NCBI GenBank assembly: GCA_030429005.1
Contig: JAUIDP010000001.1
Location: forward strand, 1 to 64,000
Source of the DNA: Gammaproteobacteria bacterium
Lineage (GTDB): Bacteria > Pseudomonadota > Gammaproteobacteria > Steroidobacterales > Woeseiaceae
Direction of reading: 5' to 3'
Length of the DNA stretch: 64,000 nt
This document shows positions 1 through 64,000 of the stretch, piece by piece. The notes beneath the pieces were generated by a model. It saw only the letters and a list, made by a program, of their open reading frames with translations, was not told the DNA's origin and did no database searches. How positions within the stretch are numbered: position 1 is the stretch's first letter; every line of letters begins with the position of its first letter. Made by a program: the position numbers and the translations under genes.

Positions 1-10
1 TAACCCTGTA

Positions 11-101
11 ACCGGGGGAGAAAATTCGTGACAGTTACTACTTACACCTTTTTTCGCGAAAAAGGTGTAAGTAGTAACTGTCACGAATTTTCTCCCCCGG
101 T
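11..101. repeat. 43-bp perfect inverted repeat (11-53 / 59-101) with 5-nt loop TCGCG
   Basis: ACCGGGGGAGAAAATTCGTGACAGTTACTACTTACACCTTTTT pairs base-for-base with AAAAAGGTGTAAGTAGTAACTGTCACGAATTTTCTCCCCCGGT. Confidence 0.95.
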
Positions 102-749
102 GTTATTTTGGACGAAGTCCGTCACCAGGGTACGCAGGTCGATCAACCGGCCGTGGAAAAAGTGTTCGGCGTCCGGGACCACGGCCAGCTCCGGCCCGGG
201 TTTGAGGTCATTGAACCACTCAATCGTCTCATTGATATCGACCAGCTCATCCTGATCGCCCTGCACGATCAACCACGGGCACTCCGGTTGCTCCGCTAAT
301 CCGCTGGCAAAACGACTGACCGCTGGTGCCACCGTAATCAGCCCATCGACCGGTTCCTGCACTGCAGCGCGCAGCGCCATCGCCGCACCGAATGAAAAAC
401 CTGCCAGCCACACCGGCTGCGACGGGTATTCATCCCGCATCCAGCGCAATGCGGCCAGCGCATCATCCACTTCGCCGTTGCCCTCGTCGTACTCGCCGGC
501 ACTCCCCTCGGTGCCGCGAAAGTTGAAGCGCAACGCGGCGAAGCCGGCGCGCAGGAAGCTGCGAGCCAGCGTATGCGCCACCTTGTTGTGCATCGTGCCA
601 CCGTACTGCGGATGCGGGTGACAGACGACGACTGCGCCAGCGGGCCCGGTATCGCCCGGCGTCTCGAGGATCGCTTCCAGCGTGCCGGCCGGGCCGGCCA
701 GGGTGGTCTTCTGAGTTATCGGTGGCTTGACGCTCATGCATTCGTCCAA
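81..749 (-). CDS. alpha/beta hydrolase (serine hydrolase-like; CHPHPQYGG and GFSFGA motifs); start possibly 737
   Basis: ORF; CHPHPxxGG oxyanion region, nucleophile GFSFG, D and H triad candidates (QGDQDE, AEHFFHG). Confidence 0.85.
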   Translation of the reverse strand: MDECMSVKPPITQKTTLAGPAGTLEAILETPGDTGPAGAVVVCHPHPQYGGTMHNKVAHTLARSFLRAGFAALRFNFRGTEGSAGEYDEGNGEVDDALAALRWMRDEYPSQPVWLAGFSFGAAMALRAAVQEPVDGLITVAPAVSRFASGLAEQPECPWLIVQGDQDELVDINETIEWFNDLKPGPELAVVPDAEHFFHGRLIDLRTLVTDFVQNNTGGENS

Positions 750-826
750 TATTGTCTTAAGTGAATGTTATTGCTGAAAAATATAGAATCACGCAATTCC
801 GCATAAAACGGGGCCACAACCGGTCT

Positions 827-2044
827 ATGGCTAGCCGCATCGATCTAGAGGCACAGTACTGTGCCCAAAACTACAAGCCCTTGCCAGTCGTCCTGACCCG
901 GGCCGAGGGCGTCCACGTCTGGGACGAGGACGGCAACAAATACCTCGACATGATGAGCGCCTATTCGGCAGTCAGCCACGGCCACGCGAATCCGCGTCTT
1001 GTCAGGCTTGTCCAGGAACAGGTCGCACAGCTGAACATCGTGTCGCGGGCTTTTTACACGGACCGGCTCGGGCCATTTCTCGAACGCATCTGCCAACTGA
1101 CTGGCCAGGATATGGCATTGCCGATGAACACCGGCGCCGAAGCGGTAGAAACGGCGATCAAGGCCGCGCGAAAATGGGCCTACACCGTCAAGGGAGTGGC
1201 CACGGACCAGGCCGAGATCATCGCCTGCACCGGCAATTTTCACGGCAGGACGATTGCGATCGTCGCCATGTCCGACGAACCGCAGTACCAGGCCGGTTTC
1301 GGGCCATTCCCGCCGGGGTTCAGACTGGTCGAGTACGGCAATATCGATGCACTGCGCGAGGCGATTACCGATAACACGGCCGCGTTCCTCGTTGAGCCCA
1401 TCCAGGGCGAGGGCGGCATTATCGTACCGCCCGACGGCTACCTGAAAGCAGCAGCTGAGCTGTGTCGCGAACGCAATGTGCTGTTGATTGCAGACGAGAT
1501 CCAGACAGGCCTTGGCAGGACCGGCAAGTTGCTGGCCTGTGAGCACGACGATGTACACCCGGACGGATTGATTCTTGGCAAAGCGCTTGGCGGTGGCATC
1601 CTGCCGGTCTCGATGTTCCTGGCGCGCCGCGACGTCATGGAGGTCTTCACGCCCGGGGACCACGGCAGCACCTTCGGTGGCAATCCGCTGGCCGCAGCGG
1701 TCGGCCTGGAAGCACTGAATATACTGGTCGAGGACAACCTGGCGCAGCGCAGCGCGGACCTCGGCACATACCTGCTCGAGCAACTGCGTGAGATCGACAC
1801 GCCGCTGATCCGGGAATTGCGCGGGCGCGGACTGTTTGTCGGCATCGAGATCGACCCGTCGCTGGCGAGCGCTCGGCAGGTTTGCGAGGCACTGATGAAG
1901 CGCGGTTTGCTCAGCAAGGAGACCCATGAGACCGTCGTCCGGCTCGCGCCGCCACTGGTCATCGACCAGGCGGAAATCGACTGGGCGGTTCAACAGATTC
2001 GCGAAGTCCTGCAGGAAATTGATCGTGTACGGCTGGCCTCGTAG
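827..2044 (+). CDS. rocD: ornithine--oxo-acid aminotransferase
   Basis: ORF 761-2044; class III aminotransferase signature (LLIADEIQTGLGRTGKLLACEHDDVHPDGLILGKALGGG); internal ATG 827 (MASRIDLE) preferred start. Confidence 0.88.
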   Translation: MASRIDLEAQYCAQNYKPLPVVLTRAEGVHVWDEDGNKYLDMMSAYSAVSHGHANPRLVRLVQEQVAQLNIVSRAFYTDRLGPFLERICQLTGQDMALPMNTGAEAVETAIKAARKWAYTVKGVATDQAEIIACTGNFHGRTIAIVAMSDEPQYQAGFGPFPPGFRLVEYGNIDALREAITDNTAAFLVEPIQGEGGIIVPPDGYLKAAAELCRERNVLLIADEIQTGLGRTGKLLACEHDDVHPDGLILGKALGGGILPVSMFLARRDVMEVFTPGDHGSTFGGNPLAAAVGLEALNILVEDNLAQRSADLGTYLLEQLREIDTPLIRELRGRGLFVGIEIDPSLASARQVCEALMKRGLLSKETHETVVRLAPPLVIDQAEIDWAVQQIREVLQEIDRVRLAS

Positions 2045-2055
2045 GACACCCGGAT

Positions 2056-3015
2056 ATGCCTGAAATGTCAGTAATGCTCATCGGAATGCTCGTCGCGGCA
2101 CTGCTGCTCGGGGTCGTGCTTGGCTGGGCGGCCCGGAGCAAGCGTGGCAACAGTGAGAAGCTGGCCATCAACCGGGGCTGGCAGGAACAGCTCGAGGCGC
2201 AGCGGCACGAACACGAACGCCTGCTCGAACAGAACAAGAGCCTGATGGAGCAAAACAGCCAGTACCAGGCATCCAACAAGGACTCGAAAATGCGCGCCAG
2301 CGAATTGTCGGACGCATTGAAAGAAGCCTTTGCGCGCCGCGACGAACTGCAGCGGCAGATCAAGGACATCCGCAATAATCTCGAGGCGACAGTAGAACAG
2401 CGCGACCAGTTACAGAGCGAGGTCGACAGTCGCAGCGACGTGCACAACGACAATACAGAGGCGCTGCGTGAACGTGACGAGACCATTGCACGGCTACGGA
2501 CCGAATTGAGCAGTTGGCAGCAACGCGTACCGCCACTGGTGGAGCGTTTTCGCATCCGCAACGAAGAGGCGCAGCTGCTCGAAGACGAGCTGGCCGCCGC
2601 CAGGGACCAGGTGCAGGCGCTCGAAGACATGATCGGCTCGGACCAGACACGCGTCGAGCCGGTCGATCCGGAAGCGCTTGGCGAGTCGCTGGATGCGTCC
2701 AATGATCCTGACGATGACAGGGCCGATTTTGCCGAGTACACCGACAATGACTTCGACTACAAGCCCGAGCTGGCGCCCGGCGACGAGAGCACGCAACGGG
2801 ACAACCTCAAGATGATCAAAGGCGTCGGCCCGGCCATCGAAAAAACCCTGAATGAGATGGGTATTGTGCGCTTCCAGCAAATCGCCGACATGAGCGAGTA
2901 CGACATCGACCGTGTTGCCCGGCGACTGAAGGGGTTCCGCAGCCGGATTTATCGCGAGGACTGGATCGGCCAGGCTCGCGAGTACCTGGACCGGAAGCTG
3001 GGCGACTCGGCGTAG
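2056..3015 (+). CDS. coiled-coil protein with N-terminal TM helix and C-terminal helix-hairpin-helix
   Basis: N-terminal hydrophobic segment, long charged coiled coil, LKMIKGVGPAIEKTLNEMGIVRFQQIA helix-hairpin-helix. Confidence 0.7.
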   Translation: MPEMSVMLIGMLVAALLLGVVLGWAARSKRGNSEKLAINRGWQEQLEAQRHEHERLLEQNKSLMEQNSQYQASNKDSKMRASELSDALKEAFARRDELQRQIKDIRNNLEATVEQRDQLQSEVDSRSDVHNDNTEALRERDETIARLRTELSSWQQRVPPLVERFRIRNEEAQLLEDELAAARDQVQALEDMIGSDQTRVEPVDPEALGESLDASNDPDDDRADFAEYTDNDFDYKPELAPGDESTQRDNLKMIKGVGPAIEKTLNEMGIVRFQQIADMSEYDIDRVARRLKGFRSRIYREDWIGQAREYLDRKLGDSA

Positions 3016-3019
3016 CGCA

Positions 3020-3901
3020 ATGTCCGCAGAGCGCCGCGCCGCATTGCGTCGTGTCCTGACGTTTGCCCTGCTCGCCGTCGGCGTCTTGCTCGCGCACCGG
3101 CTCGACATCGCGCTGCTGCGCGAAACTGCCGACGACGCCATCGTCCGGCAGTCGGACCAGCCCCGGCTACAAGTCAGCTTCGGTCGCTCCCGCCTCGCCG
3201 TCCGCGCAGCCACGGTATCGACAGACCACCAGCAGGCCCTGCAAGCGCTGCTGGCCGAGCAGTTTGCCGGCGCCAGAATTGAGACCGAGTTTCGTAGCGG
3301 ACTGCTGTTGCCTGACACCTGGGAAACGATCAGTGCGCGCGTGCTCAACCTCATCGCCACGACGACATCGGCGCAGGCAGTCGTCGACAGCCAGGGCATC
3401 AGGATTCATGGCATCACCGCGAATGTGGACGACTACCGGTCCCGCCTTGAATCTTTGCGAGGCGTCGCGGGAGACTCAGTGGAAATCGACTCCGCCGTCA
3501 CGGCGGTTGGCCCGCTCCCCCGGTCGCAGGCACTTTGCGCGCGGAATTTCGCGACGATTATTGAACGCGCCGCCGCCGCGCAGCCGATCCGGTTTCGCCT
3601 GTCCGGCACAGAATTGAGCGACGCTGCCCTGCCACTGTTCGACAGACTGGTCGAGTTTGCTCACGACTGCCGCGACACCCGCATTGCTGTCGTGGGCTAC
3701 ACGGACGCAACCGGCCCGGAAGACTGGAATCAAAAGGTCAGCACCGCGAGGGCGCAGGCCGTTGCCTCGGAACTGGTCCAACGAGGCATCGAGCCGGACC
3801 GGCTACTTGTCGAAGGTCGCGGCTCGCAATCGCCGCTGGCCGACAATGACACCGTCCAGGGCCGGACGCGCAACCGGCGGATTGAATTCGAACTGCGTTA
3901 G
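3020..3901 (+). CDS. OmpA-family C-terminal domain protein
   Basis: [53 protein letters not shown]...RNRRIEF. Confidence 0.85.
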
Positions 3902-4431
3902 TTCTGCAGTTCGAACAACTCGACTTCGAAGACCAGCGTCGCGCCGGGCGGAATGACATTGCCAGCGCCACGGTCCCCGTAGCCCATTTCCGGGGCGATG
4001 GTCAGCTCGCGTACCTCGCCGATCAGCATGCCTTCGACACCCTGGTCCCAGCCCTTGATGACCCGGCCGGCGCCGAGCGGGAACTGGAAATGCTCGCCAC
4101 GATCCACTGAACTGTCGAATTTCTGACCGCGCATGTTCTCGGCGCTCTCATCGTGCAACCAGCCCGTGTAGTGCACCACCACGACGTCGCCGGCTTGCGC
4201 CGCCTGGCCATCACCTTCGCGCAGAACGCGCGCAGTCAATCCAGGAGCGATTTCGATCACGCGTACGTCAACAATCTCGGTCACAACTTCTTCCTCCGCT
4301 ACCTGTTCGATTTCTTCGGCAACCGGCGCTTCGGTCGCGGCTGTCCCTTCCTCGGGCTTCTTGCTGCATCCGGCAACCGAGACAGCCACTGCGGCCGCAA
4401 GCAGCGCGGCAAGAGAATTGCGAATCTTCAT
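3898..4431 (-). CDS. FKBP-type peptidyl-prolyl cis-trans isomerase, lipoprotein
   Basis: Lipobox [58 protein letters not shown]. Confidence 0.92.
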
Positions 4432-4486
4432 ATCTGTTCCTTTGGAATCAAGTGCGTTGATTGGTTAGCGGGCAGCGCCGGCCAGG

Positions 4487-4894
4487 CTAGTCCGAGCCCT
4501 CGAAGTCGAGGGACGCCGAATTGATGCAGTAGCGCAGGCCCGTCGGTTCCGGCCCATCCGGAAACACATGCCCCAGGTGCGCGCCACATTGGCTGCAAAC
4601 CACCTCGTCTCGAATCATGCCGTGGCTCGTGTCCCGTACGGTGCGCACGGCATCACCCGCCAGCGGCAGCCAGAAGCTGGGCCAGCCCGACCCGGAGTCG
4701 TACTTGTGTGTCGACGAAAACAGTTCGGCGTCACAGCAGGCGCAATGGTAGGTGCCGTCCGCCTTGTGATCGACATACTTCCCCGTGAACGCGCGTTCGG
4801 TGCCCTTGTTCTGCGTGATTTCATAGGCTTCATCGCCGAGCCGCTTGCGCAGCTCCTGGTCGTCGGTGTTCACGCCTGTCCCAGCCTTGCTCAT
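4487..4894 (-). CDS. msrB: peptide-methionine (R)-S-oxide reductase
   Basis: [52 protein letters not shown]. Confidence 0.95.
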
Positions 4895-4903
4895 CCGCTC
4901 GTT

Positions 4904-6805
4904 TTAGCTTGTGGCAGCCTGTGAATCAAGTTCGAGCAACAGATTGTTTACGCGCTGCACATAGGCCGCCGGGTTTTCGAGCTGGGCGCCGTCGGCCAGC
5001 AGCGCGTGATCCAGCACGATCTCACACAGTGCCGCAAATCGCTTCTTGTCGGACTCGGCCGAGATCCTTGCCAGCAGCGGGTGGGCAACGTTGATTTCCA
5101 GCACCGGCAGGGACTCCGGCAACTTCTGGCCATTTGCCTCGAGCATCCGCCGGATTTGCGGGCTCATGTCATTGGCCGAAGCGACGACGCAAGCCGGTGA
5201 GTCGACGAGCCGCTGGCTGACACTGACATCGTCAACCCGGCCTTGCAGCGCTTTCTTGATCTTCTTCAGCAGGGCCTTGTGTTCCTTGTTGTCGACGTCC
5301 TGTGTAATTTTGCCGTCACCGCCCGGCATTTCGACATTCGCCCCGGCGACATCGACGAGCGCCTTGCCGTCATACTCGGCCAGGCTGTCGACCAGCCACG
5401 GATCGATACGGTCTGTCAGCAACAGGACCTCGAGCCCCTGCTTTCGAAAGCGCTCCAGGTGCGGGCTGGCCAGCGCCGTGGCATGGTTCTCCGCCAGCAG
5501 GTAGTAGATCTTGTCCTGGTCTTTCGCCGCCCGGCCGAGATAGTCGTCGAGAGACTGGTCCTGCTGCTCGCCGTCGGTGTTACTGGTGGAAAAACGCAGC
5601 AACGCGGCTAACTTGTCCTTGTTTGCGTGATCCTCGATAACGCCTTCCTTCAGGACCTGGCCAAACTCCCGCCAGAGCGTCTGGTAGTCGTCTCCCCCCG
5701 CGCTGGCAAGTTTCGCCAGCATGTCGAGGACCCTGCGAGTCAACGCGCTGCGCATCGAAGCCAGCTCGGGGTTTTGCTGCAGCAACTCCCGCGAGACATT
5801 CAGCGGCAGATCGGACGAGTCGACCACGCCTTTGACGAAGCGCAGGTACAGCGGCAGGAACTGTTCGGCGTCATCCATGATGAACACGCGCTGCACATAA
5901 AGCTTCAGGCCGCGTGGTGCGTCGCGATTCCACAGGTCATATGGCGCCGCCGAAGGTATGAACAGCAGGCTGGTGTATTCCCGCTTGCCCTCGACTCGGT
6001 TATGGCTCCAGCTCAGCGGGTCGGCAAAATCATGCGACAGGTGCTTGTAGAACTCCTTGTACTCGTCGTCGCTGACATCGGCACGGGAACGTGTCCAGAG
6101 GGCCGTAGCCGCATTGACCAGTCTCGGTTCGTCCTTGCCCGAAGCGTCTTCGAGCGTAACTGGAAACCCGATGTGATCCGAGTAGCGGCGGATCAGGTTT
6201 TCGACCCGCAGCGGCTCGGCAAACTCGACCTCGTCACTCTTCAGTTTCAACGTTACCGTCGTGCCACGGGCAGCCCGTTCGACCGGCTCGACACTGAACT
6301 CGCCCTGCCCGTCCGATTGCCAGCGGACACCTGCGTCGGCATCCAGTCCGGCCCGGCGGGTCTCCACGGTGACCTCGTCGGCAACGATGAAGGCCGAATA
6401 GAAGCCGACGCCAAACTGGCCGATCAACTGGGCGTCCTTTTTCTGGTCACCCGTCATCTGGCCAAGAAACTCCGCTGTCCCCGAACGTGCAATGGTGCCG
6501 AGGTTATCGATCAGCTCGTCGCGCGACATGCCGATGCCGTTGTCCGTAACCGACAGGGTGCCGGCGTCCTTGTCACAACTGATGCGGATGCCAAGCTCGG
6601 CGTCTTCTTCCAGCAGGTCAGGCCTGGCCAGGGATTCGAAACGCAATTTGTCCGCAGCGTCGGAGGCATTGGAAATCAACTCACGAAGAAAAATTTCCTT
6701 GTTGCTGTACAGAGAGTGAATCATCAGCTGCAGCAGCTGACGGACTTCGGTTTGAAAGCCAAGGGTTTCCCGGCCGGCGGTCTCGCTCACGGGTATTTGC
6801 TCCAT
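4904..6805 (-). CDS. htpG: molecular chaperone HtpG (Hsp90)
   Basis: ETLGFQTEVRQLLQLMIHSLYSNKEIFLRELISNASDAADKLR; GHKL motifs; full length. Confidence 0.97.
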   Translation of the reverse strand: MEQIPVSETAGRETLGFQTEVRQLLQLMIHSLYSNKEIFLRELISNASDAADKLRFESLARPDLLEEDAELGIRISCDKDAGTLSVTDNGIGMSRDELIDNLGTIARSGTAEFLGQMTGDQKKDAQLIGQFGVGFYSAFIVADEVTVETRRAGLDADAGVRWQSDGQGEFSVEPVERAARGTTVTLKLKSDEVEFAEPLRVENLIRRYSDHIGFPVTLEDASGKDEPRLVNAATALWTRSRADVSDDEYKEFYKHLSHDFADPLSWSHNRVEGKREYTSLLFIPSAAPYDLWNRDAPRGLKLYVQRVFIMDDAEQFLPLYLRFVKGVVDSSDLPLNVSRELLQQNPELASMRSALTRRVLDMLAKLASAGGDDYQTLWREFGQVLKEGVIEDHANKDKLAALLRFSTSNTDGEQQDQSLDDYLGRAAKDQDKIYYLLAENHATALASPHLERFRKQGLEVLLLTDRIDPWLVDSLAEYDGKALVDVAGANVEMPGGDGKITQDVDNKEHKALLKKIKKALQGRVDDVSVSQRLVDSPACVVASANDMSPQIRRMLEANGQKLPESLPVLEINVAHPLLARISAESDKKRFAALCEIVLDHALLADGAQLENPAAYVQRVNNLLLELDSQAATS

Positions 6806-6878
6806 TGAATCGTGTCAGGGCAGACACGATAGTGCCTGGCGAGACGATTTCAAGGGGAATTCGCGAGCCGTCGCGTAC

Positions 6879-7136
6879 TCAGCCAGCCTGCGACAGGACC
6901 GGTCTCGGTGCCGTGGCCGAGCGATACATCAGGAATACGATCATCATCGTGGCCGTAGCCAGGGCCAGCGGCGGGTGGCGAAGTGCCAGGAAGATTGCCG
7001 CGATTTGCAACAACAGCGATGTACTGAAAAAGACACCTGTCAGGAACAGGTTGCGAAGTTTCTCGGTCACCAGGCCGAGTGCAGTGACCAGGTCGTCGAG
7101 ATTGTCAAGCCATTGGGCGATGATTTCCATGATCAA
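6879..7136 (-). CDS. small membrane protein, hypothetical
   Basis: ORF with hydrophobic helices; overlaps upstream ORF end by 4 nt (ATGA type). Confidence 0.55.
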   Translation of the reverse strand: MIMEIIAQWLDNLDDLVTALGLVTEKLRNLFLTGVFFSTSLLLQIAAIFLALRHPPLALATATMMIVFLMYRSATAPRPVLSQAG

Positions 7137-7324
7137 CGCACAACCGACAGCAGGGGCGGTGCGCTGTTCGGTTCAGCAGCCTGGCTATCGTCGTCGAGCA
7201 GCGAAGCATCATTCGCTTCTTTTGCGTGGGCGATAGCGCGATGGAACAATTCCCAGCGCTGCCTTGATGATTCATTCTTCAGTGAAACAACAGGCGATTC
7301 AGATTCCGTGTATTTGTTTGACAT
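7133..7324 (-). CDS. 63-aa hypothetical protein
   Basis: ORF in apparent operon with 6879-7136. Confidence 0.45.
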   Translation of the reverse strand: MSNKYTESESPVVSLKNESSRQRWELFHRAIAHAKEANDASLLDDDSQAAEPNSAPPLLSVVR

Positions 7325-7523
7325 ACTGTTTAAATCGCAAATTTAACTGTAGTGAACCCGACTATAGTGAGCTCGCTGTAATCGCTCCGTGAGGCACTTC
7401 ACAGCTTGGTTTAAACTCTTCTTGAGCTGGTGGTTAAAGACGAAAAATAAGACGTAGTACCGTTCCGGATTGTCGTGCAAGTCACACCATGCGCCGAAAT
7501 CCGGCGAGCAAATTTACAACGAA

Positions 7524-7549
7524 AAACGCCGGCATGAAAGCCGGCGTTT
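7524..7549 (-). terminator. intrinsic terminator hairpin AAACGCCGGC-6 nt-GCCGGCGTTT
   Basis: 10-bp perfect stem; T-rich on minus strand (GTTTTTC); just downstream of 7583-7879 (-). Confidence 0.8.
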
Positions 7550-7582
7550 ATCTGTTCGAAATATCGCAGTAACGGTCAGTCG

Positions 7583-7879
7583 TTACTCAGCGTCTTCGTC
7601 CGAATCCGGGTCCCAGTTGCGGCGAATCTGCTCGGTCCAGCTACGATAGCCTTTCCAGGTGTACAGGGCGGGATCGATGCCAACGCGCCGTCCGCGCGGT
7701 GCAGGCGCCTTCGAAATCCACTGGCGGTATTGCTGCCAGCCATCGGAGTCATTGGCGGCCGGCTGCGCATCGTTTGCGGCTGGCCCGGCGGTGGGCACCG
7801 CCCGTCCTGCATCGCTGGCATTCGAGTCCGCATCCGTTGCGTAGTCGTCCGCCCACTTAAGGTTCTTGGTGTCTGGCAT
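7583..7879 (-). CDS. hypothetical protein, Ala/Asp-rich linker
   Basis: ORF 7583-7936; start MPDTKNLKW at 7879 preferred; followed by terminator. Confidence 0.55.
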   Translation of the reverse strand: MPDTKNLKWADDYATDADSNASDAGRAVPTAGPAANDAQPAANDSDGWQQYRQWISKAPAPRGRRVGIDPALYTWKGYRSWTEQIRRNWDPDSDEDAE

Positions 7880-8061
7880 TTCATTGCCCTGCTCAATCCT
7901 TTGAACAAATGCTATGTCGCATTGCGGGCAATTCACAGGAACTACATCACAGTAGTTTGTGTGACTTTTCAGATGTTTTTCAGATACTTAAGGCTGGGTT
8001 TTACTTAATCGGCGATTGCGCCTCCGGCGCTCGCCGGCAGGATTTGACAATAATGCCGCCG

Positions 8062-9438
8062 TCAGGAAACGCGGTAACAGGGCTGGTAGTCATCACCCGA
8101 AATTTTCATCCGCTTCTGCGCCACGAACGATGCCAGCAGTTCGTCCAGCAGCCCCATGATCCTGGCCGAACCGTTGATGACGAAGGGGCCCTGCTGTTCG
8201 ATCTCAACGATCGTGTCTTCGCGGACATTGCCCGAAACGATGCCCGAGAAGAGCCTGCGCAGCACCGCGGCCAGTTCGTGTGGCGGCAGGTCCTCGTCGA
8301 TATTCAGCTCGCTCATGCTCTGGTGCGTCGCCTCGAACGGTTTCTGGTATTCGAGCGGGATTTCGAGGCGCCAGTTGAAATAGAACGCGTCGCCGTGCTC
8401 GCGGCGGAATTCCTGCACATCGGACATGCCGCTGCGTATCTCCCGGGCGACAGCGATTGGGTCATCAATGATGATCGAGTAACGCGAGCGCGCCTCTTCA
8501 CCCAGCGTCGCGGCGACAAAGTCATCGATACGCCGAAAATAGGGCTCGGCCGTTGCCGGCCCGGTCATGATCATCGGCATGGGCTGGTTGCGATTTTTCG
8601 GGTGCAACAGGATGCCGAGCAGATACAGGATTTCCTCGGCAGTGCCGACACCGCCGGGAAACACGACGATTCCGTGGCCGACCCGGACGAACGCCTCGAG
8701 GCGCTTCTCGATGTCCGGCATGATGACAAGCGAATTGACGATCGGGTTGGGCGACTCGGCGGCAATGATGCCGGGCTCCGTAATGCCTATGTAGCGGCCA
8801 TTGCGAATCCGCTGTTTCGCGTGCCCGATCGTCGCGCCCTTCATCGGCCCCTTCATCGCGCCCGGACCGCAACCTGTACAGACGTCCAGTCCGCGCAGGC
8901 CGATTTCGTAGCCGACCTGCTTGGTATAGTCGTATTCCTCGCGACTGATTGCATGCCCTCCCCAGCAGACGGCCAGGCTGAGGTCGCGACCACGAACCAG
9001 GATGCCGGCATTGCGGGCAATATGAAAAACGGCGTCAGTGATTCCGGCGCCCGAATTCATGTCGAACCGCTTGCTGTCGAGTATCTCGTTGCGGGTATAC
9101 ACCAGGTCGCGCAACACGGCGAACAGCAACTCCCGGGTGCCGCGGATCATCTTGCCGTCAACGAATGCCCGCCCGGGTGCCGCGCTCAGCGAAATCTTGA
9201 GCCCCTGGTCCTGCTGAATGAAACCGATCTCGAAATCCCGGAAGCGCTGTTGCAGGGCGCGCGCATCATCGTTGTCGCTGCCCGAATTCAGGACGGCCAG
9301 CATGCAGCGGCGCAGCAAGGCATACAGGCCGCCCTCGCCGGTACTTCGCAGCTGATCGACCTCGGACTGCGACAGTACTTCGAGGCTACCCTCCGGCCAT
9401 ACCTCGGCGTTTACTGTTTCGACACCGTTGTAATTCAG
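8062..9438 (-). CDS. ppnN: pyrimidine/purine nucleotide 5'-monophosphate nucleosidase (PpnN, LOG family); N-terminus probably extends to a non-ATG start near 9438
   Basis: PGGVGTAEE, CTGCGPGAMKGPMKGA, MPDIEKRLEAFVR; upstream in-frame reading EGSLEVLSQSEVDQLRSTGEGGLYALLRRCMLAVLNSGS resembles the PpnN N-terminus. Confidence 0.85.
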   Translation of the reverse strand: MNYNGVETVNAEVWPEGSLEVLSQSEVDQLRSTGEGGLYALLRRCMLAVLNSGSDNDDARALQQRFRDFEIGFIQQDQGLKISLSAAPGRAFVDGKMIRGTRELLFAVLRDLVYTRNEILDSKRFDMNSGAGITDAVFHIARNAGILVRGRDLSLAVCWGGHAISREEYDYTKQVGYEIGLRGLDVCTGCGPGAMKGPMKGATIGHAKQRIRNGRYIGITEPGIIAAESPNPIVNSLVIMPDIEKRLEAFVRVGHGIVVFPGGVGTAEEILYLLGILLHPKNRNQPMPMIMTGPATAEPYFRRIDDFVAATLGEEARSRYSIIIDDPIAVAREIRSGMSDVQEFRREHGDAFYFNWRLEIPLEYQKPFEATHQSMSELNIDEDLPPHELAAVLRRLFSGIVSGNVREDTIVEIEQQGPFVINGSARIMGLLDELLASFVAQKRMKISGDDYQPCYRVS

Positions 9439-9944
9439 GGCAGGATCTCGATCGGTGTGTTGTGTGCGGTCATTAACCAGATATCGATCATGTCAGAGTT
9501 GGACACGGCGATACAGCCATTCGTCCAGTCCTGGGTGCGATAGTAGGCCTCCGACTGTTTCGGCACATTTGGCTGGCCATGAATCATAATTGCGCCGCCA
9601 GGCGGCTCGCCGCGCTGCCGTGCCTGCCGAATGTCCTCTGCGTTCGGGTAGGAAATATGAATGGACAGGAAATAGTCACTGTTCGGGTTCCGCCGGTCGA
9701 GCAGGTAGCTGCCCTCAGGCGTCCGAAAATCACCTTCGACCTGCTTGTCGCCCACCGGGCGAATGCCCAGTGCGATGTTGAAAGTGCGAAACGCCTCGCC
9801 ATCCTTGAACAGGTGCAGCTTGCGCTCAGCCTTGCGGATTACCACCTTGTCGGCAACCGGAAAATCACCGGCAATTGCCGTCTCGTGCAAACCCGTGACG
9901 GCGACGACCAGTGCAAACGATATGGCGACTATTCTCGACATCAT
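9435..9944 (-). CDS. L,D-transpeptidase family (YkuD domain)
   Basis: Signal peptide; IMIHGQPN...WTNGCIAVSNSDM catalytic HG / Cys motif. Confidence 0.9.
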   Translation of the reverse strand: MMSRIVAISFALVVAVTGLHETAIAGDFPVADKVVIRKAERKLHLFKDGEAFRTFNIALGIRPVGDKQVEGDFRTPEGSYLLDRRNPNSDYFLSIHISYPNAEDIRQARQRGEPPGGAIMIHGQPNVPKQSEAYYRTQDWTNGCIAVSNSDMIDIWLMTAHNTPIEILP

Positions 9945-9989
9945 CCGGCGAAGACTAGCAGACCGCCCGCGGTTGTAAAATGCTGCGCT

Positions 9990-10382
9990 TCACAAGTTTC
10001 GACCCACTATCCAGCCGATGGCAAAGCCGATGCCGCCGGCAAATATCGTGTACCACGGAAGGAAGCGAAACAACTGCATCGGCTCCTGGGTCCCGCTGAA
10101 CATGTCGTTCAGGTTAACGGCGTAGGCGTAGTGCAGGTAAACCGCCAGGCCAACCGCCGGGATCGCGAAACCGATCGTACCGCAGGCCAGGCGCTTGCCC
10201 GCACCGCCCCAGCGCCCCTGCCCTCGCCAGACTGCCCACACGGACAATAGCAGCACGATGCCAAGCGGCAGATAATTTCGCAGCAGGTATTGCCGCGTTT
10301 CCTGCACCTCGCCGAACCATGCAGCAGCGGCGAGCAACAACAACAGGACGGGCAGGACCCGGACGAACACCAGCCGGGTCAC
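9990..10382 (-). CDS. small multi-pass membrane protein, hypothetical
   Basis: ORF with several TM helices; 4-nt overlap with mltD stop. Confidence 0.6.
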   Translation of the reverse strand: MTRLVFVRVLPVLLLLLAAAAWFGEVQETRQYLLRNYLPLGIVLLLSVWAVWRGQGRWGGAGKRLACGTIGFAIPAVGLAVYLHYAYAVNLNDMFSGTQEPMQLFRFLPWYTIFAGGIGFAIGWIVGRNL

Positions 10383-12292
10383 GGCGTGCTCATCACCGGA
10401 AATTGCACACGTGTTCCTGCCCGCACATTGTGCAGGTCCAGCCCGGGGTTGTACTGCCGGAACAGCCAGATCGGCACGTCATACTTGCGCAGCGACAGGA
10501 TCCAGACTGACTCGCCGGGAGCAACTTCGTGCTCGGTTATGCCGGTGATGACGTGTTCGCGAAAAAAAGCGTCCTGCTGCGCGCGATGGTATTCCTCGCG
10601 ACGGGATTCGAAGGTCTGCGCATCGACCGTGCCGAGGTCCAGCCGAATCCGGTCACCGACCTGTACCGGTGTGCGAAATGCCAGCCCGTTCAGGTCACGC
10701 AATCGTTGCGTCTTGATCTCCAGCCAGTCGCCGTAGTGCCCCAGTGTTTCCAGCGGGTGCACCTCGATCGTGCCATCGTCCGCGACGCTGTAGTCGCTCG
10801 GGTCGGAAAGCAATGCGGTTTGCGAAGCGTCACTCACTGTTGCCGCGAGGTCCTGTGTGACCACGAGTGGTGACTCTTCTTCCACTGCCGGCTCTGCTTC
10901 CCCGGGCGGCTCGGGCTGCGGCTCCTGCACACTCGCAATCACGGTGTCTTCCGGCTCGGTCGACGCAACCACCGCCGGGGCCGGGCCGGCGGCCGGCAGC
11001 CGTAATTCCTGGCCGGCACGGATGCTGTGCGAGTTACGCAGGCCATTCAGCGCTACCAGCGTCGAAACGCGTGTCCTGTAGGTTTCTGCAATCTGCGAGA
11101 GCGTGTCGCCGCGCTGCACTGTGTGGAACATGTCTGGCAGCTGCTCGTCCTGCCAGCTGCCCGCCGGTATCGCGGCCAGGAGTTCATCGGCGTCCGCGTC
11201 GATCATGGCACGCGGCACCCGCATCGTGAAGCCACGCGGCAAGTGCTTGTTACCGGTTTCGATCGTCGCCTGGATGGCGGGGTTGTACTCAACCAGCTTT
11301 TGCCTGCTGATCCCGAACGCGTCGGCGACATCCTGCAGGGGGACGTATGACGCCAGCGTGAAGACAGCGTAATCCACCGGTTTGTCGACAACCGTGTTCG
11401 GGAAGTAGCGTTCGGCATTCTGGTCCACGTGCATTGCGGCGAGGAAAGCAACGTAGAAATTGCGCGACGCAAAGCCGAATGTCCGGCCCTTGTAGTTGCG
11501 CAGGATATCGACATAGGCCGTGTCGCCGAATTCGCGCATGGCGCGGCGCACACCACCGAGGCCATGGTTATAAGCGGTAATCGCCATCGGCCAGTTGCCG
11601 GTAATCGAGTAGTTGTATGCCAGCAGCTGCCCCGCCGCCCGCGATGCAGCGAACGGGTCGTTACGCTCATCGAGAACGTGATCGACGCGCATGAAGCGGC
11701 GGCCGGTACTCCGCGTAAATTGCCAGATGCCCGACGCGCCGACATGCGAACGCGCCGCCGGGTTGTACGACGACTCGACGTGCGGCAATGCTGCCAGTTC
11801 GACCGGCACCTGCAGCGCCCTGAGTTCGCTGTCAATGAAGTCGCGCCAGCGGCCCGCACGAATCAGGCCTTCGCGAAACCGGTCGCTGAGCCCCTGCTGG
11901 TAGCGAATCTGGTTGATCGCCTGTTGCAGTGTCTCGTTGCTGACGCCATCCGGCCACAACGCCAGCACCCGCTCTTCGTCGTTGGTCAGGTTGGTCCGTT
12001 TGCCGCTGGCCAGCGATCGCAGTATCGCCTTGATCCCGTCGCGCCGTTTGGCCGCGGCTCGTTGCCGGGTGCGACGGCTGTCACCGGTTGCAAAGTCGAT
12101 GTGTTCATAGACCACCGCCAGGTTGCGTGAATCGTGCAATACGCCCTGGTTGGTGGTGTATCGTGTGAAAATAGAGACCCAGAAATCGACGTCCGGCTGC
12201 AACTCGGCGGGTTGTGGGAAGGTCTCATCAGCAGCGACAGGGCCTGCGAGGAGGGCCAGCAGGAGGAACAAAAGTGGTCTTGGGCTTGTCAT
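10379..12292 (-). CDS. mltD: membrane-bound lytic murein transglycosylase D with LysM
   Basis: ALPHVESSYNPAARSHVGASGIWQFTRSTGR SLT domain; LysM FHTVQRGDTLSQIAETY. Confidence 0.9.
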   Translation of the reverse strand: MTSPRPLLFLLLALLAGPVAADETFPQPAELQPDVDFWVSIFTRYTTNQGVLHDSRNLAVVYEHIDFATGDSRRTRQRAAAKRRDGIKAILRSLASGKRTNLTNDEERVLALWPDGVSNETLQQAINQIRYQQGLSDRFREGLIRAGRWRDFIDSELRALQVPVELAALPHVESSYNPAARSHVGASGIWQFTRSTGRRFMRVDHVLDERNDPFAASRAAGQLLAYNYSITGNWPMAITAYNHGLGGVRRAMREFGDTAYVDILRNYKGRTFGFASRNFYVAFLAAMHVDQNAERYFPNTVVDKPVDYAVFTLASYVPLQDVADAFGISRQKLVEYNPAIQATIETGNKHLPRGFTMRVPRAMIDADADELLAAIPAGSWQDEQLPDMFHTVQRGDTLSQIAETYRTRVSTLVALNGLRNSHSIRAGQELRLPAAGPAPAVVASTEPEDTVIASVQEPQPEPPGEAEPAVEEESPLVVTQDLAATVSDASQTALLSDPSDYSVADDGTIEVHPLETLGHYGDWLEIKTQRLRDLNGLAFRTPVQVGDRIRLDLGTVDAQTFESRREEYHRAQQDAFFREHVITGITEHEVAPGESVWILSLRKYDVPIWLFRQYNPGLDLHNVRAGTRVQFPVMSTP

Positions 12293-12436
12293 TTATATTA
12301 ATTCAAGTTTCAATCGTAAATTATTGATTAGTTCACAGAAAAATGCACCGGAAGTACGTAGTTTCGGCAATGCTAATGAGCATTGCCCGGTACGGCAATG
12401 CCGCCACCTGACAGGGCTTAGCAGGCTCGCACGCCA

Positions 12437-13741
12437 ATGACGAAAATTCGCCTACATATCAATGACCTCACGCCTCTCTCGTGGTTCGCGCTGCTGCTCC
12501 TGTGGAGCGGCGGCTTTGCGCAGGCGGGCGAAGCCGCGGTCGACCCGGGTGACAGCGGCACCGATGTCATCGAGGATGTCACCGACGACCCGGACTCGCG
12601 CTCCAGCGAAGTTTCCGCCGAAGTGGAAGAAATGGTCGACCCGGTCGTGCACGAATCGTCCGTGCCGCTCGCCGATGCGGTTTCCACGGCAGGCAGCAAG
12701 GCAAAGTCCCTGGAACTGCTTGGCGCCAGGGTGCGCCCGGGTACATCGAAGCGGCTATCCTGGTCCGCGACGGAATTGTTCGAAGGCGTACCTGTATCGA
12801 CACCGGTGCTGGTCCTCAACGGTGCAGAACCGGGCCCGACGCTGTGCCTGACGGCGGCGGTGCACGGCGACGAGTTGAACGGCATTGAAATGGTGCGCCG
12901 GGTCATGCACGACCTGGCACCGAAAGAGGTCTCCGGTGCAATCATCGGTATTCCAATTGTCAACGTACAGGGTTTTCGGCGCGGCTCTCGCTACCTGCCG
13001 GACCGCCGCGACCTGAACCGCTATTTCCCTGGCAATCCGAACGGCAGTGCAGCGGCTCGTATCGCGCACTCGTTTTTTGTCAATGTCATCGCGCATTGCG
13101 ATGCGCTGATCGACTTGCACACCGGTTCGAACAGTCGTGCCAACCTGCCGCAGATCCGGGCGGATCTGCGCGATCCTGACGTTGTCACGCTGACCCAGGG
13201 ATTTGGCTCGATGGTCATCCTGCACAGCACTCCCAGTGTCGGTACGTTGCGGCACGCCGCAACCCGGGCCGGCATACCTACCGTGACGCTCGAAGCCGGC
13301 GGCCCGTCGGAGCTCGAACTCAATGAAGTCCGTCATGGCGTGCGGGGTATCGAGACGCTGGTCAATACGCTCGGCATGATCGACAAGAAACGATTCTGGA
13401 GTGACCCCGAGCCGGTCTATTACCGTTCGTCGTGGGTGCGTGCAGACAACGGCGGCATCCTGCTGTCTGACGTCAGCCTTGGCAGCACGGTCCGTAAAGG
13501 CGACCTCCTCGGCACGATCAACGACCCGATGAGCAATGCCCGCAGCGAACTCCGTTCACCCTACACGGGACGCATTATCGGCCTGGCCAGGAACCAGGTC
13601 GTCATGCCGGGCTTCGCAGCATTCCATGTCGGTATCCAGACAGCCGACACGCCGACCGAAGATGCAATCGACGACTCGGTCCTGAGCAAGAAGCAAAGCG
13701 AGACTCGCGACTACATCGACGATATGTCTGAAGAAGAGTGA
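12437..13741 (+). CDS. succinylglutamate desuccinylase/aspartoacylase family protein with signal peptide and acidic N-terminal extension
   Basis: AAVHGDELNGIEMVRR, DRRDLNRYFPGNPNGS, DLHTGSNSR zinc carboxypeptidase-like motifs. Confidence 0.88.
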   Translation: MTKIRLHINDLTPLSWFALLLLWSGGFAQAGEAAVDPGDSGTDVIEDVTDDPDSRSSEVSAEVEEMVDPVVHESSVPLADAVSTAGSKAKSLELLGARVRPGTSKRLSWSATELFEGVPVSTPVLVLNGAEPGPTLCLTAAVHGDELNGIEMVRRVMHDLAPKEVSGAIIGIPIVNVQGFRRGSRYLPDRRDLNRYFPGNPNGSAAARIAHSFFVNVIAHCDALIDLHTGSNSRANLPQIRADLRDPDVVTLTQGFGSMVILHSTPSVGTLRHAATRAGIPTVTLEAGGPSELELNEVRHGVRGIETLVNTLGMIDKKRFWSDPEPVYYRSSWVRADNGGILLSDVSLGSTVRKGDLLGTINDPMSNARSELRSPYTGRIIGLARNQVVMPGFAAFHVGIQTADTPTEDAIDDSVLSKKQSETRDYIDDMSEEE

Positions 13742-14673
13742 CGGAACGCAGGTCACTGTACAGCTATTGGGGCCCGCGCTACTGGCCTTCGTGGCTCGGG
13801 CTGGCATTCTTGCGCCTCATCTGTCTCCTGCCGCATTCGGCCCGTCTCGCCATTGGCCGGCTGATCGGCCGGCTGGCGCACCGCGCTGGCGGTGAACGCC
13901 GGGCCATCGTCCGGCGCAATATCGAATTGTGTTTCCCGGCGCTCAGCACCGCCGAGCGCAATGAACTTGCCAGGAAACATTTCATCGCTCTGGGCATGTC
14001 GGTGATCGAAATGGGCCTGGGTCGCTGGGCGGGCGATGCCGAGATCCGCACGCTATGCGAGCTGGAGAACGTGCATTACGTAACCGAAGCACTGGCAGAG
14101 GGCCGCGGCGTCATTCTTCTCAGCGCACATTTCACAACGCTTGAATTCAGTGGCCGTGCCGTGCAGATGGCAGGAGTTGTTTTCGACGCGGTATACAGGC
14201 GCAATCGCAGCGACTTTGTTACCGAGTTCCTGCGCACCGGCCGAGAGCGCTCCGCCGATGCGACGATCGAAAAGCGCGATATCAAGACGATGGTTCGACG
14301 GCTGCGCGAAGGCAAGGCCGTCTGGTATGCACCGGACCAGAGCTATAAACGCAAGGGTGCAGTTGTCGTACCGTTCTTCGGCGAACCGACAATGCATACG
14401 ACAGCAACGTCAACGCTTGCGCGGCTCGGCAAGGCGGCCGTCGTACCGTTCTTTCCGGTGCGGCGCAAGGACGGTACGTACCTGCTGAAATTCTTCGCGC
14501 CATTCGAAGACTTTCCAGGCGATGACCCCGTTGCCGACGTCATGCGCTACGTACACGTCCTCGAGGATCACATCCGGACCTGCCCGGAGCAGTATTTCTG
14601 GGTCCACCGCAAGTTCAAGGACCTGCCACCCGGCTACGCTGACGCTTACGCGGACCTCGACGCCGCAAAATAA
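13738..14673 (+). CDS. lysophospholipid/lipid A acyltransferase (LpxL/HtrB family)
   Basis: HFTTLEFSGR, YRRNRSDFVTEF, YAPDQSYKRKGAVVVPFFG; ATGA overlap with upstream gene. Confidence 0.9.
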   Translation: MTERRSLYSYWGPRYWPSWLGLAFLRLICLLPHSARLAIGRLIGRLAHRAGGERRAIVRRNIELCFPALSTAERNELARKHFIALGMSVIEMGLGRWAGDAEIRTLCELENVHYVTEALAEGRGVILLSAHFTTLEFSGRAVQMAGVVFDAVYRRNRSDFVTEFLRTGRERSADATIEKRDIKTMVRRLREGKAVWYAPDQSYKRKGAVVVPFFGEPTMHTTATSTLARLGKAAVVPFFPVRRKDGTYLLKFFAPFEDFPGDDPVADVMRYVHVLEDHIRTCPEQYFWVHRKFKDLPPGYADAYADLDAAK

Positions 14674-15377
14674 CCTGCCAGCAACTGCTCCCAGCAGTCT
14701 TCGTCGTAGTGCAGTTGCGGGTCCTGTGTCTTGATTTTCTGCAGCGAGCGGTGCAAACGACTCAGCGTCTTTTGCTGCCAGGGGCCCGCCGGCAGCAGCC
14801 GGCCGCGATCGAAATCCAGCATCCACAATTCGCCCGCGGCGTCGATTTGCAGGTTGTAGGCATTCATGTCGGCGTGATACACGCCATGCGAGTGAAAATC
14901 ATGGATGCCCCTGCCGAGATCCTGCCAGAATGCCTCTCCACCGACCTGCGCGTGAATCCAGGTCGATAGCGGTTGTACCCCGGGCACCCGCACGGTAATC
15001 AGGTCTGCGGTATAAAACGGACCCCTGCGTACGTAGCGCGCCGCCGCCGGACGAGGAACGCGCAAACCGTTGTCAGACATCTTGGCCAGCATGCGCCACT
15101 CGCGAAACGGCCGGGTATCATCGGCGCCGGTCCAGACATAGCGGTCCCTGACCAGTTTGCCGATCAGACCACCACGAACGTAGTGGCGCAACACGAACTG
15201 CCGTGGAATGTTGCCCACGTACATCGTATTGCCGCGCCCGGATGAGCCGAGCCGACCCCGGATCGGCTCGGCATGCAGCCAGCCACGCGGCGTGAACCGG
15301 TCTTCAGAGATACTGCTGATGACTTGCCGGTCGTAGAGTATCGCGCCGCGGCGGGTCTGTTCGACGGTCTCCGTCAA
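14646..15377 (-). CDS. kdkA: 3-deoxy-D-manno-octulosonic acid kinase
   Basis: HYVRGGLIGKLVRDRYVWTGADDTRPFREWRML, GVYHADMNAYNLQID, LDFDRGRL. Confidence 0.9.
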   Translation of the reverse strand: MTETVEQTRRGAILYDRQVISSISEDRFTPRGWLHAEPIRGRLGSSGRGNTMYVGNIPRQFVLRHYVRGGLIGKLVRDRYVWTGADDTRPFREWRMLAKMSDNGLRVPRPAAARYVRRGPFYTADLITVRVPGVQPLSTWIHAQVGGEAFWQDLGRGIHDFHSHGVYHADMNAYNLQIDAAGELWMLDFDRGRLLPAGPWQQKTLSRLHRSLQKIKTQDPQLHYDEDCWEQLLAGYFAASRSA

Positions 15378-15542
15378 TCGAGTTGCCCGGTTTTTGAGAA
15401 TTTCACGAGTTTTATCGACATTTCGCGTAAATATTGCTTATTTTCAGCGAATTCTATGGCTGTCTAATTGTCGAAACAGCTTGTTTTGGCAAGCCGCGCC
15501 GGCACATCCTGAAGATCTGCTAATTTATCGAATTTCGCAACA

Positions 15543-15725
15543 TTTTGGCGATTTTTCATCATATTTTGCCGATTTTATACGCCGAATTCAGCCGAAATTC
15601 GCCGAAATTGCAACGCGTATTCAGTCGCTACCTTCAGGACCGGGCAATTTCCCGCTACTTTCTGTCCCGACTGCAACACCGATCTCATTTTTTCGGATTT
15701 TTTTCGGAATTTAACCGATTTTCGG
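15543..15725. promoter_or_regulatory. AT-rich region with helically phased A/T tracts (predicted curved DNA) upstream of kdkA
   Basis: T4-5 tracts starting 15543, 15552, 15564, 15573, then GCCGAATTCA GCCGAAATTC GCCGAAATTG (10-bp units 15581-15610); second cluster ~15688-15725. Confidence 0.5.
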
Positions 15726-15749
15726 AAATTATAGCAGCGCATTCCGGGC

Positions 15750-15977
15750 TTACCCGGCCTCGTCGAGAAAATACTGTGCGCCACAGTAAGGGCACTTGGC
15801 CTCGCCCGTTTCGGCGATTGGCAGGTATACCTTGGGATGCGAATTCCACAGGTACATGCCCGGCATCGGGCAGGACAACGGCAATTCGTCGGCGCGCACC
15901 TTGTAACGGTGCTGGGCATTGGCCGGAATCAGGTCTTGGTCTACGGTACCGGTTCTCGAGGTCACTCTTTGTCTCAT
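15750..15977 (-). CDS. zinc-finger domain-containing protein (zf-CHCC, NDUFS6-like)
   Basis: LPLSCPMPGMYLWNSHPKVYLPIAETGEAKCPYCGAQYFLD. Confidence 0.85.
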   Translation of the reverse strand: MRQRVTSRTGTVDQDLIPANAQHRYKVRADELPLSCPMPGMYLWNSHPKVYLPIAETGEAKCPYCGAQYFLDEAG

Positions 15978-16043
15978 CGTGGTGATCGGGCTGTGTTGCG
16001 GCCCCGATTATAAGCACAGCTGCCGGTCGCGGCTATGCATTGC

Positions 16044-18920
16044 TCAGGCACCGGACCCGCCCAGGTAGTTTGCCCACATCCTGCCGACAAACTCCCGCAG
16101 CTCGGTAAACTCGACCTGGGGTATCCGGGTCGGCATATCGTCGAGCAGCAGGTGGTGCGCGCGGTGTCGCAACCTGCGGTAGCTTTCCTGCAGCCGGGCC
16201 GCGTCCGCCGCATCGATCAGACCATTCTCCGCCAGTCCGTCCAGTTGGCGGATGTTGTCGGTGAACCTGATCACAGCCGGATGCTGCGCGGCGTTGGCCA
16301 GCACCAGGTATTGCACCAGGAACTCGATATCGCCAATACCGCCCTGGCCCTGCTTCAGGTCGAACATCTCCGCATCCGTATTGTCCAGGTTCGCGCGCAT
16401 GCGGGCGCGCATCGACAACACGTCGTTGCGTAACGTGTCCTTGTGCAAACCCGCCGTCAGCGTCTTGTACCGAATGTCGTCAAATTGCTTCGCGATCCGG
16501 TCGCTGCCGGCGACAACCCGTGCTCGCAACAGCGCCTGGTGCTCCCAGGTCCAGGCGTTCTCTTCCTGGTAGCGAGCAAATGCCTCGGTATTCGACACCA
16601 GCAGGCCGGACTTGCCGTCGGGGCGCAGCCGTGTATCGACTTCGTACAGGACGCCCGACGCAGTACGGGTCGTCAGGAAATGCACCAGGCGGCGGACCAG
16701 GCGCGTGAAGAACATCGAATGGTCCAGTGGCCTGGCGCCGTTGGTCATGGCGCCCGGCGTGACGGAGTCGTGCAGGAATACGAGATCGAGATCCGAGCCG
16801 TAGGACAACTCCAGGCCACCGAACTTGCCGTAGGCGACGATCGCGAATCCGGCCGCATCCGGCTCACCGTATTGGTCCCCGAGGTCGCGCCAGGCGACGC
16901 GCAACGCATATTCGATGACCGTCTCTGCAAGTTCCGTCAGGCAATCACTGACACGCATGACCGGCAGGGCGCCATCGTAGTCGGCGATCGCGACACGAAA
17001 CTGCATAGAACGCTGGAACCTGGCGAGAATTTCCATCTGCGCTTCGCTGTCGTTCTTATCCGCCACGGCAGTTCGATCAAGAAGCTCTGCCGTCATGTCG
17101 GCGCGCGAAAGGCTGCTGAGGTAGCTGCCCGGGTCGAGCAATTCGTCAAGCAGGGCCGGATACTGCGCGACCTGGCGCGTCACGTAGTCGCTGCGCGCGC
17201 AAAGCTCGACGAGTTTCGCCATGGCGCTGTCGTTCTCGTTCAGCAGTGCAATATAAGCACTGCGGCGCAGGATTTTCTCCGCGACGCTCAGCACGCGCCG
17301 CAGTGTTTGCTGTGGTACGTCCGTGTGCCTGAGCAATGCGAACAGCTTGGGCACGAACTGTTCGAGCCTGCGGTTGGCGCTGATATCCGCGTAGGCCGCC
17401 GTCGCCCGGAACTGGCAAATGATCTCCGCCAGTTCATCAGCCGCCGCAAATCCTTCCTGCTGCAAGGCAGCGGCCCAATCCTGCTGTTCCGCTGAGCGCG
17501 CCCAAAGCTCTTGCACGGATTGCGTGTATTCCGCATCGACATCGATCGCGCGCTCGCGGAACGCAATCTTGTCGAATTGCCGCATGACGATGTTCCGATG
17601 CTGCTCGAGTTTTGCGGCCAGCTGTTGCCAGTCGCCGAGTCCAATCGCCAGCGCAAGGCGGGCACGATCAACATCGCCGACAGGCAAGTCGTGGGTCTGC
17701 TGGTCGCGGATTGCCTGGATGAAATTTTCGACCCGGCGCAGAAAACGATAAGCGGCCGCCAGCTCGTCGACATCCGCCGCGGACAGGTCGTGACTGCCAG
17801 CCAGCCGCGGCAGAATGTCCAGCAGTGCACTACCCTGCAGTTGCTGCTGACCACCGCCGCGGACCAGCTGCAGCGACTGGACGACAAATTCGATCTCACG
17901 AATCCCGCCGGGGCCCAGCTTGACGTTGTCGGCGAGCTCCCTGCGCTGAACTTCCGCTGATATCAGTGCGTGCATTTCACGCAATGACTCGAACACGCCG
18001 TAGTCGAGATAGCGCCGGTAGACAAACGGCAGGATGATATTGTCGTAAAGATCAGCGAGCCTGTCGGCCGCAGGCTGCGGCCCTGCAACTCTAGCCTTGA
18101 CGTAGGCGTAACGTTCCCAACCGCGGCCATGCTGCAGCAGGTATGACTCGAGAGCGGCGAAACTTGCAACCGGCGGGCCGCTGTCACCGAAAGGCCGCAG
18201 ACGCGTGTCGACGCGAAAGGCAAACCCGTCAGCCGTCGGCGCCTCCAGCACGGTCACCACCACGCGGCTGACCCGGGTAAAGTACTCCTGCGGGCTCAGC
18301 GATTTGCGGCCGTCGCTGTCGTTGCCGCCCGGGTAGAGAAAAATCAGGTCGATATCAGATGACAGGTTCAGTTCGCGTCCGCCGAGCTTGCCCATACCAA
18401 GCACGACCAGTCCGACCGGCGCTCCATGCGCATCGCTGACAATGCCGAAACGTTCCTGCACCTGGCGTTCGGCAAAGCCGACGGCAGCCAGCAACAGTGC
18501 ATCGGCCAGGTCGGATGTTGCCAGCAGCGTCTCCTGCAACGTAGCCATGCCGGAGTATTCCCGCCACAGCAGGTGCAGGTAGTACCGATTCCGGTAACGG
18601 CGAATGTCCTGCTGCGCGATATCGGGGTCGGTGTAACGGCTCGCAACATCGCGGGCAAACTGCTGCAGCTGGACCCGGTCCGGCGGTTCATCGAGCAATG
18701 CACCCTGTTGCAGAAACCAGTCGGTTTCCCGTTGCAACACGGTCGCTGCGAATTCGCTGCAGGCCAGCATGCGCACCAGGGGCTGCAGCCGCGACGCCGG
18801 TACTCTGTCGACAAACCCGCATGCCAAGAGGTTCTCGAGTACACGTGCCGTGCTGCTCCGCAGCACTGCCGGCAGCGCATCCAGTTCCCGCTCGACCTGC
18901 CTGTTATTTGCCTGCTCCAT
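16044..18920 (-). CDS. glnE: bifunctional glutamine-synthetase adenylyltransferase/deadenylyltransferase
   Basis: Two nucleotidyltransferase halves: LGGRELNLSSDIDLIFLYP and FGGLELSYGSDLDLVFLHD. Confidence 0.97.
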   Translation of the reverse strand: MEQANNRQVERELDALPAVLRSSTARVLENLLACGFVDRVPASRLQPLVRMLACSEFAATVLQRETDWFLQQGALLDEPPDRVQLQQFARDVASRYTDPDIAQQDIRRYRNRYYLHLLWREYSGMATLQETLLATSDLADALLLAAVGFAERQVQERFGIVSDAHGAPVGLVVLGMGKLGGRELNLSSDIDLIFLYPGGNDSDGRKSLSPQEYFTRVSRVVVTVLEAPTADGFAFRVDTRLRPFGDSGPPVASFAALESYLLQHGRGWERYAYVKARVAGPQPAADRLADLYDNIILPFVYRRYLDYGVFESLREMHALISAEVQRRELADNVKLGPGGIREIEFVVQSLQLVRGGGQQQLQGSALLDILPRLAGSHDLSAADVDELAAAYRFLRRVENFIQAIRDQQTHDLPVGDVDRARLALAIGLGDWQQLAAKLEQHRNIVMRQFDKIAFRERAIDVDAEYTQSVQELWARSAEQQDWAAALQQEGFAAADELAEIICQFRATAAYADISANRRLEQFVPKLFALLRHTDVPQQTLRRVLSVAEKILRRSAYIALLNENDSAMAKLVELCARSDYVTRQVAQYPALLDELLDPGSYLSSLSRADMTAELLDRTAVADKNDSEAQMEILARFQRSMQFRVAIADYDGALPVMRVSDCLTELAETVIEYALRVAWRDLGDQYGEPDAAGFAIVAYGKFGGLELSYGSDLDLVFLHDSVTPGAMTNGARPLDHSMFFTRLVRRLVHFLTTRTASGVLYEVDTRLRPDGKSGLLVSNTEAFARYQEENAWTWEHQALLRARVVAGSDRIAKQFDDIRYKTLTAGLHKDTLRNDVLSMRARMRANLDNTDAEMFDLKQGQGGIGDIEFLVQYLVLANAAQHPAVIRFTDNIRQLDGLAENGLIDAADAARLQESYRRLRHRAHHLLLDDMPTRIPQVEFTELREFVGRMWANYLGGSGA

Positions 18921-18954
18921 GTCGTGCAGTCTACATCGAGTTACACTGCGGGCT

Positions 18955-19419
18955 ATGGCCAGTCATCTGCTAATTGTGTTCCATACGCAATCGGGTACGA
19001 CCTCGCAAATGGCGGACGCCGTCATCGCCGGGGCGATGAGTGATGACGTCGAGAATGTCGAGGTCCGCGTCAGGCCGGCCCTCGAAGCCGACGCCGAGGA
19101 CCTGCTGTGGTGCGACGGGTTCCTGCTCGGCACACCGGAAAATTTCGGCTACATGAGCGGCGCCATGAAGTACTTCCTGGACCGGTCGTTTTATCCCTGC
19201 GAAGGCAAGGTCGACGGCAAACCCTTTGCCTTGTTCGTGCGCGCCGGCAATGACGGCACCGGTGCAATCAGCAGCATGCGCCGCATACTGAGCGGCCTGT
19301 CCGTGCGCGAGGTACAGGAACCGGTCCTGATCGCCGGTGAATTCGATGCGGGCCGGCTTGCTGAATGCGAGGACCTCGGCCTGACGATGGCCGCGGGCCT
19401 GGAGGCAGGAATATTCTAG
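18955..19419 (+). CDS. flavodoxin/NAD(P)H-dependent oxidoreductase-like protein
   Basis: FHTQSGTTSQMADAV P-loop; GTPENFGYMSGAMKYFLDR. Confidence 0.88.
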   Translation: MASHLLIVFHTQSGTTSQMADAVIAGAMSDDVENVEVRVRPALEADAEDLLWCDGFLLGTPENFGYMSGAMKYFLDRSFYPCEGKVDGKPFALFVRAGNDGTGAISSMRRILSGLSVREVQEPVLIAGEFDAGRLAECEDLGLTMAAGLEAGIF

Positions 19420-21653
19420 GCGGTCGAGGACTTTTTCGCCGAACCCAGCAGCGCCAGGGTTTCATCGAACAACAGTGGCTTGCCGACTTCGTGCCCCTGC
19501 GCGTAATCCACGCCGAGATCCGCGATGAGATCACGCGTCTCCCTGCTCTCGACATACTCGGCCACGGTTTCCAGTTGCATCACCTTCGCAACCTGGGTGA
19601 TGGCTGCAACCATCGACTCCGAGATCCGGTTGTCCGTGATGTCACGGATGAAGCTGCCGTCAATCTTCAGCGTATCGACATTGAAATTCTTCAGGTACGC
19701 GAATGAACTCAACCCGGCGCCGAAATCGTCCAGTGAAATCCGGCATCCGCGCTGACGCAGCGCATCGATAAACACCTGCGCTTTCTGCAGGTTGGATACC
19801 GCGGCGGACTCTGTAACTTCAAAGCAGAGGTTCTCGGCCGATATTCCGCTCGCGGCCAGTTCTTCATCGATGAATTCCAGGATGTCGTCGTCGCTGAGTG
19901 ACTGCCCTGACAGGTTGATCGAAAAATTGGCCTTGCTGTCCGCGACGGCGGCGGCATGCTGCGCCAGCTTGGCAATCGTGGTGGAGGTCACCCAGCGGTC
20001 GATCTGGGGCATCAGGAAATACCGCTCCGCTGCCGAGAAAAATGCGCGCGTCGGAACATACTCGCCATTACCGTCTTTCATGCGCAGCAGTATCTCGAAG
20101 CGAGGTGTACACTCCTGCTGCTTGAGGCTCGAGATCGGCTGTGCCACCAGCTCGAAGCCATCCGAGTCAATCGCCTGCTGAATCTGCGTCACGAGCTGCA
20201 TGTCGTCGTGGCGGCGAATCATGCTGATGTTCTTGTCGTCGTAGACCTCAATTCGGTCGCGGCCATGTTCTTTCGCGCCTTCGCAGGCCATGCGTGCCAT
20301 CGTCAGGGCATGACCTTCATCGACAGCATTGCAGCCGAACTCGGCGAGACCGATGCTCATCGTTACCTGTAACGATTTGTCACCTTCGAGGTAACGCAGT
20401 GCCTTGCCGCGCTCGCGAACCGCGGCAGCCAGTTCCAGCGCCTGGTCGCGGTTCGAATGTGTCAGCAAGATGCAGAAATCGTCACCCGTCAGGCGCGACA
20501 CAACGGCGTTCCGCGACAGGTCCTCCTCCAGCATGCGTGCGAAGCGGACAATTACAGCGTCACCGGCTTCGCGGCCGAACGTGTCGTTGACCAGTTGCAG
20601 GTTGTCCAGGTCGAAGTAGATGAGCTGGTGTGGCTCCCTGCTTGCGTCCAGCGATTTGCCGGACTCCTGCAGCTGCGCTTCGAAACCGGAACGATTCATC
20701 AGTCCGGTCATCGCATCAAACGAGCGCTCGATAACATACTCGACCTTGCGCACGATATGCGCCATGAAGCGCCGCTCGGACTTGCCAAACTCGCCACCGT
20801 GTACGCGGCCGAGCTGTGCGAGCACGCCCTCCAGGTTGCCGTGCTTGTCCGTGAGCGGACACAGCAAGGTCTGGTAGCCGTCCTCGGCAGCCCCCTCAGC
20901 GCCCTCGATGCCCGGGATCTCGAAGATCATCGGCCAGCGATGTCCCTCCAGCTTCTCCAGCATATGGTCGATCAGGTAGCGATCGAGAACTCTGCGATTC
21001 ACGTTCTTCCAGCTCGAGTGCGTGGCGCTGACCCGGATCCGCTTACCCGGGATCAACAGGACACTGTAGGCCACGCTCAGGAATCGTCCACTCTGCCCGA
21101 CCAGCTGGGCCAGGCCGGCATGACTGCGCGACGCGCCGTGAATCTTTTCGTCCACCTCGTAGACCAGCGTCAGCTCTTTCTCGATTTCGCGATTGAGCGC
21201 CTCGGCCTGTTCGACTCGCTGGCCCAGCAACAGCCCTTCACCTATCAGCTCGACCGCCGGCAGCAGGATGTTTGCCAGCAGGCTTGCATTGAACGAGGAG
21301 GACTTGCCGGCGTTGCGTGAAAAGACCGCGATCAGTACGCCGACCTGGGTAGACTCGTCACCGTGTACCGGCAGGACCAGCAGGGTACGGCCGGAATTCA
21401 ACGTGCGCCGGATGACTTCGCTGTCCGGATCGAGTCCGGAAATAATTTCGCGCGGCAGGTCAGCAACGAAATTGTCGATCTCGTAGTCGTCGGCGCCGTC
21501 GCTGCTCCAGACACATTCGCGCTGCACATCGTAAAAACAAAAACACTGGGCGCGCGGCACCAGCGAATGCAGCAAGCTTTTCGCCTTGCCGATGTTCTTC
21601 CGGGTCTGCAGATTGTGGAGTTCGGCTGGCAACAGCTGGCACCGCCCGAGCAT
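19416..21653 (-). CDS. GGDEF (degenerate) - EAL domain protein, c-di-GMP phosphodiesterase candidate
   Basis: DAMTGLMNRSGFE...LTGDDFCILL; FEILLRM, FSINLSGQSL, SLDDFGAGLSSFAYLKNFNVDTLKIDGSFI. Confidence 0.92.
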   Translation of the reverse strand: MLGRCQLLPAELHNLQTRKNIGKAKSLLHSLVPRAQCFCFYDVQRECVWSSDGADDYEIDNFVADLPREIISGLDPDSEVIRRTLNSGRTLLVLPVHGDESTQVGVLIAVFSRNAGKSSSFNASLLANILLPAVELIGEGLLLGQRVEQAEALNREIEKELTLVYEVDEKIHGASRSHAGLAQLVGQSGRFLSVAYSVLLIPGKRIRVSATHSSWKNVNRRVLDRYLIDHMLEKLEGHRWPMIFEIPGIEGAEGAAEDGYQTLLCPLTDKHGNLEGVLAQLGRVHGGEFGKSERRFMAHIVRKVEYVIERSFDAMTGLMNRSGFEAQLQESGKSLDASREPHQLIYFDLDNLQLVNDTFGREAGDAVIVRFARMLEEDLSRNAVVSRLTGDDFCILLTHSNRDQALELAAAVRERGKALRYLEGDKSLQVTMSIGLAEFGCNAVDEGHALTMARMACEGAKEHGRDRIEVYDDKNISMIRRHDDMQLVTQIQQAIDSDGFELVAQPISSLKQQECTPRFEILLRMKDGNGEYVPTRAFFSAAERYFLMPQIDRWVTSTTIAKLAQHAAAVADSKANFSINLSGQSLSDDDILEFIDEELAASGISAENLCFEVTESAAVSNLQKAQVFIDALRQRGCRISLDDFGAGLSSFAYLKNFNVDTLKIDGSFIRDITDNRISESMVAAITQVAKVMQLETVAEYVESRETRDLIADLGVDYAQGHEVGKPLLFDETLALLGSAKKSSTA

Positions 21654-21746
21654 TCTTTTCCGAATGCACTAAGATGCCAGCGAAGCCACGGCTGCGCTGT
21701 GACTCAGGTCTCAGCTAGCGCGATGGTTACACCCGAAACCGGCCGG

Positions 21747-22700
21747 TCAGAGCGACTCGAGCCACTCGTCGTCCGACCCTTCGTTGACCCCTTCGAACAG
21801 CGGGGTCGACAGGTAGCGCTCGCCGGTGTCCGGCAACATGGCCAGGATGACGGACCCTGCCTCGGCTTCCTCCGCAACATCCAGCGCCGTCGCCAGCGTT
21901 GCCCCCGACGAAATCCCGGTAAAGATGCCTTCCTTCGCCGCGAGTTGTCGCGACACCTGGATCGAGCGGTCATCACTGACGGAACGCAGCTCATCGAAAA
22001 CTTCCCGGTCCAGTACATCCGGAATGAAGTCCGGCGTCCAGCCCTGGATCTTGTGCGGTGCCCATTCGGCTCCCGCCAGCAGCGAGGCCGCTTCCGGCTC
22101 GGTGGCCACAATCCTGACCTCGGGACGCGCCGACTTGATCGTGCGCCCAGCACCGGTCATGGTGCCGCCCGTTCCATAGCCGGTGACCCAGTAGTCGAGC
22201 CTGCGGCCCGCGAAATCCGACAGGATCTCGGGCCCCGTGGTACTCGCGTGGTAGCGCGGGTTCGCCGGGTTTTCAAACTGTCGTGCCAGGTACCAGCCAT
22301 GCTTTTTCGCCAGTTCTTCGGCTTTCTTTACCATGCCGGTGCCACGCTCTGCAGCCGGAGTCAGGATAACCTTCGCACCGAGCCCTCGCATGATCTTGCG
22401 CCGCTCGACCGAGAATGAATCGGCCATTGTCGCGACAAACGAAAGGCCGAGGGCCGCACATACCATCGCCAGGGCGATACCGGTATTTCCCGACGTCGCT
22501 TCGATGACCGTGTCACCCTCCTTCAACTCGCCCTTCTGCATGGCATCGACGACGATCGCGTATGCCAGCCGGTCCTTGACCGAAGCGAGCGGATTAAAGG
22601 ACTCAACCTTGACATACAGCTCAACATGTTCCGGCGCCATCCGGTTGAGGCGCACGATCGGCGTATTACCGATTGTCTGCAGGATATTGTCGTAGATCAT
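21747..22700 (-). CDS. cysK: cysteine synthase
   Basis: IGNTPIVRLNR, SVKDR, EATSGNTGIALA, GTGGTMTG, GISSGAT. Confidence 0.92.
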   Translation of the reverse strand: MIYDNILQTIGNTPIVRLNRMAPEHVELYVKVESFNPLASVKDRLAYAIVVDAMQKGELKEGDTVIEATSGNTGIALAMVCAALGLSFVATMADSFSVERRKIMRGLGAKVILTPAAERGTGMVKKAEELAKKHGWYLARQFENPANPRYHASTTGPEILSDFAGRRLDYWVTGYGTGGTMTGAGRTIKSARPEVRIVATEPEAASLLAGAEWAPHKIQGWTPDFIPDVLDREVFDELRSVSDDRSIQVSRQLAAKEGIFTGISSGATLATALDVAEEAEAGSVILAMLPDTGERYLSTPLFEGVNEGSDDEWLESL

Positions 22701-22930
22701 CGGGCATTCCTTTGTTTTTCTGATTAGCCATACTGGGTATAGCAGATTTCGTTACCGACGCAACTTTTTGTGCCGGCAGAAATGCGAGTATGACAGCGCC
22801 TTGAACTGCACACGATCACCAATGCTTTTCTCCGTATAACCGACCGTTATATCGAATTGCCGGTAATTTCGGCGGCCGTTGAAACGAACGCTGATAACCG
22901 TGGTCACAGTAAAGACTGCGGGGGCAAAGG

Positions 22931-23956
22931 ATGAAATTACAACAGCTAAAGTACTTGCTTGCGATCGTCGACAACGGATTGAATATTACGGCAGCCGCCG
23001 AAAAACTGTTTACGTCGCAACCGGGGGTCAGCAAACAACTCAAGCTGCTCGAGGAAGAACTCGGGCTGCAACTGTTCGTGCGTAAAGGAAAGAGCCTGGG
23101 CAGTGTAACGCCGGCTGGCGAGCAGGTTATCGAACGAGCGCGGCTGATCATGGAAGAAGCGGAGAACATTCGCAGCCTGGCTGCGGATTTCTATCACGAG
23201 GAAGAAGGAACGTTGTCGATCGCGACAACGCACACGCAGGCACGCTACGTCTTGCCGGAGGTCATCCGGAAGTTCCGCGAGAACTATCCGAAGGTCAACC
23301 TGAACCTGCACCAGGGCACTTCCGAACAGATCGCCGACATGGTCACGGCGAACGACATCGATTTCGCTATCGCGACCGGATCGCACGAATTGTTTCGCGA
23401 TTTGCTGCTGGTACCCAGCTATCACTGGGACCGGAAAATCATAGTACCGAATGACCATCCGCTGACCCAGCTCAAACGCGAGCTGTCGCTCGAAGACCTG
23501 GCTCAATACCCACTCGTTTCCTACGTCTTCAGTTTCGGCGGCCAGTCATCGCTCAAACAGGCCTTTACCGAAAAAGGCCTCGATCCCGATGTGGTATTTA
23601 CCGCGCGCGACATCGATGTCATCAAGACATATGTGCGTATGGGGCTGGGCGTCGGCATCATTGCCGGCATGGCCAACGACGACAACGAACAGGACATGAC
23701 GACGCTGCCGGCAACCGGCCTGTTCCCGCGCAGCACCACCTGGATCGGGTTTCGCAAGGACATCGTGTTACGTCGCTACATGCTGGAGTTTGTACGGTTG
23801 TTTGCCCCGCACATCACCTCGGACCAGCTGGAGAAAACCCGACATATCCGGTCGCAGGCAGAAATCGACAAGCTGTTCAGCGATGCACACCTGCCGACGC
23901 TGAACGAATCGCCGTCCGGGAACAAGAAACGTACTTTGCTGCAATCGATCGCCTGA
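22931..23956 (+). CDS. cysB: LysR-type transcriptional regulator CysB
   Basis: MKLQQLKYLLAIVDNGLNITAAAEKLFTSQPGVSKQLKLLEEELG; full length with CysB-like effector domain; divergent from cysK. Confidence 0.93.
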   Translation: MKLQQLKYLLAIVDNGLNITAAAEKLFTSQPGVSKQLKLLEEELGLQLFVRKGKSLGSVTPAGEQVIERARLIMEEAENIRSLAADFYHEEEGTLSIATTHTQARYVLPEVIRKFRENYPKVNLNLHQGTSEQIADMVTANDIDFAIATGSHELFRDLLLVPSYHWDRKIIVPNDHPLTQLKRELSLEDLAQYPLVSYVFSFGGQSSLKQAFTEKGLDPDVVFTARDIDVIKTYVRMGLGVGIIAGMANDDNEQDMTTLPATGLFPRSTTWIGFRKDIVLRRYMLEFVRLFAPHITSDQLEKTRHIRSQAEIDKLFSDAHLPTLNESPSGNKKRTLLQSIA

Positions 23957-23967
23957 CAACAGGCGGT

Positions 23968-24567
23968 TCAGTAAATACGAATACCGCCATGCCGGGCGCG
24001 GCTGCGCTTGTCGACCCACCACAGCGCCAGCAAAAAACCGCCGACAAGGCAAACCGCGATTGCTATCCCAACCCATTTCAGCGGCAGGCTGTATTGCATC
24101 TGCGATTGCCGCTGACGCAGGTCGGCATTCTCATCGCTGAGTTCCGCGAGCTCTGCGGTACTGGCATCGGCCTGTGCCTGCAACGTAGCCAGCTCCTGTT
24201 CGAGTCCGCTGATGGTTTCGGCCGGCCCGGCAAACTGGCGTCGCAACTCCTCGAGTTCTCCTTGCAGCCGCGAAACCTCCGCCTCTGTCTCGGCAACAAT
24301 CAGCTTGGCCGGCTTTTCCGCGACGAGGTAGGCAGCTTTGACGTAGCCGCGAGTACCATCCGGCAGGGTTACCTGTGCATAGTTTCGGTCGCGCGAGACA
24401 ATTTCCAGTTCCTGGCCACTGTCGAGCGTACGGAATGCGCGATCGCTGGTGTCTTCTGCACGGTGCAGGCCAAGGCGCAGATTGTCCGTCACATAAGCCG
24501 TCTCCGCTGCGGCCAGCATCGGCAGTAACAACGTCACGCCGACAACTACGCGATTCATCAGTGTCAC
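23968..24567 (-). CDS. SH3 domain protein, YgiM/TIGR04211-like
   Basis: Signal peptide, AYVTDNLRLGLHRAEDTSDRAFRTLDSGQELEIVSRDRNYAQVTLPDGTRGYVKAAYL, coiled coil, C-terminal TM. Confidence 0.85.
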   Translation of the reverse strand: MTLMNRVVVGVTLLLPMLAAAETAYVTDNLRLGLHRAEDTSDRAFRTLDSGQELEIVSRDRNYAQVTLPDGTRGYVKAAYLVAEKPAKLIVAETEAEVSRLQGELEELRRQFAGPAETISGLEQELATLQAQADASTAELAELSDENADLRQRQSQMQYSLPLKWVGIAIAVCLVGGFLLALWWVDKRSRARHGGIRIY

Positions 24568-24610
24568 GAGTGCCCCTCCCAGGTTCGCCTCGCTGCAGTC
24601 TACTACAGGC

Positions 24611-26032
24611 TCAGCGCTCGTAAACCCAGCGTAACAATGCTTCCTGCACCTCCTGCCCGGGTCCGCGGTGAATGTCTTCGTGATTCTGCAGTGTCACTAC
24701 GGCAAAACGGCGGCCGCTCCTGGCCTGCAAGTAACCGGCGATGGCGACAACATCGTCAAGCGAGCCGGTTTTCAGGTGGGCACTGCCATGCAGCCTGGCG
24801 TCGTCAAATCGTCGCCGCAGCGTGCCATCTTTGCCGGCCAGGGCCAGCGATGACACATACTCCGGCATGTACGGCTGCCGCCAGGCATATTCGAGCAAGG
24901 CGCCCATATCGGAAGCAGAAATACGCGCTTCGCGTGACAGGCCCGCGCCGTTCTCGAGTTGCAGTGCCTTAACATCCAGCCCGGTTTCTTCCAGCCAGCG
25001 TTGAATAACCTCGCGGCCGCCGGCCTCGGTGCCGGGTTCGCCGAGAACCTCGGCGGACAAGGTGTACAACAACTGCCTGGCCATCACATTGTTACTGTGC
25101 TTGTTGATCCGCGTGATGATGTCGGACATTGGCAGGGACGGAAAGCGAATCACCGGTTCCAGGTCGTCGTCCGCCTTGACGTTTTGCCAGCCGCCGAGAA
25201 ACTCGCCGCCCGACTCGCGCCATAGCGACAGGAACAGTCCGTACGCAAACTCGTTGTGGCTGAGCGCCGTGCGGTCCATTGCGTACAGCTTGCAGCCGCC
25301 CGGGAAACGGCCACTCAATGTCATGCGGTTCAATGCCTCGTTCGCTGAAATGCTAATGCCGCGCTGGTAGCCCCGGCAGGCACCTGGCGCAACGGAAAGG
25401 CGATTATCGACAGTCAGGTTTTCCATCGGTGGATCGAGCCAGACCCGCACCTGGTTCGAGTCGTGCTGCGGCTCGAACCAGTAGCGCACGACCTTGAAAT
25501 TCATCAGCAATGCATTCGGTGCAACGTTGTATGCACGCAGTGGCTGCCGATCGAAAGCGGCCGGATCGTGATCCTCTGCATAAAAGAAACTGTCGTCGAT
25601 AAGCAGATCACCCTCGATATCATGTATGCCGAGCTGGCGAACCTGGCGCAACAATTGCCATACGCGTTCCGTAACCAGGAACGGATCGCCATAGCCTTTG
25701 ATAAGCAGGTCGCCGTCCAGGCGGCCGTCTTCGACATCACCGAGCACATAGACGTCGGTGTGCCAGGCGTATGCGGGCCCGAGCAGATCCAGCGCTGCGA
25801 GGGTCGTCACCAGCTTGATAATGGAGCCCGGGTTGCGTGCGATCGCGTCATTCCACCGCAGAATGACTGCACCGCTGTCGAGGTCCTGCACGTACAGGCT
25901 CAGGGACGAATCCGGTACCTGCCGAACGTCGAGGACCGATCTTACGCCTGCCGGCAATTCCGGCTCGTCGGCCAGTCCCGGCAAGGACACCAGGACAATC
26001 AAAAGCAGTAACAATCTAGACATTCTTGTCAA
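24611..26032 (-). CDS. dacB: D-alanyl-D-alanine carboxypeptidase/endopeptidase (PBP4)
   Basis: NPGSIIKLVTTLAAL (SxxK), HSNNVMARQLLYTL (SxN), HLKTGSLDDV (KTG). Confidence 0.92.
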   Translation of the reverse strand: MTRMSRLLLLLIVLVSLPGLADEPELPAGVRSVLDVRQVPDSSLSLYVQDLDSGAVILRWNDAIARNPGSIIKLVTTLAALDLLGPAYAWHTDVYVLGDVEDGRLDGDLLIKGYGDPFLVTERVWQLLRQVRQLGIHDIEGDLLIDDSFFYAEDHDPAAFDRQPLRAYNVAPNALLMNFKVVRYWFEPQHDSNQVRVWLDPPMENLTVDNRLSVAPGACRGYQRGISISANEALNRMTLSGRFPGGCKLYAMDRTALSHNEFAYGLFLSLWRESGGEFLGGWQNVKADDDLEPVIRFPSLPMSDIITRINKHSNNVMARQLLYTLSAEVLGEPGTEAGGREVIQRWLEETGLDVKALQLENGAGLSREARISASDMGALLEYAWRQPYMPEYVSSLALAGKDGTLRRRFDDARLHGSAHLKTGSLDDVVAIAGYLQARSGRRFAVVTLQNHEDIHRGPGQEVQEALLRWVYER

Positions 26033-27812
26033 TCCCGTAAGTGCGAATCCGGTCTGCCAGGGTTGTTGGCTTCACGCCCAGCAGTTCCGCCGCGCCGCCA
26101 CTACCGGACACCTTGCCATCAGCCTGTTTCAATGCGGCGACGATGTTGTTTTTCTGAAACTCCCGCATCTCCGATTCCGTCAGGAATTTCTCATCGGGGA
26201 CGTCATTCTCCGCAACCGAGCGTGCGTCGCCGCCCGGGTCCGACATCGACAGGTCGAGTCGCAGCGTATTTCCCGATGATAGTATGACGGCTCGCTCTAT
26301 CACGTTTTTGAGCTCGCGCACATTGCCTGGCCAGTTATATCGCAACAACAAGTCTGCCTGTGCCCGTGTCAGCTGCAGGACCGGTCGCCCGAAGTCACTG
26401 CAGGTCGCCTCGAGAAAGTGCTGCGCCAGCTGGATGACATCGTCACCGCGCTCACGCAGCGCCGGCACATCGACCGGGAATACACTGAGCCGGTAGAACA
26501 GGTCCTCGCGAAATTCGCCCGCGACAATCTGCTGCTCCAGGTCCTTGTTGGTCGCGGCGATGACGCGCACGTCGACCGAACGCGTGATATCGTCGCCAAC
26601 GCGTTCGAACTCGCTTTCCTGCAGCACCCGCAACAGCTTGCTTTGCAGCTCCAGCGGAATCTCGCTGACTTCGTCAAGGAAGATTGTGCCACCGTCGGCC
26701 AATTGGAATCGTCCGACCCGGTCCCGGTGGGCACCGGTGAAAGCCCCTTTGACGTGGCCGAAGAATTCGCTTTCGAACAATTCTTTCGGGATCGACGCGC
26801 AATTGACTTTCACCAGCGGGCCTTCGGCGCGCGGACTTTGTGCATGGATGATGCGCGCGATCAGTTCCTTGCCAACACCCGACTCCCCATGCAACAGAAC
26901 CGTTGCCGGTGTTTCGGCGACAGCGGCGACCCGATTCAGCGTCTTCATCAACGCCGGGCTCGTGCCGACAATCTGGCCGTGATTCATCGCGACGTTGACC
27001 TCTTCGCGCAGGTAGTCGCGTTCCTGCTCCAGTTCCTCGCGCAAACGGGCATTTTCGAGAAGCGCCGCTCGCAATTCCCGCTCAACGCGGAGCCGCTCGG
27101 TCACGTCCTTCGACGCGATCAACATGCGGTCGACCTTGCCGGTGGCATCGCGGCTGGAAATGGCGGACACCAGCAGGTCAAGCACCTTGCCATCCTTGGT
27201 GACGACCTGGCGCTCTTCATTGTTGTACTCGCCACGGTCGATCAACTCGCGCAGCTTGCTGCCGCTCAGCGCCGCCTTGTCCGTTGGTGCGAAGAACTCG
27301 CGAATAGGCCGGCCAATGACCTCTTCGCGCTTGTAGCCCATTTTTTGCAGCCAGTGATTGGTGGCCGTCACGATATTGCCGTCGGCATCGACCGAGTGCA
27401 GCATCGCGGGCGTGAAGCGGTACAGGTTGCGATACTTGAGATTGGCGCGGGCGGCGTCGGAAATCTCGGTGTACATGGCGACCGTACGCACAAATTCGCC
27501 GGACTGGTCATAGTCGACCAGCGAGCTGGTCAGACAGGAAACGACCTCGCCGCTCGCGGCAACAAATGAAATGGGTTTGTTCTCCAGCTTGCCGGTGCGC
27601 CGCAACGCCGGCAGGAACTCCTTTTCGATGCGCCTGGCCGATTGTTCGGTGACAAACTCGGTCGGCTTGCGGCCCACGACCTCTTCACGCGTAAATCCAA
27701 GGCGCGCGAGGAACGCGTCGTTAACATCGAGGTACCTGCCATCCGGCCCGATCGATGTTGCCATCGTCGGCGCCTTGCGAAACAGCCATTGATAGTCTTC
27801 ATTCGTCAGCAT
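26016..27812 (-). CDS. sigma-54-dependent enhancer-binding protein with two PAS domains, AAA+ and Fis-type HTH
   Basis: GESGVGKELIARIIH, GAFTGAHRDRVGRFQLADGGTIFLDEV, NWPGNVRELKNVIERAV, C-terminal HTH AAELLGVKPTTLADRIRTYGI; no receiver domain. Confidence 0.95.
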   Translation of the reverse strand: MLTNEDYQWLFRKAPTMATSIGPDGRYLDVNDAFLARLGFTREEVVGRKPTEFVTEQSARRIEKEFLPALRRTGKLENKPISFVAASGEVVSCLTSSLVDYDQSGEFVRTVAMYTEISDAARANLKYRNLYRFTPAMLHSVDADGNIVTATNHWLQKMGYKREEVIGRPIREFFAPTDKAALSGSKLRELIDRGEYNNEERQVVTKDGKVLDLLVSAISSRDATGKVDRMLIASKDVTERLRVERELRAALLENARLREELEQERDYLREEVNVAMNHGQIVGTSPALMKTLNRVAAVAETPATVLLHGESGVGKELIARIIHAQSPRAEGPLVKVNCASIPKELFESEFFGHVKGAFTGAHRDRVGRFQLADGGTIFLDEVSEIPLELQSKLLRVLQESEFERVGDDITRSVDVRVIAATNKDLEQQIVAGEFREDLFYRLSVFPVDVPALRERGDDVIQLAQHFLEATCSDFGRPVLQLTRAQADLLLRYNWPGNVRELKNVIERAVILSSGNTLRLDLSMSDPGGDARSVAENDVPDEKFLTESEMREFQKNNIVAALKQADGKVSGSGGAAELLGVKPTTLADRIRTYGIDKNV

Positions 27813-27824
27813 CGCGCCAGTATA

Positions 27825-27880
27825 TACGGAATTTCGTAAAAAGAGGAAACGAAAAACCGTAATTTACGGAATTTCGTAAA
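27825..27880. promoter_or_regulatory. putative activator (UAS) sites: two copies of TACGGAATTTCGTAAA 40 bp apart
   Basis: Identical 16-mers at 27825-27840 and 27865-27880; core TTTACGnAATTnCGTAAA is palindromic; lies between divergent EBP gene and sigma-54 promoter. Confidence 0.75.
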
Positions 27881-27923
27881 CTCAATATCTACGTAAGTTG
27901 CTGTTTTTAAACGACATATAAAG

Positions 27924-27940
27924 TTGGCACGGTCTGTGCA
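27924..27940 (+). promoter_or_regulatory. sigma-54 (-24/-12) promoter TTGGCACGGTCTGTGCA
   Basis: One mismatch to YTGGCACGRNNNTTGCW with correct GG-GC spacing; ~50 nt upstream of small ORF; divergent EBP gene. Confidence 0.85.
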
Positions 27941-27991
27941 CTAACAGCACTGAACAACATTTTTTTGGACTGATTACTTCAAGGATCGAAA

Positions 27992-28147
27992 ATGAACACC
28001 AAGTACTTCGAAAACGGACTCGCCCTGATGGCCGCCGTGCTGATTCTGATCGCGGTTTCGTTTGCGGCATCTTCGGCACTGACCAGCCAGCAGGACCTTG
28101 ATTTTCCGCGCTTCGACCGTACATCGAAACTGGTTGCCAGTCCCTGA
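27992..28147 (+). CDS. 51-aa single-TM small protein MNTKYFENGLALMAAVLILIAVSFAASSALTSQQDLDFPRFDRTSKLVASP (not in ORF track)
   Basis: Direct translation; AAGGA upstream of ATG; directly downstream of sigma-54 promoter. Confidence 0.72.
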   Translation: MNTKYFENGLALMAAVLILIAVSFAASSALTSQQDLDFPRFDRTSKLVASP

Positions 28148-28267
28148 CGGCAACCAGGTCCCAGACCTTCCGGGGTCGCGGCACGATCAGGTCTCTCTCC
28201 CCCCGATAGCCTGATTTGCGATTCCGGGAACTTGCGATACTCCCCCCCAGTATCGCGATTGCTTGGG

Positions 28268-28348
28268 CGCCGGAGACCGTTCCGTGTCGGATCGGCCCGC
28301 TGAATGACTCACAGATTTCAGCTCTCCGGCGTCTATCTTTTTTCTTTC
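28268..28348 (+). terminator. structured element ending in T-rich tract; candidate terminator of the sigma-54 transcript
   Basis: CGCCGGAGA (28268-28276) / TCTCCGGCG (28323-28331), inner GCTGAA/TTCAGC stem, followed by TCTATCTTTTTTCTTTC. Confidence 0.5.
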
Positions 28349-28677
28349 GGAGAAACCCTGTCGCGATGGCGCTCTGCCCGCTCGGCGCGGACGCCGGACG
28401 ACCTGCTGCTGATCGACTCGCGTATCTTGCGCAGCCACGACCGTGCCCAGGCAAACTCGATGCTCAGGATGGCCAGACCGACAGGAATGACCACGAAGGC
28501 GGGCCCGGGGAGCACGATCAGGGCAATGCCGATAAGCAGCACGGTTGAACCAACGACGAATACCGCGACTCGCCGTGCAACCTTGTATGTCTTGTCGACC
28601 GCGTTGTTAATCACCGGTACATCCTGGCCCATCATTTCGATTGTTTTTTGACAACGATTACGTACTCTTTGTTGCAT
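28333..28677 (-). CDS. PGPGW-type small transmembrane protein
   Basis: VLLIGIALIVLPGPAFVVIPVGLAILSIEFAWARSWLR; start ATG at 28677. Confidence 0.75.
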   Translation of the reverse strand: MQQRVRNRCQKTIEMMGQDVPVINNAVDKTYKVARRVAVFVVGSTVLLIGIALIVLPGPAFVVIPVGLAILSIEFAWARSWLRKIRESISSRSSGVRAERAERHRDRVSPKEKR

Positions 28678-29272
28678 GCGCTCGCAAGCACTCATTGTAC
28701 TGACGTTTCTTCTCGCCAGTCCCGGCACGCCCGGCAGCAGCGACCAGGCCCTGACGTTCGAGTTTACCGCTGCCGAGGCAACGGTCCTCGCGCGTGCCTC
28801 GAACCGGCCGATCGAGCTGCCCGAACTGCGCTTTGTCGTACGCGCGCAGGCTTTTTGCCCGTCGCCGCAGGTACCTGCTTCGATTTCGGTCAGCATCGCT
28901 GACACCCGCATGACCATTACACCGGCTGACGAAGCAGTATTTGAACACGAAATTCTGGTGCCAGCGAAGCAACTCGCCCCGGTAGTGGCTACGGGTTTTT
29001 GCCTGGCGGACGACCCGGGCAGCATGCAGGAAATAAGACTCGAGAGCGCCCTCAGCGCGCAATTGTCGCTGCGCTGCAACGGGGAAAACAGCGAATCGAT
29101 CAGTTATGCGACAGCAGGCCTGGACGTTGCCTTGCTCTGCGAAAATCCCGAGCCGCTGAAACCCGAAGCAGCTTACGGCGAAGACGCTTCCGATGCTTCA
29201 GCGACCAGCAGCTTGCGGCTGAGGAAATCCAGCGTCTTCAACCAGGCATCTTCGGCAGCCTCGGCATCGTAG
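28676..29272 (+). CDS. secreted hypothetical protein
   Basis: N-terminal signal peptide MRSQALIVLTFLLASPG; start codon overlaps divergent gene start. Confidence 0.55.
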   Translation: MRSQALIVLTFLLASPGTPGSSDQALTFEFTAAEATVLARASNRPIELPELRFVVRAQAFCPSPQVPASISVSIADTRMTITPADEAVFEHEILVPAKQLAPVVATGFCLADDPGSMQEIRLESALSAQLSLRCNGENSESISYATAGLDVALLCENPEPLKPEAAYGEDASDASATSSLRLRKSSVFNQASSAASAS

Positions 29273-30099
29273 GCATTGCCGGTCGGGTTGGCGAAGGCGT
29301 GCTCGGCCTCGGGATAGATGTGAATCTCGTGCTCTTTGCGCAGGCGGCCAAGCGCCGCTTCGAAGTCCTTGACCGAGTCGACCGGGATACCGGCGTCCTT
29401 ACCGCCGAACAGCCCGAGAATCGGCACGTCCAGCGGCCGCAACGCGTCCTCGTCCGAAGTCACCTGGCCATAGTAGATCACCGCGGCATCGAGGTCTTGC
29501 GGAAACAGCAGTGCCGTGTTCAATGACCAGCCACCACCGAAACACCAGCCCATCGAACCGATGGCCGGAGCCTCGGCCACCGTGTTGACAAAATCGTAGG
29601 CTTGCCGGATGTTTTCCTCGGCGCGCTCGCGATCTTCGACCACTTCGATCATGCGCTCCCGGGCCTCGTCCGGCGACGTTGCCACTTTGCCACCGTATAG
29701 ATCGACTGCCAGTACGATGTAGCCTTCCGCGGCGAGCCGGTCCGCCATCGCCTTGACGTTGTCGTTCAGTCCCCACCACTCATGAATGACGATTACGGCC
29801 GGCAACGGTTCGATCATGTCCGCCGGAAAAACGAAATGCCCATAGACCAGTTCGTCACCCACCTCGGCATAGGGCAAGCGCTCCGAGATAACCGCATGTT
29901 GCGGTTCCTGGAGGGCTGCCTCGCTGGCCTCGGCCGTGTCATCCGCATGCTCGCGCGACATTGCTTCGACATTGTCCCGCGCGGCCTGCATGGACGCGTC
30001 GCTGCCGCCATCCTCGCCTTTGTCGCATGCCGCAAGCAAAACCGTCGACGCCAGGAGCGCAATGACAGGACTACGGATGAATTCCGAACGAATGAGCAT
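29173..30099 (-). CDS. dienelactone hydrolase family lipoprotein
   Basis: LLAAC lipobox; VIVIHEWWGLNDNVKAMADRLA, GSMGWCFGGGWSL, EAEHAF. Confidence 0.9.
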   Translation of the reverse strand: MLIRSEFIRSPVIALLASTVLLAACDKGEDGGSDASMQAARDNVEAMSREHADDTAEASEAALQEPQHAVISERLPYAEVGDELVYGHFVFPADMIEPLPAVIVIHEWWGLNDNVKAMADRLAAEGYIVLAVDLYGGKVATSPDEARERMIEVVEDRERAEENIRQAYDFVNTVAEAPAIGSMGWCFGGGWSLNTALLFPQDLDAAVIYYGQVTSDEDALRPLDVPILGLFGGKDAGIPVDSVKDFEAALGRLRKEHEIHIYPEAEHAFANPTGNAYDAEAAEDAWLKTLDFLSRKLLVAEASEASSP

Positions 30100-30231
30100 G
30101 AAAGTTTCCTGATTAACGCCGGCCCGCAATGCAAGGCGCTTTGTACGATTCGCCTAGTTTAATCGAAAACGGTTACAGGGGTCGATCATGGGCTGGCGGC
30201 AGTCTAGACTCGGGGCTGAGGTCCGGACCGG

Positions 30232-32016
30232 GTGATGCTTCAAGTGGACTTGTTACAGCAATCGATTATCTACCTGCTGGCGGCAATTATCATGGTGCCG
30301 CTCAGCCGAAGACTGGGCTTTGGCTCGATTCTCGGCTACCTGGCTGCGGGTATTATCATCGGGCCATTCGGCGCCAAGCTGGTACACGACCCGGAGCACA
30401 TTCTGCACTTTGCGGAGCTCGGCGTCGTATTCCTGCTGTTCGTCGTCGGGCTGGAGCTGCAACCATCCCGCCTCTGGGTGCTGCGGCGCATGGTGTTCGG
30501 CCTCGGTTCGGCGCAGGTACTGCTCAGCACCGTCTTTATCGCCGCAATCGCCTGGTCCCTGGGTAGCGGCGGCAAACCGGCTCTCATCATCGGCCTGATT
30601 CTTGCGCTGTCTTCAACGGCCTTTGTGCTGCAAATGCTCGCTGAGAAAAAGGAGCTGACGAGCGCGCACGGCCGGGCCGCGTTTTCCATCCTGCTGTTCC
30701 AGGACCTCGCAGCGATTCCATTGATTGCCATTTTGCCGATGCTGGGTGCCGGGGCAGCGGGCGGCGTCAGTGCCGGCCAGCTAGGCATCATGGCGCTGAC
30801 GATACTCGGCCTGATCTTTGTTGGCCGTTACCTGCTCCGGCCGGTCCTGCAGATCGCCGCATCGTCAAAGATTCCGGAGATTTTCACTGCCACCGCGCTG
30901 CTGGTCGTGATCGGTGCCGCGCTCATCATGCAATTCGCCGGCATGTCGATGGTGCTGGGAGCATTCATCGCCGGCATGCTGCTTGCCGATTCGGAGTACC
31001 GGCATCAGCTGGAAGGGGATATTGCCCCGTTCAAAGGCCTGCTGCTCGGACTGTTTTTTATCGCAGTCGGCATGACTGTCAACCTGGGCCTGTTGCTGGA
31101 ATCACCGCTGCGCATCCTCGTAATGGTGACGCTGCTGATGGCAGCGAAAACTGCGGCGCTTGTGCCACTGGCTCGCTATTTCGGAATTTGCGACAAACGC
31201 TCCGCCTGGAGCCTGGCTGCAGCCATGTCACAGGGTGGTGAGTTTGCCTTTGTATTGTTCGCGATCGCCACTCGTGAAGCCCTGCTGCCTTCAGGCCTGA
31301 TCGACGAACTGATCCTCGTGGTCGCGCTGTCGATGCTGATTACGCCGTTTGCCTACATGGCAGCCGAATACTTTGGCAAGCGCAGCGAAGCGGGCGTCGA
31401 GCCCGAATACGACGACATGGACGATCCGCACAATGACATTGTCATCGCCGGCTTTGGCCGGGTCGGCCAGATTGTCGGCCGTCTCCTGCGCATGGTCGAC
31501 CGGTCTTTCACCGCGCTCGAAATCGACTCGTCGCAAGTCGATGTCGTGCGGCGTTACGGCAATATCGTCCACTACGGCGATGCATCTCGCCTGGACGTAT
31601 TGCGGGCTGCCGGCGTCGAACATGCCAGCGTCTTCGTACTGGCGATTGATGACATTGAAGCCTCCGTACAAACCGCCGAGCTGGTTGGCCGGCATTTCCC
31701 GCATGTGAAAATCGTGGCGCGCGCGCGCAATCGGCGACATGCGCACAAACTGATGGACCTTGGCATTCAGAATGTATTTCGCGAGACTTTCCTGTCCAGC
31801 GTCGCGCTGACCAAGGGAGTGTTTGCCGAGCTTGGTATCAGCGAACAGGATGCCGACATCGTTACCCGTTCATTTGTCGACCGCGACGAGCGCTTGCTGA
31901 TCGAGCAGCTGGCATTCCACCAGTCCGAGGAGAAATTGCAGCAATCTGCCCGCGATACTGCGGCCGAACTGGATCAGCTGCTCAGGAACGACGCGCCCAA
32001 GCAGGCCTCGGACTAG
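30232..32016 (+). CDS. monovalent cation:proton antiporter-2 (CPA2/Kef-type) with TrkA-N domain
   Basis: LGYLAAGIIIGPFG, LGVVFLLFVVGLEL, IVIAGFGRVGQIVGRLL. Confidence 0.92.
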   Translation: MMLQVDLLQQSIIYLLAAIIMVPLSRRLGFGSILGYLAAGIIIGPFGAKLVHDPEHILHFAELGVVFLLFVVGLELQPSRLWVLRRMVFGLGSAQVLLSTVFIAAIAWSLGSGGKPALIIGLILALSSTAFVLQMLAEKKELTSAHGRAAFSILLFQDLAAIPLIAILPMLGAGAAGGVSAGQLGIMALTILGLIFVGRYLLRPVLQIAASSKIPEIFTATALLVVIGAALIMQFAGMSMVLGAFIAGMLLADSEYRHQLEGDIAPFKGLLLGLFFIAVGMTVNLGLLLESPLRILVMVTLLMAAKTAALVPLARYFGICDKRSAWSLAAAMSQGGEFAFVLFAIATREALLPSGLIDELILVVALSMLITPFAYMAAEYFGKRSEAGVEPEYDDMDDPHNDIVIAGFGRVGQIVGRLLRMVDRSFTALEIDSSQVDVVRRYGNIVHYGDASRLDVLRAAGVEHASVFVLAIDDIEASVQTAELVGRHFPHVKIVARARNRRHAHKLMDLGIQNVFRETFLSSVALTKGVFAELGISEQDADIVTRSFVDRDERLLIEQLAFHQSEEKLQQSARDTAAELDQLLRNDAPKQASD

Positions 32017-32165
32017 TCGTCGTCATCATCCCAGGTCCTGATTTTACTCTTGTCTGCTTCTTCCCACTGACGTTCGCTCTTGCGCATATTTTCAACGACC
32101 TTGCCAATCGTATAGACGGCAACGCCGGCGATGATCAGCAATACCACTATCAGCCCGTCCGGCAT
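32013..32165 (-). CDS. 50-aa single-TM protein MPDGLIVVLLIIAGVAVYTIGKVVENMRKSERQWEEADKSKIRTWDDDDD (not in ORF track)
   Basis: Direct translation; hydrophobic N-half, charged C-half; shares CTAG stop with antiporter. Confidence 0.6.
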   Translation of the reverse strand: MPDGLIVVLLIIAGVAVYTIGKVVENMRKSERQWEEADKSKIRTWDDDDD

Positions 32166-32250
32166 GCTTGCTTCCCCGGTTAACCCGATTCGATAAAACG
32201 CGGGCCAAAGCTTACCATCGCAGCCTCCTGTTTTTGCCTTTGACCGCGTT

Positions 32251-33666
32251 ATGATAAGCCCAGCACCGAAGCGCTCGCTGCTGCGACGCAGCGCCGCCTT
32301 TATCCGCCTGTCGCTGCGCGACGACGATACAGACTACACCAGCGGTCCTGTCGGACGGGCACTGGGGCTGCTCGCCATTCCGATGATGCTGGAGATGTCG
32401 ATGGAAGCCGTGTTCGCGGTCGTCGATATCGCTTTTGTAGCGCGCCTTGGCACCGATGCCATAGCGGCAGTCGGCATTACCGAAGCACTGGTCACTGTCC
32501 TCTACGCTGTTGCGGTCGGCCTCGGCATGGGCATTACCGCGATGGTTTCGCGTCGGTTCGGAGCCGGCGATGTCGACGAAGCGGCCAGCGTGACCGGGCA
32601 GGCCATCTGGCTCGGTGCCGTGCTGTCGGTGGCCATCGGGCTCGGCGGCGTCATCTTTGCTGCCGATATGTTGCGCCTTGTCGGTGCGGCGGAAAGTGTC
32701 ATACAGACCGGGGCCGGCTATACCGCGGTGCTGCTCGGCGGCGCATTCAGCATTCTGTACCTGTTTCTCCTGAACGCCGCTTTCCGCGGTGCCGGCGATG
32801 CCGGCATTGCCCTGCGCTCGCTATGGGTGGCCAATGGCCTGAACATCGTGCTCGACCCGTGCTTCATCTTCGGACTCGGGCCGTTTCCCGAAATGGGTGT
32901 CACCGGCGCCGCCGTCGCGACGACGATCGGCCGTGGCGCGGGTGTCCTCTACCAGCTCTGGTTCCTGTTCGATGGCCGCGGCCGGCTGAAATTTCACCTG
33001 CGCCACCTGCGCCCGGTGCCACACCTGATCAAGCGCATGGTGCTGATCTCCGTAGGGGGCGTCGGCCAGTTCCTGATCGCCACGTCCAGCTGGATCATCG
33101 TGATGAGTATCATCGCGCTGTATGGCAGCAACGCAGTGGCCGCGTATACGATAGCGTTGCGTATGCTCGAATTCGTCTGGCTACCTGCGTGGGGACTCGG
33201 CAATGCTGCCGCTACACTGGTCGGCCAGAATCTCGGTGCAGGCCAGGCCGACCGTGCCGAGGCATCGGCCTGGCGGGCCGTGAAGTACAACTTTGTATTC
33301 ATGACAGTGATCGGCTTTTCCGTGGTGGCTGCTGCGCCGCTGATCACGGGCTGGTTCAGCAGTGACCCGGAAGTGCTGCGCATCGGCACCGCCTGCCTGC
33401 GAATTCTTGGCCTCGGGTTTCCGCTCTATGCAATCGGCCTGATACTGACGCAGGCGCTCAACGGCGCGGGTGACACGTTCACACCCACAGTTATAAACTT
33501 CGTCTGCTTCTGGGCGATTCAAATTCCACTCGCATTCTGGCTTGCCACCGAACTGGCCGCCGGGCCGAGCGGAGTTTTCGTTGCCATTGTCATATCGGAA
33601 TCGTTGCTGAGCCTTTTCAGTATCTACGTTTTCCGACGCGGCAACTGGAAGCTGCAAGCGGCCTGA
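32251..33666 (+). CDS. MATE family efflux transporter
   Basis: 12-TM pattern; PMMLEMSMEAVFAVVDIAFVARLGTDAIAAVGI. Confidence 0.92.
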   Translation: MISPAPKRSLLRRSAAFIRLSLRDDDTDYTSGPVGRALGLLAIPMMLEMSMEAVFAVVDIAFVARLGTDAIAAVGITEALVTVLYAVAVGLGMGITAMVSRRFGAGDVDEAASVTGQAIWLGAVLSVAIGLGGVIFAADMLRLVGAAESVIQTGAGYTAVLLGGAFSILYLFLLNAAFRGAGDAGIALRSLWVANGLNIVLDPCFIFGLGPFPEMGVTGAAVATTIGRGAGVLYQLWFLFDGRGRLKFHLRHLRPVPHLIKRMVLISVGGVGQFLIATSSWIIVMSIIALYGSNAVAAYTIALRMLEFVWLPAWGLGNAAATLVGQNLGAGQADRAEASAWRAVKYNFVFMTVIGFSVVAAAPLITGWFSSDPEVLRIGTACLRILGLGFPLYAIGLILTQALNGAGDTFTPTVINFVCFWAIQIPLAFWLATELAAGPSGVFVAIVISESLLSLFSIYVFRRGNWKLQAA

Positions 33667-33707
33667 CAACGGTAGCAGGCCACTACTGATGATTCGGAGT
33701 ATTCCTG

Positions 33708-34241
33708 ATGAATGACCTCTCTCGCCTGGCCGACATGGCCGAGATTCTCGGTGCCCTCGTCGTCATCGGAGGCCTCGTCTTCGCTGTCATGCAGATGCGC
33801 AATTTTCGCCAGCAGCGACGCGAACTGGCGGCCATCGAGCTGTTCCGCTTTTTCGGCGATACCGACTTCAACCGGGCATACGAGCGGGTGTTGAAACTTC
33901 CGGATGGCCTGGCCGCGGACGAATTCAAATCGCGTGGCCCGGAACTCGCGCATTGTGCAATGCTGATCTGCACGACAATGGAGAACATAGGCGTCATGAC
34001 CTACCAGAGAATTGTGCCCTATACGGTCGTCGACAACCTGATCGGTGACAGCACTGTTGTACTGTGGAGAAAACTCGAGAACTGGGTGCTGTCGATCCGG
34101 GATGAAATCGGCAGCCCGGCTTCGTTCGAATGGTTCCAGTGGCTGGCTGAGCGGCTCGATGAGTTGCGCGATCGCGAGGAATTGCCCGCCTATATCGCAC
34201 ACAAGTCCTGGCGCCCATCGCGACTCACAAAGGAAATCTGA
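33708..34241 (+). CDS. hypothetical protein, DUF4760-like membrane-anchored
   Basis: N-terminal TM followed by QMRNFRQQRRELAAIELFRFF. Confidence 0.6.
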   Translation: MNDLSRLADMAEILGALVVIGGLVFAVMQMRNFRQQRRELAAIELFRFFGDTDFNRAYERVLKLPDGLAADEFKSRGPELAHCAMLICTTMENIGVMTYQRIVPYTVVDNLIGDSTVVLWRKLENWVLSIRDEIGSPASFEWFQWLAERLDELRDREELPAYIAHKSWRPSRLTKEI

Positions 34242-34252
34242 GCAGGCACAAC

Positions 34253-35047
34253 GTGACCGAACCTGCGCTCATCGACATACACGATGCGACGGTGTGGCGT
34301 GGCGACACTTGCGTATTTGAAAATTTCAGCCTGAATATTCCGCAGGGGCAGCGGATCGCGATCCTGGGACCAAACGGCTGTGGCAAGACCACGCTGCTGA
34401 AGACCATCAATCGAGAGCTGTATCCGGTTGTGCGGCCCGGGTCCTGGATCCGCATCCTCGGTCGTGAACGCTGGAACGTCTGGGACTTGCGCAGGCAGAT
34501 CGGAGTACTTTCCCAGGACTTGCATAACCGCTACACGCCAACAACCAGCGCACTCGAAGTTGTCGAGTCGGGCTTTATCTCGAGTATCGGTGTTCACGGC
34601 ATTCTGGCCGGGACCATCAGTGCCGCACAGCAACAGTTGGCACGTTCCGCACTGGAGTCGGTCGGCATGTCCGGCTACGAGTCCACCGAGTTACGCAGCA
34701 TGTCGACCGGCCAGCAACGACGCTGCCTGCTGGCCCGCGCGCTGGTGCACGAGCCGGCAACACTGGTCCTGGATGAGCCGACGGCAGGACTGGATATCTC
34801 CGGCAGTTTCGACTACATCCGACTGATCGGCGCGCTCGCCCGAAACGGGAAAAACATCGTAATCGTGACGCACCACCTCGGCGAGATTCCACGCGAGGTC
34901 GAGCGTATCGTCCTCCTCAGGGATGGCGCGATTGTCGCCGATGGCAGCAAGGAAGAGACGCTGACGGACCAGTTGCTGAGCGAGGTATTCGCGACGCCGG
35001 TCCGGGTCGGGCGTCATGACGGCTACTACTCCGCCTATCCTGGCTGA
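34253..35047 (+). CDS. ABC transporter ATP-binding protein
   Basis: Walker A GPNGCGKTT, signature MSTGQQRR, Walker B LVLDEPTAGLD; no adjacent permease. Confidence 0.9.
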   Translation: MTEPALIDIHDATVWRGDTCVFENFSLNIPQGQRIAILGPNGCGKTTLLKTINRELYPVVRPGSWIRILGRERWNVWDLRRQIGVLSQDLHNRYTPTTSALEVVESGFISSIGVHGILAGTISAAQQQLARSALESVGMSGYESTELRSMSTGQQRRCLLARALVHEPATLVLDEPTAGLDISGSFDYIRLIGALARNGKNIVIVTHHLGEIPREVERIVLLRDGAIVADGSKEETLTDQLLSEVFATPVRVGRHDGYYSAYPG

Positions 35048-35117
35048 TTCCGGGGCGAAACCCGAAAACGTGATCTGCTACGATTCTTACGCGCCGAAAT
35101 TAACTTATTCTGGGAGC

Positions 35118-35819
35118 ATGTTGATGCTGATTCGCTTTGTCGCCGCCTGTTTGCCGCTGATTGCGCTGCCTGCGCTCGCGGCCGAGTCGACGGTGGCGAC
35201 CGGCATTACCAATGTTGGCCCGGCAGCATTCATCTTCACGATTGCAGGTGCGCTGTTGTTAACCCTGGTGTTTCGCAGCACTGCCAACCATGTTGTGGCT
35301 TACTGCACACGCTGGCTCGGCACGCTGAGAATCCGCCGCGCGTTGCGAAAACGCAGCCCGAACGTCCTGCACGACTGCATACTGCCGGGCGCCTACGGCG
35401 GCCTGACCCGGATCGATCACGCAATCCTGACTGCGGGCGGCATTCTCTGCATCCAGACCAAGCACTACAACGGCATCGTTTTCGGCGATGCGGACGAAGC
35501 CCAGTGGAATAACGTTGACGGGACCGCCAGGCGCCGCTTCCTGAACCCGTTGATCCAGAATGAGGGCCGCACGCGTGCTGTGCAGAAAATTCTTCCGGAC
35601 GTGCCGGTTGCCAACCTGGTTGTGTTTACGGGCAAAGTCGAGTTTCCGACACCACCACCGGCCAATGTCATACGTATTGGCCAACTCGACAGCTACATTG
35701 CCAAGTTCATCTTCGGTCCAAGCAGGATCAAGGACTGGGACGCAGTGTGGCTGTCATTGCAATCCGCCGTACTCAAAGATGAGGCATCGCGCAAGGATCT
35801 GCAGGCCCAAATCGCCTGA
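35118..35819 (+). CDS. nuclease-related domain (NERD) membrane protein
   Basis: IDHAILTAGGILCIQTKHYNGIVFGDADEAQW pattern; internal ATG 35118 with signal/TM. Confidence 0.72.
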   Translation: MLMLIRFVAACLPLIALPALAAESTVATGITNVGPAAFIFTIAGALLLTLVFRSTANHVVAYCTRWLGTLRIRRALRKRSPNVLHDCILPGAYGGLTRIDHAILTAGGILCIQTKHYNGIVFGDADEAQWNNVDGTARRRFLNPLIQNEGRTRAVQKILPDVPVANLVVFTGKVEFPTPPPANVIRIGQLDSYIAKFIFGPSRIKDWDAVWLSLQSAVLKDEASRKDLQAQIA

Positions 35820-35870
35820 TCGATTCCTTTATACTGCGGCCTTCAGACACGTTGAAAAGTCGCGGCACTC

Positions 35871-36914
35871 ATGAGGTTCGATCAAGAACAATTACAGACC
35901 TGGGGACGTCGCATAGCGATTGGTTTTGCCGGTCTGGTTGTCACCGGTGCTGTCGTAATCTACTGGCTTTGGACTGACCGACCGGAACTGGCTGAGATCG
36001 ACTGGCAGCCGTACCCGCTCTACGAGTCCCGAGGCGATGCCGTCACCGTAACATGGCTTGGCGTATCGACCTTGTTGTTCGACGATGGCGACTCGCAAAT
36101 CCTGGTCGACGGCTTTTTTTCGCGGCCATCCGTCGCCGACATTCTTTTCGATGCCAGGGTGCAAAGCAGCGCGGCGGAAATCAACCGTATACTCGATGAA
36201 TACCGGATGCACCGACTGGCAGCGATTATTCCGGTGCACTCGCATTTTGACCATGCCATGGATATCGGCGCCGTTGCGAATCGCAGCAGCGCCTCCATCA
36301 TCGGTTCGGAATCGACAGCCAATATAGCGCGCGGGGCCGGCGTACCTGAAGACCAGATCGTTATCGCTGAAACTGACAGCGTCTACGAGTTCGGCAATTT
36401 TTCCGTGCAACTGATTGCATCCGCTCACGCGCCACTGGGCTGGGGCGGGACAGTCCCGTTTGCGGGCAGTATTGACGCACCGCTGGAACTGCCCGCAAGA
36501 ATCAGCGCTTTCCGTGAAGGCCGGTCATATTCCATCGTCGTCGCGCACCCGCAGGGTACGACCCTCGTGCAGGGCAGTGCCGGGTTTCTGCCCGGTTCGC
36601 TCGATAAGGTGGTGGCCGACGTGGTCATGCTCAGCACTTTCGGTCTCGAGAATTTCGGCCACGAATATACGGAGCAGTACTGGCTGTCGCTGGTGACGTC
36701 GACCGGGGCGACCCGCGTCCTCCCGCTACACTTCGAGGATTACACGCAACCGTTCGGAACGATCAAGCTGAGCCCCCGCATCATCGACAATTTTCCGGAC
36801 GCCGCCGCCTTGCTGGGCCGGATTCGTGACACATGGGACAACGACACCCGCCTGCACCTGCCGGAATTCGGTACGCAACTGGTGCTCTATCCGCCGCCGC
36901 TGCCTGACGCCTGA
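35871..36914 (+). CDS. MBL-fold metallo-hydrolase, membrane anchored
   Basis: VTWLGVSTLLFDDGDSQILVDGFF, IPVHSHFDHAMD (HxHxDH). Confidence 0.85.
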   Translation: MRFDQEQLQTWGRRIAIGFAGLVVTGAVVIYWLWTDRPELAEIDWQPYPLYESRGDAVTVTWLGVSTLLFDDGDSQILVDGFFSRPSVADILFDARVQSSAAEINRILDEYRMHRLAAIIPVHSHFDHAMDIGAVANRSSASIIGSESTANIARGAGVPEDQIVIAETDSVYEFGNFSVQLIASAHAPLGWGGTVPFAGSIDAPLELPARISAFREGRSYSIVVAHPQGTTLVQGSAGFLPGSLDKVVADVVMLSTFGLENFGHEYTEQYWLSLVTSTGATRVLPLHFEDYTQPFGTIKLSPRIIDNFPDAAALLGRIRDTWDNDTRLHLPEFGTQLVLYPPPLPDA

Positions 36915-37210
36915 CGCTGCTTCGGCGTGGCAATAAACTCGGCCAGCGATCGCCGCCCGGCAACCAGGTCTTCCTTGACTTCCTTCTGCAGCGCTTTGAG
37001 CCGGTGTTCGACCTTCGATGCCTGGCTGCGGTCCCCGACCTCGTGCTCAAGTACCAGCCTGAACGGGCCCCGGCCGCGCAGGTATTTCGCGCCGCGTGAC
37101 GTCGTTTCGTGATCGGCCAACCGCCGGGCCACGTCTGTCGCTATCCCGGTGTACAGGCTGCCATCCGCACATCGCAGTATGTACACGCTATAGGCCGGAG
37201 CGCTTGCCAC
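36887..37210 (-). CDS. GIY-YIG nuclease family protein
   Basis: YSVYILRCADGSLYTGIATDVARRLADH; GTG start at 37210 proposed. Confidence 0.85.
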   Translation of the reverse strand: MASAPAYSVYILRCADGSLYTGIATDVARRLADHETTSRGAKYLRGRGPFRLVLEHEVGDRSQASKVEHRLKALQKEVKEDLVAGRRSLAEFIATPKQRQASGSGGG

Positions 37211-37247
37211 GAAAGACCCCGTCAGTTGCCAGGCGCGCCGGTTCCGG

Positions 37248-37619
37248 TCAGGCGTTGCCGCCGGCGAGCGTATCGCCGAGCACGCGAAATGCGCCGCGCT
37301 CGATACTGACACCGTTTTCCGGCGTGTCTGCAAAAGTCAGCACGATTCGGGTTGCACCGTCGAGCTCCTTGGCGGCTTCGTGCAGCGTCAGGGTCAGGGT
37401 ATTGCCCATCAGTTCTGCCTGCCGGATCAGGTCATGACCGCCAAACTGGTTCTCATTGATTTCGATGTACATCGACTCGTCGAAATCTTCCTCGATCGTT
37501 CGCATCAGCAACAGGTAGTCGTTGATATCGCCTTCAGGCGTCGTTTTCGCGAAGAACAGCATGGTTGCGTTGTCGCGAACGTCAAAAGCGACGGTATCGT
37601 AGTGGCGGCTGACAGTCAT
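37248..37619 (-). CDS. hypothetical protein (possibly Imm10-like fold)
   Basis: ORF; MYIEINENQFGGHDLIRQAELMGNTLTLTL region only loosely Imm10-like. Confidence 0.5.
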   Translation of the reverse strand: MTVSRHYDTVAFDVRDNATMLFFAKTTPEGDINDYLLLMRTIEEDFDESMYIEINENQFGGHDLIRQAELMGNTLTLTLHEAAKELDGATRIVLTFADTPENGVSIERGAFRVLGDTLAGGNA

Positions 37620-37709
37620 CGTGTTCCCGGGCCCAACGGCTAAGCGCCCAGTCTACGCCATCGCGCAGCTTGCCGCGACCGGCGCCAGCCGCTACCGTCT
37701 GACAATGAG

Positions 37710-38471
37710 GTGTCCTGGCTAGTGTCGCTGCGAATGCAGGTCATTCTGACCGTCGTGGCCGTCCTGGTCAGCGCGGTCTTCCTGTTTACCGACCCGGTAC
37801 CCCAGGATCCGGCCTACCATACTTTCAGTGACACCAGGAATTTGTTCGGTATCCCGAATTTCTGGAACGTCGCGTCCAACCTGCCGTTCCTGCTGGTTGG
37901 CGCCGCCGGATTGTGGTTCCTGCAGCAGCAAACGCGACAGGTTTGTATTGCCGGCGCAGAACCTGCCTACCGGGCCCTGTTCGCAGGTGTCCTGCTGACC
38001 GCTTTCGGCTCGGCGTATTATCACCTGGCGCCTGGCAACCAGACCCTTGTATGGGACCGACTGCCGATGACAATTGCTTTTGCCGGGCTACTGGCCGTCA
38101 TCGCCGCCGAGTACGTGTCGGCCAGCGCCGCGCGACGCCTGTTGTTGCCGCTGCTGGTCATTGGCCCCGCCTCGGTCGCCTACTGGGCCTGGACCGAGGC
38201 GCAGGGCGTCGGCGACCTGCGCCTGTACGCCCTCGTGCAGTTCATACCGATGCTGATGATCCCGGTCCTGTTGCTGACACACCAGCCGGCAATCGGCGAA
38301 CGCCGGTATTTCTGGTGGATGCTGCTTTTTTACGTGCTCGCAAAAATATTCGAATTTGCTGACCCGTCCGTTTTCGCCCTTGGCAACCTGGTCAGCGGCC
38401 ATACGCTGAAACACCTGGCGGCAGCCATGACACCGGCGGTGTTTTTGTATGCCCTTGCCCGCCGCCGCTGA
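37710..38471 (+). CDS. alkaline ceramidase-like (CREST superfamily) membrane hydrolase
   Basis: FGSAYYHLAPGNQTLVWDRLPM and GHTLKHLAAA (S...H, D, HxxxH metal/catalytic pattern); 7 TM. Confidence 0.75.
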   Translation: MSWLVSLRMQVILTVVAVLVSAVFLFTDPVPQDPAYHTFSDTRNLFGIPNFWNVASNLPFLLVGAAGLWFLQQQTRQVCIAGAEPAYRALFAGVLLTAFGSAYYHLAPGNQTLVWDRLPMTIAFAGLLAVIAAEYVSASAARRLLLPLLVIGPASVAYWAWTEAQGVGDLRLYALVQFIPMLMIPVLLLTHQPAIGERRYFWWMLLFYVLAKIFEFADPSVFALGNLVSGHTLKHLAAAMTPAVFLYALARRR

Positions 38472-38534
38472 CTATTTACGTCACCGGGTCGCGCCGGTAC
38501 CATGCGGCGCCTGATCGCGACGTTTGGAACGGCA

Positions 38535-39434
38535 ATGAGCAAAGCTTCCCGAATCGATGGCAAGGCAATGGCCGCGGAGTTGTCCGCACAGGTCACCAGC
38601 GAGACCGCTGCACTGCTTGAAGACCACGGCCTGGTACCCGGACTGGCGGTTGTCATTACCGGCGAGGATCCGGCCAGCCAGGTGTACGTACGCAACAAGA
38701 AGCGCACGGCCGAAGCCTGCGGGTTTCATTCTGTACAGCACACGCTCGCCACCGATGTCAGCCAGGAAGATGTGCTTGCACTGATCGACCGCCTGAACAA
38801 CGACATGGATATTCACGGCATCCTCGTGCAGCTGCCACTGCCAGCGCACCTCGACGAACAGGTCGTTACGCAGGCAATTTCGCCCGCCAAGGACGTTGAC
38901 GGTTTCCACTACGTCAACATCGGCAAGCTGACATCGGGAAACACAGGCGATGCGTTCATCCCGTGCACGCCGGCTGGCTGCATGCTGATGATCGAGAAAC
39001 ACCTGGGCAAGGATCTTTCGGGCAAACATGCCGTAGTCATCGGACGATCGAACATCGTTGGCAAACCGATGGCCAGTTTGCTGCTGCAGCAAAATGCTAC
39101 GGTAACAGTGACTCACAGCCGCACCAGCGACCTGCCTGCCGTCGTGCGCGAGGCAGACATTGTCGTCGCAGCCGTCGGCCGGCCCAACATGGTGCGGGGT
39201 GACTGGATCAAGCCTGGCGCAGTGGTGATCGATGTCGGCATCAACCGGATCGAAGTGACCGAGAACGGGGAGCAGAAATTCAAGCTCACCGGCGACATCG
39301 CATACGATGAAGTCTGCGCCGTTGCCGCTGCCGCGACGCCAGTGCCGGGCGGTGTCGGTCCGATGACAATCGTCATGTTGATGGCCAATACGCTGCGTGC
39401 AGCGCGCCTGTCCGCCGGGCTCGAATCAGCCTGA
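38535..39434 (+). CDS. folD: bifunctional methylenetetrahydrofolate dehydrogenase/cyclohydrolase
   Basis: [61 protein letters not shown]. Confidence 0.97.
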
Positions 39435-39863
39435 TTCTGCTGCCGGATCCTCGATGGCTACCGGGTCCAGTCGGAATCGAAATTTCCGGCAGGTCTTGAT
39501 ATTGCTGAGAACCTCGTCGTCGCCCAGCGGCTCGTAGCTGGAGGCGCGCACGGCCTGGATCGCAGGCTTCTCGAACCATCGGTGGCTGCTGGAGCGCACG
39601 GCGATACGCGACGTTCTGCCGCCCCGGTCAACATGAAAACAGACTTCGACATCGCCCTGCAGCCGTTCTTCCAGCGCACGCTCGGGATAGACCGGGACGA
39701 CGGTTTGCAGCGGCACCCGGTCGCCGCCCGGATCCAGCAGGTGGACAATATCAGTGTCGTCCTGTGCTGCGACGGCCAGGGCAAACAGCCACAGCACAAC
39801 AACCAACGCTACCTGCCTACCCGTCATCATCATTGCCGGCACCGGCATCGCGGCGATCGTCAA
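39426..39863 (-). CDS. TonB C-terminal domain / energy transducer TonB-like
   Basis: [38 protein letters not shown]. Confidence 0.75.
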
Positions 39864-40338
39864 TCACAATGCTGGGCGACACCGGATTGGTGGCATCCAG
39901 GTACATGCGCCTGACGGCCTGCAACGTATTCGAATTCGGGCTGATCTCTTCGCCTATTCGCAGGTCTGCGTCGGCTTCGGCAAATCGCCGCAGCCGGATA
40001 TAAATAAGTGCACGATTGCTGCGAGCGCGCCAGTGCCGGCCGTTCTCTTCGATGACCTCGTTGCAATGTTGCAGGCCGCGCTCGTATTGCTTCAGTAACA
40101 CGTAGCCTGCGCACAGGTTCGAGTGGGCTGCCTGGCGCTCCTGAGCGGAGTTGGACTGAGAGAGTCCCAGCAGGGTCAGCCGTACACCTTCGGCCGCATC
40201 ACCGGCCCGCAACGCATCGACGCCGTCCTGCAGCGCAGTGTTGCTTGGCCCGAGCACTGTCTTGTTGTCTTGCGCATGGACGGCGCATGGCAACAGAAAA
40301 AGCAGACAGACTGGCCAGATCGAGCGTAATGCCTTCAC
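39817..40338 (-). CDS. secreted TPR-repeat protein
   Basis: Signal peptide; TPR-like helices; overlaps TonB-like ORF. Confidence 0.65.
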   Translation of the reverse strand: MKALRSIWPVCLLFLLPCAVHAQDNKTVLGPSNTALQDGVDALRAGDAAEGVRLTLLGLSQSNSAQERQAAHSNLCAGYVLLKQYERGLQHCNEVIEENGRHWRARSNRALIYIRLRRFAEADADLRIGEEISPNSNTLQAVRRMYLDATNPVSPSIVIDDRRDAGAGNDDDG

Positions 40339-40340
40339 GT

Positions 40341-40769
40341 CTATCCGCTGATGTAGCTCTCCAGTTGCTGAATCTCTTCCTGCTGATCGGCAATGATCGC
40401 CTTGACCAGGTCGCCGATGGAGATCATGCCGACGACACGGCCGTCTTCGACGACGGGCAGGTGCCGGATCTTCTTCTCGGTCATCATCTCCATGCAGTTG
40501 TTGACCGTTTCGGCATCGGATGTCGTTATGACGTCGCCAGTCATGATGTCGGCGACCGGTGTCTGGTCCGAAGCCCGGCCCTTGACGATGACTTTGCGGG
40601 CGTAGTCTCTTTCCGACATGATGCCGCGCAACTGGTCATCCTGCATGACCACCACCGCCCCGATATTCTTTTCTGCCATGACGCGAATCGCGTCCAGGAC
40701 CGTGTCGTCCGGTCTTACCGAGATGATCTGTCGTCCCTTGCGATCGAGAAGGTGCTTGACTAGTTTCAC
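40341..40769 (-). CDS. CBS domain-containing protein
   Basis: Tandem CBS: VLDAIRVMAEKNIGAVVVMQDDQLRGIMSERD and KIRHLPVVEDGRVVGMISIGDLV; GTG start 40769. Confidence 0.88.
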   Translation of the reverse strand: MKLVKHLLDRKGRQIISVRPDDTVLDAIRVMAEKNIGAVVVMQDDQLRGIMSERDYARKVIVKGRASDQTPVADIMTGDVITTSDAETVNNCMEMMTEKKIRHLPVVEDGRVVGMISIGDLVKAIIADQQEEIQQLESYISG

Positions 40770-40898
40770 GCTGACTCCCCTTAAAGCCTGGCCTACTCTC
40801 ATTCTAGCAGCCCGGCACGGCGTCGGCCGGCACACCAACCGGTGTCCGGACGTCTGCGTGAATTTCTTTTTAAATCAGACGATTAAGCGGTCGGTGGT

Positions 40899-41606
40899 CT
40901 AGTCGTCGCGACTGACCTTGCCGCGAACATCGGCAATACGAACACTGCCACTGCCGGCATCGATGATGTCGAGATCCTGCGCGACGTCCCGGACATCAAT
41001 GCTGCCGGAGCCATCATCGATCGTTACCGTACCACCGACGGTTTGAATGCGAATCTCCCCCGAACCGTCTTCGACGTCGACGTCACCACTGACGTCGATA
41101 ATCGTTATAGGGCCGGAACCGTCGTCGATGACGACGCTCCTGGCGCCGTTAATGTCAATCGAGCCGGAGCCATCATCGATTTCCACGTCCGCGCGCATGC
41201 CTTTGACGAGGATCGAGCCGGAACCGTCATCGATGAACAACTCCACACTATCGGGCATGCTGACGTCGATATCGATGCTCGCGGAATCCCCGTCGAACCA
41301 GGAATTGTCTTCGAAGTGTGCTTCCAGGATCGCCTTGCCGCGCTTTTTCTCAAGGCTCAGGACCAGTTCCCTGGCGAGGAAGTCGCGTGCACCTTTGTCG
41401 TCATCCGGCACGCGAATAGTCGCTTTGGCCAGGATCTCGTCACTTGTGGCGATTCCCGTGACGACGACGCTGCCGGCTCCGGAGTCAATCTCCAGAATTT
41501 CAACGCCGTCTGCGTCCAGAGCGAGATCCCTGTTCTCCGTGTAACCGTTCCATGCGGCACAGGCCAGGCTGCTCGCAAACATTGCCATAACTACAAGGCT
41601 GCGCAT
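40899..41606 (-). CDS. DUF4097-like secreted beta-helix protein with IDDGSGSI repeats
   Basis: Signal peptide; ~6 tandem 16-18 aa repeats centred on (I/V)(D/E)DGSGSI. Confidence 0.75.
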   Translation of the reverse strand: MRSLVVMAMFASSLACAAWNGYTENRDLALDADGVEILEIDSGAGSVVVTGIATSDEILAKATIRVPDDDKGARDFLARELVLSLEKKRGKAILEAHFEDNSWFDGDSASIDIDVSMPDSVELFIDDGSGSILVKGMRADVEIDDGSGSIDINGARSVVIDDGSGPITIIDVSGDVDVEDGSGEIRIQTVGGTVTIDDGSGSIDVRDVAQDLDIIDAGSGSVRIADVRGKVSRDD

Positions 41607-41683
41607 TGCTGCCTCCTTATCAAATAACGGTGACTGTAGTTATTAGACGCCTGCGCCGGTAAATTGGTTGCAACGCCGGGCGG

Positions 41684-43033
41684 TCAGTCCGCAATACGAA
41701 TCTGCCGCAGGCGTTCCTCGAGATCGGTTGCCGGGTGCCAGCGACCGCGCAGCATGACTCCGTGCACCCGGCGTGTGTTGCTGATGTCCAGCAGCGGATT
41801 GGCGTCCAGCAGCACGAGGTCGGCATCCCGCCCGACCTCGACGAGCCCGGTATTGCTGTCGAGATAATCAGCCACGTGCACGGTTCCTGTCGCGAGCGCC
41901 GCGTAGGGTGACAGGCCTGCCTCGACCAGGAACGCGAGTTCCTGGTGGATCGAGAATCCGGGCACATTGAAAACCTGTGGCGCGTCCGAACCCAGTAGCA
42001 GCCCGGCACCGGCATCGTGCAATGCCTTGATAATCAAGCGTCGCAGGCGGATTGCCTGGCGGGCATCCTCCGCGTCGAAGTCCTGGTCGCTTTCGAGGCT
42101 CTGTTTGACCCGCGCCCACTGTTGCACGGTCGCCACGGGCATGAAACGCATCTCCGGCCGGCTCGTCAGTTCGGCGACGGTCACTTCCGAAACCCGGTGC
42201 TCGAACAACGATTCTGTCGGCACGTTCCAGGTACCAGCAGCCGCCGTCTGCGCTGCCAACTCGGCGATTCGCTCCTCGCCTAACTGGTCCGCGAGCAACA
42301 CACCAAAGAAGCCACCGTAACCACCGCTGTTGTCAGCGTCGGCCGGCATCAGCGCCGGCAGGTAGCCGTCCAGGTGATCGATCGTGCTGATTCCGGATGC
42401 AAGGGCATTATCGAGGCCTACCGCTTCGGGCACGTGGCCGGCGAAAGGCATACCGAGTTCGTTCGCCGTCTCGGCAATTGCTGCAAATTCTGCGGCACTC
42501 AAGCCAGGGTGAATCTTGATAAAGTCGTAGCCGGCATCAAACTGAGCCCGGACCTTGTCCGCACCATCCTGGGCATCGCGCACCGAGTTGCCGTTCATCG
42601 ACGGACCGGAAGTCACCAGGCGCGGACCAAAAACAGAGCCATTTGCCAATGCTTCGCGGAGCTGCAAATGCGATGGCTGACCCAGCATACCGCGCACGAG
42701 AGTCACGCCGTTGGCCGCAAACAGTGTTAGCGTCCGGTCGAGATCGGGCGAATTCGCTCCCGGGAGATGCGCATGCATTTCCGCGAGTCCCGGCAGCAGG
42801 TACCGATCCGTTCCGTCAATGACCTGGATGTCTTTCGGTAGCGGGGTGGTGTCCACCGGGCCGATCATGTCGATTCGGCCATCCCGGACAAGCACTGTCT
42901 GCGCAGGTTTCACCTGGTCATCGCGCATCGAAATGACATTCACATTGATAAAGGCGGTGATTTCCGCCCATGCCGTCGTTGCGGTTGCCAGCAACAGAAT
43001 GCCGGCCACGACGATTCGACCTGTACTTTTCAT
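41684..43033 (-). CDS. amidohydrolase family protein, secreted
   Basis: Signal peptide at MKSTGRIVVAG; LLPGLAEMHAHLPG, AGLLLGSDAPQVF; ATG at 43033. Confidence 0.88.
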   Translation of the reverse strand: MKSTGRIVVAGILLLATATTAWAEITAFINVNVISMRDDQVKPAQTVLVRDGRIDMIGPVDTTPLPKDIQVIDGTDRYLLPGLAEMHAHLPGANSPDLDRTLTLFAANGVTLVRGMLGQPSHLQLREALANGSVFGPRLVTSGPSMNGNSVRDAQDGADKVRAQFDAGYDFIKIHPGLSAAEFAAIAETANELGMPFAGHVPEAVGLDNALASGISTIDHLDGYLPALMPADADNSGGYGGFFGVLLADQLGEERIAELAAQTAAAGTWNVPTESLFEHRVSEVTVAELTSRPEMRFMPVATVQQWARVKQSLESDQDFDAEDARQAIRLRRLIIKALHDAGAGLLLGSDAPQVFNVPGFSIHQELAFLVEAGLSPYAALATGTVHVADYLDSNTGLVEVGRDADLVLLDANPLLDISNTRRVHGVMLRGRWHPATDLEERLRQIRIAD

Positions 43034-43164
43034 GGGCAGTTCCTGTTCGGGAGACAATCCTTGTTTGAGGACAATCCGCTGCTCGAGTTCAACCGTCCCG
43101 TATAAAAATCGGTAGCCTCGTGCCTCGCCCGGTACCCGAGACCGGCAGCGAAACCGACCAGTCG

Positions 43165-44127
43165 CTAGAGACTGTCGAGAACTTCCTGGCTGACATTGCC
43201 GCCGCAGATTACCACGACTACCTTGCGCCCCTCGATGGCGGACCTGTGTTTCAACACCGCGGCCAGCGCGACACCCGCAGCGCCCTCCAGCGGTTCCTGT
43301 TCCGCATCGAGATAGATGCGCATTGCATCGGCAATCTCCGTTTCGCTGACCAGTACCGATTCGTCGACCAGTTCCTGGCACAAGGGGAAGGTAATCGCGT
43401 TCGCCTCGATTCCGCCGGCAGTGCCGTCCGATAGCGTCGGCTCACTCGGCAGGTCCAGTATCCTGCCCGCCGCTATAGAGCGAGCCATGACCGGAGAAGC
43501 TTCCGGCTGGCAGCCATAGACCACGACACCCGGGTTGTGAGACTTCAGAACGCTGGCAACGCCGGAAATGAGTCCGCCGCCGCCGATCGCAACAAAGACC
43601 GCATCGATATCCGGCATCTGTTGCAGAATTTCGACGCCGCAGGTGCCCTGGCCGGCGATCACTTCCGGGTCATTGTACGGCGACAGGTAATACATGTTGT
43701 GCTGCCGGGCATATTCGCGGGCGTGCTGCTCGGTATCGAGTCCATCCGTGCCGAAGAACTGTACGTCGCCACCGTACCCGCGAATCGCATCAACTTTGGC
43801 AGGAGAAGTCTGCTCGGGTACGAATATGATGCCTTTCGTCTTCAGCCGTTGCAGGGCACAGGCGACCGCCGCGCCATGATTACCGCTGGATGCCGCAACG
43901 CAGCCTCGATCACGCTGCGCAGCGGTCAACGTTGCCAGGCGATTGCTGGCACCGCGGATTTTGAAAGACCCCGTCAGCTGTCGATTCTCCCGCTTGATCC
44001 AGACTTCGGCGCCCGTCCGGGCACTGAATTCCGCAGAGCAGTCCAACGGTGTGCACGTCACCAGGTCCTGGATGCGGCTTGCGGCCGCATGAGCCGCGGC
44101 GACTACCTGCTTGCTTGATAGCATCAT
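43165..44127 (-). CDS. PLP-dependent serine/threonine dehydratase
   Basis: KRENRQLTGSFKIRGA, ASSGNHGAAVA, IGGGGLISGVA. Confidence 0.9.
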   Translation of the reverse strand: MMLSSKQVVAAAHAAASRIQDLVTCTPLDCSAEFSARTGAEVWIKRENRQLTGSFKIRGASNRLATLTAAQRDRGCVAASSGNHGAAVACALQRLKTKGIIFVPEQTSPAKVDAIRGYGGDVQFFGTDGLDTEQHAREYARQHNMYYLSPYNDPEVIAGQGTCGVEILQQMPDIDAVFVAIGGGGLISGVASVLKSHNPGVVVYGCQPEASPVMARSIAAGRILDLPSEPTLSDGTAGGIEANAITFPLCQELVDESVLVSETEIADAMRIYLDAEQEPLEGAAGVALAAVLKHRSAIEGRKVVVVICGGNVSQEVLDSL

Positions 44128-44421
44128 GGCTGCAGCTTGCGCCACGTCGCGGGTAAGAACAAGTCGCGTCCCCCACTTGACAATAACTGTTTTTCGCCTG
44201 TCGCAATTTGTCGACAGCTGTGCAACGATAGCGGCTCGCAAGACAAAGGCACACTTGTTGAAAAACAGGGTCGCAAAGCCACCGGTCTAAAGGCGCGCTG
44301 CAGGATGCATCGGCCCACGACAGCGGAGCTGCCGAGACGAATGACTGTGCACCTGTCCAGGTGACCGTCCTTGGATTCTGTGACTTTGGCTTGAAGTTCG
44401 ACACTGCTGCCGGAGACATGG

Positions 44422-45774
44422 ATGCCTGCTAACACTCTCAGAAAATCAGGGCGGTTTCGGAGCCCGAAGCACGACGGGCCGGTTCATCTCACGCCCAGGA
44501 ATCTCAACGAACTTCGGCGTATTCTGCGTCCGGAAAGCAGTACGCCGCTGCCTGTCCGGCCGCAAGGCGCAGGCACCTCGTCCACTGACTGCAATACCAC
44601 CGCCGCCGGTTCGATATTGCACATGACCGGACTGGACCGCGTCCTGCGTGTCGATGCCGAGCAGCTCACCGTTACCGTCGAGGCAGGCATAAGGCTCGAG
44701 ACTCTCGTCGAAACCCTGGCCGAAGACGGTCTCGAGCTGTATGGCGGCTACGAACTGCAGGGACGGACTGTCGGCGGCGCGATCGCTGCCCCGTGTTTCG
44801 GTCCCAGCATCGGCAAAGTCGGCAGCTTCTTCTCCAGCCATGTTGTCGCAATGAAAATCATAACGGCGGATGGCAGGCAAATGACACTCGACAGGACCCA
44901 GAAAAACCTGCTGGCGGCATTCAGGCTTAGTTATGGCCTGCTCGGCGTAATCTACGAAGCGACCTTGCGCGTCCGGCCGATGCGCACCTTCACAGCCAGC
45001 CACCGGCGGGTTTCCGTGCAGAAGTTTGCCTCGATCGTCGACACGCTCGCCGCGAGCGAGGTCGGCTTCAAGTTCTACCTGATGCCCTATCGTGACCGGG
45101 TTTACCTGGACCTGCGCCGTTACGACACACAGGCCGGCAATGCCTACAAGACACCGTGGCGTCTGAAAGACTGGGGCGAGAGTACCGTCATGCCGCATGT
45201 CTTCCGCTCGCTGAATCGCATTGTGCCGATCAATTCCGTCCGCTACCGATTGATCGACAGTATCAGCGAGGCGACACAGGGCCTTGTGAATTCCAGGCTC
45301 GTGCATACCGGCAGCAACGTGGCTTCCCCGTCGCGGCGCGGTGCTCGCGGGCCGCGTACGCACTATTCGAGTTGGTGCTTTCCTGCCGCGAATTTCTCGA
45401 TGGTAGCCATCGCCTACAAGGAATTCTGCGAATCCGTACTGCAGCAATCCGGCTATCGATGCGACCTGCCCGCGGCAGGCTATCGCCTGAACCACGATCC
45501 CAGCGCGCCGCTGTCACCGTCGTTCGACGAAACGATGATTGTCCTGACAACGGCATCGACACAGCTCTCGGGCTGGGATGATTTCGTTATTGATCTTGCC
45601 GACTTTGCCGAGAAATGGGGTGGTACGCCGCTAATCAGCCAGTCGCGTGCCCTGCGCGCGGAGAACGTGATTCAGGCGTACACGCGCCGGCTGGACTTTT
45701 TTCGGCAAATGCGGCGTCGACTCGACCCGGACAATCGCCTGTTGAACCCGTTCCTGGCGCAGTTTGCGCAGTAG
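44422..45774 (+). CDS. FAD-binding oxidoreductase (FAD_binding_4 type)
   Basis: RPQGAGTSSTDCNT, VEAGIRLETLVETLAEDGLEL, GGAIAAPCFGPSIGKVGSFFSSHVVAMKIITADGR; C-terminal DPDNRLLNPF. Confidence 0.88.
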   Translation: MPANTLRKSGRFRSPKHDGPVHLTPRNLNELRRILRPESSTPLPVRPQGAGTSSTDCNTTAAGSILHMTGLDRVLRVDAEQLTVTVEAGIRLETLVETLAEDGLELYGGYELQGRTVGGAIAAPCFGPSIGKVGSFFSSHVVAMKIITADGRQMTLDRTQKNLLAAFRLSYGLLGVIYEATLRVRPMRTFTASHRRVSVQKFASIVDTLAASEVGFKFYLMPYRDRVYLDLRRYDTQAGNAYKTPWRLKDWGESTVMPHVFRSLNRIVPINSVRYRLIDSISEATQGLVNSRLVHTGSNVASPSRRGARGPRTHYSSWCFPAANFSMVAIAYKEFCESVLQQSGYRCDLPAAGYRLNHDPSAPLSPSFDETMIVLTTASTQLSGWDDFVIDLADFAEKWGGTPLISQSRALRAENVIQAYTRRLDFFRQMRRRLDPDNRLLNPFLAQFAQ

Positions 45775-46509
45775 CATCGCGGCAAGGAACAGTGTCAGCA
45801 GCCAGCTGAACGCCCCGCCACCGTCCTCGACAATGACCGTCGTGCTCGGCGGGGGCGGCACATACGGCGTGTCACGATCCGCATCTTCGAGCGGCAGAAA
45901 CGCCAGTTCGGAAGTATCAACCGGGCCGAAGCTCGCCAGGAAATCATCGTTGTAGCCATCGAACAATTCGATCAACAGGTCGTAGCTGCCCGTCGGGTAA
46001 CCGGAAACGAGTTCAGTCACGATGTTGAACTCATCATCTGCTGAAGAACCGAACAGCAGAAAGTTGTCGGTGGCCGAGTACTCGTTCCATGGCCCGCCTT
46101 CGAAGCTGAGATAAACAACAGCGTATACCTCGGCCGACTCGTAGTACGTGTCCGCATCGAACAGTAAATCGATGCCATGGAAATGACCATCCGAGTCGTG
46201 ATCGTTGAACAGGATGACATCGGCCGAGTAGAACCAGAAATCGTAACTGGCAGCGGCAGCGCGGCTGCCGGTTCCGGACTTCAGCGACCGCGGCGAATGT
46301 TTGTCGGCGCTGCGTTGTCCCGCATTGTCGAGCGTCTTGTACTCATCCTTGACGACCGTACCGCCGATCCCGGCGGCTCGCTCGGCTGCGGTTCTCTGTA
46401 TGCTGGTCGAGGTGCGACTGTTCTCGGCCGCAACGGCATTCATCATTGCTACACAGGCCAACAGCACGCCTGCCAGCAGACAGTTCCCTGATATTCGCGT
46501 AACTCGCAT
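45631..46509 (-). CDS. choice-of-anchor H-like secreted protein with GlyGly-CTERM-like C-terminal anchor and extra tail
   Basis: Signal peptide; GGGAFSWLLTLFLAAMLLRKLRQ followed by ~40 extra residues antisense to the FAD oxidoreductase. Confidence 0.65.
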   Translation of the reverse strand: MRVTRISGNCLLAGVLLACVAMMNAVAAENSRTSTSIQRTAAERAAGIGGTVVKDEYKTLDNAGQRSADKHSPRSLKSGTGSRAAAASYDFWFYSADVILFNDHDSDGHFHGIDLLFDADTYYESAEVYAVVYLSFEGGPWNEYSATDNFLLFGSSADDEFNIVTELVSGYPTGSYDLLIELFDGYNDDFLASFGPVDTSELAFLPLEDADRDTPYVPPPPSTTVIVEDGGGAFSWLLTLFLAAMLLRKLRQERVQQAIVRVESTPHLPKKVQPARVRLNHVLRAQGTRLAD

Positions 46510-46605
46510 GGTAATCCCTCCTGCCGTGCTCTTCGGTAACCATTAGGCGCCAGTCGTGCTGAATCGCGGCTGAACCGGTATGCAACCGGCGAAACTCATG
46601 CGAAG

Positions 46606-47622
46606 ATGTTCAGCTCCCGTTCATTTTCACCATCGCAAATCAAACCAGTGAGTCAGTCACAAGATGAGTCCGGCAAGGCGATTGCCTATTTGCTGACCGG
46701 GGTCGCGGGCGGCCTCGGGCTGGACCTGTGTGCCAAGGAAATTCTGCAGAGCTTTTCGCTCGAGCAGTTCGTTTTCCTGCGCAGCCTGATCGCTGTCGTG
46801 ATATTCCTCGTACTGGCGCGCCGCTTCGGTGGTGCGGGCAGCCTGAGAACGAAGCGTTGGGGCTGGCATTTGTTGCGCACGCTGCTCGCCGTCGGCGCAA
46901 TGTTTGGTTTTTTTTACGGTCTGTCGCGGATGCCGCTCGTCGAAGCGCTGACACTCGGGTTCACTGCGCCATTGATGGTTACCGCACTTTCGGTACCTTT
47001 ACTGGGCGAACACGTGGGCTGGCGGCGCTGGACGGCAGTATCCATTGGATTCGTCGGCGTGCTAATCATGCTGCGGCCCGGCGCGCAGGCCGTATCAGTG
47101 GCTCACCTGGCCGTCCTGTTCGGCGCTTTCTGCTACGCGAGTCTCGCGATCACGGCGCGCAAGCTGGCGGATACCGAGACCAGCTACTCGATGTCTATCT
47201 ACGTCGTCGCCGGGCCATTGCTGATTTCGCTACTGTTGCTCGGCTCCAGCGGCTGGCGTGCGCCTGATCCGACGAGCTGGATACTTTTCGTTACCGCAGG
47301 TCTCTGCTCGGTCGTCGCATGGATCGGCATCATCGGCGGGTATCGCAGGGCCTCGCCGGCCATGCTGGCGCCATTTGAGTACACAGCCCTGATCGGCGGC
47401 GCCATCGCCGGCTATATTTTCTGGGGAGAGGTTCCCGACAGCTGGGTCGTCGCAGGTGCGATCGTGATCATCGCGTCAGGGCTGTTCGTTGTCTATCGCG
47501 AAATCGGTGACACGATCTCCACCCGCTACCTGCGCGTATTCACCAGCAGCGGTTCCGCTTTGCGGCGGCTCGCATTCAGTCGACGTCGCCGGCAACAAGC
47601 CCCGCAATCTCAGCAGGAGTAG
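46606..47622 (+). CDS. DMT family (EamA) transporter
   Basis: 10-TM EamA pattern; LGFTAPLMVTALSVPLLGEHVGWRRW. Confidence 0.9.
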   Translation: MFSSRSFSPSQIKPVSQSQDESGKAIAYLLTGVAGGLGLDLCAKEILQSFSLEQFVFLRSLIAVVIFLVLARRFGGAGSLRTKRWGWHLLRTLLAVGAMFGFFYGLSRMPLVEALTLGFTAPLMVTALSVPLLGEHVGWRRWTAVSIGFVGVLIMLRPGAQAVSVAHLAVLFGAFCYASLAITARKLADTETSYSMSIYVVAGPLLISLLLLGSSGWRAPDPTSWILFVTAGLCSVVAWIGIIGGYRRASPAMLAPFEYTALIGGAIAGYIFWGEVPDSWVVAGAIVIIASGLFVVYREIGDTISTRYLRVFTSSGSALRRLAFSRRRRQQAPQSQQE

Positions 47623-48022
47623 CACCCAGCGCAACGACAGTGCGGTTGAAGAAATCGATCTCCAGCGGGCTGACGTTGCTGTCACTGCGAAATACCTCGA
47701 ACAATGCCTGCACGACCTCGGCACGATCCTTGTTGGTCAGGCGCTTGCTGACCTTGGCCAGGTACTTGCGAAGGTTCGCCTCGGCATACAACTCGGACCT
47801 GGCGGCGACACGAATTTCGGCAGCGGTGAGTTTTTCACCGGTATGCTTTTCGATAATGTCGCTGATTCGTTCGACCTCGACCGTCTGAATATTGATGTCA
47901 GCATCGGCAGCGCGCGCCAGCGTCATCAACATAACTTCCTTGCGCAACTCGTCCTGCTGACACTCGGTCTGCTCCGAGCCGCCAAAGATATTCAATACGT
48001 TCTTTAGATCTGAAATTGCCAT
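47576..48022 (-). CDS. TerB family tellurite resistance-like protein
   Basis: TerB-like helical protein; DINIQTVEVERISDIIEKHTG. Confidence 0.75.
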   Translation of the reverse strand: MAISDLKNVLNIFGGSEQTECQQDELRKEVMLMTLARAADADINIQTVEVERISDIIEKHTGEKLTAAEIRVAARSELYAEANLRKYLAKVSKRLTNKDRAEVVQALFEVFRSDSNVSPLEIDFFNRTVVALGATPAEIAGLVAGDVD

Positions 48023-48130
48023 TGTGGTCTCACTTGTTCGTTGTAGTTATCCCGGCTCGCCGGCCCTTATCGAAGGGAGTACCGGAGTATACACGGCAAA
48101 GGTGGCAGGAAACACGGCCTCCTCGGCATC

Positions 48131-49459
48131 CTATCGGCGCATACGCTGCCGCTTCCAATACGTCAGCGACCGCCACAACCACTCCACCGGCCCAAACCGG
48201 TAGCGTGCCAGCCACCACGGGCTGAGCAATAGCTGCAACGCAATCATTGCAACGACGAAGCCCATCTGCTGGAACCTTGGAACAGAGCCGTACAGGCCCA
48301 GCCCGTAGCCGTAAAAGACCGTCGTCAGGACTATGGAATGCATCAGGTAGTTCGTCAGCGCCATGCGGCCCACGGCGGCAAAACGGCCCAGCAGTTTCTG
48401 TGCGAACCGCGTCCTGATCATCAGCATCACCGTTGCGAGGTGGCCCAACCCGACAATCAGGCTGCCAAAGTAGTTGGCGATGCTGCCCGCCTGGAAGGCG
48501 TACATTGCGCTAAAGTCATGTGCATACAGGTCGTATGCGCTGTAGATTGTCAACGGCAGACCGATAGCGTAGCAAATCAGCAACATCTTGCCGTAAAAAC
48601 CGGGTGACTTTTCGGCGGCCAGGACGCCGGTCTTCATCAATGCCATACCGATCAGCATCAATGCCGTTACTCTCCAGAGCCCGAAGAACAGTGTCCCGAA
48701 AACCTGCATCATGATCGCTGTCGGTATCCTGAAAGCCAGGATATCCGCATAGCTGCCTAGATAAACCTCGACGTCCTTCTCGATGTCCTCGGCGGTCGGC
48801 GCCATCATCGGGCGTTGTTGCAGCCAGCCGTCCAGGATCTCCTGTTGCTCCGGCGAAATCTCCTCACCGGCTGCAACCATCGACGACACGTCACTCGCCT
48901 TGGCCTGGAACATCTGCATCTGCGCGCCCATGCCGAACATCATCACGACCGTAACCGGCAACAGGCAGCAGGCAATAATGACCAGGTTGCGCGGCCTGAG
49001 ATTGCGAAACAGGTATGCCAGCATGCCAATGGCCGCATACATGAACAGGATATCGCCGAACCAGATGAAATATGCGTGCAGCGCACCGATCAGTATCAGC
49101 CAGAACTGGCGACGATAGAAAATTCGGCCGTATTTTGCGCCCCGGGATTCCGCGCGGCCGGTCATCAGCACGATGCCAGCCCCGAACAGCATGGCAAAAA
49201 TACTCAGGAATTTCTGATCGAAGAAAACATGCGTAACGAACCAGGTACCGAGGTTCAGGCTGTCAGTCCCGCCCATCAGCAACGGATTCGAGTACGCCGG
49301 GAACGGCATGGCAAACGCGTAAATATTCATGACGAGTATGCCGAGGATCGCTATACCGCGGAGAATGTCGAGACTCTGGATTCGATCCGCGCCAAGAACC
49401 GGCGCGGCGCTGTCGTTGGCTGCCGCCGTACCGGACAGCACCCGGCTTGCGTCACTCAT
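48131..49459 (-). CDS. DUF418 domain-containing membrane protein
   Basis: RIQSLDILRGIAILGILVMNI; multi-TM; C-terminal GRMALTNYLMHSI. Confidence 0.9.
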   Translation of the reverse strand: MSDASRVLSGTAAANDSAAPVLGADRIQSLDILRGIAILGILVMNIYAFAMPFPAYSNPLLMGGTDSLNLGTWFVTHVFFDQKFLSIFAMLFGAGIVLMTGRAESRGAKYGRIFYRRQFWLILIGALHAYFIWFGDILFMYAAIGMLAYLFRNLRPRNLVIIACCLLPVTVVMMFGMGAQMQMFQAKASDVSSMVAAGEEISPEQQEILDGWLQQRPMMAPTAEDIEKDVEVYLGSYADILAFRIPTAIMMQVFGTLFFGLWRVTALMLIGMALMKTGVLAAEKSPGFYGKMLLICYAIGLPLTIYSAYDLYAHDFSAMYAFQAGSIANYFGSLIVGLGHLATVMLMIRTRFAQKLLGRFAAVGRMALTNYLMHSIVLTTVFYGYGLGLYGSVPRFQQMGFVVAMIALQLLLSPWWLARYRFGPVEWLWRSLTYWKRQRMRR

Positions 49460-49588
49460 ATACTGCTTCCCTCATGCTTCAATATTGTTGTTATTTTCGT
49501 CACTTGAAGCGCGGCTCTGCTGGCCGAGCTGGTTATGATAACGCAGCAATGCGGCGATTTATACCGTTGTTTTTAATAAATTAAATTC

Positions 49589-49617
49589 TTGGAAAAGTGA
49601 TTTTTTTTGGCGATACT
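49589..49617 (+). promoter_or_regulatory. putative sigma-70 promoter TTGGAA-17 bp-GATACT
   Basis: Exact 17-bp spacer with T8 tract; 35 nt upstream of the 31-aa ORF. Confidence 0.5.
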
Positions 49618-49651
49618 GAAGCCGGGCAAACAACATGAAAGGAGGTGATCC

Positions 49652-49747
49652 ATGTCTAGTGAGATATCAAAGGTGTCAGGAAAACCATTTGGTCTTATTG
49701 AAATGGGTCGCGTTTTGAAGAAGGAGCGTCTGTCCCAAATCCTCTGA
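49652..49747 (+). CDS. 31-aa peptide MSSEISKVSGKPFGLIEMGRVLKKERLSQIL (not in ORF track)
   Basis: Preceded by AAAGGAGGTGATCC (49638-49651), near-perfect complement of 16S 3' end, with 6-nt spacer; followed by hairpin. Confidence 0.65.
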   Translation: MSSEISKVSGKPFGLIEMGRVLKKERLSQIL

Positions 49748-49772
49748 CTCGTTTTCCGACATCAGTCTCACC

Positions 49773-49809
49773 GAAAGCCGTGCCTGTCGTGCTGACAAGC
49801 ACGGCTTTC
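49773..49809. terminator. strong intrinsic terminator GAAAGCCGTGC...GCACGGCTTTC
   Basis: 11-bp perfect stem plus inner TGTC/GACA stem, followed by TTGTTTC; between convergent 31-aa ORF and 49845-51089. Confidence 0.85.
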
Positions 49810-49844
49810 TTGTTTCTGCGGCACGAAATCCTCAATCGCGGCGG

Positions 49845-51089
49845 CTATCTTACGATCGCCTCGATCGCGGTCAGCGTTTCGTCAATCTCCGCGGCCGTGT
49901 TGTAGTGCACGGCACCGATACGTACGACGCCACCGCCATCCAGCAATCCCAGCATCCGCGCCGGCTCATAACCGTAGTTATGGCCACTCCAGACGAAAAT
50001 ATTCTGCTCGCCCAGCGCGCGGGCAATGCTGCCAGGTGAATGATTGTCGTGAACGAAAGAAACTGTCGGCACGCGGCGCTCCAGGGCGGCCGGGTCGCTG
50101 ATTCCCTGGATACGGACCCCCGCGATGTCCTGCAGGCCACTGATTAGCTGGTGCATCAGGCCTTTCTCGTAGTCAAACATCTCGGTAAAAGCCGTTTGCA
50201 GGTTCAGACGACGGCTGGAACCGCCGGATAGTGCCGCACCGACACCGGCAAAGTAGTGCACTGCACCGCCAGTGCCCGCCATGCCTTCGTGGCTTTGCGT
50301 GCCGGTCTCGAAACGCCACGGCAGTTCCGCGGGCGCCGGTCTGACCTTGTACGGCTCCAGTTCCAGGTAGACGTCCGACCTGGCCCACAATATGCCCTGG
50401 TGCGGACCGAAAAACTTGTAGGCTGAACAGGTGAAGAAGTCGCAACCACAGGCCTCGACATCCGGTAACACGTGCGGCGCGAGCTGCACGGCATCGACAA
50501 AGCTCCACGCTCCGGCGCTGCGCGCCTTTTTGCACATGCTTGCAATATCATTGATGGTGCCGGTCAGATTGCTGGCCCCGCCAATGCACAACAGCCGCGT
50601 GCGTTCGGAGAGAACGCTGTCGAGTGCATCGTCATCGAATTCGAATGTCTCGGTATTGAACGGCAACCAGCGAACCTCAAGGTTGTGGTCCCTGGCCATC
50701 AATAACCACGGTGCAACGTTCGCATCGTGTTCCATACGCGACAGGATGATCTCGTCGCCGGCCTTCAGGTAACGGCCAATCGACCGCGACAGGTGCAACG
50801 TCAGCGATGTCATGTTCTGTCCGAAGGTAATCTCGTCGGCGGATGGCGCATTCAGAAAATCTGCCATGGCAGATCGTGCGTCACTGACGTATCTCTCGGC
50901 GAGTTCCGCGGTGCGAAAGTAGCCGCCGAGATTGGCATTGCCCTGTAGCAGGCATTCGGACATTCGTTGCACGACCAGGTCCGGTACCTGTGTGCCGGCC
51001 GGATTATCCAGGTAGATTCGACGGGCGCCATTGTCTGTCGTCGCCAGTGACGGAAATTGCGCGCGCAAGGCGCCGATATCGAGTGCCAT
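49845..51089 (-). CDS. cysteine desulfurase-like PLP enzyme (class V aminotransferase)
   Basis: IYLDNPAGTQVPDLVVQRM, DAVQLAPHVLPDVEACGCDFFTCSAYKFFGPHQGILW. Confidence 0.9.
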   Translation of the reverse strand: MALDIGALRAQFPSLATTDNGARRIYLDNPAGTQVPDLVVQRMSECLLQGNANLGGYFRTAELAERYVSDARSAMADFLNAPSADEITFGQNMTSLTLHLSRSIGRYLKAGDEIILSRMEHDANVAPWLLMARDHNLEVRWLPFNTETFEFDDDALDSVLSERTRLLCIGGASNLTGTINDIASMCKKARSAGAWSFVDAVQLAPHVLPDVEACGCDFFTCSAYKFFGPHQGILWARSDVYLELEPYKVRPAPAELPWRFETGTQSHEGMAGTGGAVHYFAGVGAALSGGSSRRLNLQTAFTEMFDYEKGLMHQLISGLQDIAGVRIQGISDPAALERRVPTVSFVHDNHSPGSIARALGEQNIFVWSGHNYGYEPARMLGLLDGGGVVRIGAVHYNTAAEIDETLTAIEAIVR

Positions 51090-51092
51090 GAT

Positions 51093-51296
51093 CTATTCGG
51101 CCTTGCCGCCCCACTTTTCGCGGTGGGCATCTTCGGCCTGTTGACGTACCCGTGAATGCCGCCGCGTAAGCAACAGGGAATTCGGGTCGCAAACCTCGGA
51201 CCGGATCAGCCCGAGATCGCTGGCCGCATCGAACAGGCTGGGATACCAGCGTTCCCAGTTCGGCAGCAGCGTTTCCACTTCATCACGAAGACTCAT
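51093..51296 (-). CDS. 67-aa hypothetical protein
   Basis: ORF directly upstream of and co-directional with the cysteine desulfurase-like gene. Confidence 0.5.
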   Translation of the reverse strand: MSLRDEVETLLPNWERWYPSLFDAASDLGLIRSEVCDPNSLLLTRRHSRVRQQAEDAHREKWGGKAE

Positions 51297-51347
51297 GCCG
51301 GCAATGTAACCGAGGCCATCGCCGCTGACAATGAATTGCGTCTCAGG

Positions 51348-51686
51348 CTACTCTTCGGACAGCCGGAACGTCACCATGGCGATTGCCACTACCAGCGCAG
51401 CGGCCAATACGACGGGCCATTGTGTGGCGGCCGCTACACTCTCGAACAGCGACCGGCCAGCAAGCTGATCGACGACATCGGCGCCGATATGCAGCAATTC
51501 CAGGGCCGGCCTGGCGGCACACGCTGCGCCCACCAGCATGGCGATGGGCAGGGCCAGCCGACGCACCCAGACCTGGCGGCGCAGGCGCCGCAGGACCTGG
51601 TCGCTGAAGCCTGCGTCCGGGATATCCTCGACCTGGAACAGCGTCTCAAGCATGCGGTCCGCAGCGTCCTGTTGTTGGTCAGCCAT
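51348..51686 (-). CDS. putative membrane anti-sigma factor-like protein
   Basis: Start MADQQQDAADRM at ~51686, overlapping ECF sigma stop; two TM helices. Confidence 0.55.
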   Translation of the reverse strand: MADQQQDAADRMLETLFQVEDIPDAGFSDQVLRRLRRQVWVRRLALPIAMLVGAACAARPALELLHIGADVVDQLAGRSLFESVAAATQWPVVLAAALVVAIAMVTFRLSEE

Positions 51687-52269
51687 GTTGATAATCTTTG
51701 ATGTCAAAACTTGTCCTGATCTTTTCTTTACCACGAAAAATGATGGATTTCACAGTGCCAACAGGTGCATCGATCGCTGCGGAGATCTCCCGGTGCGATA
51801 GTCCGCATCCGTAGGACATCAACATGACAGCACGCTCTTCGGTCGACAGGACCGCGAGAAAGCGATCCAGGTCCGGCAACTCGTCTGCCTGTTGCGTGTA
51901 CTGCTGCTCTTGCAAGTCCCGCACCCGGCCGGCGGCATCGAGGATCTCCGTATAGCGTTTCGATTTTCTCCGGGATTGCAGGAAGGTCGTGTATGCGACC
52001 TTGAGCAACCAGCCGATGAACGACCCGCGACCGGAGAATGTCTGCAACTTGTCCCAGGCACGCAGACAGCAATCCTGCGCCAGGTCGTCCGCCTCGCTGG
52101 CATCGCCGCACAGCTTGCGCAGAAAGTTTCTGAGCTGTGACTGGTGGCGGCGGATCAGTTCCCCGAACGCTGCCGTGTCCTCGGAAGACACAGCCAGCGT
52201 AACGAGGTACTGATCGCTTTCGGTTTGTGTTGCTTTGACACTTATGACTTGCGCCCCGAGTAGAACCAC
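51679..52269 (-). CDS. RNA polymerase ECF-type sigma factor
   Basis: FGELIRRHQSQLRNFLRKLCGDASEADDLAQDCCLRAWDKL; sigma-4 LSHREISAAIDAPVGTVKSIIFRGKEKI. Confidence 0.92.
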   Translation of the reverse strand: MVLLGAQVISVKATQTESDQYLVTLAVSSEDTAAFGELIRRHQSQLRNFLRKLCGDASEADDLAQDCCLRAWDKLQTFSGRGSFIGWLLKVAYTTFLQSRRKSKRYTEILDAAGRVRDLQEQQYTQQADELPDLDRFLAVLSTEERAVMLMSYGCGLSHREISAAIDAPVGTVKSIIFRGKEKIRTSFDIKDYQHG

Positions 52270-52607
52270 ATCGTCAAATAGGCGACACCGAGACTGAACG
52301 GAAATGCAGCGAAGCCCAGCATGATCTGCAGCACTTCGTCGTCGTCTTCCGGGATGCCGAAGCCGAACGCCGCGGTACTTACAGCCAGCGCAAACCAGAT
52401 CAGGGCCGTACGCAAGTCCTTGTCTTCCGGCGGTTTCGGTGTGCCGAGCCGATCAATTATTTCCGGCGTCAGTTCATGCCCCTTGTCCAGGGCCGCTCGG
52501 ATAGTCGCCTGTGTTTCGCTGCGCGTCTTGTAACGGAACAGGAAAAACAGGCACAGGATCACGGTCAGTGCCACGAACAAAGCGATAGGTATCAAAATTC
52601 CTTCCAC
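52242..52607 (-). CDS. DUF6249-like membrane protein
   Basis: Two/three TM; Arg/Thr/Gln linker TQATIRAALDKGHELTPEIIDRLG; GTG start 52607 proposed. Confidence 0.7.
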   Translation of the reverse strand: MEGILIPIALFVALTVILCLFFLFRYKTRSETQATIRAALDKGHELTPEIIDRLGTPKPPEDKDLRTALIWFALAVSTAAFGFGIPEDDDEVLQIMLGFAAFPFSLGVAYLTMWFYSGRKS

Positions 52608-52799
52608 GGCAGGTACTCCCAATTTTGTCTGGCGCCCCAATGGGCATTGTCACCCATAAGATGCCTGTCGGTGCCCGATCGGATGCACGCTTGTTAGTCA
52701 TTGTTTTTCCGGGTTTTTCCAGGAGTAGCACAAAAATTAGGTTGCGCAGGCCCGGCCAGGATTAGACCCGCTGCCCGGTTTCGGCCGTTTACACCGGGC

Positions 52800-53621
52800 A
52801 TGAACATCTTCAGGACACTGGCGGATCCGCGCTATTACCAGATCGCCGTACTAAGCTCGCTGGTTATCTTCGGTGTTTGCATCCTGGACTTTGGCATTCA
52901 CTGGTACAACGCACTGGCGCTGATCATTTCGACACAGATCGTGCAGTACATCTGCATGCGTGTTGCCGGGCTTACACCCTTCGATCCACTCAGCGCCGGC
53001 GTCACATCCCTGTCCCTGACGATGCTGCTGCGAACCGACGCCATCGCAATCGCGGTAATTGCCGCATGCATCGCCATCGGCAGCAAATTCCTGCTGCGCG
53101 CCGGCGGCAAGCACATCTTCAATCCTGCGAATATCGCCCTCGTCACACTGATGTTTTGCTCCGACAATGCCTGGGTATCGTCCGGCCAATGGGGTAGTGC
53201 AACCCTCGGCGCACTGACGCTGGCCTGCCTGGGCTTCCTGGTCCTGACCCGGGCACGCCGGGCCGAAACGACCATCGCATTCCTGCTGGCCTACGCGGCG
53301 TTGATGACCGGCCGTGCACTCTGGCTGGGCGACCCGCTCAGTATTCCGTTACACCAGTTGCAGAACGGCGCACTTCTGATCTTCGCGTTCTTCATGATTT
53401 CCGACCCTAAGACGACGCCTGATCGCAGCAGCACACGGATTTTTTACGGCGTATTCGTGGCCAGTGTCGCCTACATCATCCAGTTTGTTTTCTACGAACC
53501 CAACGCAGCAATCATCGCGTTGATTCTGTGCGCCCCGGTGGTGCCTGTACTCGACCGGATAGCGCGAGGACGGCACTACCGCTGGGAAAGCCCGGCAGAT
53601 CCGCGCGCCAGCAACTTCTGA
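52800..53621 (+). CDS. RnfD/NqrB-like membrane protein
   Basis: Multi-TM; GGKHIFNPANIALVTLM and MISDPKTTPDRSSTRIFYG resemble RnfD/NqrB family. Confidence 0.78.
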   Translation: MNIFRTLADPRYYQIAVLSSLVIFGVCILDFGIHWYNALALIISTQIVQYICMRVAGLTPFDPLSAGVTSLSLTMLLRTDAIAIAVIAACIAIGSKFLLRAGGKHIFNPANIALVTLMFCSDNAWVSSGQWGSATLGALTLACLGFLVLTRARRAETTIAFLLAYAALMTGRALWLGDPLSIPLHQLQNGALLIFAFFMISDPKTTPDRSSTRIFYGVFVASVAYIIQFVFYEPNAAIIALILCAPVVPVLDRIARGRHYRWESPADPRASNF

Positions 53622-53626
53622 GGAGT

Positions 53627-54979
53627 ATGAACATGCGAATCCTGGTATTGACCGCAGCAATCGGTTTGACGATTGCCATATCAACGACAGCACAGGCATT
53701 TTGTGGCTTCTATGTCGCACGAGCCGACACCAGTCTTTTCAACCAGGCGTCCCAGGTGGTGCTGGTACGCGATGGCAACCGCACTGTCATCACGATGGCA
53801 AACGATTTTCAGGGCCATGTGCGGGACTTCGCCGTCGTCATCCCCGTACCGACGTTCATCGAGCGCGAGCAAATCAATGTTGCAGACAATGCCCTGATCG
53901 AACATCTCGATGCATATACGGCGCCCCGCCTGGTCGAGTATCACGACCCGGACCCTTGCGTCAGGTACGAGCAACGGGAAATGGCAATGTCCAGCGGCTC
54001 GCCGGCCAGCAAGGTTTTCGAGGACGACATGGACCGCGACCGCGCACTCGGCGTCACGATCGAGGCCAGCTATTCCGTCGGCGAGTACGACATCCTCATT
54101 CTCTCCGCCGAAGAGAGCAATGGACTGATCACGTGGCTTGACGAAAACGACTACAACATTCCGCCGGGTGCCGGGCGCGTAGTCGACAGCTATCTCAAAC
54201 AGGATATGCGCTTTTTTGTCGCCAGGGTCAATCTCGAAGAGCAGGCGAGCCTGGGATACACGAACTTGCGGCCATTGCAGATCGCCTTCGAGAGCAACAG
54301 GTTCATGTTGCCAATCCGGCTCGGCACGCTGAACGCGAGCGGCAAACAGGAACTGTATGTCTATGCGTTGACCCGCAGTGGCCGCGTGGAAACGACCAAC
54401 TATCGCACGGTCAGGCTGCCCAGCAACACCGAGGTCCCGGAGTTTGTCGAAACGGAGTTCGGTGAATTCTATCGCGACATGTTCGCGAAACAGACCAGGG
54501 CACAGAATGAACGTGCGGTTTTCCTTGAGTATGCATGGGACATGGCCTGGTGCGACCCCTGCGCGGCCGATCCGCTAACAGCGGATGAACTTCGGAGCCT
54601 CGGCGTTTTCTGGCTGCGCGACAAGACTGGACGGGGAGGCAGCAAGATCCTGCCGCAGCCGGCCCAGGATGTCTTTGTCACGCGACTGCACGTCAGCTAT
54701 GACAGCGAACACTTTCCGGAAGATCTCGTCTTCCAGGAAACCGGCGACCGGCAGAACTACCAGGGCCGCTATATCATCCGCCGTCCATTCACCGGCACTA
54801 TCAATTGCGATGCCAGTGCGTACCAGCAGGCAACCCGCGAGCGGCAGGAACGAGAAGCACAAAACCTGGCCAACCTGACCGGCTGGGACATCGACGAAAT
54901 TCGCGCCAGGGTTCCGTACCTCGGCGACATCAGGCCGGAAACGGAATCTATTCCGTGGTGGCGGCGTATCTGGCAATGA
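53627..54979 (+). CDS. DUF2330 domain-containing secreted protein
   Basis: Signal peptide; CGFYVARADTSLFNQASQVVLVRDGNRTVITMANDFQGHVRDFAVVIPVP. Confidence 0.88.
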   Translation: MNMRILVLTAAIGLTIAISTTAQAFCGFYVARADTSLFNQASQVVLVRDGNRTVITMANDFQGHVRDFAVVIPVPTFIEREQINVADNALIEHLDAYTAPRLVEYHDPDPCVRYEQREMAMSSGSPASKVFEDDMDRDRALGVTIEASYSVGEYDILILSAEESNGLITWLDENDYNIPPGAGRVVDSYLKQDMRFFVARVNLEEQASLGYTNLRPLQIAFESNRFMLPIRLGTLNASGKQELYVYALTRSGRVETTNYRTVRLPSNTEVPEFVETEFGEFYRDMFAKQTRAQNERAVFLEYAWDMAWCDPCAADPLTADELRSLGVFWLRDKTGRGGSKILPQPAQDVFVTRLHVSYDSEHFPEDLVFQETGDRQNYQGRYIIRRPFTGTINCDASAYQQATRERQEREAQNLANLTGWDIDEIRARVPYLGDIRPETESIPWWRRIWQ

Positions 54980-56081
54980 GCTCGGCTTCTGTTTCCGGGC
55001 TCATGCCAGCTTTCATCGACGCTGTGCGCTCGGCTGGCAGGGTTTTCCACCAACTCAACAGGTCACGGATGGTTTCGCGGACCGGGCGGTTTTTGAGCCC
55101 GGCCGCGACCGCCTTTTTGCCCGAAACACTTGAGACTTTCGCATTGTCTCCTTGCAGGCCGTGCCAGATCGGAAACATGCCCCAGTTTTGCACCTGGCTG
55201 TTCTCCTGCGCTTCCCGTGCAAAGCCCTCGTCTATCCATACCGGATCGACCCGGGTCGCCGAGACTGCCTGGCTGTCATCCAGCAATCGCCCCATGTTGT
55301 AGGAACCCACCGGAGTCACCGTGTTAAAAGTATCGGCCGTCCTGCGGTCCAGGCAGTCAATCGTAAAATTCGCCAGGTCACGGACATCGATGATCTGCAA
55401 CGGGTACTCCGGACCGCCCGGCACCAGCATCCGGCCGCCCTTCGATACGCGTACCGGCCAGTAGGAGAATCGGTCCGTGTGATCGCCCGGCCCACAAATA
55501 TACGTCGGCCGCAGTATCGTCAGACGATCAGGCTCGATTTCGGTACGCGCGCGTTGCTCGCAAAGTGCCTTGAGCGGACCGTAAGTTTCGCCCGTGACTT
55601 CTTCGATCGACTCGTCGTCAATCGTCGCCAGTTGCGATGACTCATCATTCGCGCTGGTGAACGATGCATAAACGGAAATCGTGGAAATGAACAGGTATTG
55701 ACCGATATTCGGCGCCAGCGTCCTCGCCGAGTTCTGCACATGCCGCGGAACATAGCCTGAATTGTCGATCACGGCATCCCACTTGCGCCCTTCCAGCATG
55801 GACAGGTCGCCGCCGCGGTCACCCTTGATCGTTTCGAGGTCGGGGAACAGGTCGTCGTTCGTGCGGCCACGATTGAACAGTGTTACCGAGTGCCCGCGCC
55901 GCAATGCCTCACCCACCATGTGTGGCCCGATGAAACCAGTCCCGCCCAGGACGAGTATGTCCAGCGACTTGCTGTCGCTCGAGCCAGCGCCTGCCTCGGC
56001 GGCGCCTGCCAATCCGGCGCCCGCCAGCGCAGCTCCCCCGAGCAGACTGCCCTTGATAAATTCCCGCCGATTGCTGCTCAC
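54948..56081 (-). CDS. NAD-dependent epimerase/dehydratase with Tat signal
   Basis: NRREFIKGSLLGGAALAGAG Tat-like N-terminus; LVLGGTGFIGPHMV Rossmann. Confidence 0.88.
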   Translation of the reverse strand: MSSNRREFIKGSLLGGAALAGAGLAGAAEAGAGSSDSKSLDILVLGGTGFIGPHMVGEALRRGHSVTLFNRGRTNDDLFPDLETIKGDRGGDLSMLEGRKWDAVIDNSGYVPRHVQNSARTLAPNIGQYLFISTISVYASFTSANDESSQLATIDDESIEEVTGETYGPLKALCEQRARTEIEPDRLTILRPTYICGPGDHTDRFSYWPVRVSKGGRMLVPGGPEYPLQIIDVRDLANFTIDCLDRRTADTFNTVTPVGSYNMGRLLDDSQAVSATRVDPVWIDEGFAREAQENSQVQNWGMFPIWHGLQGDNAKVSSVSGKKAVAAGLKNRPVRETIRDLLSWWKTLPAERTASMKAGMSPETEAELIARYAATTE

Positions 56082-56091
56082 GTGCTTCTCC

Positions 56092-56424
56092 TTATTGTTC
56101 TGCCCTGGTTACCGGAATCTCGTCCAGACCCAGTAACCGACCTGCTTCGGCAGCCGCGACCGTGTCGCCAACTTTTGCGCTTTTTTGCACCACCACCGAA
56201 TACGTTGCCTGAGGATTTTCTGCATAGAGCGCCCTGACGTGTGGCGCCAGGTTTTCCTCGACCAGCATTCTTCCGTTGACATTGAAAACGCCCGCAGGTT
56301 CCACGACTACCACGATCGCATCGGTCGAGTCCGCGGGTATTTCGGACGCAGGCGGCATCGCAACAGGCACGCCGGCCCGCTTACTACCGGTATCGGTTGA
56401 GAATTTTTTTGAGCTCGCCGGCAC
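56092..56424 (-). pseudogene. ExbD-like periplasmic domain lacking its N-terminal TM (probable remnant)
   Basis: VPVAMPPASEIPADSTDAIVVVVEPAGVFNVNGRMLVEENLAPHVRALYAENPQATYSVVVQKSAKVGDTVAAAEAGRLLG resembles ExbD after its TM helix. Confidence 0.5.
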
Positions 56425-57439
56425 CCGGGTTCAGAGATTCTAGAGGCAACTGGCACATCGGTGTCCGGGTATTGCCCATGAGATCATGCATCTCCTGGCG
56501 CGACTCGTCCATGTACAGGAGCCCGGTTGTAATTTCGCCTGCATTGAAACGTTCGCGCAGGTACTTGAACGCCGAAGCCCGGCTCGTGGGATCGTACTGT
56601 TCGTCAACCTTGCGCAATACGATCTTGCTGCCGTCGTGCAACTCGACCGGCATGGCTGAACCTTTTGCGTAAGCCGCCTTGATTTCCTCTGCAGGCGGAA
56701 CGAAATCGGCATCCACAACGTGGTGGTAGAACTGCCTGGTATGCGCGTAGCTCTTGGTCGAGCCCTCGTGGTCATTGAATGTGACACAGGGACTGATGAC
56801 GTCGACCAGCGAAAAGCCTTCGTGCAGCAACGCGCCCTGGATCAGCGGCACCAACTGCTCCTTGTCGCCGGAGAAACTGCGTGCAATATAGGTCGCGCCG
56901 AGGGACAACGCGGTACTGACAGGGTCGATCGGTTCCTGCTGGTTAGGCTCACCTTTCTTGGGCTTGCTGCCGATATCCGCCGAGGCAGAAAACTGGCCCT
57001 TCGTGAGCCCGTAGACGCCATTGTTCTCGATGATGTAGCACATATTCAGGTTGCGGCGAATCGCATGGACAAACTGTCCTGCACCGATCGACAATGAGTC
57101 GCCATCGCCGGATACGCCGATGTACATCAGGCTTCGGTTGGCCGCGTTTGCCCCGGTTGTAACTGACGGCATACGGCCGTGCACCGAGTTGAAACCATGC
57201 GCGCCACTGACAAAATACGCCGGCGTCTTCGATGAACAGCCGATGCCGCTCATCTTCGCCAGCATATGCGGCTCGATATTGAGTTCGAAAACCGCCTGAA
57301 CAATTGCCGCAGTCACGGAATCGTGGCCACAGCCGGCACACAGTGTCGAAACCGTGCCCTCGTAATCCCTGGCCGTCAGGCCGAGATCGTTTTTCGGCAT
57401 TTTCGGGTGAGCAACTTTGGGTTTGCCGATGTAACTCAT
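56384..57439 (-). CDS. 2-oxoacid:ferredoxin oxidoreductase subunit beta (KorB-like)
   Basis: TLCAGCGHDSVTAAIVQA, GIGCSSKTP, TPP motif GDGDSLSIGAGQFVHAIRRNLN. Confidence 0.93.
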   Translation of the reverse strand: MSYIGKPKVAHPKMPKNDLGLTARDYEGTVSTLCAGCGHDSVTAAIVQAVFELNIEPHMLAKMSGIGCSSKTPAYFVSGAHGFNSVHGRMPSVTTGANAANRSLMYIGVSGDGDSLSIGAGQFVHAIRRNLNMCYIIENNGVYGLTKGQFSASADIGSKPKKGEPNQQEPIDPVSTALSLGATYIARSFSGDKEQLVPLIQGALLHEGFSLVDVISPCVTFNDHEGSTKSYAHTRQFYHHVVDADFVPPAEEIKAAYAKGSAMPVELHDGSKIVLRKVDEQYDPTSRASAFKYLRERFNAGEITTGLLYMDESRQEMHDLMGNTRTPMCQLPLESLNPGAGELKKILNRYR

Positions 57440-59238
57440 GCTGCACGCCCCCTGGCAACTTCTTCGAGAACCCGGTCGACGACAAAACCCGCATTCAACG
57501 GCATGCCGTTGTAGTGCAACAGCGGCACCAGCTTGGCCGGATCCACCCCCGCGTCGAGCAGCAACAGTGAACGCAGCTGCGCGTCGCGATTTTGCTCGAC
57601 GACATACACGACTTCGTGCTGGTCAATGAATTCTTTCACGGCATCACTGAACGGGAAGGCACGCACCCGGCAATAATCCAGGTTGATCTTCTGCGCAGCG
57701 AGGCGATCCCGCGCTTCGACACAGGCGCCATCGCCGCTACCGATCGTCAGCAGCCCGGCCTTGTTGAATCGCGAGACCTCGAATTCCGCTTCGGGCAGCG
57801 TCTGCCGGGCTGTCTCCCACTTGACCAGCAGCCGATCTACGACATCCTGGTAGGCCGCAGAATCTTCCGTGTAGGCGCCATGGCGCGTGTGCCCCGAACC
57901 GCGCGTAAAATAAGAGCCCTTGGGATGGACGCCGGGCAACGTACGGTAGGGAATGCCATCCCCGTCGACGTCCATGTAGCGGTAGAATTTTTCCATTTCC
58001 TCAAGCTGTTCCGCGCTGAGTACCTTGCCGCGATCGCGCACCACGTTCTCGTCAAATTCGAAATCCGGCACCATCCAGTCGTTCATGCCGATATCCAGGT
58101 CCGACATGACAATGACCGGGGTCTGCAGCCGCTCAGCATAGTCGAACGCGGACTGCGCCATCTCGAAACACTCCTTCGGGTCTTTCGGAAACAGCAGCAC
58201 GTGCCGCGTATCGCCGTGCGAGGCATAGGCACAACTCAGGATGTCCGACTGCTGTGTGCGCGTCGGCATGCCGGTCGACGGCCCGGTGCGCTGGACATTA
58301 AAAATCACCGCGGGTATTTCCGCGTAGTAGGCAAAGCCGATGAATTCGCTCATCAGCGATATGCCCGGCCCGCTGGTTGGCGTGAAAGAGCGCGCACCGT
58401 TCCAGGCAGCGCCGAGTACCATGCCGATTGCAGCAAGTTCATCTTCGGCCTGGATAATGCAGTAGGTGCGCTCGCCGGTTTTCGGATCCGTACGATAGCG
58501 GGAACAGAACGACCGAAACGCATCCATCAGCGACGTTGATGGCGTGATCGGGTACCAGGCGCCAACCGTCGCGCCGGCATACATGCAACCCAGGCCCGCT
58601 GCCGTATTTCCATCAATTACGATATGTCCGCTGGTGCCATCCATCGCTTCGACCTTGCAGGCCAGCGGACAGACAAAGTTTTCCCGGGCATAGTCGTAAC
58701 CTAGGCGAATCGCCTTCATGTTCGAATCCACCAGGTGCTTCTTGTCCGCAAAGGTTTCTTCGAGCAGCGTCGTGATGATGTCCAGGTCGATGTCGAGCAA
58801 AGCGGCAACAACGCCGACATAGGCGATATTCTTCATCAGGATGCGTGCACGTGCACCGTCAAAGTTTTCATTGCACATGCGCGACAGCGGTACTCCGAGC
58901 ACCGTCACATCATCCCTGTCGAGCTGTTTGTGTCTTGGCCAGGTTGAGTCATACAGCAGCCAGCCGCCGCTGCTGACATCGGCGAGGTCGCGCGCATAGG
59001 TTTGCGCATTCATCGCGACCATGATGTCGACGCGATCAGACCGTGACTGGTAACCGTCACCGGTAACCCTGATCTCGTACCAGGTCGGCAGCCCCTGGAT
59101 GTTGGACGGAAAGTAGTTCTTGCCAACGACCGGGATGCCCATGCGAAAAATCGACTTCATCAGCAAGCCGTTCGCACTTGCCGAACCGGTACCATTGACC
59201 GTGGCGATCTTGACGACGACGTCGTTAACTGTTGCCAC
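57436..59238 (-). CDS. 2-oxoacid:acceptor oxidoreductase subunit alpha (gamma-alpha fusion)
   Basis: N-terminal gamma domain; GNTAAGLGCMYAGATVGAWYPITPSTSLMDAF; ATGA coupling with beta subunit. Confidence 0.93.
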   Translation of the reverse strand: MATVNDVVVKIATVNGTGSASANGLLMKSIFRMGIPVVGKNYFPSNIQGLPTWYEIRVTGDGYQSRSDRVDIMVAMNAQTYARDLADVSSGGWLLYDSTWPRHKQLDRDDVTVLGVPLSRMCNENFDGARARILMKNIAYVGVVAALLDIDLDIITTLLEETFADKKHLVDSNMKAIRLGYDYARENFVCPLACKVEAMDGTSGHIVIDGNTAAGLGCMYAGATVGAWYPITPSTSLMDAFRSFCSRYRTDPKTGERTYCIIQAEDELAAIGMVLGAAWNGARSFTPTSGPGISLMSEFIGFAYYAEIPAVIFNVQRTGPSTGMPTRTQQSDILSCAYASHGDTRHVLLFPKDPKECFEMAQSAFDYAERLQTPVIVMSDLDIGMNDWMVPDFEFDENVVRDRGKVLSAEQLEEMEKFYRYMDVDGDGIPYRTLPGVHPKGSYFTRGSGHTRHGAYTEDSAAYQDVVDRLLVKWETARQTLPEAEFEVSRFNKAGLLTIGSGDGACVEARDRLAAQKINLDYCRVRAFPFSDAVKEFIDQHEVVYVVEQNRDAQLRSLLLLDAGVDPAKLVPLLHYNGMPLNAGFVVDRVLEEVARGRAA

Positions 59239-61018
59239 TCGCCCTTTCCTGGTTGTCTGCTGCGTACGGAATCAGCACTTTGGATTTCTGCATGTCCCAC
59301 GCTCCGGTCGGGCAACGCTCGGCGCACAGTCCGCAGTGCACGCACAGGTCCTCGTCTTTGACCATCACTCGGGCCGTTTGTGGCAGCCCGGCAGACACGT
59401 ACAACGCCTGTTCCAGGTTTTCTGCCGGGGCGCGCAGCCGGTTGCGCAGATCGGCTTCGTCACCATTTTCCGTAATCGTCAGGCAATTCACCGGACAGAT
59501 GTCGAGACAGGCATCGCATTCAATGCAAAGTTCTGCGGCAAAAACGGTCTGGATATCGCAGTTCAGGCAACGCTCGACTTCCTGCACGGCCTGCTCGGCT
59601 GTAAAACCCAGCTCAACCTCGATATCGAGCTTCTTGAACCGTTCCTTCAGATCGACATGCGGCATCAGCCTGCGGGTAGCCGGGTCATAGTCGTTGGAGT
59701 AGCTCCACTCATGCATGCCCATCTTCTGGCTGGACAGGTTGACACCGACCGGAAGACGGTCGTGCAGGTCTTCACCCTGGCAGTACTTGTGTATCGAGAT
59801 TGCCGCTTCGTGCCCGTGCGCTACGGCCCAGATAATGTTCTTGGGCCCGAATGCCGAGTCACCACCGAAGAAAACGCCATCGCGCGAACACATCATCGTG
59901 GTTTCGTCGACGATCGGGCAGTCCCAATCGTTGAACTCAATGCCGATATCCCGCTCGATCCATGGGAACGCGTTGTCCTGCCCGATCGCCAGGATGACAT
60001 CGTCGCAGGGGATCATTTTCTCACCAACCACTGTGCCGCGGTCGATGCCGCCACTCTCGTCGACCTTGTATTCCATCAGCTCGAAGGTCATGCCGACGAG
60101 CTTGCCATCCTCGATGACGAAGTCTTTCGGCGAATGGTTGACGATGATCTCGACATTCTCCTCTTCGGCATCCTCCAGTTCCCAGTCGGATGCCTTGAAG
60201 AAGCCGCGCGGCTTGCGCGCCATGACCTTGACGTCAGTCGCACCGAGGCGCAGCGAGGTCCGGCAACAGTCCATAGCGGTGTTGCCAACACCGATAATCA
60301 GTACCTTGTCGCCGATTTCGTCGATGTGATCGAAAGCCACCGACTCCAGCCAGTCGATACCGATATGAATATTGTCGCTGTCGTAACGGCCGGGAATTTC
60401 GAGGTTCTTGCCGCGCGGCGCGCCGGTGCCGACGAAGATCGCATCGAATCCGTCGTCGAGCAGCGCCTTCAGGCTGTCGATCGGATGATTCATCCTGACG
60501 TCGACACCCATGTTGACGATGTAGTCGATCTCTTCATCGAGAACAGTCGGCGGCAGGCGGAACTGCGGGATATTGGTGCGCATCAGGCCGCCGGTGGTGT
60601 CGAGCGCCTCGAAAATCGTTACTTCGTAGCCAAGCGGCCGCAGGTCGTTGGCAACTGTCAATGACGCGCAACCGGCCCCGATCAGAGCAACTTTCTTACC
60701 GTTGGAGGGCGCGCCCGTGGGCAGGCGATCGACGATGTCGTCCTTGTGGTCCGCAGCCACCCGCTTCAGGCGGCAAATTGCAACCGGCCGCTCTTCCACC
60801 CGGCCGCGACGGCATGCGGGTTCGCAGGGCCGGTCGCAAACACGCCCGAGAATCCCGGGAAACACGTTGGACTTGCGATTCTCTATATAGGCGTCGCTGA
60901 ATCGACCCTGTGCGATCAGGCGAATGTACTCGGGAACGTCGGTATGCGCCGGACAGGCGAACTGGCAGTCGACAACCTTGTGAAAGTACTCGGGGTTGGA
61001 GGTATCAGTCGGTTTCAT
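59225..61018 (-). CDS. GltD-like FAD/NAD(P) oxidoreductase with C-terminal 2x[4Fe-4S] ferredoxin domain
   Basis: CQFACPAHTDVPEYIRLI, GAGCASLTVANDLRPLGYEVTIFEA, CIECDACLDICPVNC and CVHCGLCAERCPTGAW. Confidence 0.92.
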   Translation of the reverse strand: MKPTDTSNPEYFHKVVDCQFACPAHTDVPEYIRLIAQGRFSDAYIENRKSNVFPGILGRVCDRPCEPACRRGRVEERPVAICRLKRVAADHKDDIVDRLPTGAPSNGKKVALIGAGCASLTVANDLRPLGYEVTIFEALDTTGGLMRTNIPQFRLPPTVLDEEIDYIVNMGVDVRMNHPIDSLKALLDDGFDAIFVGTGAPRGKNLEIPGRYDSDNIHIGIDWLESVAFDHIDEIGDKVLIIGVGNTAMDCCRTSLRLGATDVKVMARKPRGFFKASDWELEDAEEENVEIIVNHSPKDFVIEDGKLVGMTFELMEYKVDESGGIDRGTVVGEKMIPCDDVILAIGQDNAFPWIERDIGIEFNDWDCPIVDETTMMCSRDGVFFGGDSAFGPKNIIWAVAHGHEAAISIHKYCQGEDLHDRLPVGVNLSSQKMGMHEWSYSNDYDPATRRLMPHVDLKERFKKLDIEVELGFTAEQAVQEVERCLNCDIQTVFAAELCIECDACLDICPVNCLTITENGDEADLRNRLRAPAENLEQALYVSAGLPQTARVMVKDEDLCVHCGLCAERCPTGAWDMQKSKVLIPYAADNQERASGNS

Positions 61019-61111
61019 GAATGTGAAGCGTTAGCCCCTGAGTGCCTCTATGCACGCTTTCCCGTCCGTCATTTGGGGCTAGCATAACGGCATCGAACGG
61101 AAAGGCAAACT

Positions 61112-62458
61112 TTATCGCCCCCGGATGAATTCGAGTCTTTCGCCGGGCACTTCTCCGGTAAGTTTGCCGTCCTGCCACACAATCGTGCCATTGATTATTG
61201 TCGTATCGATTGTTGCCGGGAATCTGTGTCCCGCGAACGGCGTCCATTTGCACTTGTAGAGAACATTTTCGTCCGTCGCCGTGAAGGACCGGTCCGGATC
61301 GACCAAGACCAGGTCGGCGAAATAGCCTTCGCGCAGATAGCCGCGTTCCGGCACACCGAAAAGATCCGCTGGTGCATGACATGCCCGGTCGACCAGCAAT
61401 TCCGGGGTTATGGCGCCTGCGGCAACCAGTTCGAACAGTACCTGCACGGCATGCTGCACCAGCGGCAGTCCGGCCGGGGCCTTGAAGTAGCTGTTGTTTT
61501 TCTCGGCCAGCGTATGCGGCGCGTGGTCAGTTGCGATGATATCGAGACGGCCGTCGTTCAGTGCCGCAAGCAGCGCTTCACGGTCGCTGCTGGCCTTGAT
61601 AGCCGGGTTGCACTTGATACGTGTCCCGAGTTCCGGGTAGCGGGACTCGTCGAAAAACAGGTGGTGCACACACACCTCGCCGGTGATGCGTTTTTCCGAA
61701 CGAGGCTTCGTGGAGAACAGTTCCATCTCGATTGCCGTCGTCAGGTGCAGGACATGCAGCAACGCGTCGTAGCGCCGGGCCAGTTCCATGGCAAAACTCG
61801 ATGACGTCAGGCAGGCATTGGCAGACCGGATCTTCGGGTGCTCGGTCATCGGAACGTCCTCACCGAACTGCTGCCGGGCATGCGTTTCGTTTTCCCAGAT
61901 TGTCGGCGAGTGTTCGCAATGTGTAACGACCATGATCGGCGCGTCCCTGAAAATAAGGTCCAGCGCCGCCGGGTCGTCGACCAGCATATCGCCGGTCGAC
62001 GCTCCCATGAACGCCTTGATGCCGCAAGCCTCGCCGACCTCGAGGCGTCGAATCTCTTCAATGTTGCTGTTGGTAGCACCGAAGTAGAATCCGTAGTTCG
62101 CCGTACAACGACCGGCTGCCCGCTGATACTTGTTGGCCAGTTCTTCCCGGGTTGTCGTCAGCGGGTTGACATTCGGCATGTCCATGAAGCTGGTGATGCC
62201 GCCGGCTGCCGCCGCCGCCGACTCTGTTGCCAGGTCGCCTTTTTCGGTCAGACCCGGTTCGCGAAAATGCACCTGGTCATCAATCATGCCTGGCATCAGG
62301 TACTTGCCCGCGGCGTCGATAACCGCGGCCCCCTCGCCTGCATCGATTTGCCCCGCAATAGCTTCGATTCGCTGCCCGTCGACCAGCAAGTCCCGCTCGA
62401 CGACCTCACCCTCATTAATCAGGCGCGCATTCGTAATCAGTATCTTGCCGGTTGCCAT
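61112..62458 (-). CDS. pyrC: dihydroorotase
   Basis: DDQVHFREPGLTEKGDLATES, MDMPNVNPLTTT, IIATDHAPHTLAEKN. Confidence 0.92.
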   Translation of the reverse strand: MATGKILITNARLINEGEVVERDLLVDGQRIEAIAGQIDAGEGAAVIDAAGKYLMPGMIDDQVHFREPGLTEKGDLATESAAAAAGGITSFMDMPNVNPLTTTREELANKYQRAAGRCTANYGFYFGATNSNIEEIRRLEVGEACGIKAFMGASTGDMLVDDPAALDLIFRDAPIMVVTHCEHSPTIWENETHARQQFGEDVPMTEHPKIRSANACLTSSSFAMELARRYDALLHVLHLTTAIEMELFSTKPRSEKRITGEVCVHHLFFDESRYPELGTRIKCNPAIKASSDREALLAALNDGRLDIIATDHAPHTLAEKNNSYFKAPAGLPLVQHAVQVLFELVAAGAITPELLVDRACHAPADLFGVPERGYLREGYFADLVLVDPDRSFTATDENVLYKCKWTPFAGHRFPATIDTTIINGTIVWQDGKLTGEVPGERLEFIRGR

Positions 62459-62601
62459 GGTCGTGTTACGTATCCCTGTGCGGTTCGCTCGATCGTACTA
62501 TCGTTCAGGCAGGGGTGGCAGTATGCGAGGGAATCCGGCCAATTGCCACGCCGAGCCCACAGAATTTTGCGGGCGCCGCCCGGTTGTGCGATAACCGCCG
62601 C

Positions 62602-64000
62602 ATGAATGACTTTACCGAACAGGTTGACCGCGCGCGCGTCTACGATGTGGCGATCGAATCGCCGCTCGAACTCGCACCGGTGCTTTCGCAACGACTCGGC
62701 AACCGCGTCCTGCTGAAGCGCGAAGACCTGCAGAGTGTCTTTTCGTTCAAATTGCGTGGTGCATACAACAAGATCGCCCACCTGTCCGACGCCGATGCCG
62801 CACGCGGGGTGATCTGCAGCTCTGCCGGCAATCATGCGCAGGGCGTCGCCCTCGCCGCCCAGCGCCGCGGCGTGCGTGCTGTCGTCGTGATGCCTGTCAC
62901 GACACCGGCGATCAAGGTCAACGCAGTGCGAGGCTACGGCGGCGAAGTCGTATTGCACGGTGACAGCTACGACGACGCGTATGCGAAGGCATGCGAACTG
63001 ATGGATAAAGAGGGGCTGGTTTTCATCCACCCCTTTGACGACCCGCAGGTTATTGCCGGCCAGGGAACGATTGGCCGCGAGCTTCTGAGGCAATGCCAGG
63101 ATGATATTTACGCCGTGTTTGTGCCGATAGGTGGCGGCGGCCTGATTGCTGGCATTGCAACTTATATAAAAGCGCATCGTCCGGAAATTCGCATCGTCGG
63201 CGTGGAGCCCGAAGATTCGGCAGCAATGCGCGAATCGATTGACGCGGGCAAACCGGTAACATTGGAGCATGTCGGTATTTTTGCAGACGGCGTGGCCGTT
63301 AAGAGGGTCGGCGACAACACCTTGCGCGCCTGTCAGCAATACGTAGACGAGTTCATGACGGTCGACACAGACCAGATTTGCGCCGCAATCCGGGATATTT
63401 TCGAGGACACCCGCTCGATCGTTGAGCCTGCGGGCGGCCTGGCCGTTGCCGGCCTGAAGAAGTACCTGGCTGCCAACAAGCTACGGGGCAAGACTTTCAT
63501 AACGATAAACTGCGGTGCCAACGTGAATTTCGACCGGCTGCGGCATATCGCCGAACGCGCGGCGGTCGGCGAGCAGACCGAGATGTTGCTTGCTGCCGAG
63601 ATACCTGAGGAGCCCGGCAGTTTCCGGAGTTTCTGCGAGGCCCTTGGCCGCCGCGGCGTCACCGAGTTCAACTATCGCTACAATAACAACAGTGCCGCGC
63701 ATATTTTCGTCGGTGTGCAACTGACCGACGGGCTTGCCGAGCGCGAACAACTGCTTGCATCGCTGCGCGCTGCCGGCTATCCGGTCGCCGATCTCAGCGA
63801 CAACGAAATGGCCAAGCTGCATGTCCGACACATGGTCGGCGGACCCTCATCCGGTGTCCGGAACGAACGCCTGTTTCGATTCGAGTTCCCGGAACGTCCC
63901 GGTGCACTGATTGATTTCCTGCAGGCAATCGGTACCGACTGGAATATCAGCCTGTTCCATTATCGTAACCACGGATCGGATTTCGGCCGCATCCTGGCGG
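62602..64000 (+). CDS. ilvA: threonine ammonia-lyase, biosynthetic (3' truncated by window end)
   Basis: LLKREDLQSVFSFKLRGAYNKI, SSAGNHAQGVALAA, PIGGGGLIAGIA, C-terminal ACT-like FEFPERPGALIDFLQ; not in ORF track because it has no stop in window. Confidence 0.95.
   Translation, partial: MNDFTEQVDRARVYDVAIESPLELAPVLSQRLGNRVLLKREDLQSVFSFKLRGAYNKIAHLSDADAARGVICSSAGNHAQGVALAAQRRGVRAVVVMPVTTPAIKVNAVRGYGGEVVLHGDSYDDAYAKACELMDKEGLVFIHPFDDPQVIAGQGTIGRELLRQCQDDIYAVFVPIGGGGLIAGIATYIKAHRPEIRIVGVEPEDSAAMRESIDAGKPVTLEHVGIFADGVAVKRVGDNTLRACQQYVDEFMTVDTDQICAAIRDIFEDTRSIVEPAGGLAVAGLKKYLAANKLRGKTFITINCGANVNFDRLRHIAERAAVGEQTEMLLAAEIPEEPGSFRSFCEALGRRGVTEFNYRYNNNSAAHIFVGVQLTDGLAEREQLLASLRAAGYPVADLSDNEMAKLHVRHMVGGPSSGVRNERLFRFEFPERPGALIDFLQAIGTDWNISLFHYRNHGSDFGRILA

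Follow-up and report, generated by a model that had tools for sequence, protein, structure and literature searches.

What does a sigma-54 promoter with a divergent activator gene drive when the reading frame behind it encodes 51 residues? In the preliminary description of the window (the whole 64,000-nt stretch of DNA analysed), the answer was a single membrane peptide, perhaps one serving envelope stress or signalling. The small ORF proved to be a real gene under purifying selection. The region 3′ of its stop codon (about 28168-28343), on which that description was silent, holds a predicted structured RNA and a terminator; nor did it mention the three palindromic activator sites or the promoter-like element within the ORF (Table 1).

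Table 1. Features of the locus, in window coordinates
Feature	Position	Strand	Basis
Sigma-54 activator, divergent from the unit: two PAS domains, sigma-54 AAA+ domain, Fis-type HTH	26016..27812	-	Pfam matches
Activator site 1 (ATATACGGAATTTCGTAAA)	27822..27840		palindrome, predicted
Activator site 2 (AAACGAAAAACCGTAA)	27847..27862		fixed position in relatives, predicted
Activator site 3 (TTTACGGAATTTCGTAAA)	27863..27880		palindrome, predicted
Sigma-54 promoter TTGGCACGGTCTGTGCA (GG-N10-GC); predicted start ~27951	27924..27940	+	kept in all loci
Ribosome-binding site AAGGA	27981..27985	+	sequence; kept in relatives
Small protein, 51 aa, exported or single-TM	27992..28147	+	conservation, purifying selection, protein profile
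RpoH-type promoter-like element CTTGATT-N13-CCGTACAT in the ORF; predicted RNA start ~28131	28097..28124	+	frame-independent conservation; window's only strict match
RNA hairpin 1, apical loop with CTCTCCCCCC; longer stem ~28168-28226	28187..28214	+	folding, C-loop survey
RNA hairpin 2, 10-bp stem, loop CCCCCCC	28232..28258	+	folding, C-loop survey
Branched intrinsic terminator (GGCGCCGGAGA...TCTCCGGCGTC) and T-run	28264..28343	+	folding

The small protein and its activator

The ORF reads letter for letter as it had been described, its AAGGA site lies 6 nt before the ATG, and the predicted sigma-54 start falls 41 nt upstream of the ATG, in line with the ~40 nt originally given. No other plausible plus-strand gene precedes the terminator, as had also been claimed. 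The point on which the preliminary description had staked its case, conservation of the frame in relatives with the promoter and the activator, was borne out: all 46 loci having an activator orthologue contain a hydrophobic small ORF with a ribosome site downstream of a sigma-54 promoter. Over the first 30 codons pN was 0.32 and pS 0.66, and 560 of 561 pairs had the lower value for pN. A profile of the small protein, searched alone against 297 genomes of the order, gave 36 new loci for examination, one of them (L189) a false match. The other 35 all adjoin the activator and have the sigma-54 promoter; at least two activator sites were present in 33 of them, and the C-loop hairpins described below likewise in 33. 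These held-out loci include other Woeseiaceae genera and a complete single-contig genome (L165).

Across loci the protein ranges from 30 to 115 aa. The long form consists of a signal or transmembrane segment, an alanine-rich middle and a tail, LDIxLxxxTS; the 51-aa form in the window has both ends without the middle. By inspection, AxA precedes D, E or G after the hydrophobic stretch in many forms, so that export and cleavage are as likely as a membrane anchor; the membrane peptide first proposed appears to be either exported or membrane-bound. Neither the short nor the long forms gave anything convincing against Pfam and NCBIfam, and no curated family was matched. An AlphaFold2 model of a long form, a single long helix (mean pLDDT 70, pTM 0.34), was uninformative. 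Some long forms (L113, L115, L168) have a TonB-box-like stretch (DEIVVTA) right behind the signal peptide. Further along the window, a 198-aa ORF with a signal-peptide-like start (28676-29272, plus strand) adjoins a PGPGW membrane-protein gene and has no match in Pfam or NCBIfam.

Of the 60 genomes searched for the activator, 37 belong to the same genus, the window's own among them; 36 of these have a near full-length orthologue, at ~70% identity within the genus, and the remaining one (G029) has a distant homologue only. In seven more members of the order the orthologue is 51-61% identical. Those relatives that carry names are Woeseia sp. and uncultured Woeseiaceae, which places the window in this family. 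In nearly all loci two or three palindromes lie upstream at constant positions; the three predicted sites, with a consensus of about WTACGRWWTTYCGTNA, lie at ~-100, -78 and -61 from the promoter start. Within the window's genome (~85% complete) the site motif occurs at this locus and as one other single match, and the palindrome array, at the pattern used, at this locus only. Because the array is confined to this locus, the activator looks dedicated to the unit; together, the GG-N10-GC promoter, the upstream sites and the adjoining sigma-54 AAA+ gene have the appearance of a sigma-54 unit with its own enhancer-binding protein. The idea of a dedicated activator for one tiny peptide therefore held in its first half, given an ORF beside the activator and an array found only here, and found no support, as worded, in its second, since a conserved structured RNA is predicted on the same transcript.

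Distant activator homologues in other gammaproteobacteria (L142, L143, L147, L148; L151, L152) have the same palindrome arrays beside different neighbour genes, whose products, assigned to families by eye, are either NrtA/CmpA-like (a transporter protein) or DUF3187-like (an exported protein); here the activator site has outlived a change of target. Woeseiaceae also have a paralogous activator with one PAS match (L034, L039, L126), which has ACCACA...TGTGG-type sites and its own sigma-54 promoter, preceding a small ORF and an NTF2-like gene. At one locus (L154, G225:C16:115930-117724) a frameshift or an assembly error has broken the activator gene into two frames, and the rest of the module is intact.

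A poly-C-loop RNA behind the stop codon

In the window, the region after the stop codon is predicted to form two hairpins, with six cytosines in one loop and seven in the other, followed by the branched terminator (z -4.47 for 207 nt). The RNA of relatives begins with a hairpin whose loop is UCUCUCCCCC, continues with one or two more, in many cases bearing NGGA loops, and closes with a hairpin whose loop is CCCCCC; the middle hairpins are missing from the window copy. The terminator stem (28276-28325 and its counterparts) contains a conserved inner domain (TCCGTGTCGGATCGGCCCGCTG) in about two-thirds of Woeseiaceae, the others having a plain terminator.

The stems covary: 58 cells were changed on both sides, compared with 17.6 in shuffles, and 95.5% of cells were paired, compared with 87.0% in shuffles, in an alignment that was fitted to the model and so somewhat favours it; sliding the partners destroyed the signal. 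In 35 of the 37 genus genomes a covariance model of the RNA (R1) found what is in effect a single copy, located here; the model had no match in other families. The loops reach further than the model does. At least one C-loop hairpin, with an apical loop of at least five cytosines, was present in 44 of 46 three-prime regions; the corresponding counts were 16 of 300 for random windows and 30 of 230 for shuffles, and this contrast is conservative because the random windows were drawn from the same loci and still included the RNA itself. In four other families of the order poly-C-loop hairpins persist on an RNA of otherwise unrelated sequence, with loops such as ACTCCCCCCCTCCCCCCA on a near-perfect closing stem. 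Overall, 77 of 81 loci keep the C-loops. Their persistence on unrelated RNA bodies across several families may mean that the loop itself is the selected feature.

When 17 loci and the window region were compared with Rfam, no family reached the curated cut-off. Judged by its sequence, the RNA is conserved and previously undescribed, and belongs to no Rfam family. It has the structural hallmarks of C-rich-loop sRNAs, namely stable hairpins with apical cytosine runs and an intrinsic terminator, and would most likely act like them.

A promoter-like element within the small-protein gene

Near its 3′ end, the ORF of most Woeseiaceae contains a second conserved signal. The element CTTGAWAT-N10-GnCCnYAnAT, with constant spacing and a poorly conserved centre, was found in 55 of 67 Woeseiaceae loci; its strict form was present in 37 loci where shuffles gave an expectation of 0.06, a count whose independence is overstated because the loci share ancestry. 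The search required TTGA and CC, so that the independent evidence consists of C at 0, A at 6, G at 18, A at 24 and T at 27. Most copies lie in frame 0 of the ORF, six in another frame and eight in non-coding DNA; the constraint therefore acts on the nucleic acid. CTT, a minority leucine codon in these ORFs, encodes the leucine of the LD motif in 32 of 37 cases. About a tenth to a fifth of the Woeseiaceae loci lack the element or have a degenerate copy. Outside the family it was found in one of 14 loci, against 0.6 expected, and was counted as absent.

The -35 half and the spacing fit the published sigma-32 consensus, CTTGAAA-13/15-CCCCAT (PMC3168786); the -10 half is just CCnYA and deviates from CCCCAT. 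Two sites in the same genomes offer a comparison. Most clpB genes are preceded by CTTGAAA-N12-CCnCAATyT, and in L227-L238 the 3′ end of xerC, upstream of hslV, contains CTTGAYTT-N10-GCCCAGATAT in a stretch that also encodes conserved protein. Both share the -35 half of the embedded element and come close to it in -10 half and spacing. The xerC-end element is itself another possible heat-shock promoter in coding DNA. groES, tried as a pure sigma-32 control, was ambiguous because a sigma-70-type -10 can also be read in its site, downstream of which lies a CIRCE-like repeat. The genomes tested encode RpoH, with a score above the curated cut-off in nine of ten. In our judgement the embedded element is probably an RpoH-type promoter for the RNA.

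Processing of the sigma-54 transcript, as for GlnZ or CcsR, could instead be the sole source of the RNA; the embedded element would then be an RNA signal such as a cleavage or pairing site. The element does lie directly upstream of the RNA, families without the element still have C-loop hairpins, and many sRNAs are released from 3′ UTRs. A conserved pair of short blocks at constant spacing around an unconserved centre nevertheless resembles a -35/-10 pair, and their spacing and sequence fit heat-shock promoters; we regard processing alone as rather unlikely.

Less probable still is that the locus is an ordinary small-protein gene, the peptide being its only functional product and the hairpins an elaborate mRNA-stabilising 3′ UTR with a terminator. 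The purifying selection on the peptide and its presence in every locus agree with this. Yet a stabilising 3′ UTR needs no poly-C loops, which nearly all loci keep, including those of families with an otherwise unrelated RNA, and the stems around these loops covary. Several genomes, moreover, have lost the peptide tail and still have the RNA. In these short-ORF genomes the promoter-like element persists as well, which makes the RNA at least an equal partner of the peptide.

CsrB and RsmY titrate the translational regulator CsrA through GGA loops, and the genome encodes CsrA, but a similar sponge role for this RNA, suggested by the NGGA-loop hairpins between two C-loop hairpins in most relatives, is very unlikely: NGGA hairpins are missing from the window copy and from L013, and several relatives have loops without GGA at that place, the C-loops being kept.

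Proposed working of the locus and known counterparts

We consider it likely that the locus is a nested two-product gene, comprising a sigma-54-driven small exported or single-TM protein and a C-loop sRNA that represses G-rich translation starts, with an embedded RpoH-type promoter in Woeseiaceae. The sequences supply the conserved ORF, promoter, sites and C-loops, the covarying RNA structure and the frame-independent embedded element; from these we infer transcription from both promoters, the identity of the second sigma factor, target pairing, and the location and role of the protein. The PAS domains would sense a signal, upon which the activator, bound at the three upstream palindromes, would switch on sigma-54 transcription. 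The single divergent transcript would carry the small protein, then the structured RNA and the intrinsic terminator. In Woeseiaceae the second, RpoH-type promoter, in the last codons of the protein gene, would yield an RNA of ~210 nt alone. The C-loops would pair with G-rich stretches at ribosome-binding sites, so repressing the translation of several mRNAs. More tentatively, the C-terminal codons may double as a heat-shock promoter for the poly-C-loop sRNA, two alternative sigma factors may feed one RNA, and the tail LDIxLxxxTS may owe part of its conservation to that of the promoter.

A crude search for complements of the loops at start codons (GGGGGAGAG before ATG) gave 10 matches in 12 genomes and none in the window's genome. 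The recurring matches, to an aldehyde dehydrogenase and a lipoprotein in two genomes each, are too weak to count as targets.

In marine sediments Woeseiaceae rank among the most abundant bacteria; we found nothing on their small RNAs in the open literature. The locus provides a conserved, single-copy candidate regulator together with its activator and promoters, and suggests that poly-C-loop sRNAs recur in distant lineages. A promoter-like element that is kept in coding DNA whatever the frame can also mislead analyses of peptide conservation.

In layout, the nearest counterpart is ccaF1 (RSP_6037)-CcsR1-4 of Rhodobacter sphaeroides, a small-protein gene with stress-induced sRNAs in its 3′ UTR under RpoE/RpoH-class control (PMC8625941, PMC8307010). 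The ccaF1 product is a DUF1127 RNA-binding protein, whereas that of Woeseiaceae is an exported-type peptide; the R. sphaeroides locus has no sigma-54 activator, its promoter precedes the protein gene, and CcsR1 is not homologous to the Woeseiaceae RNA (12.7 bits with the model, against a cut-off of 65.3).

In loop mechanism, the closest systems would be mycobacterial 6C/B11 and Xanthomonas sX13. The two hairpins of 6C/B11 have loops of about six cytosines and repress G-tract mRNAs (PMC10470900; also PMC12395582). It is a free-standing sRNA without a small protein, from another phylum, and the Woeseiaceae RNA has no Rfam match to link them. sX13 has stable stems whose C-rich apical loops target G-rich motifs close to translation starts, Hfq not being needed (PMC3771888). 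Like the Woeseiaceae RNA it is gammaproteobacterial; in this comparison, too, the latter is without an Rfam match. No peptide, linked activator or sigma-54 promoter is known to us for sX13.

Where sigma-54 control of a 3′ UTR RNA is concerned, the nearest system is GlnZ of Enterobacteriaceae, an RpoN-dependent sRNA that a protein gene carries in its 3′ UTR (PMC9731577). Its host gene encodes glutamine synthetase under NtrC, and GlnZ pairs through a seed of its own, whereas the Woeseiaceae RNA would pair through its poly-C loops.
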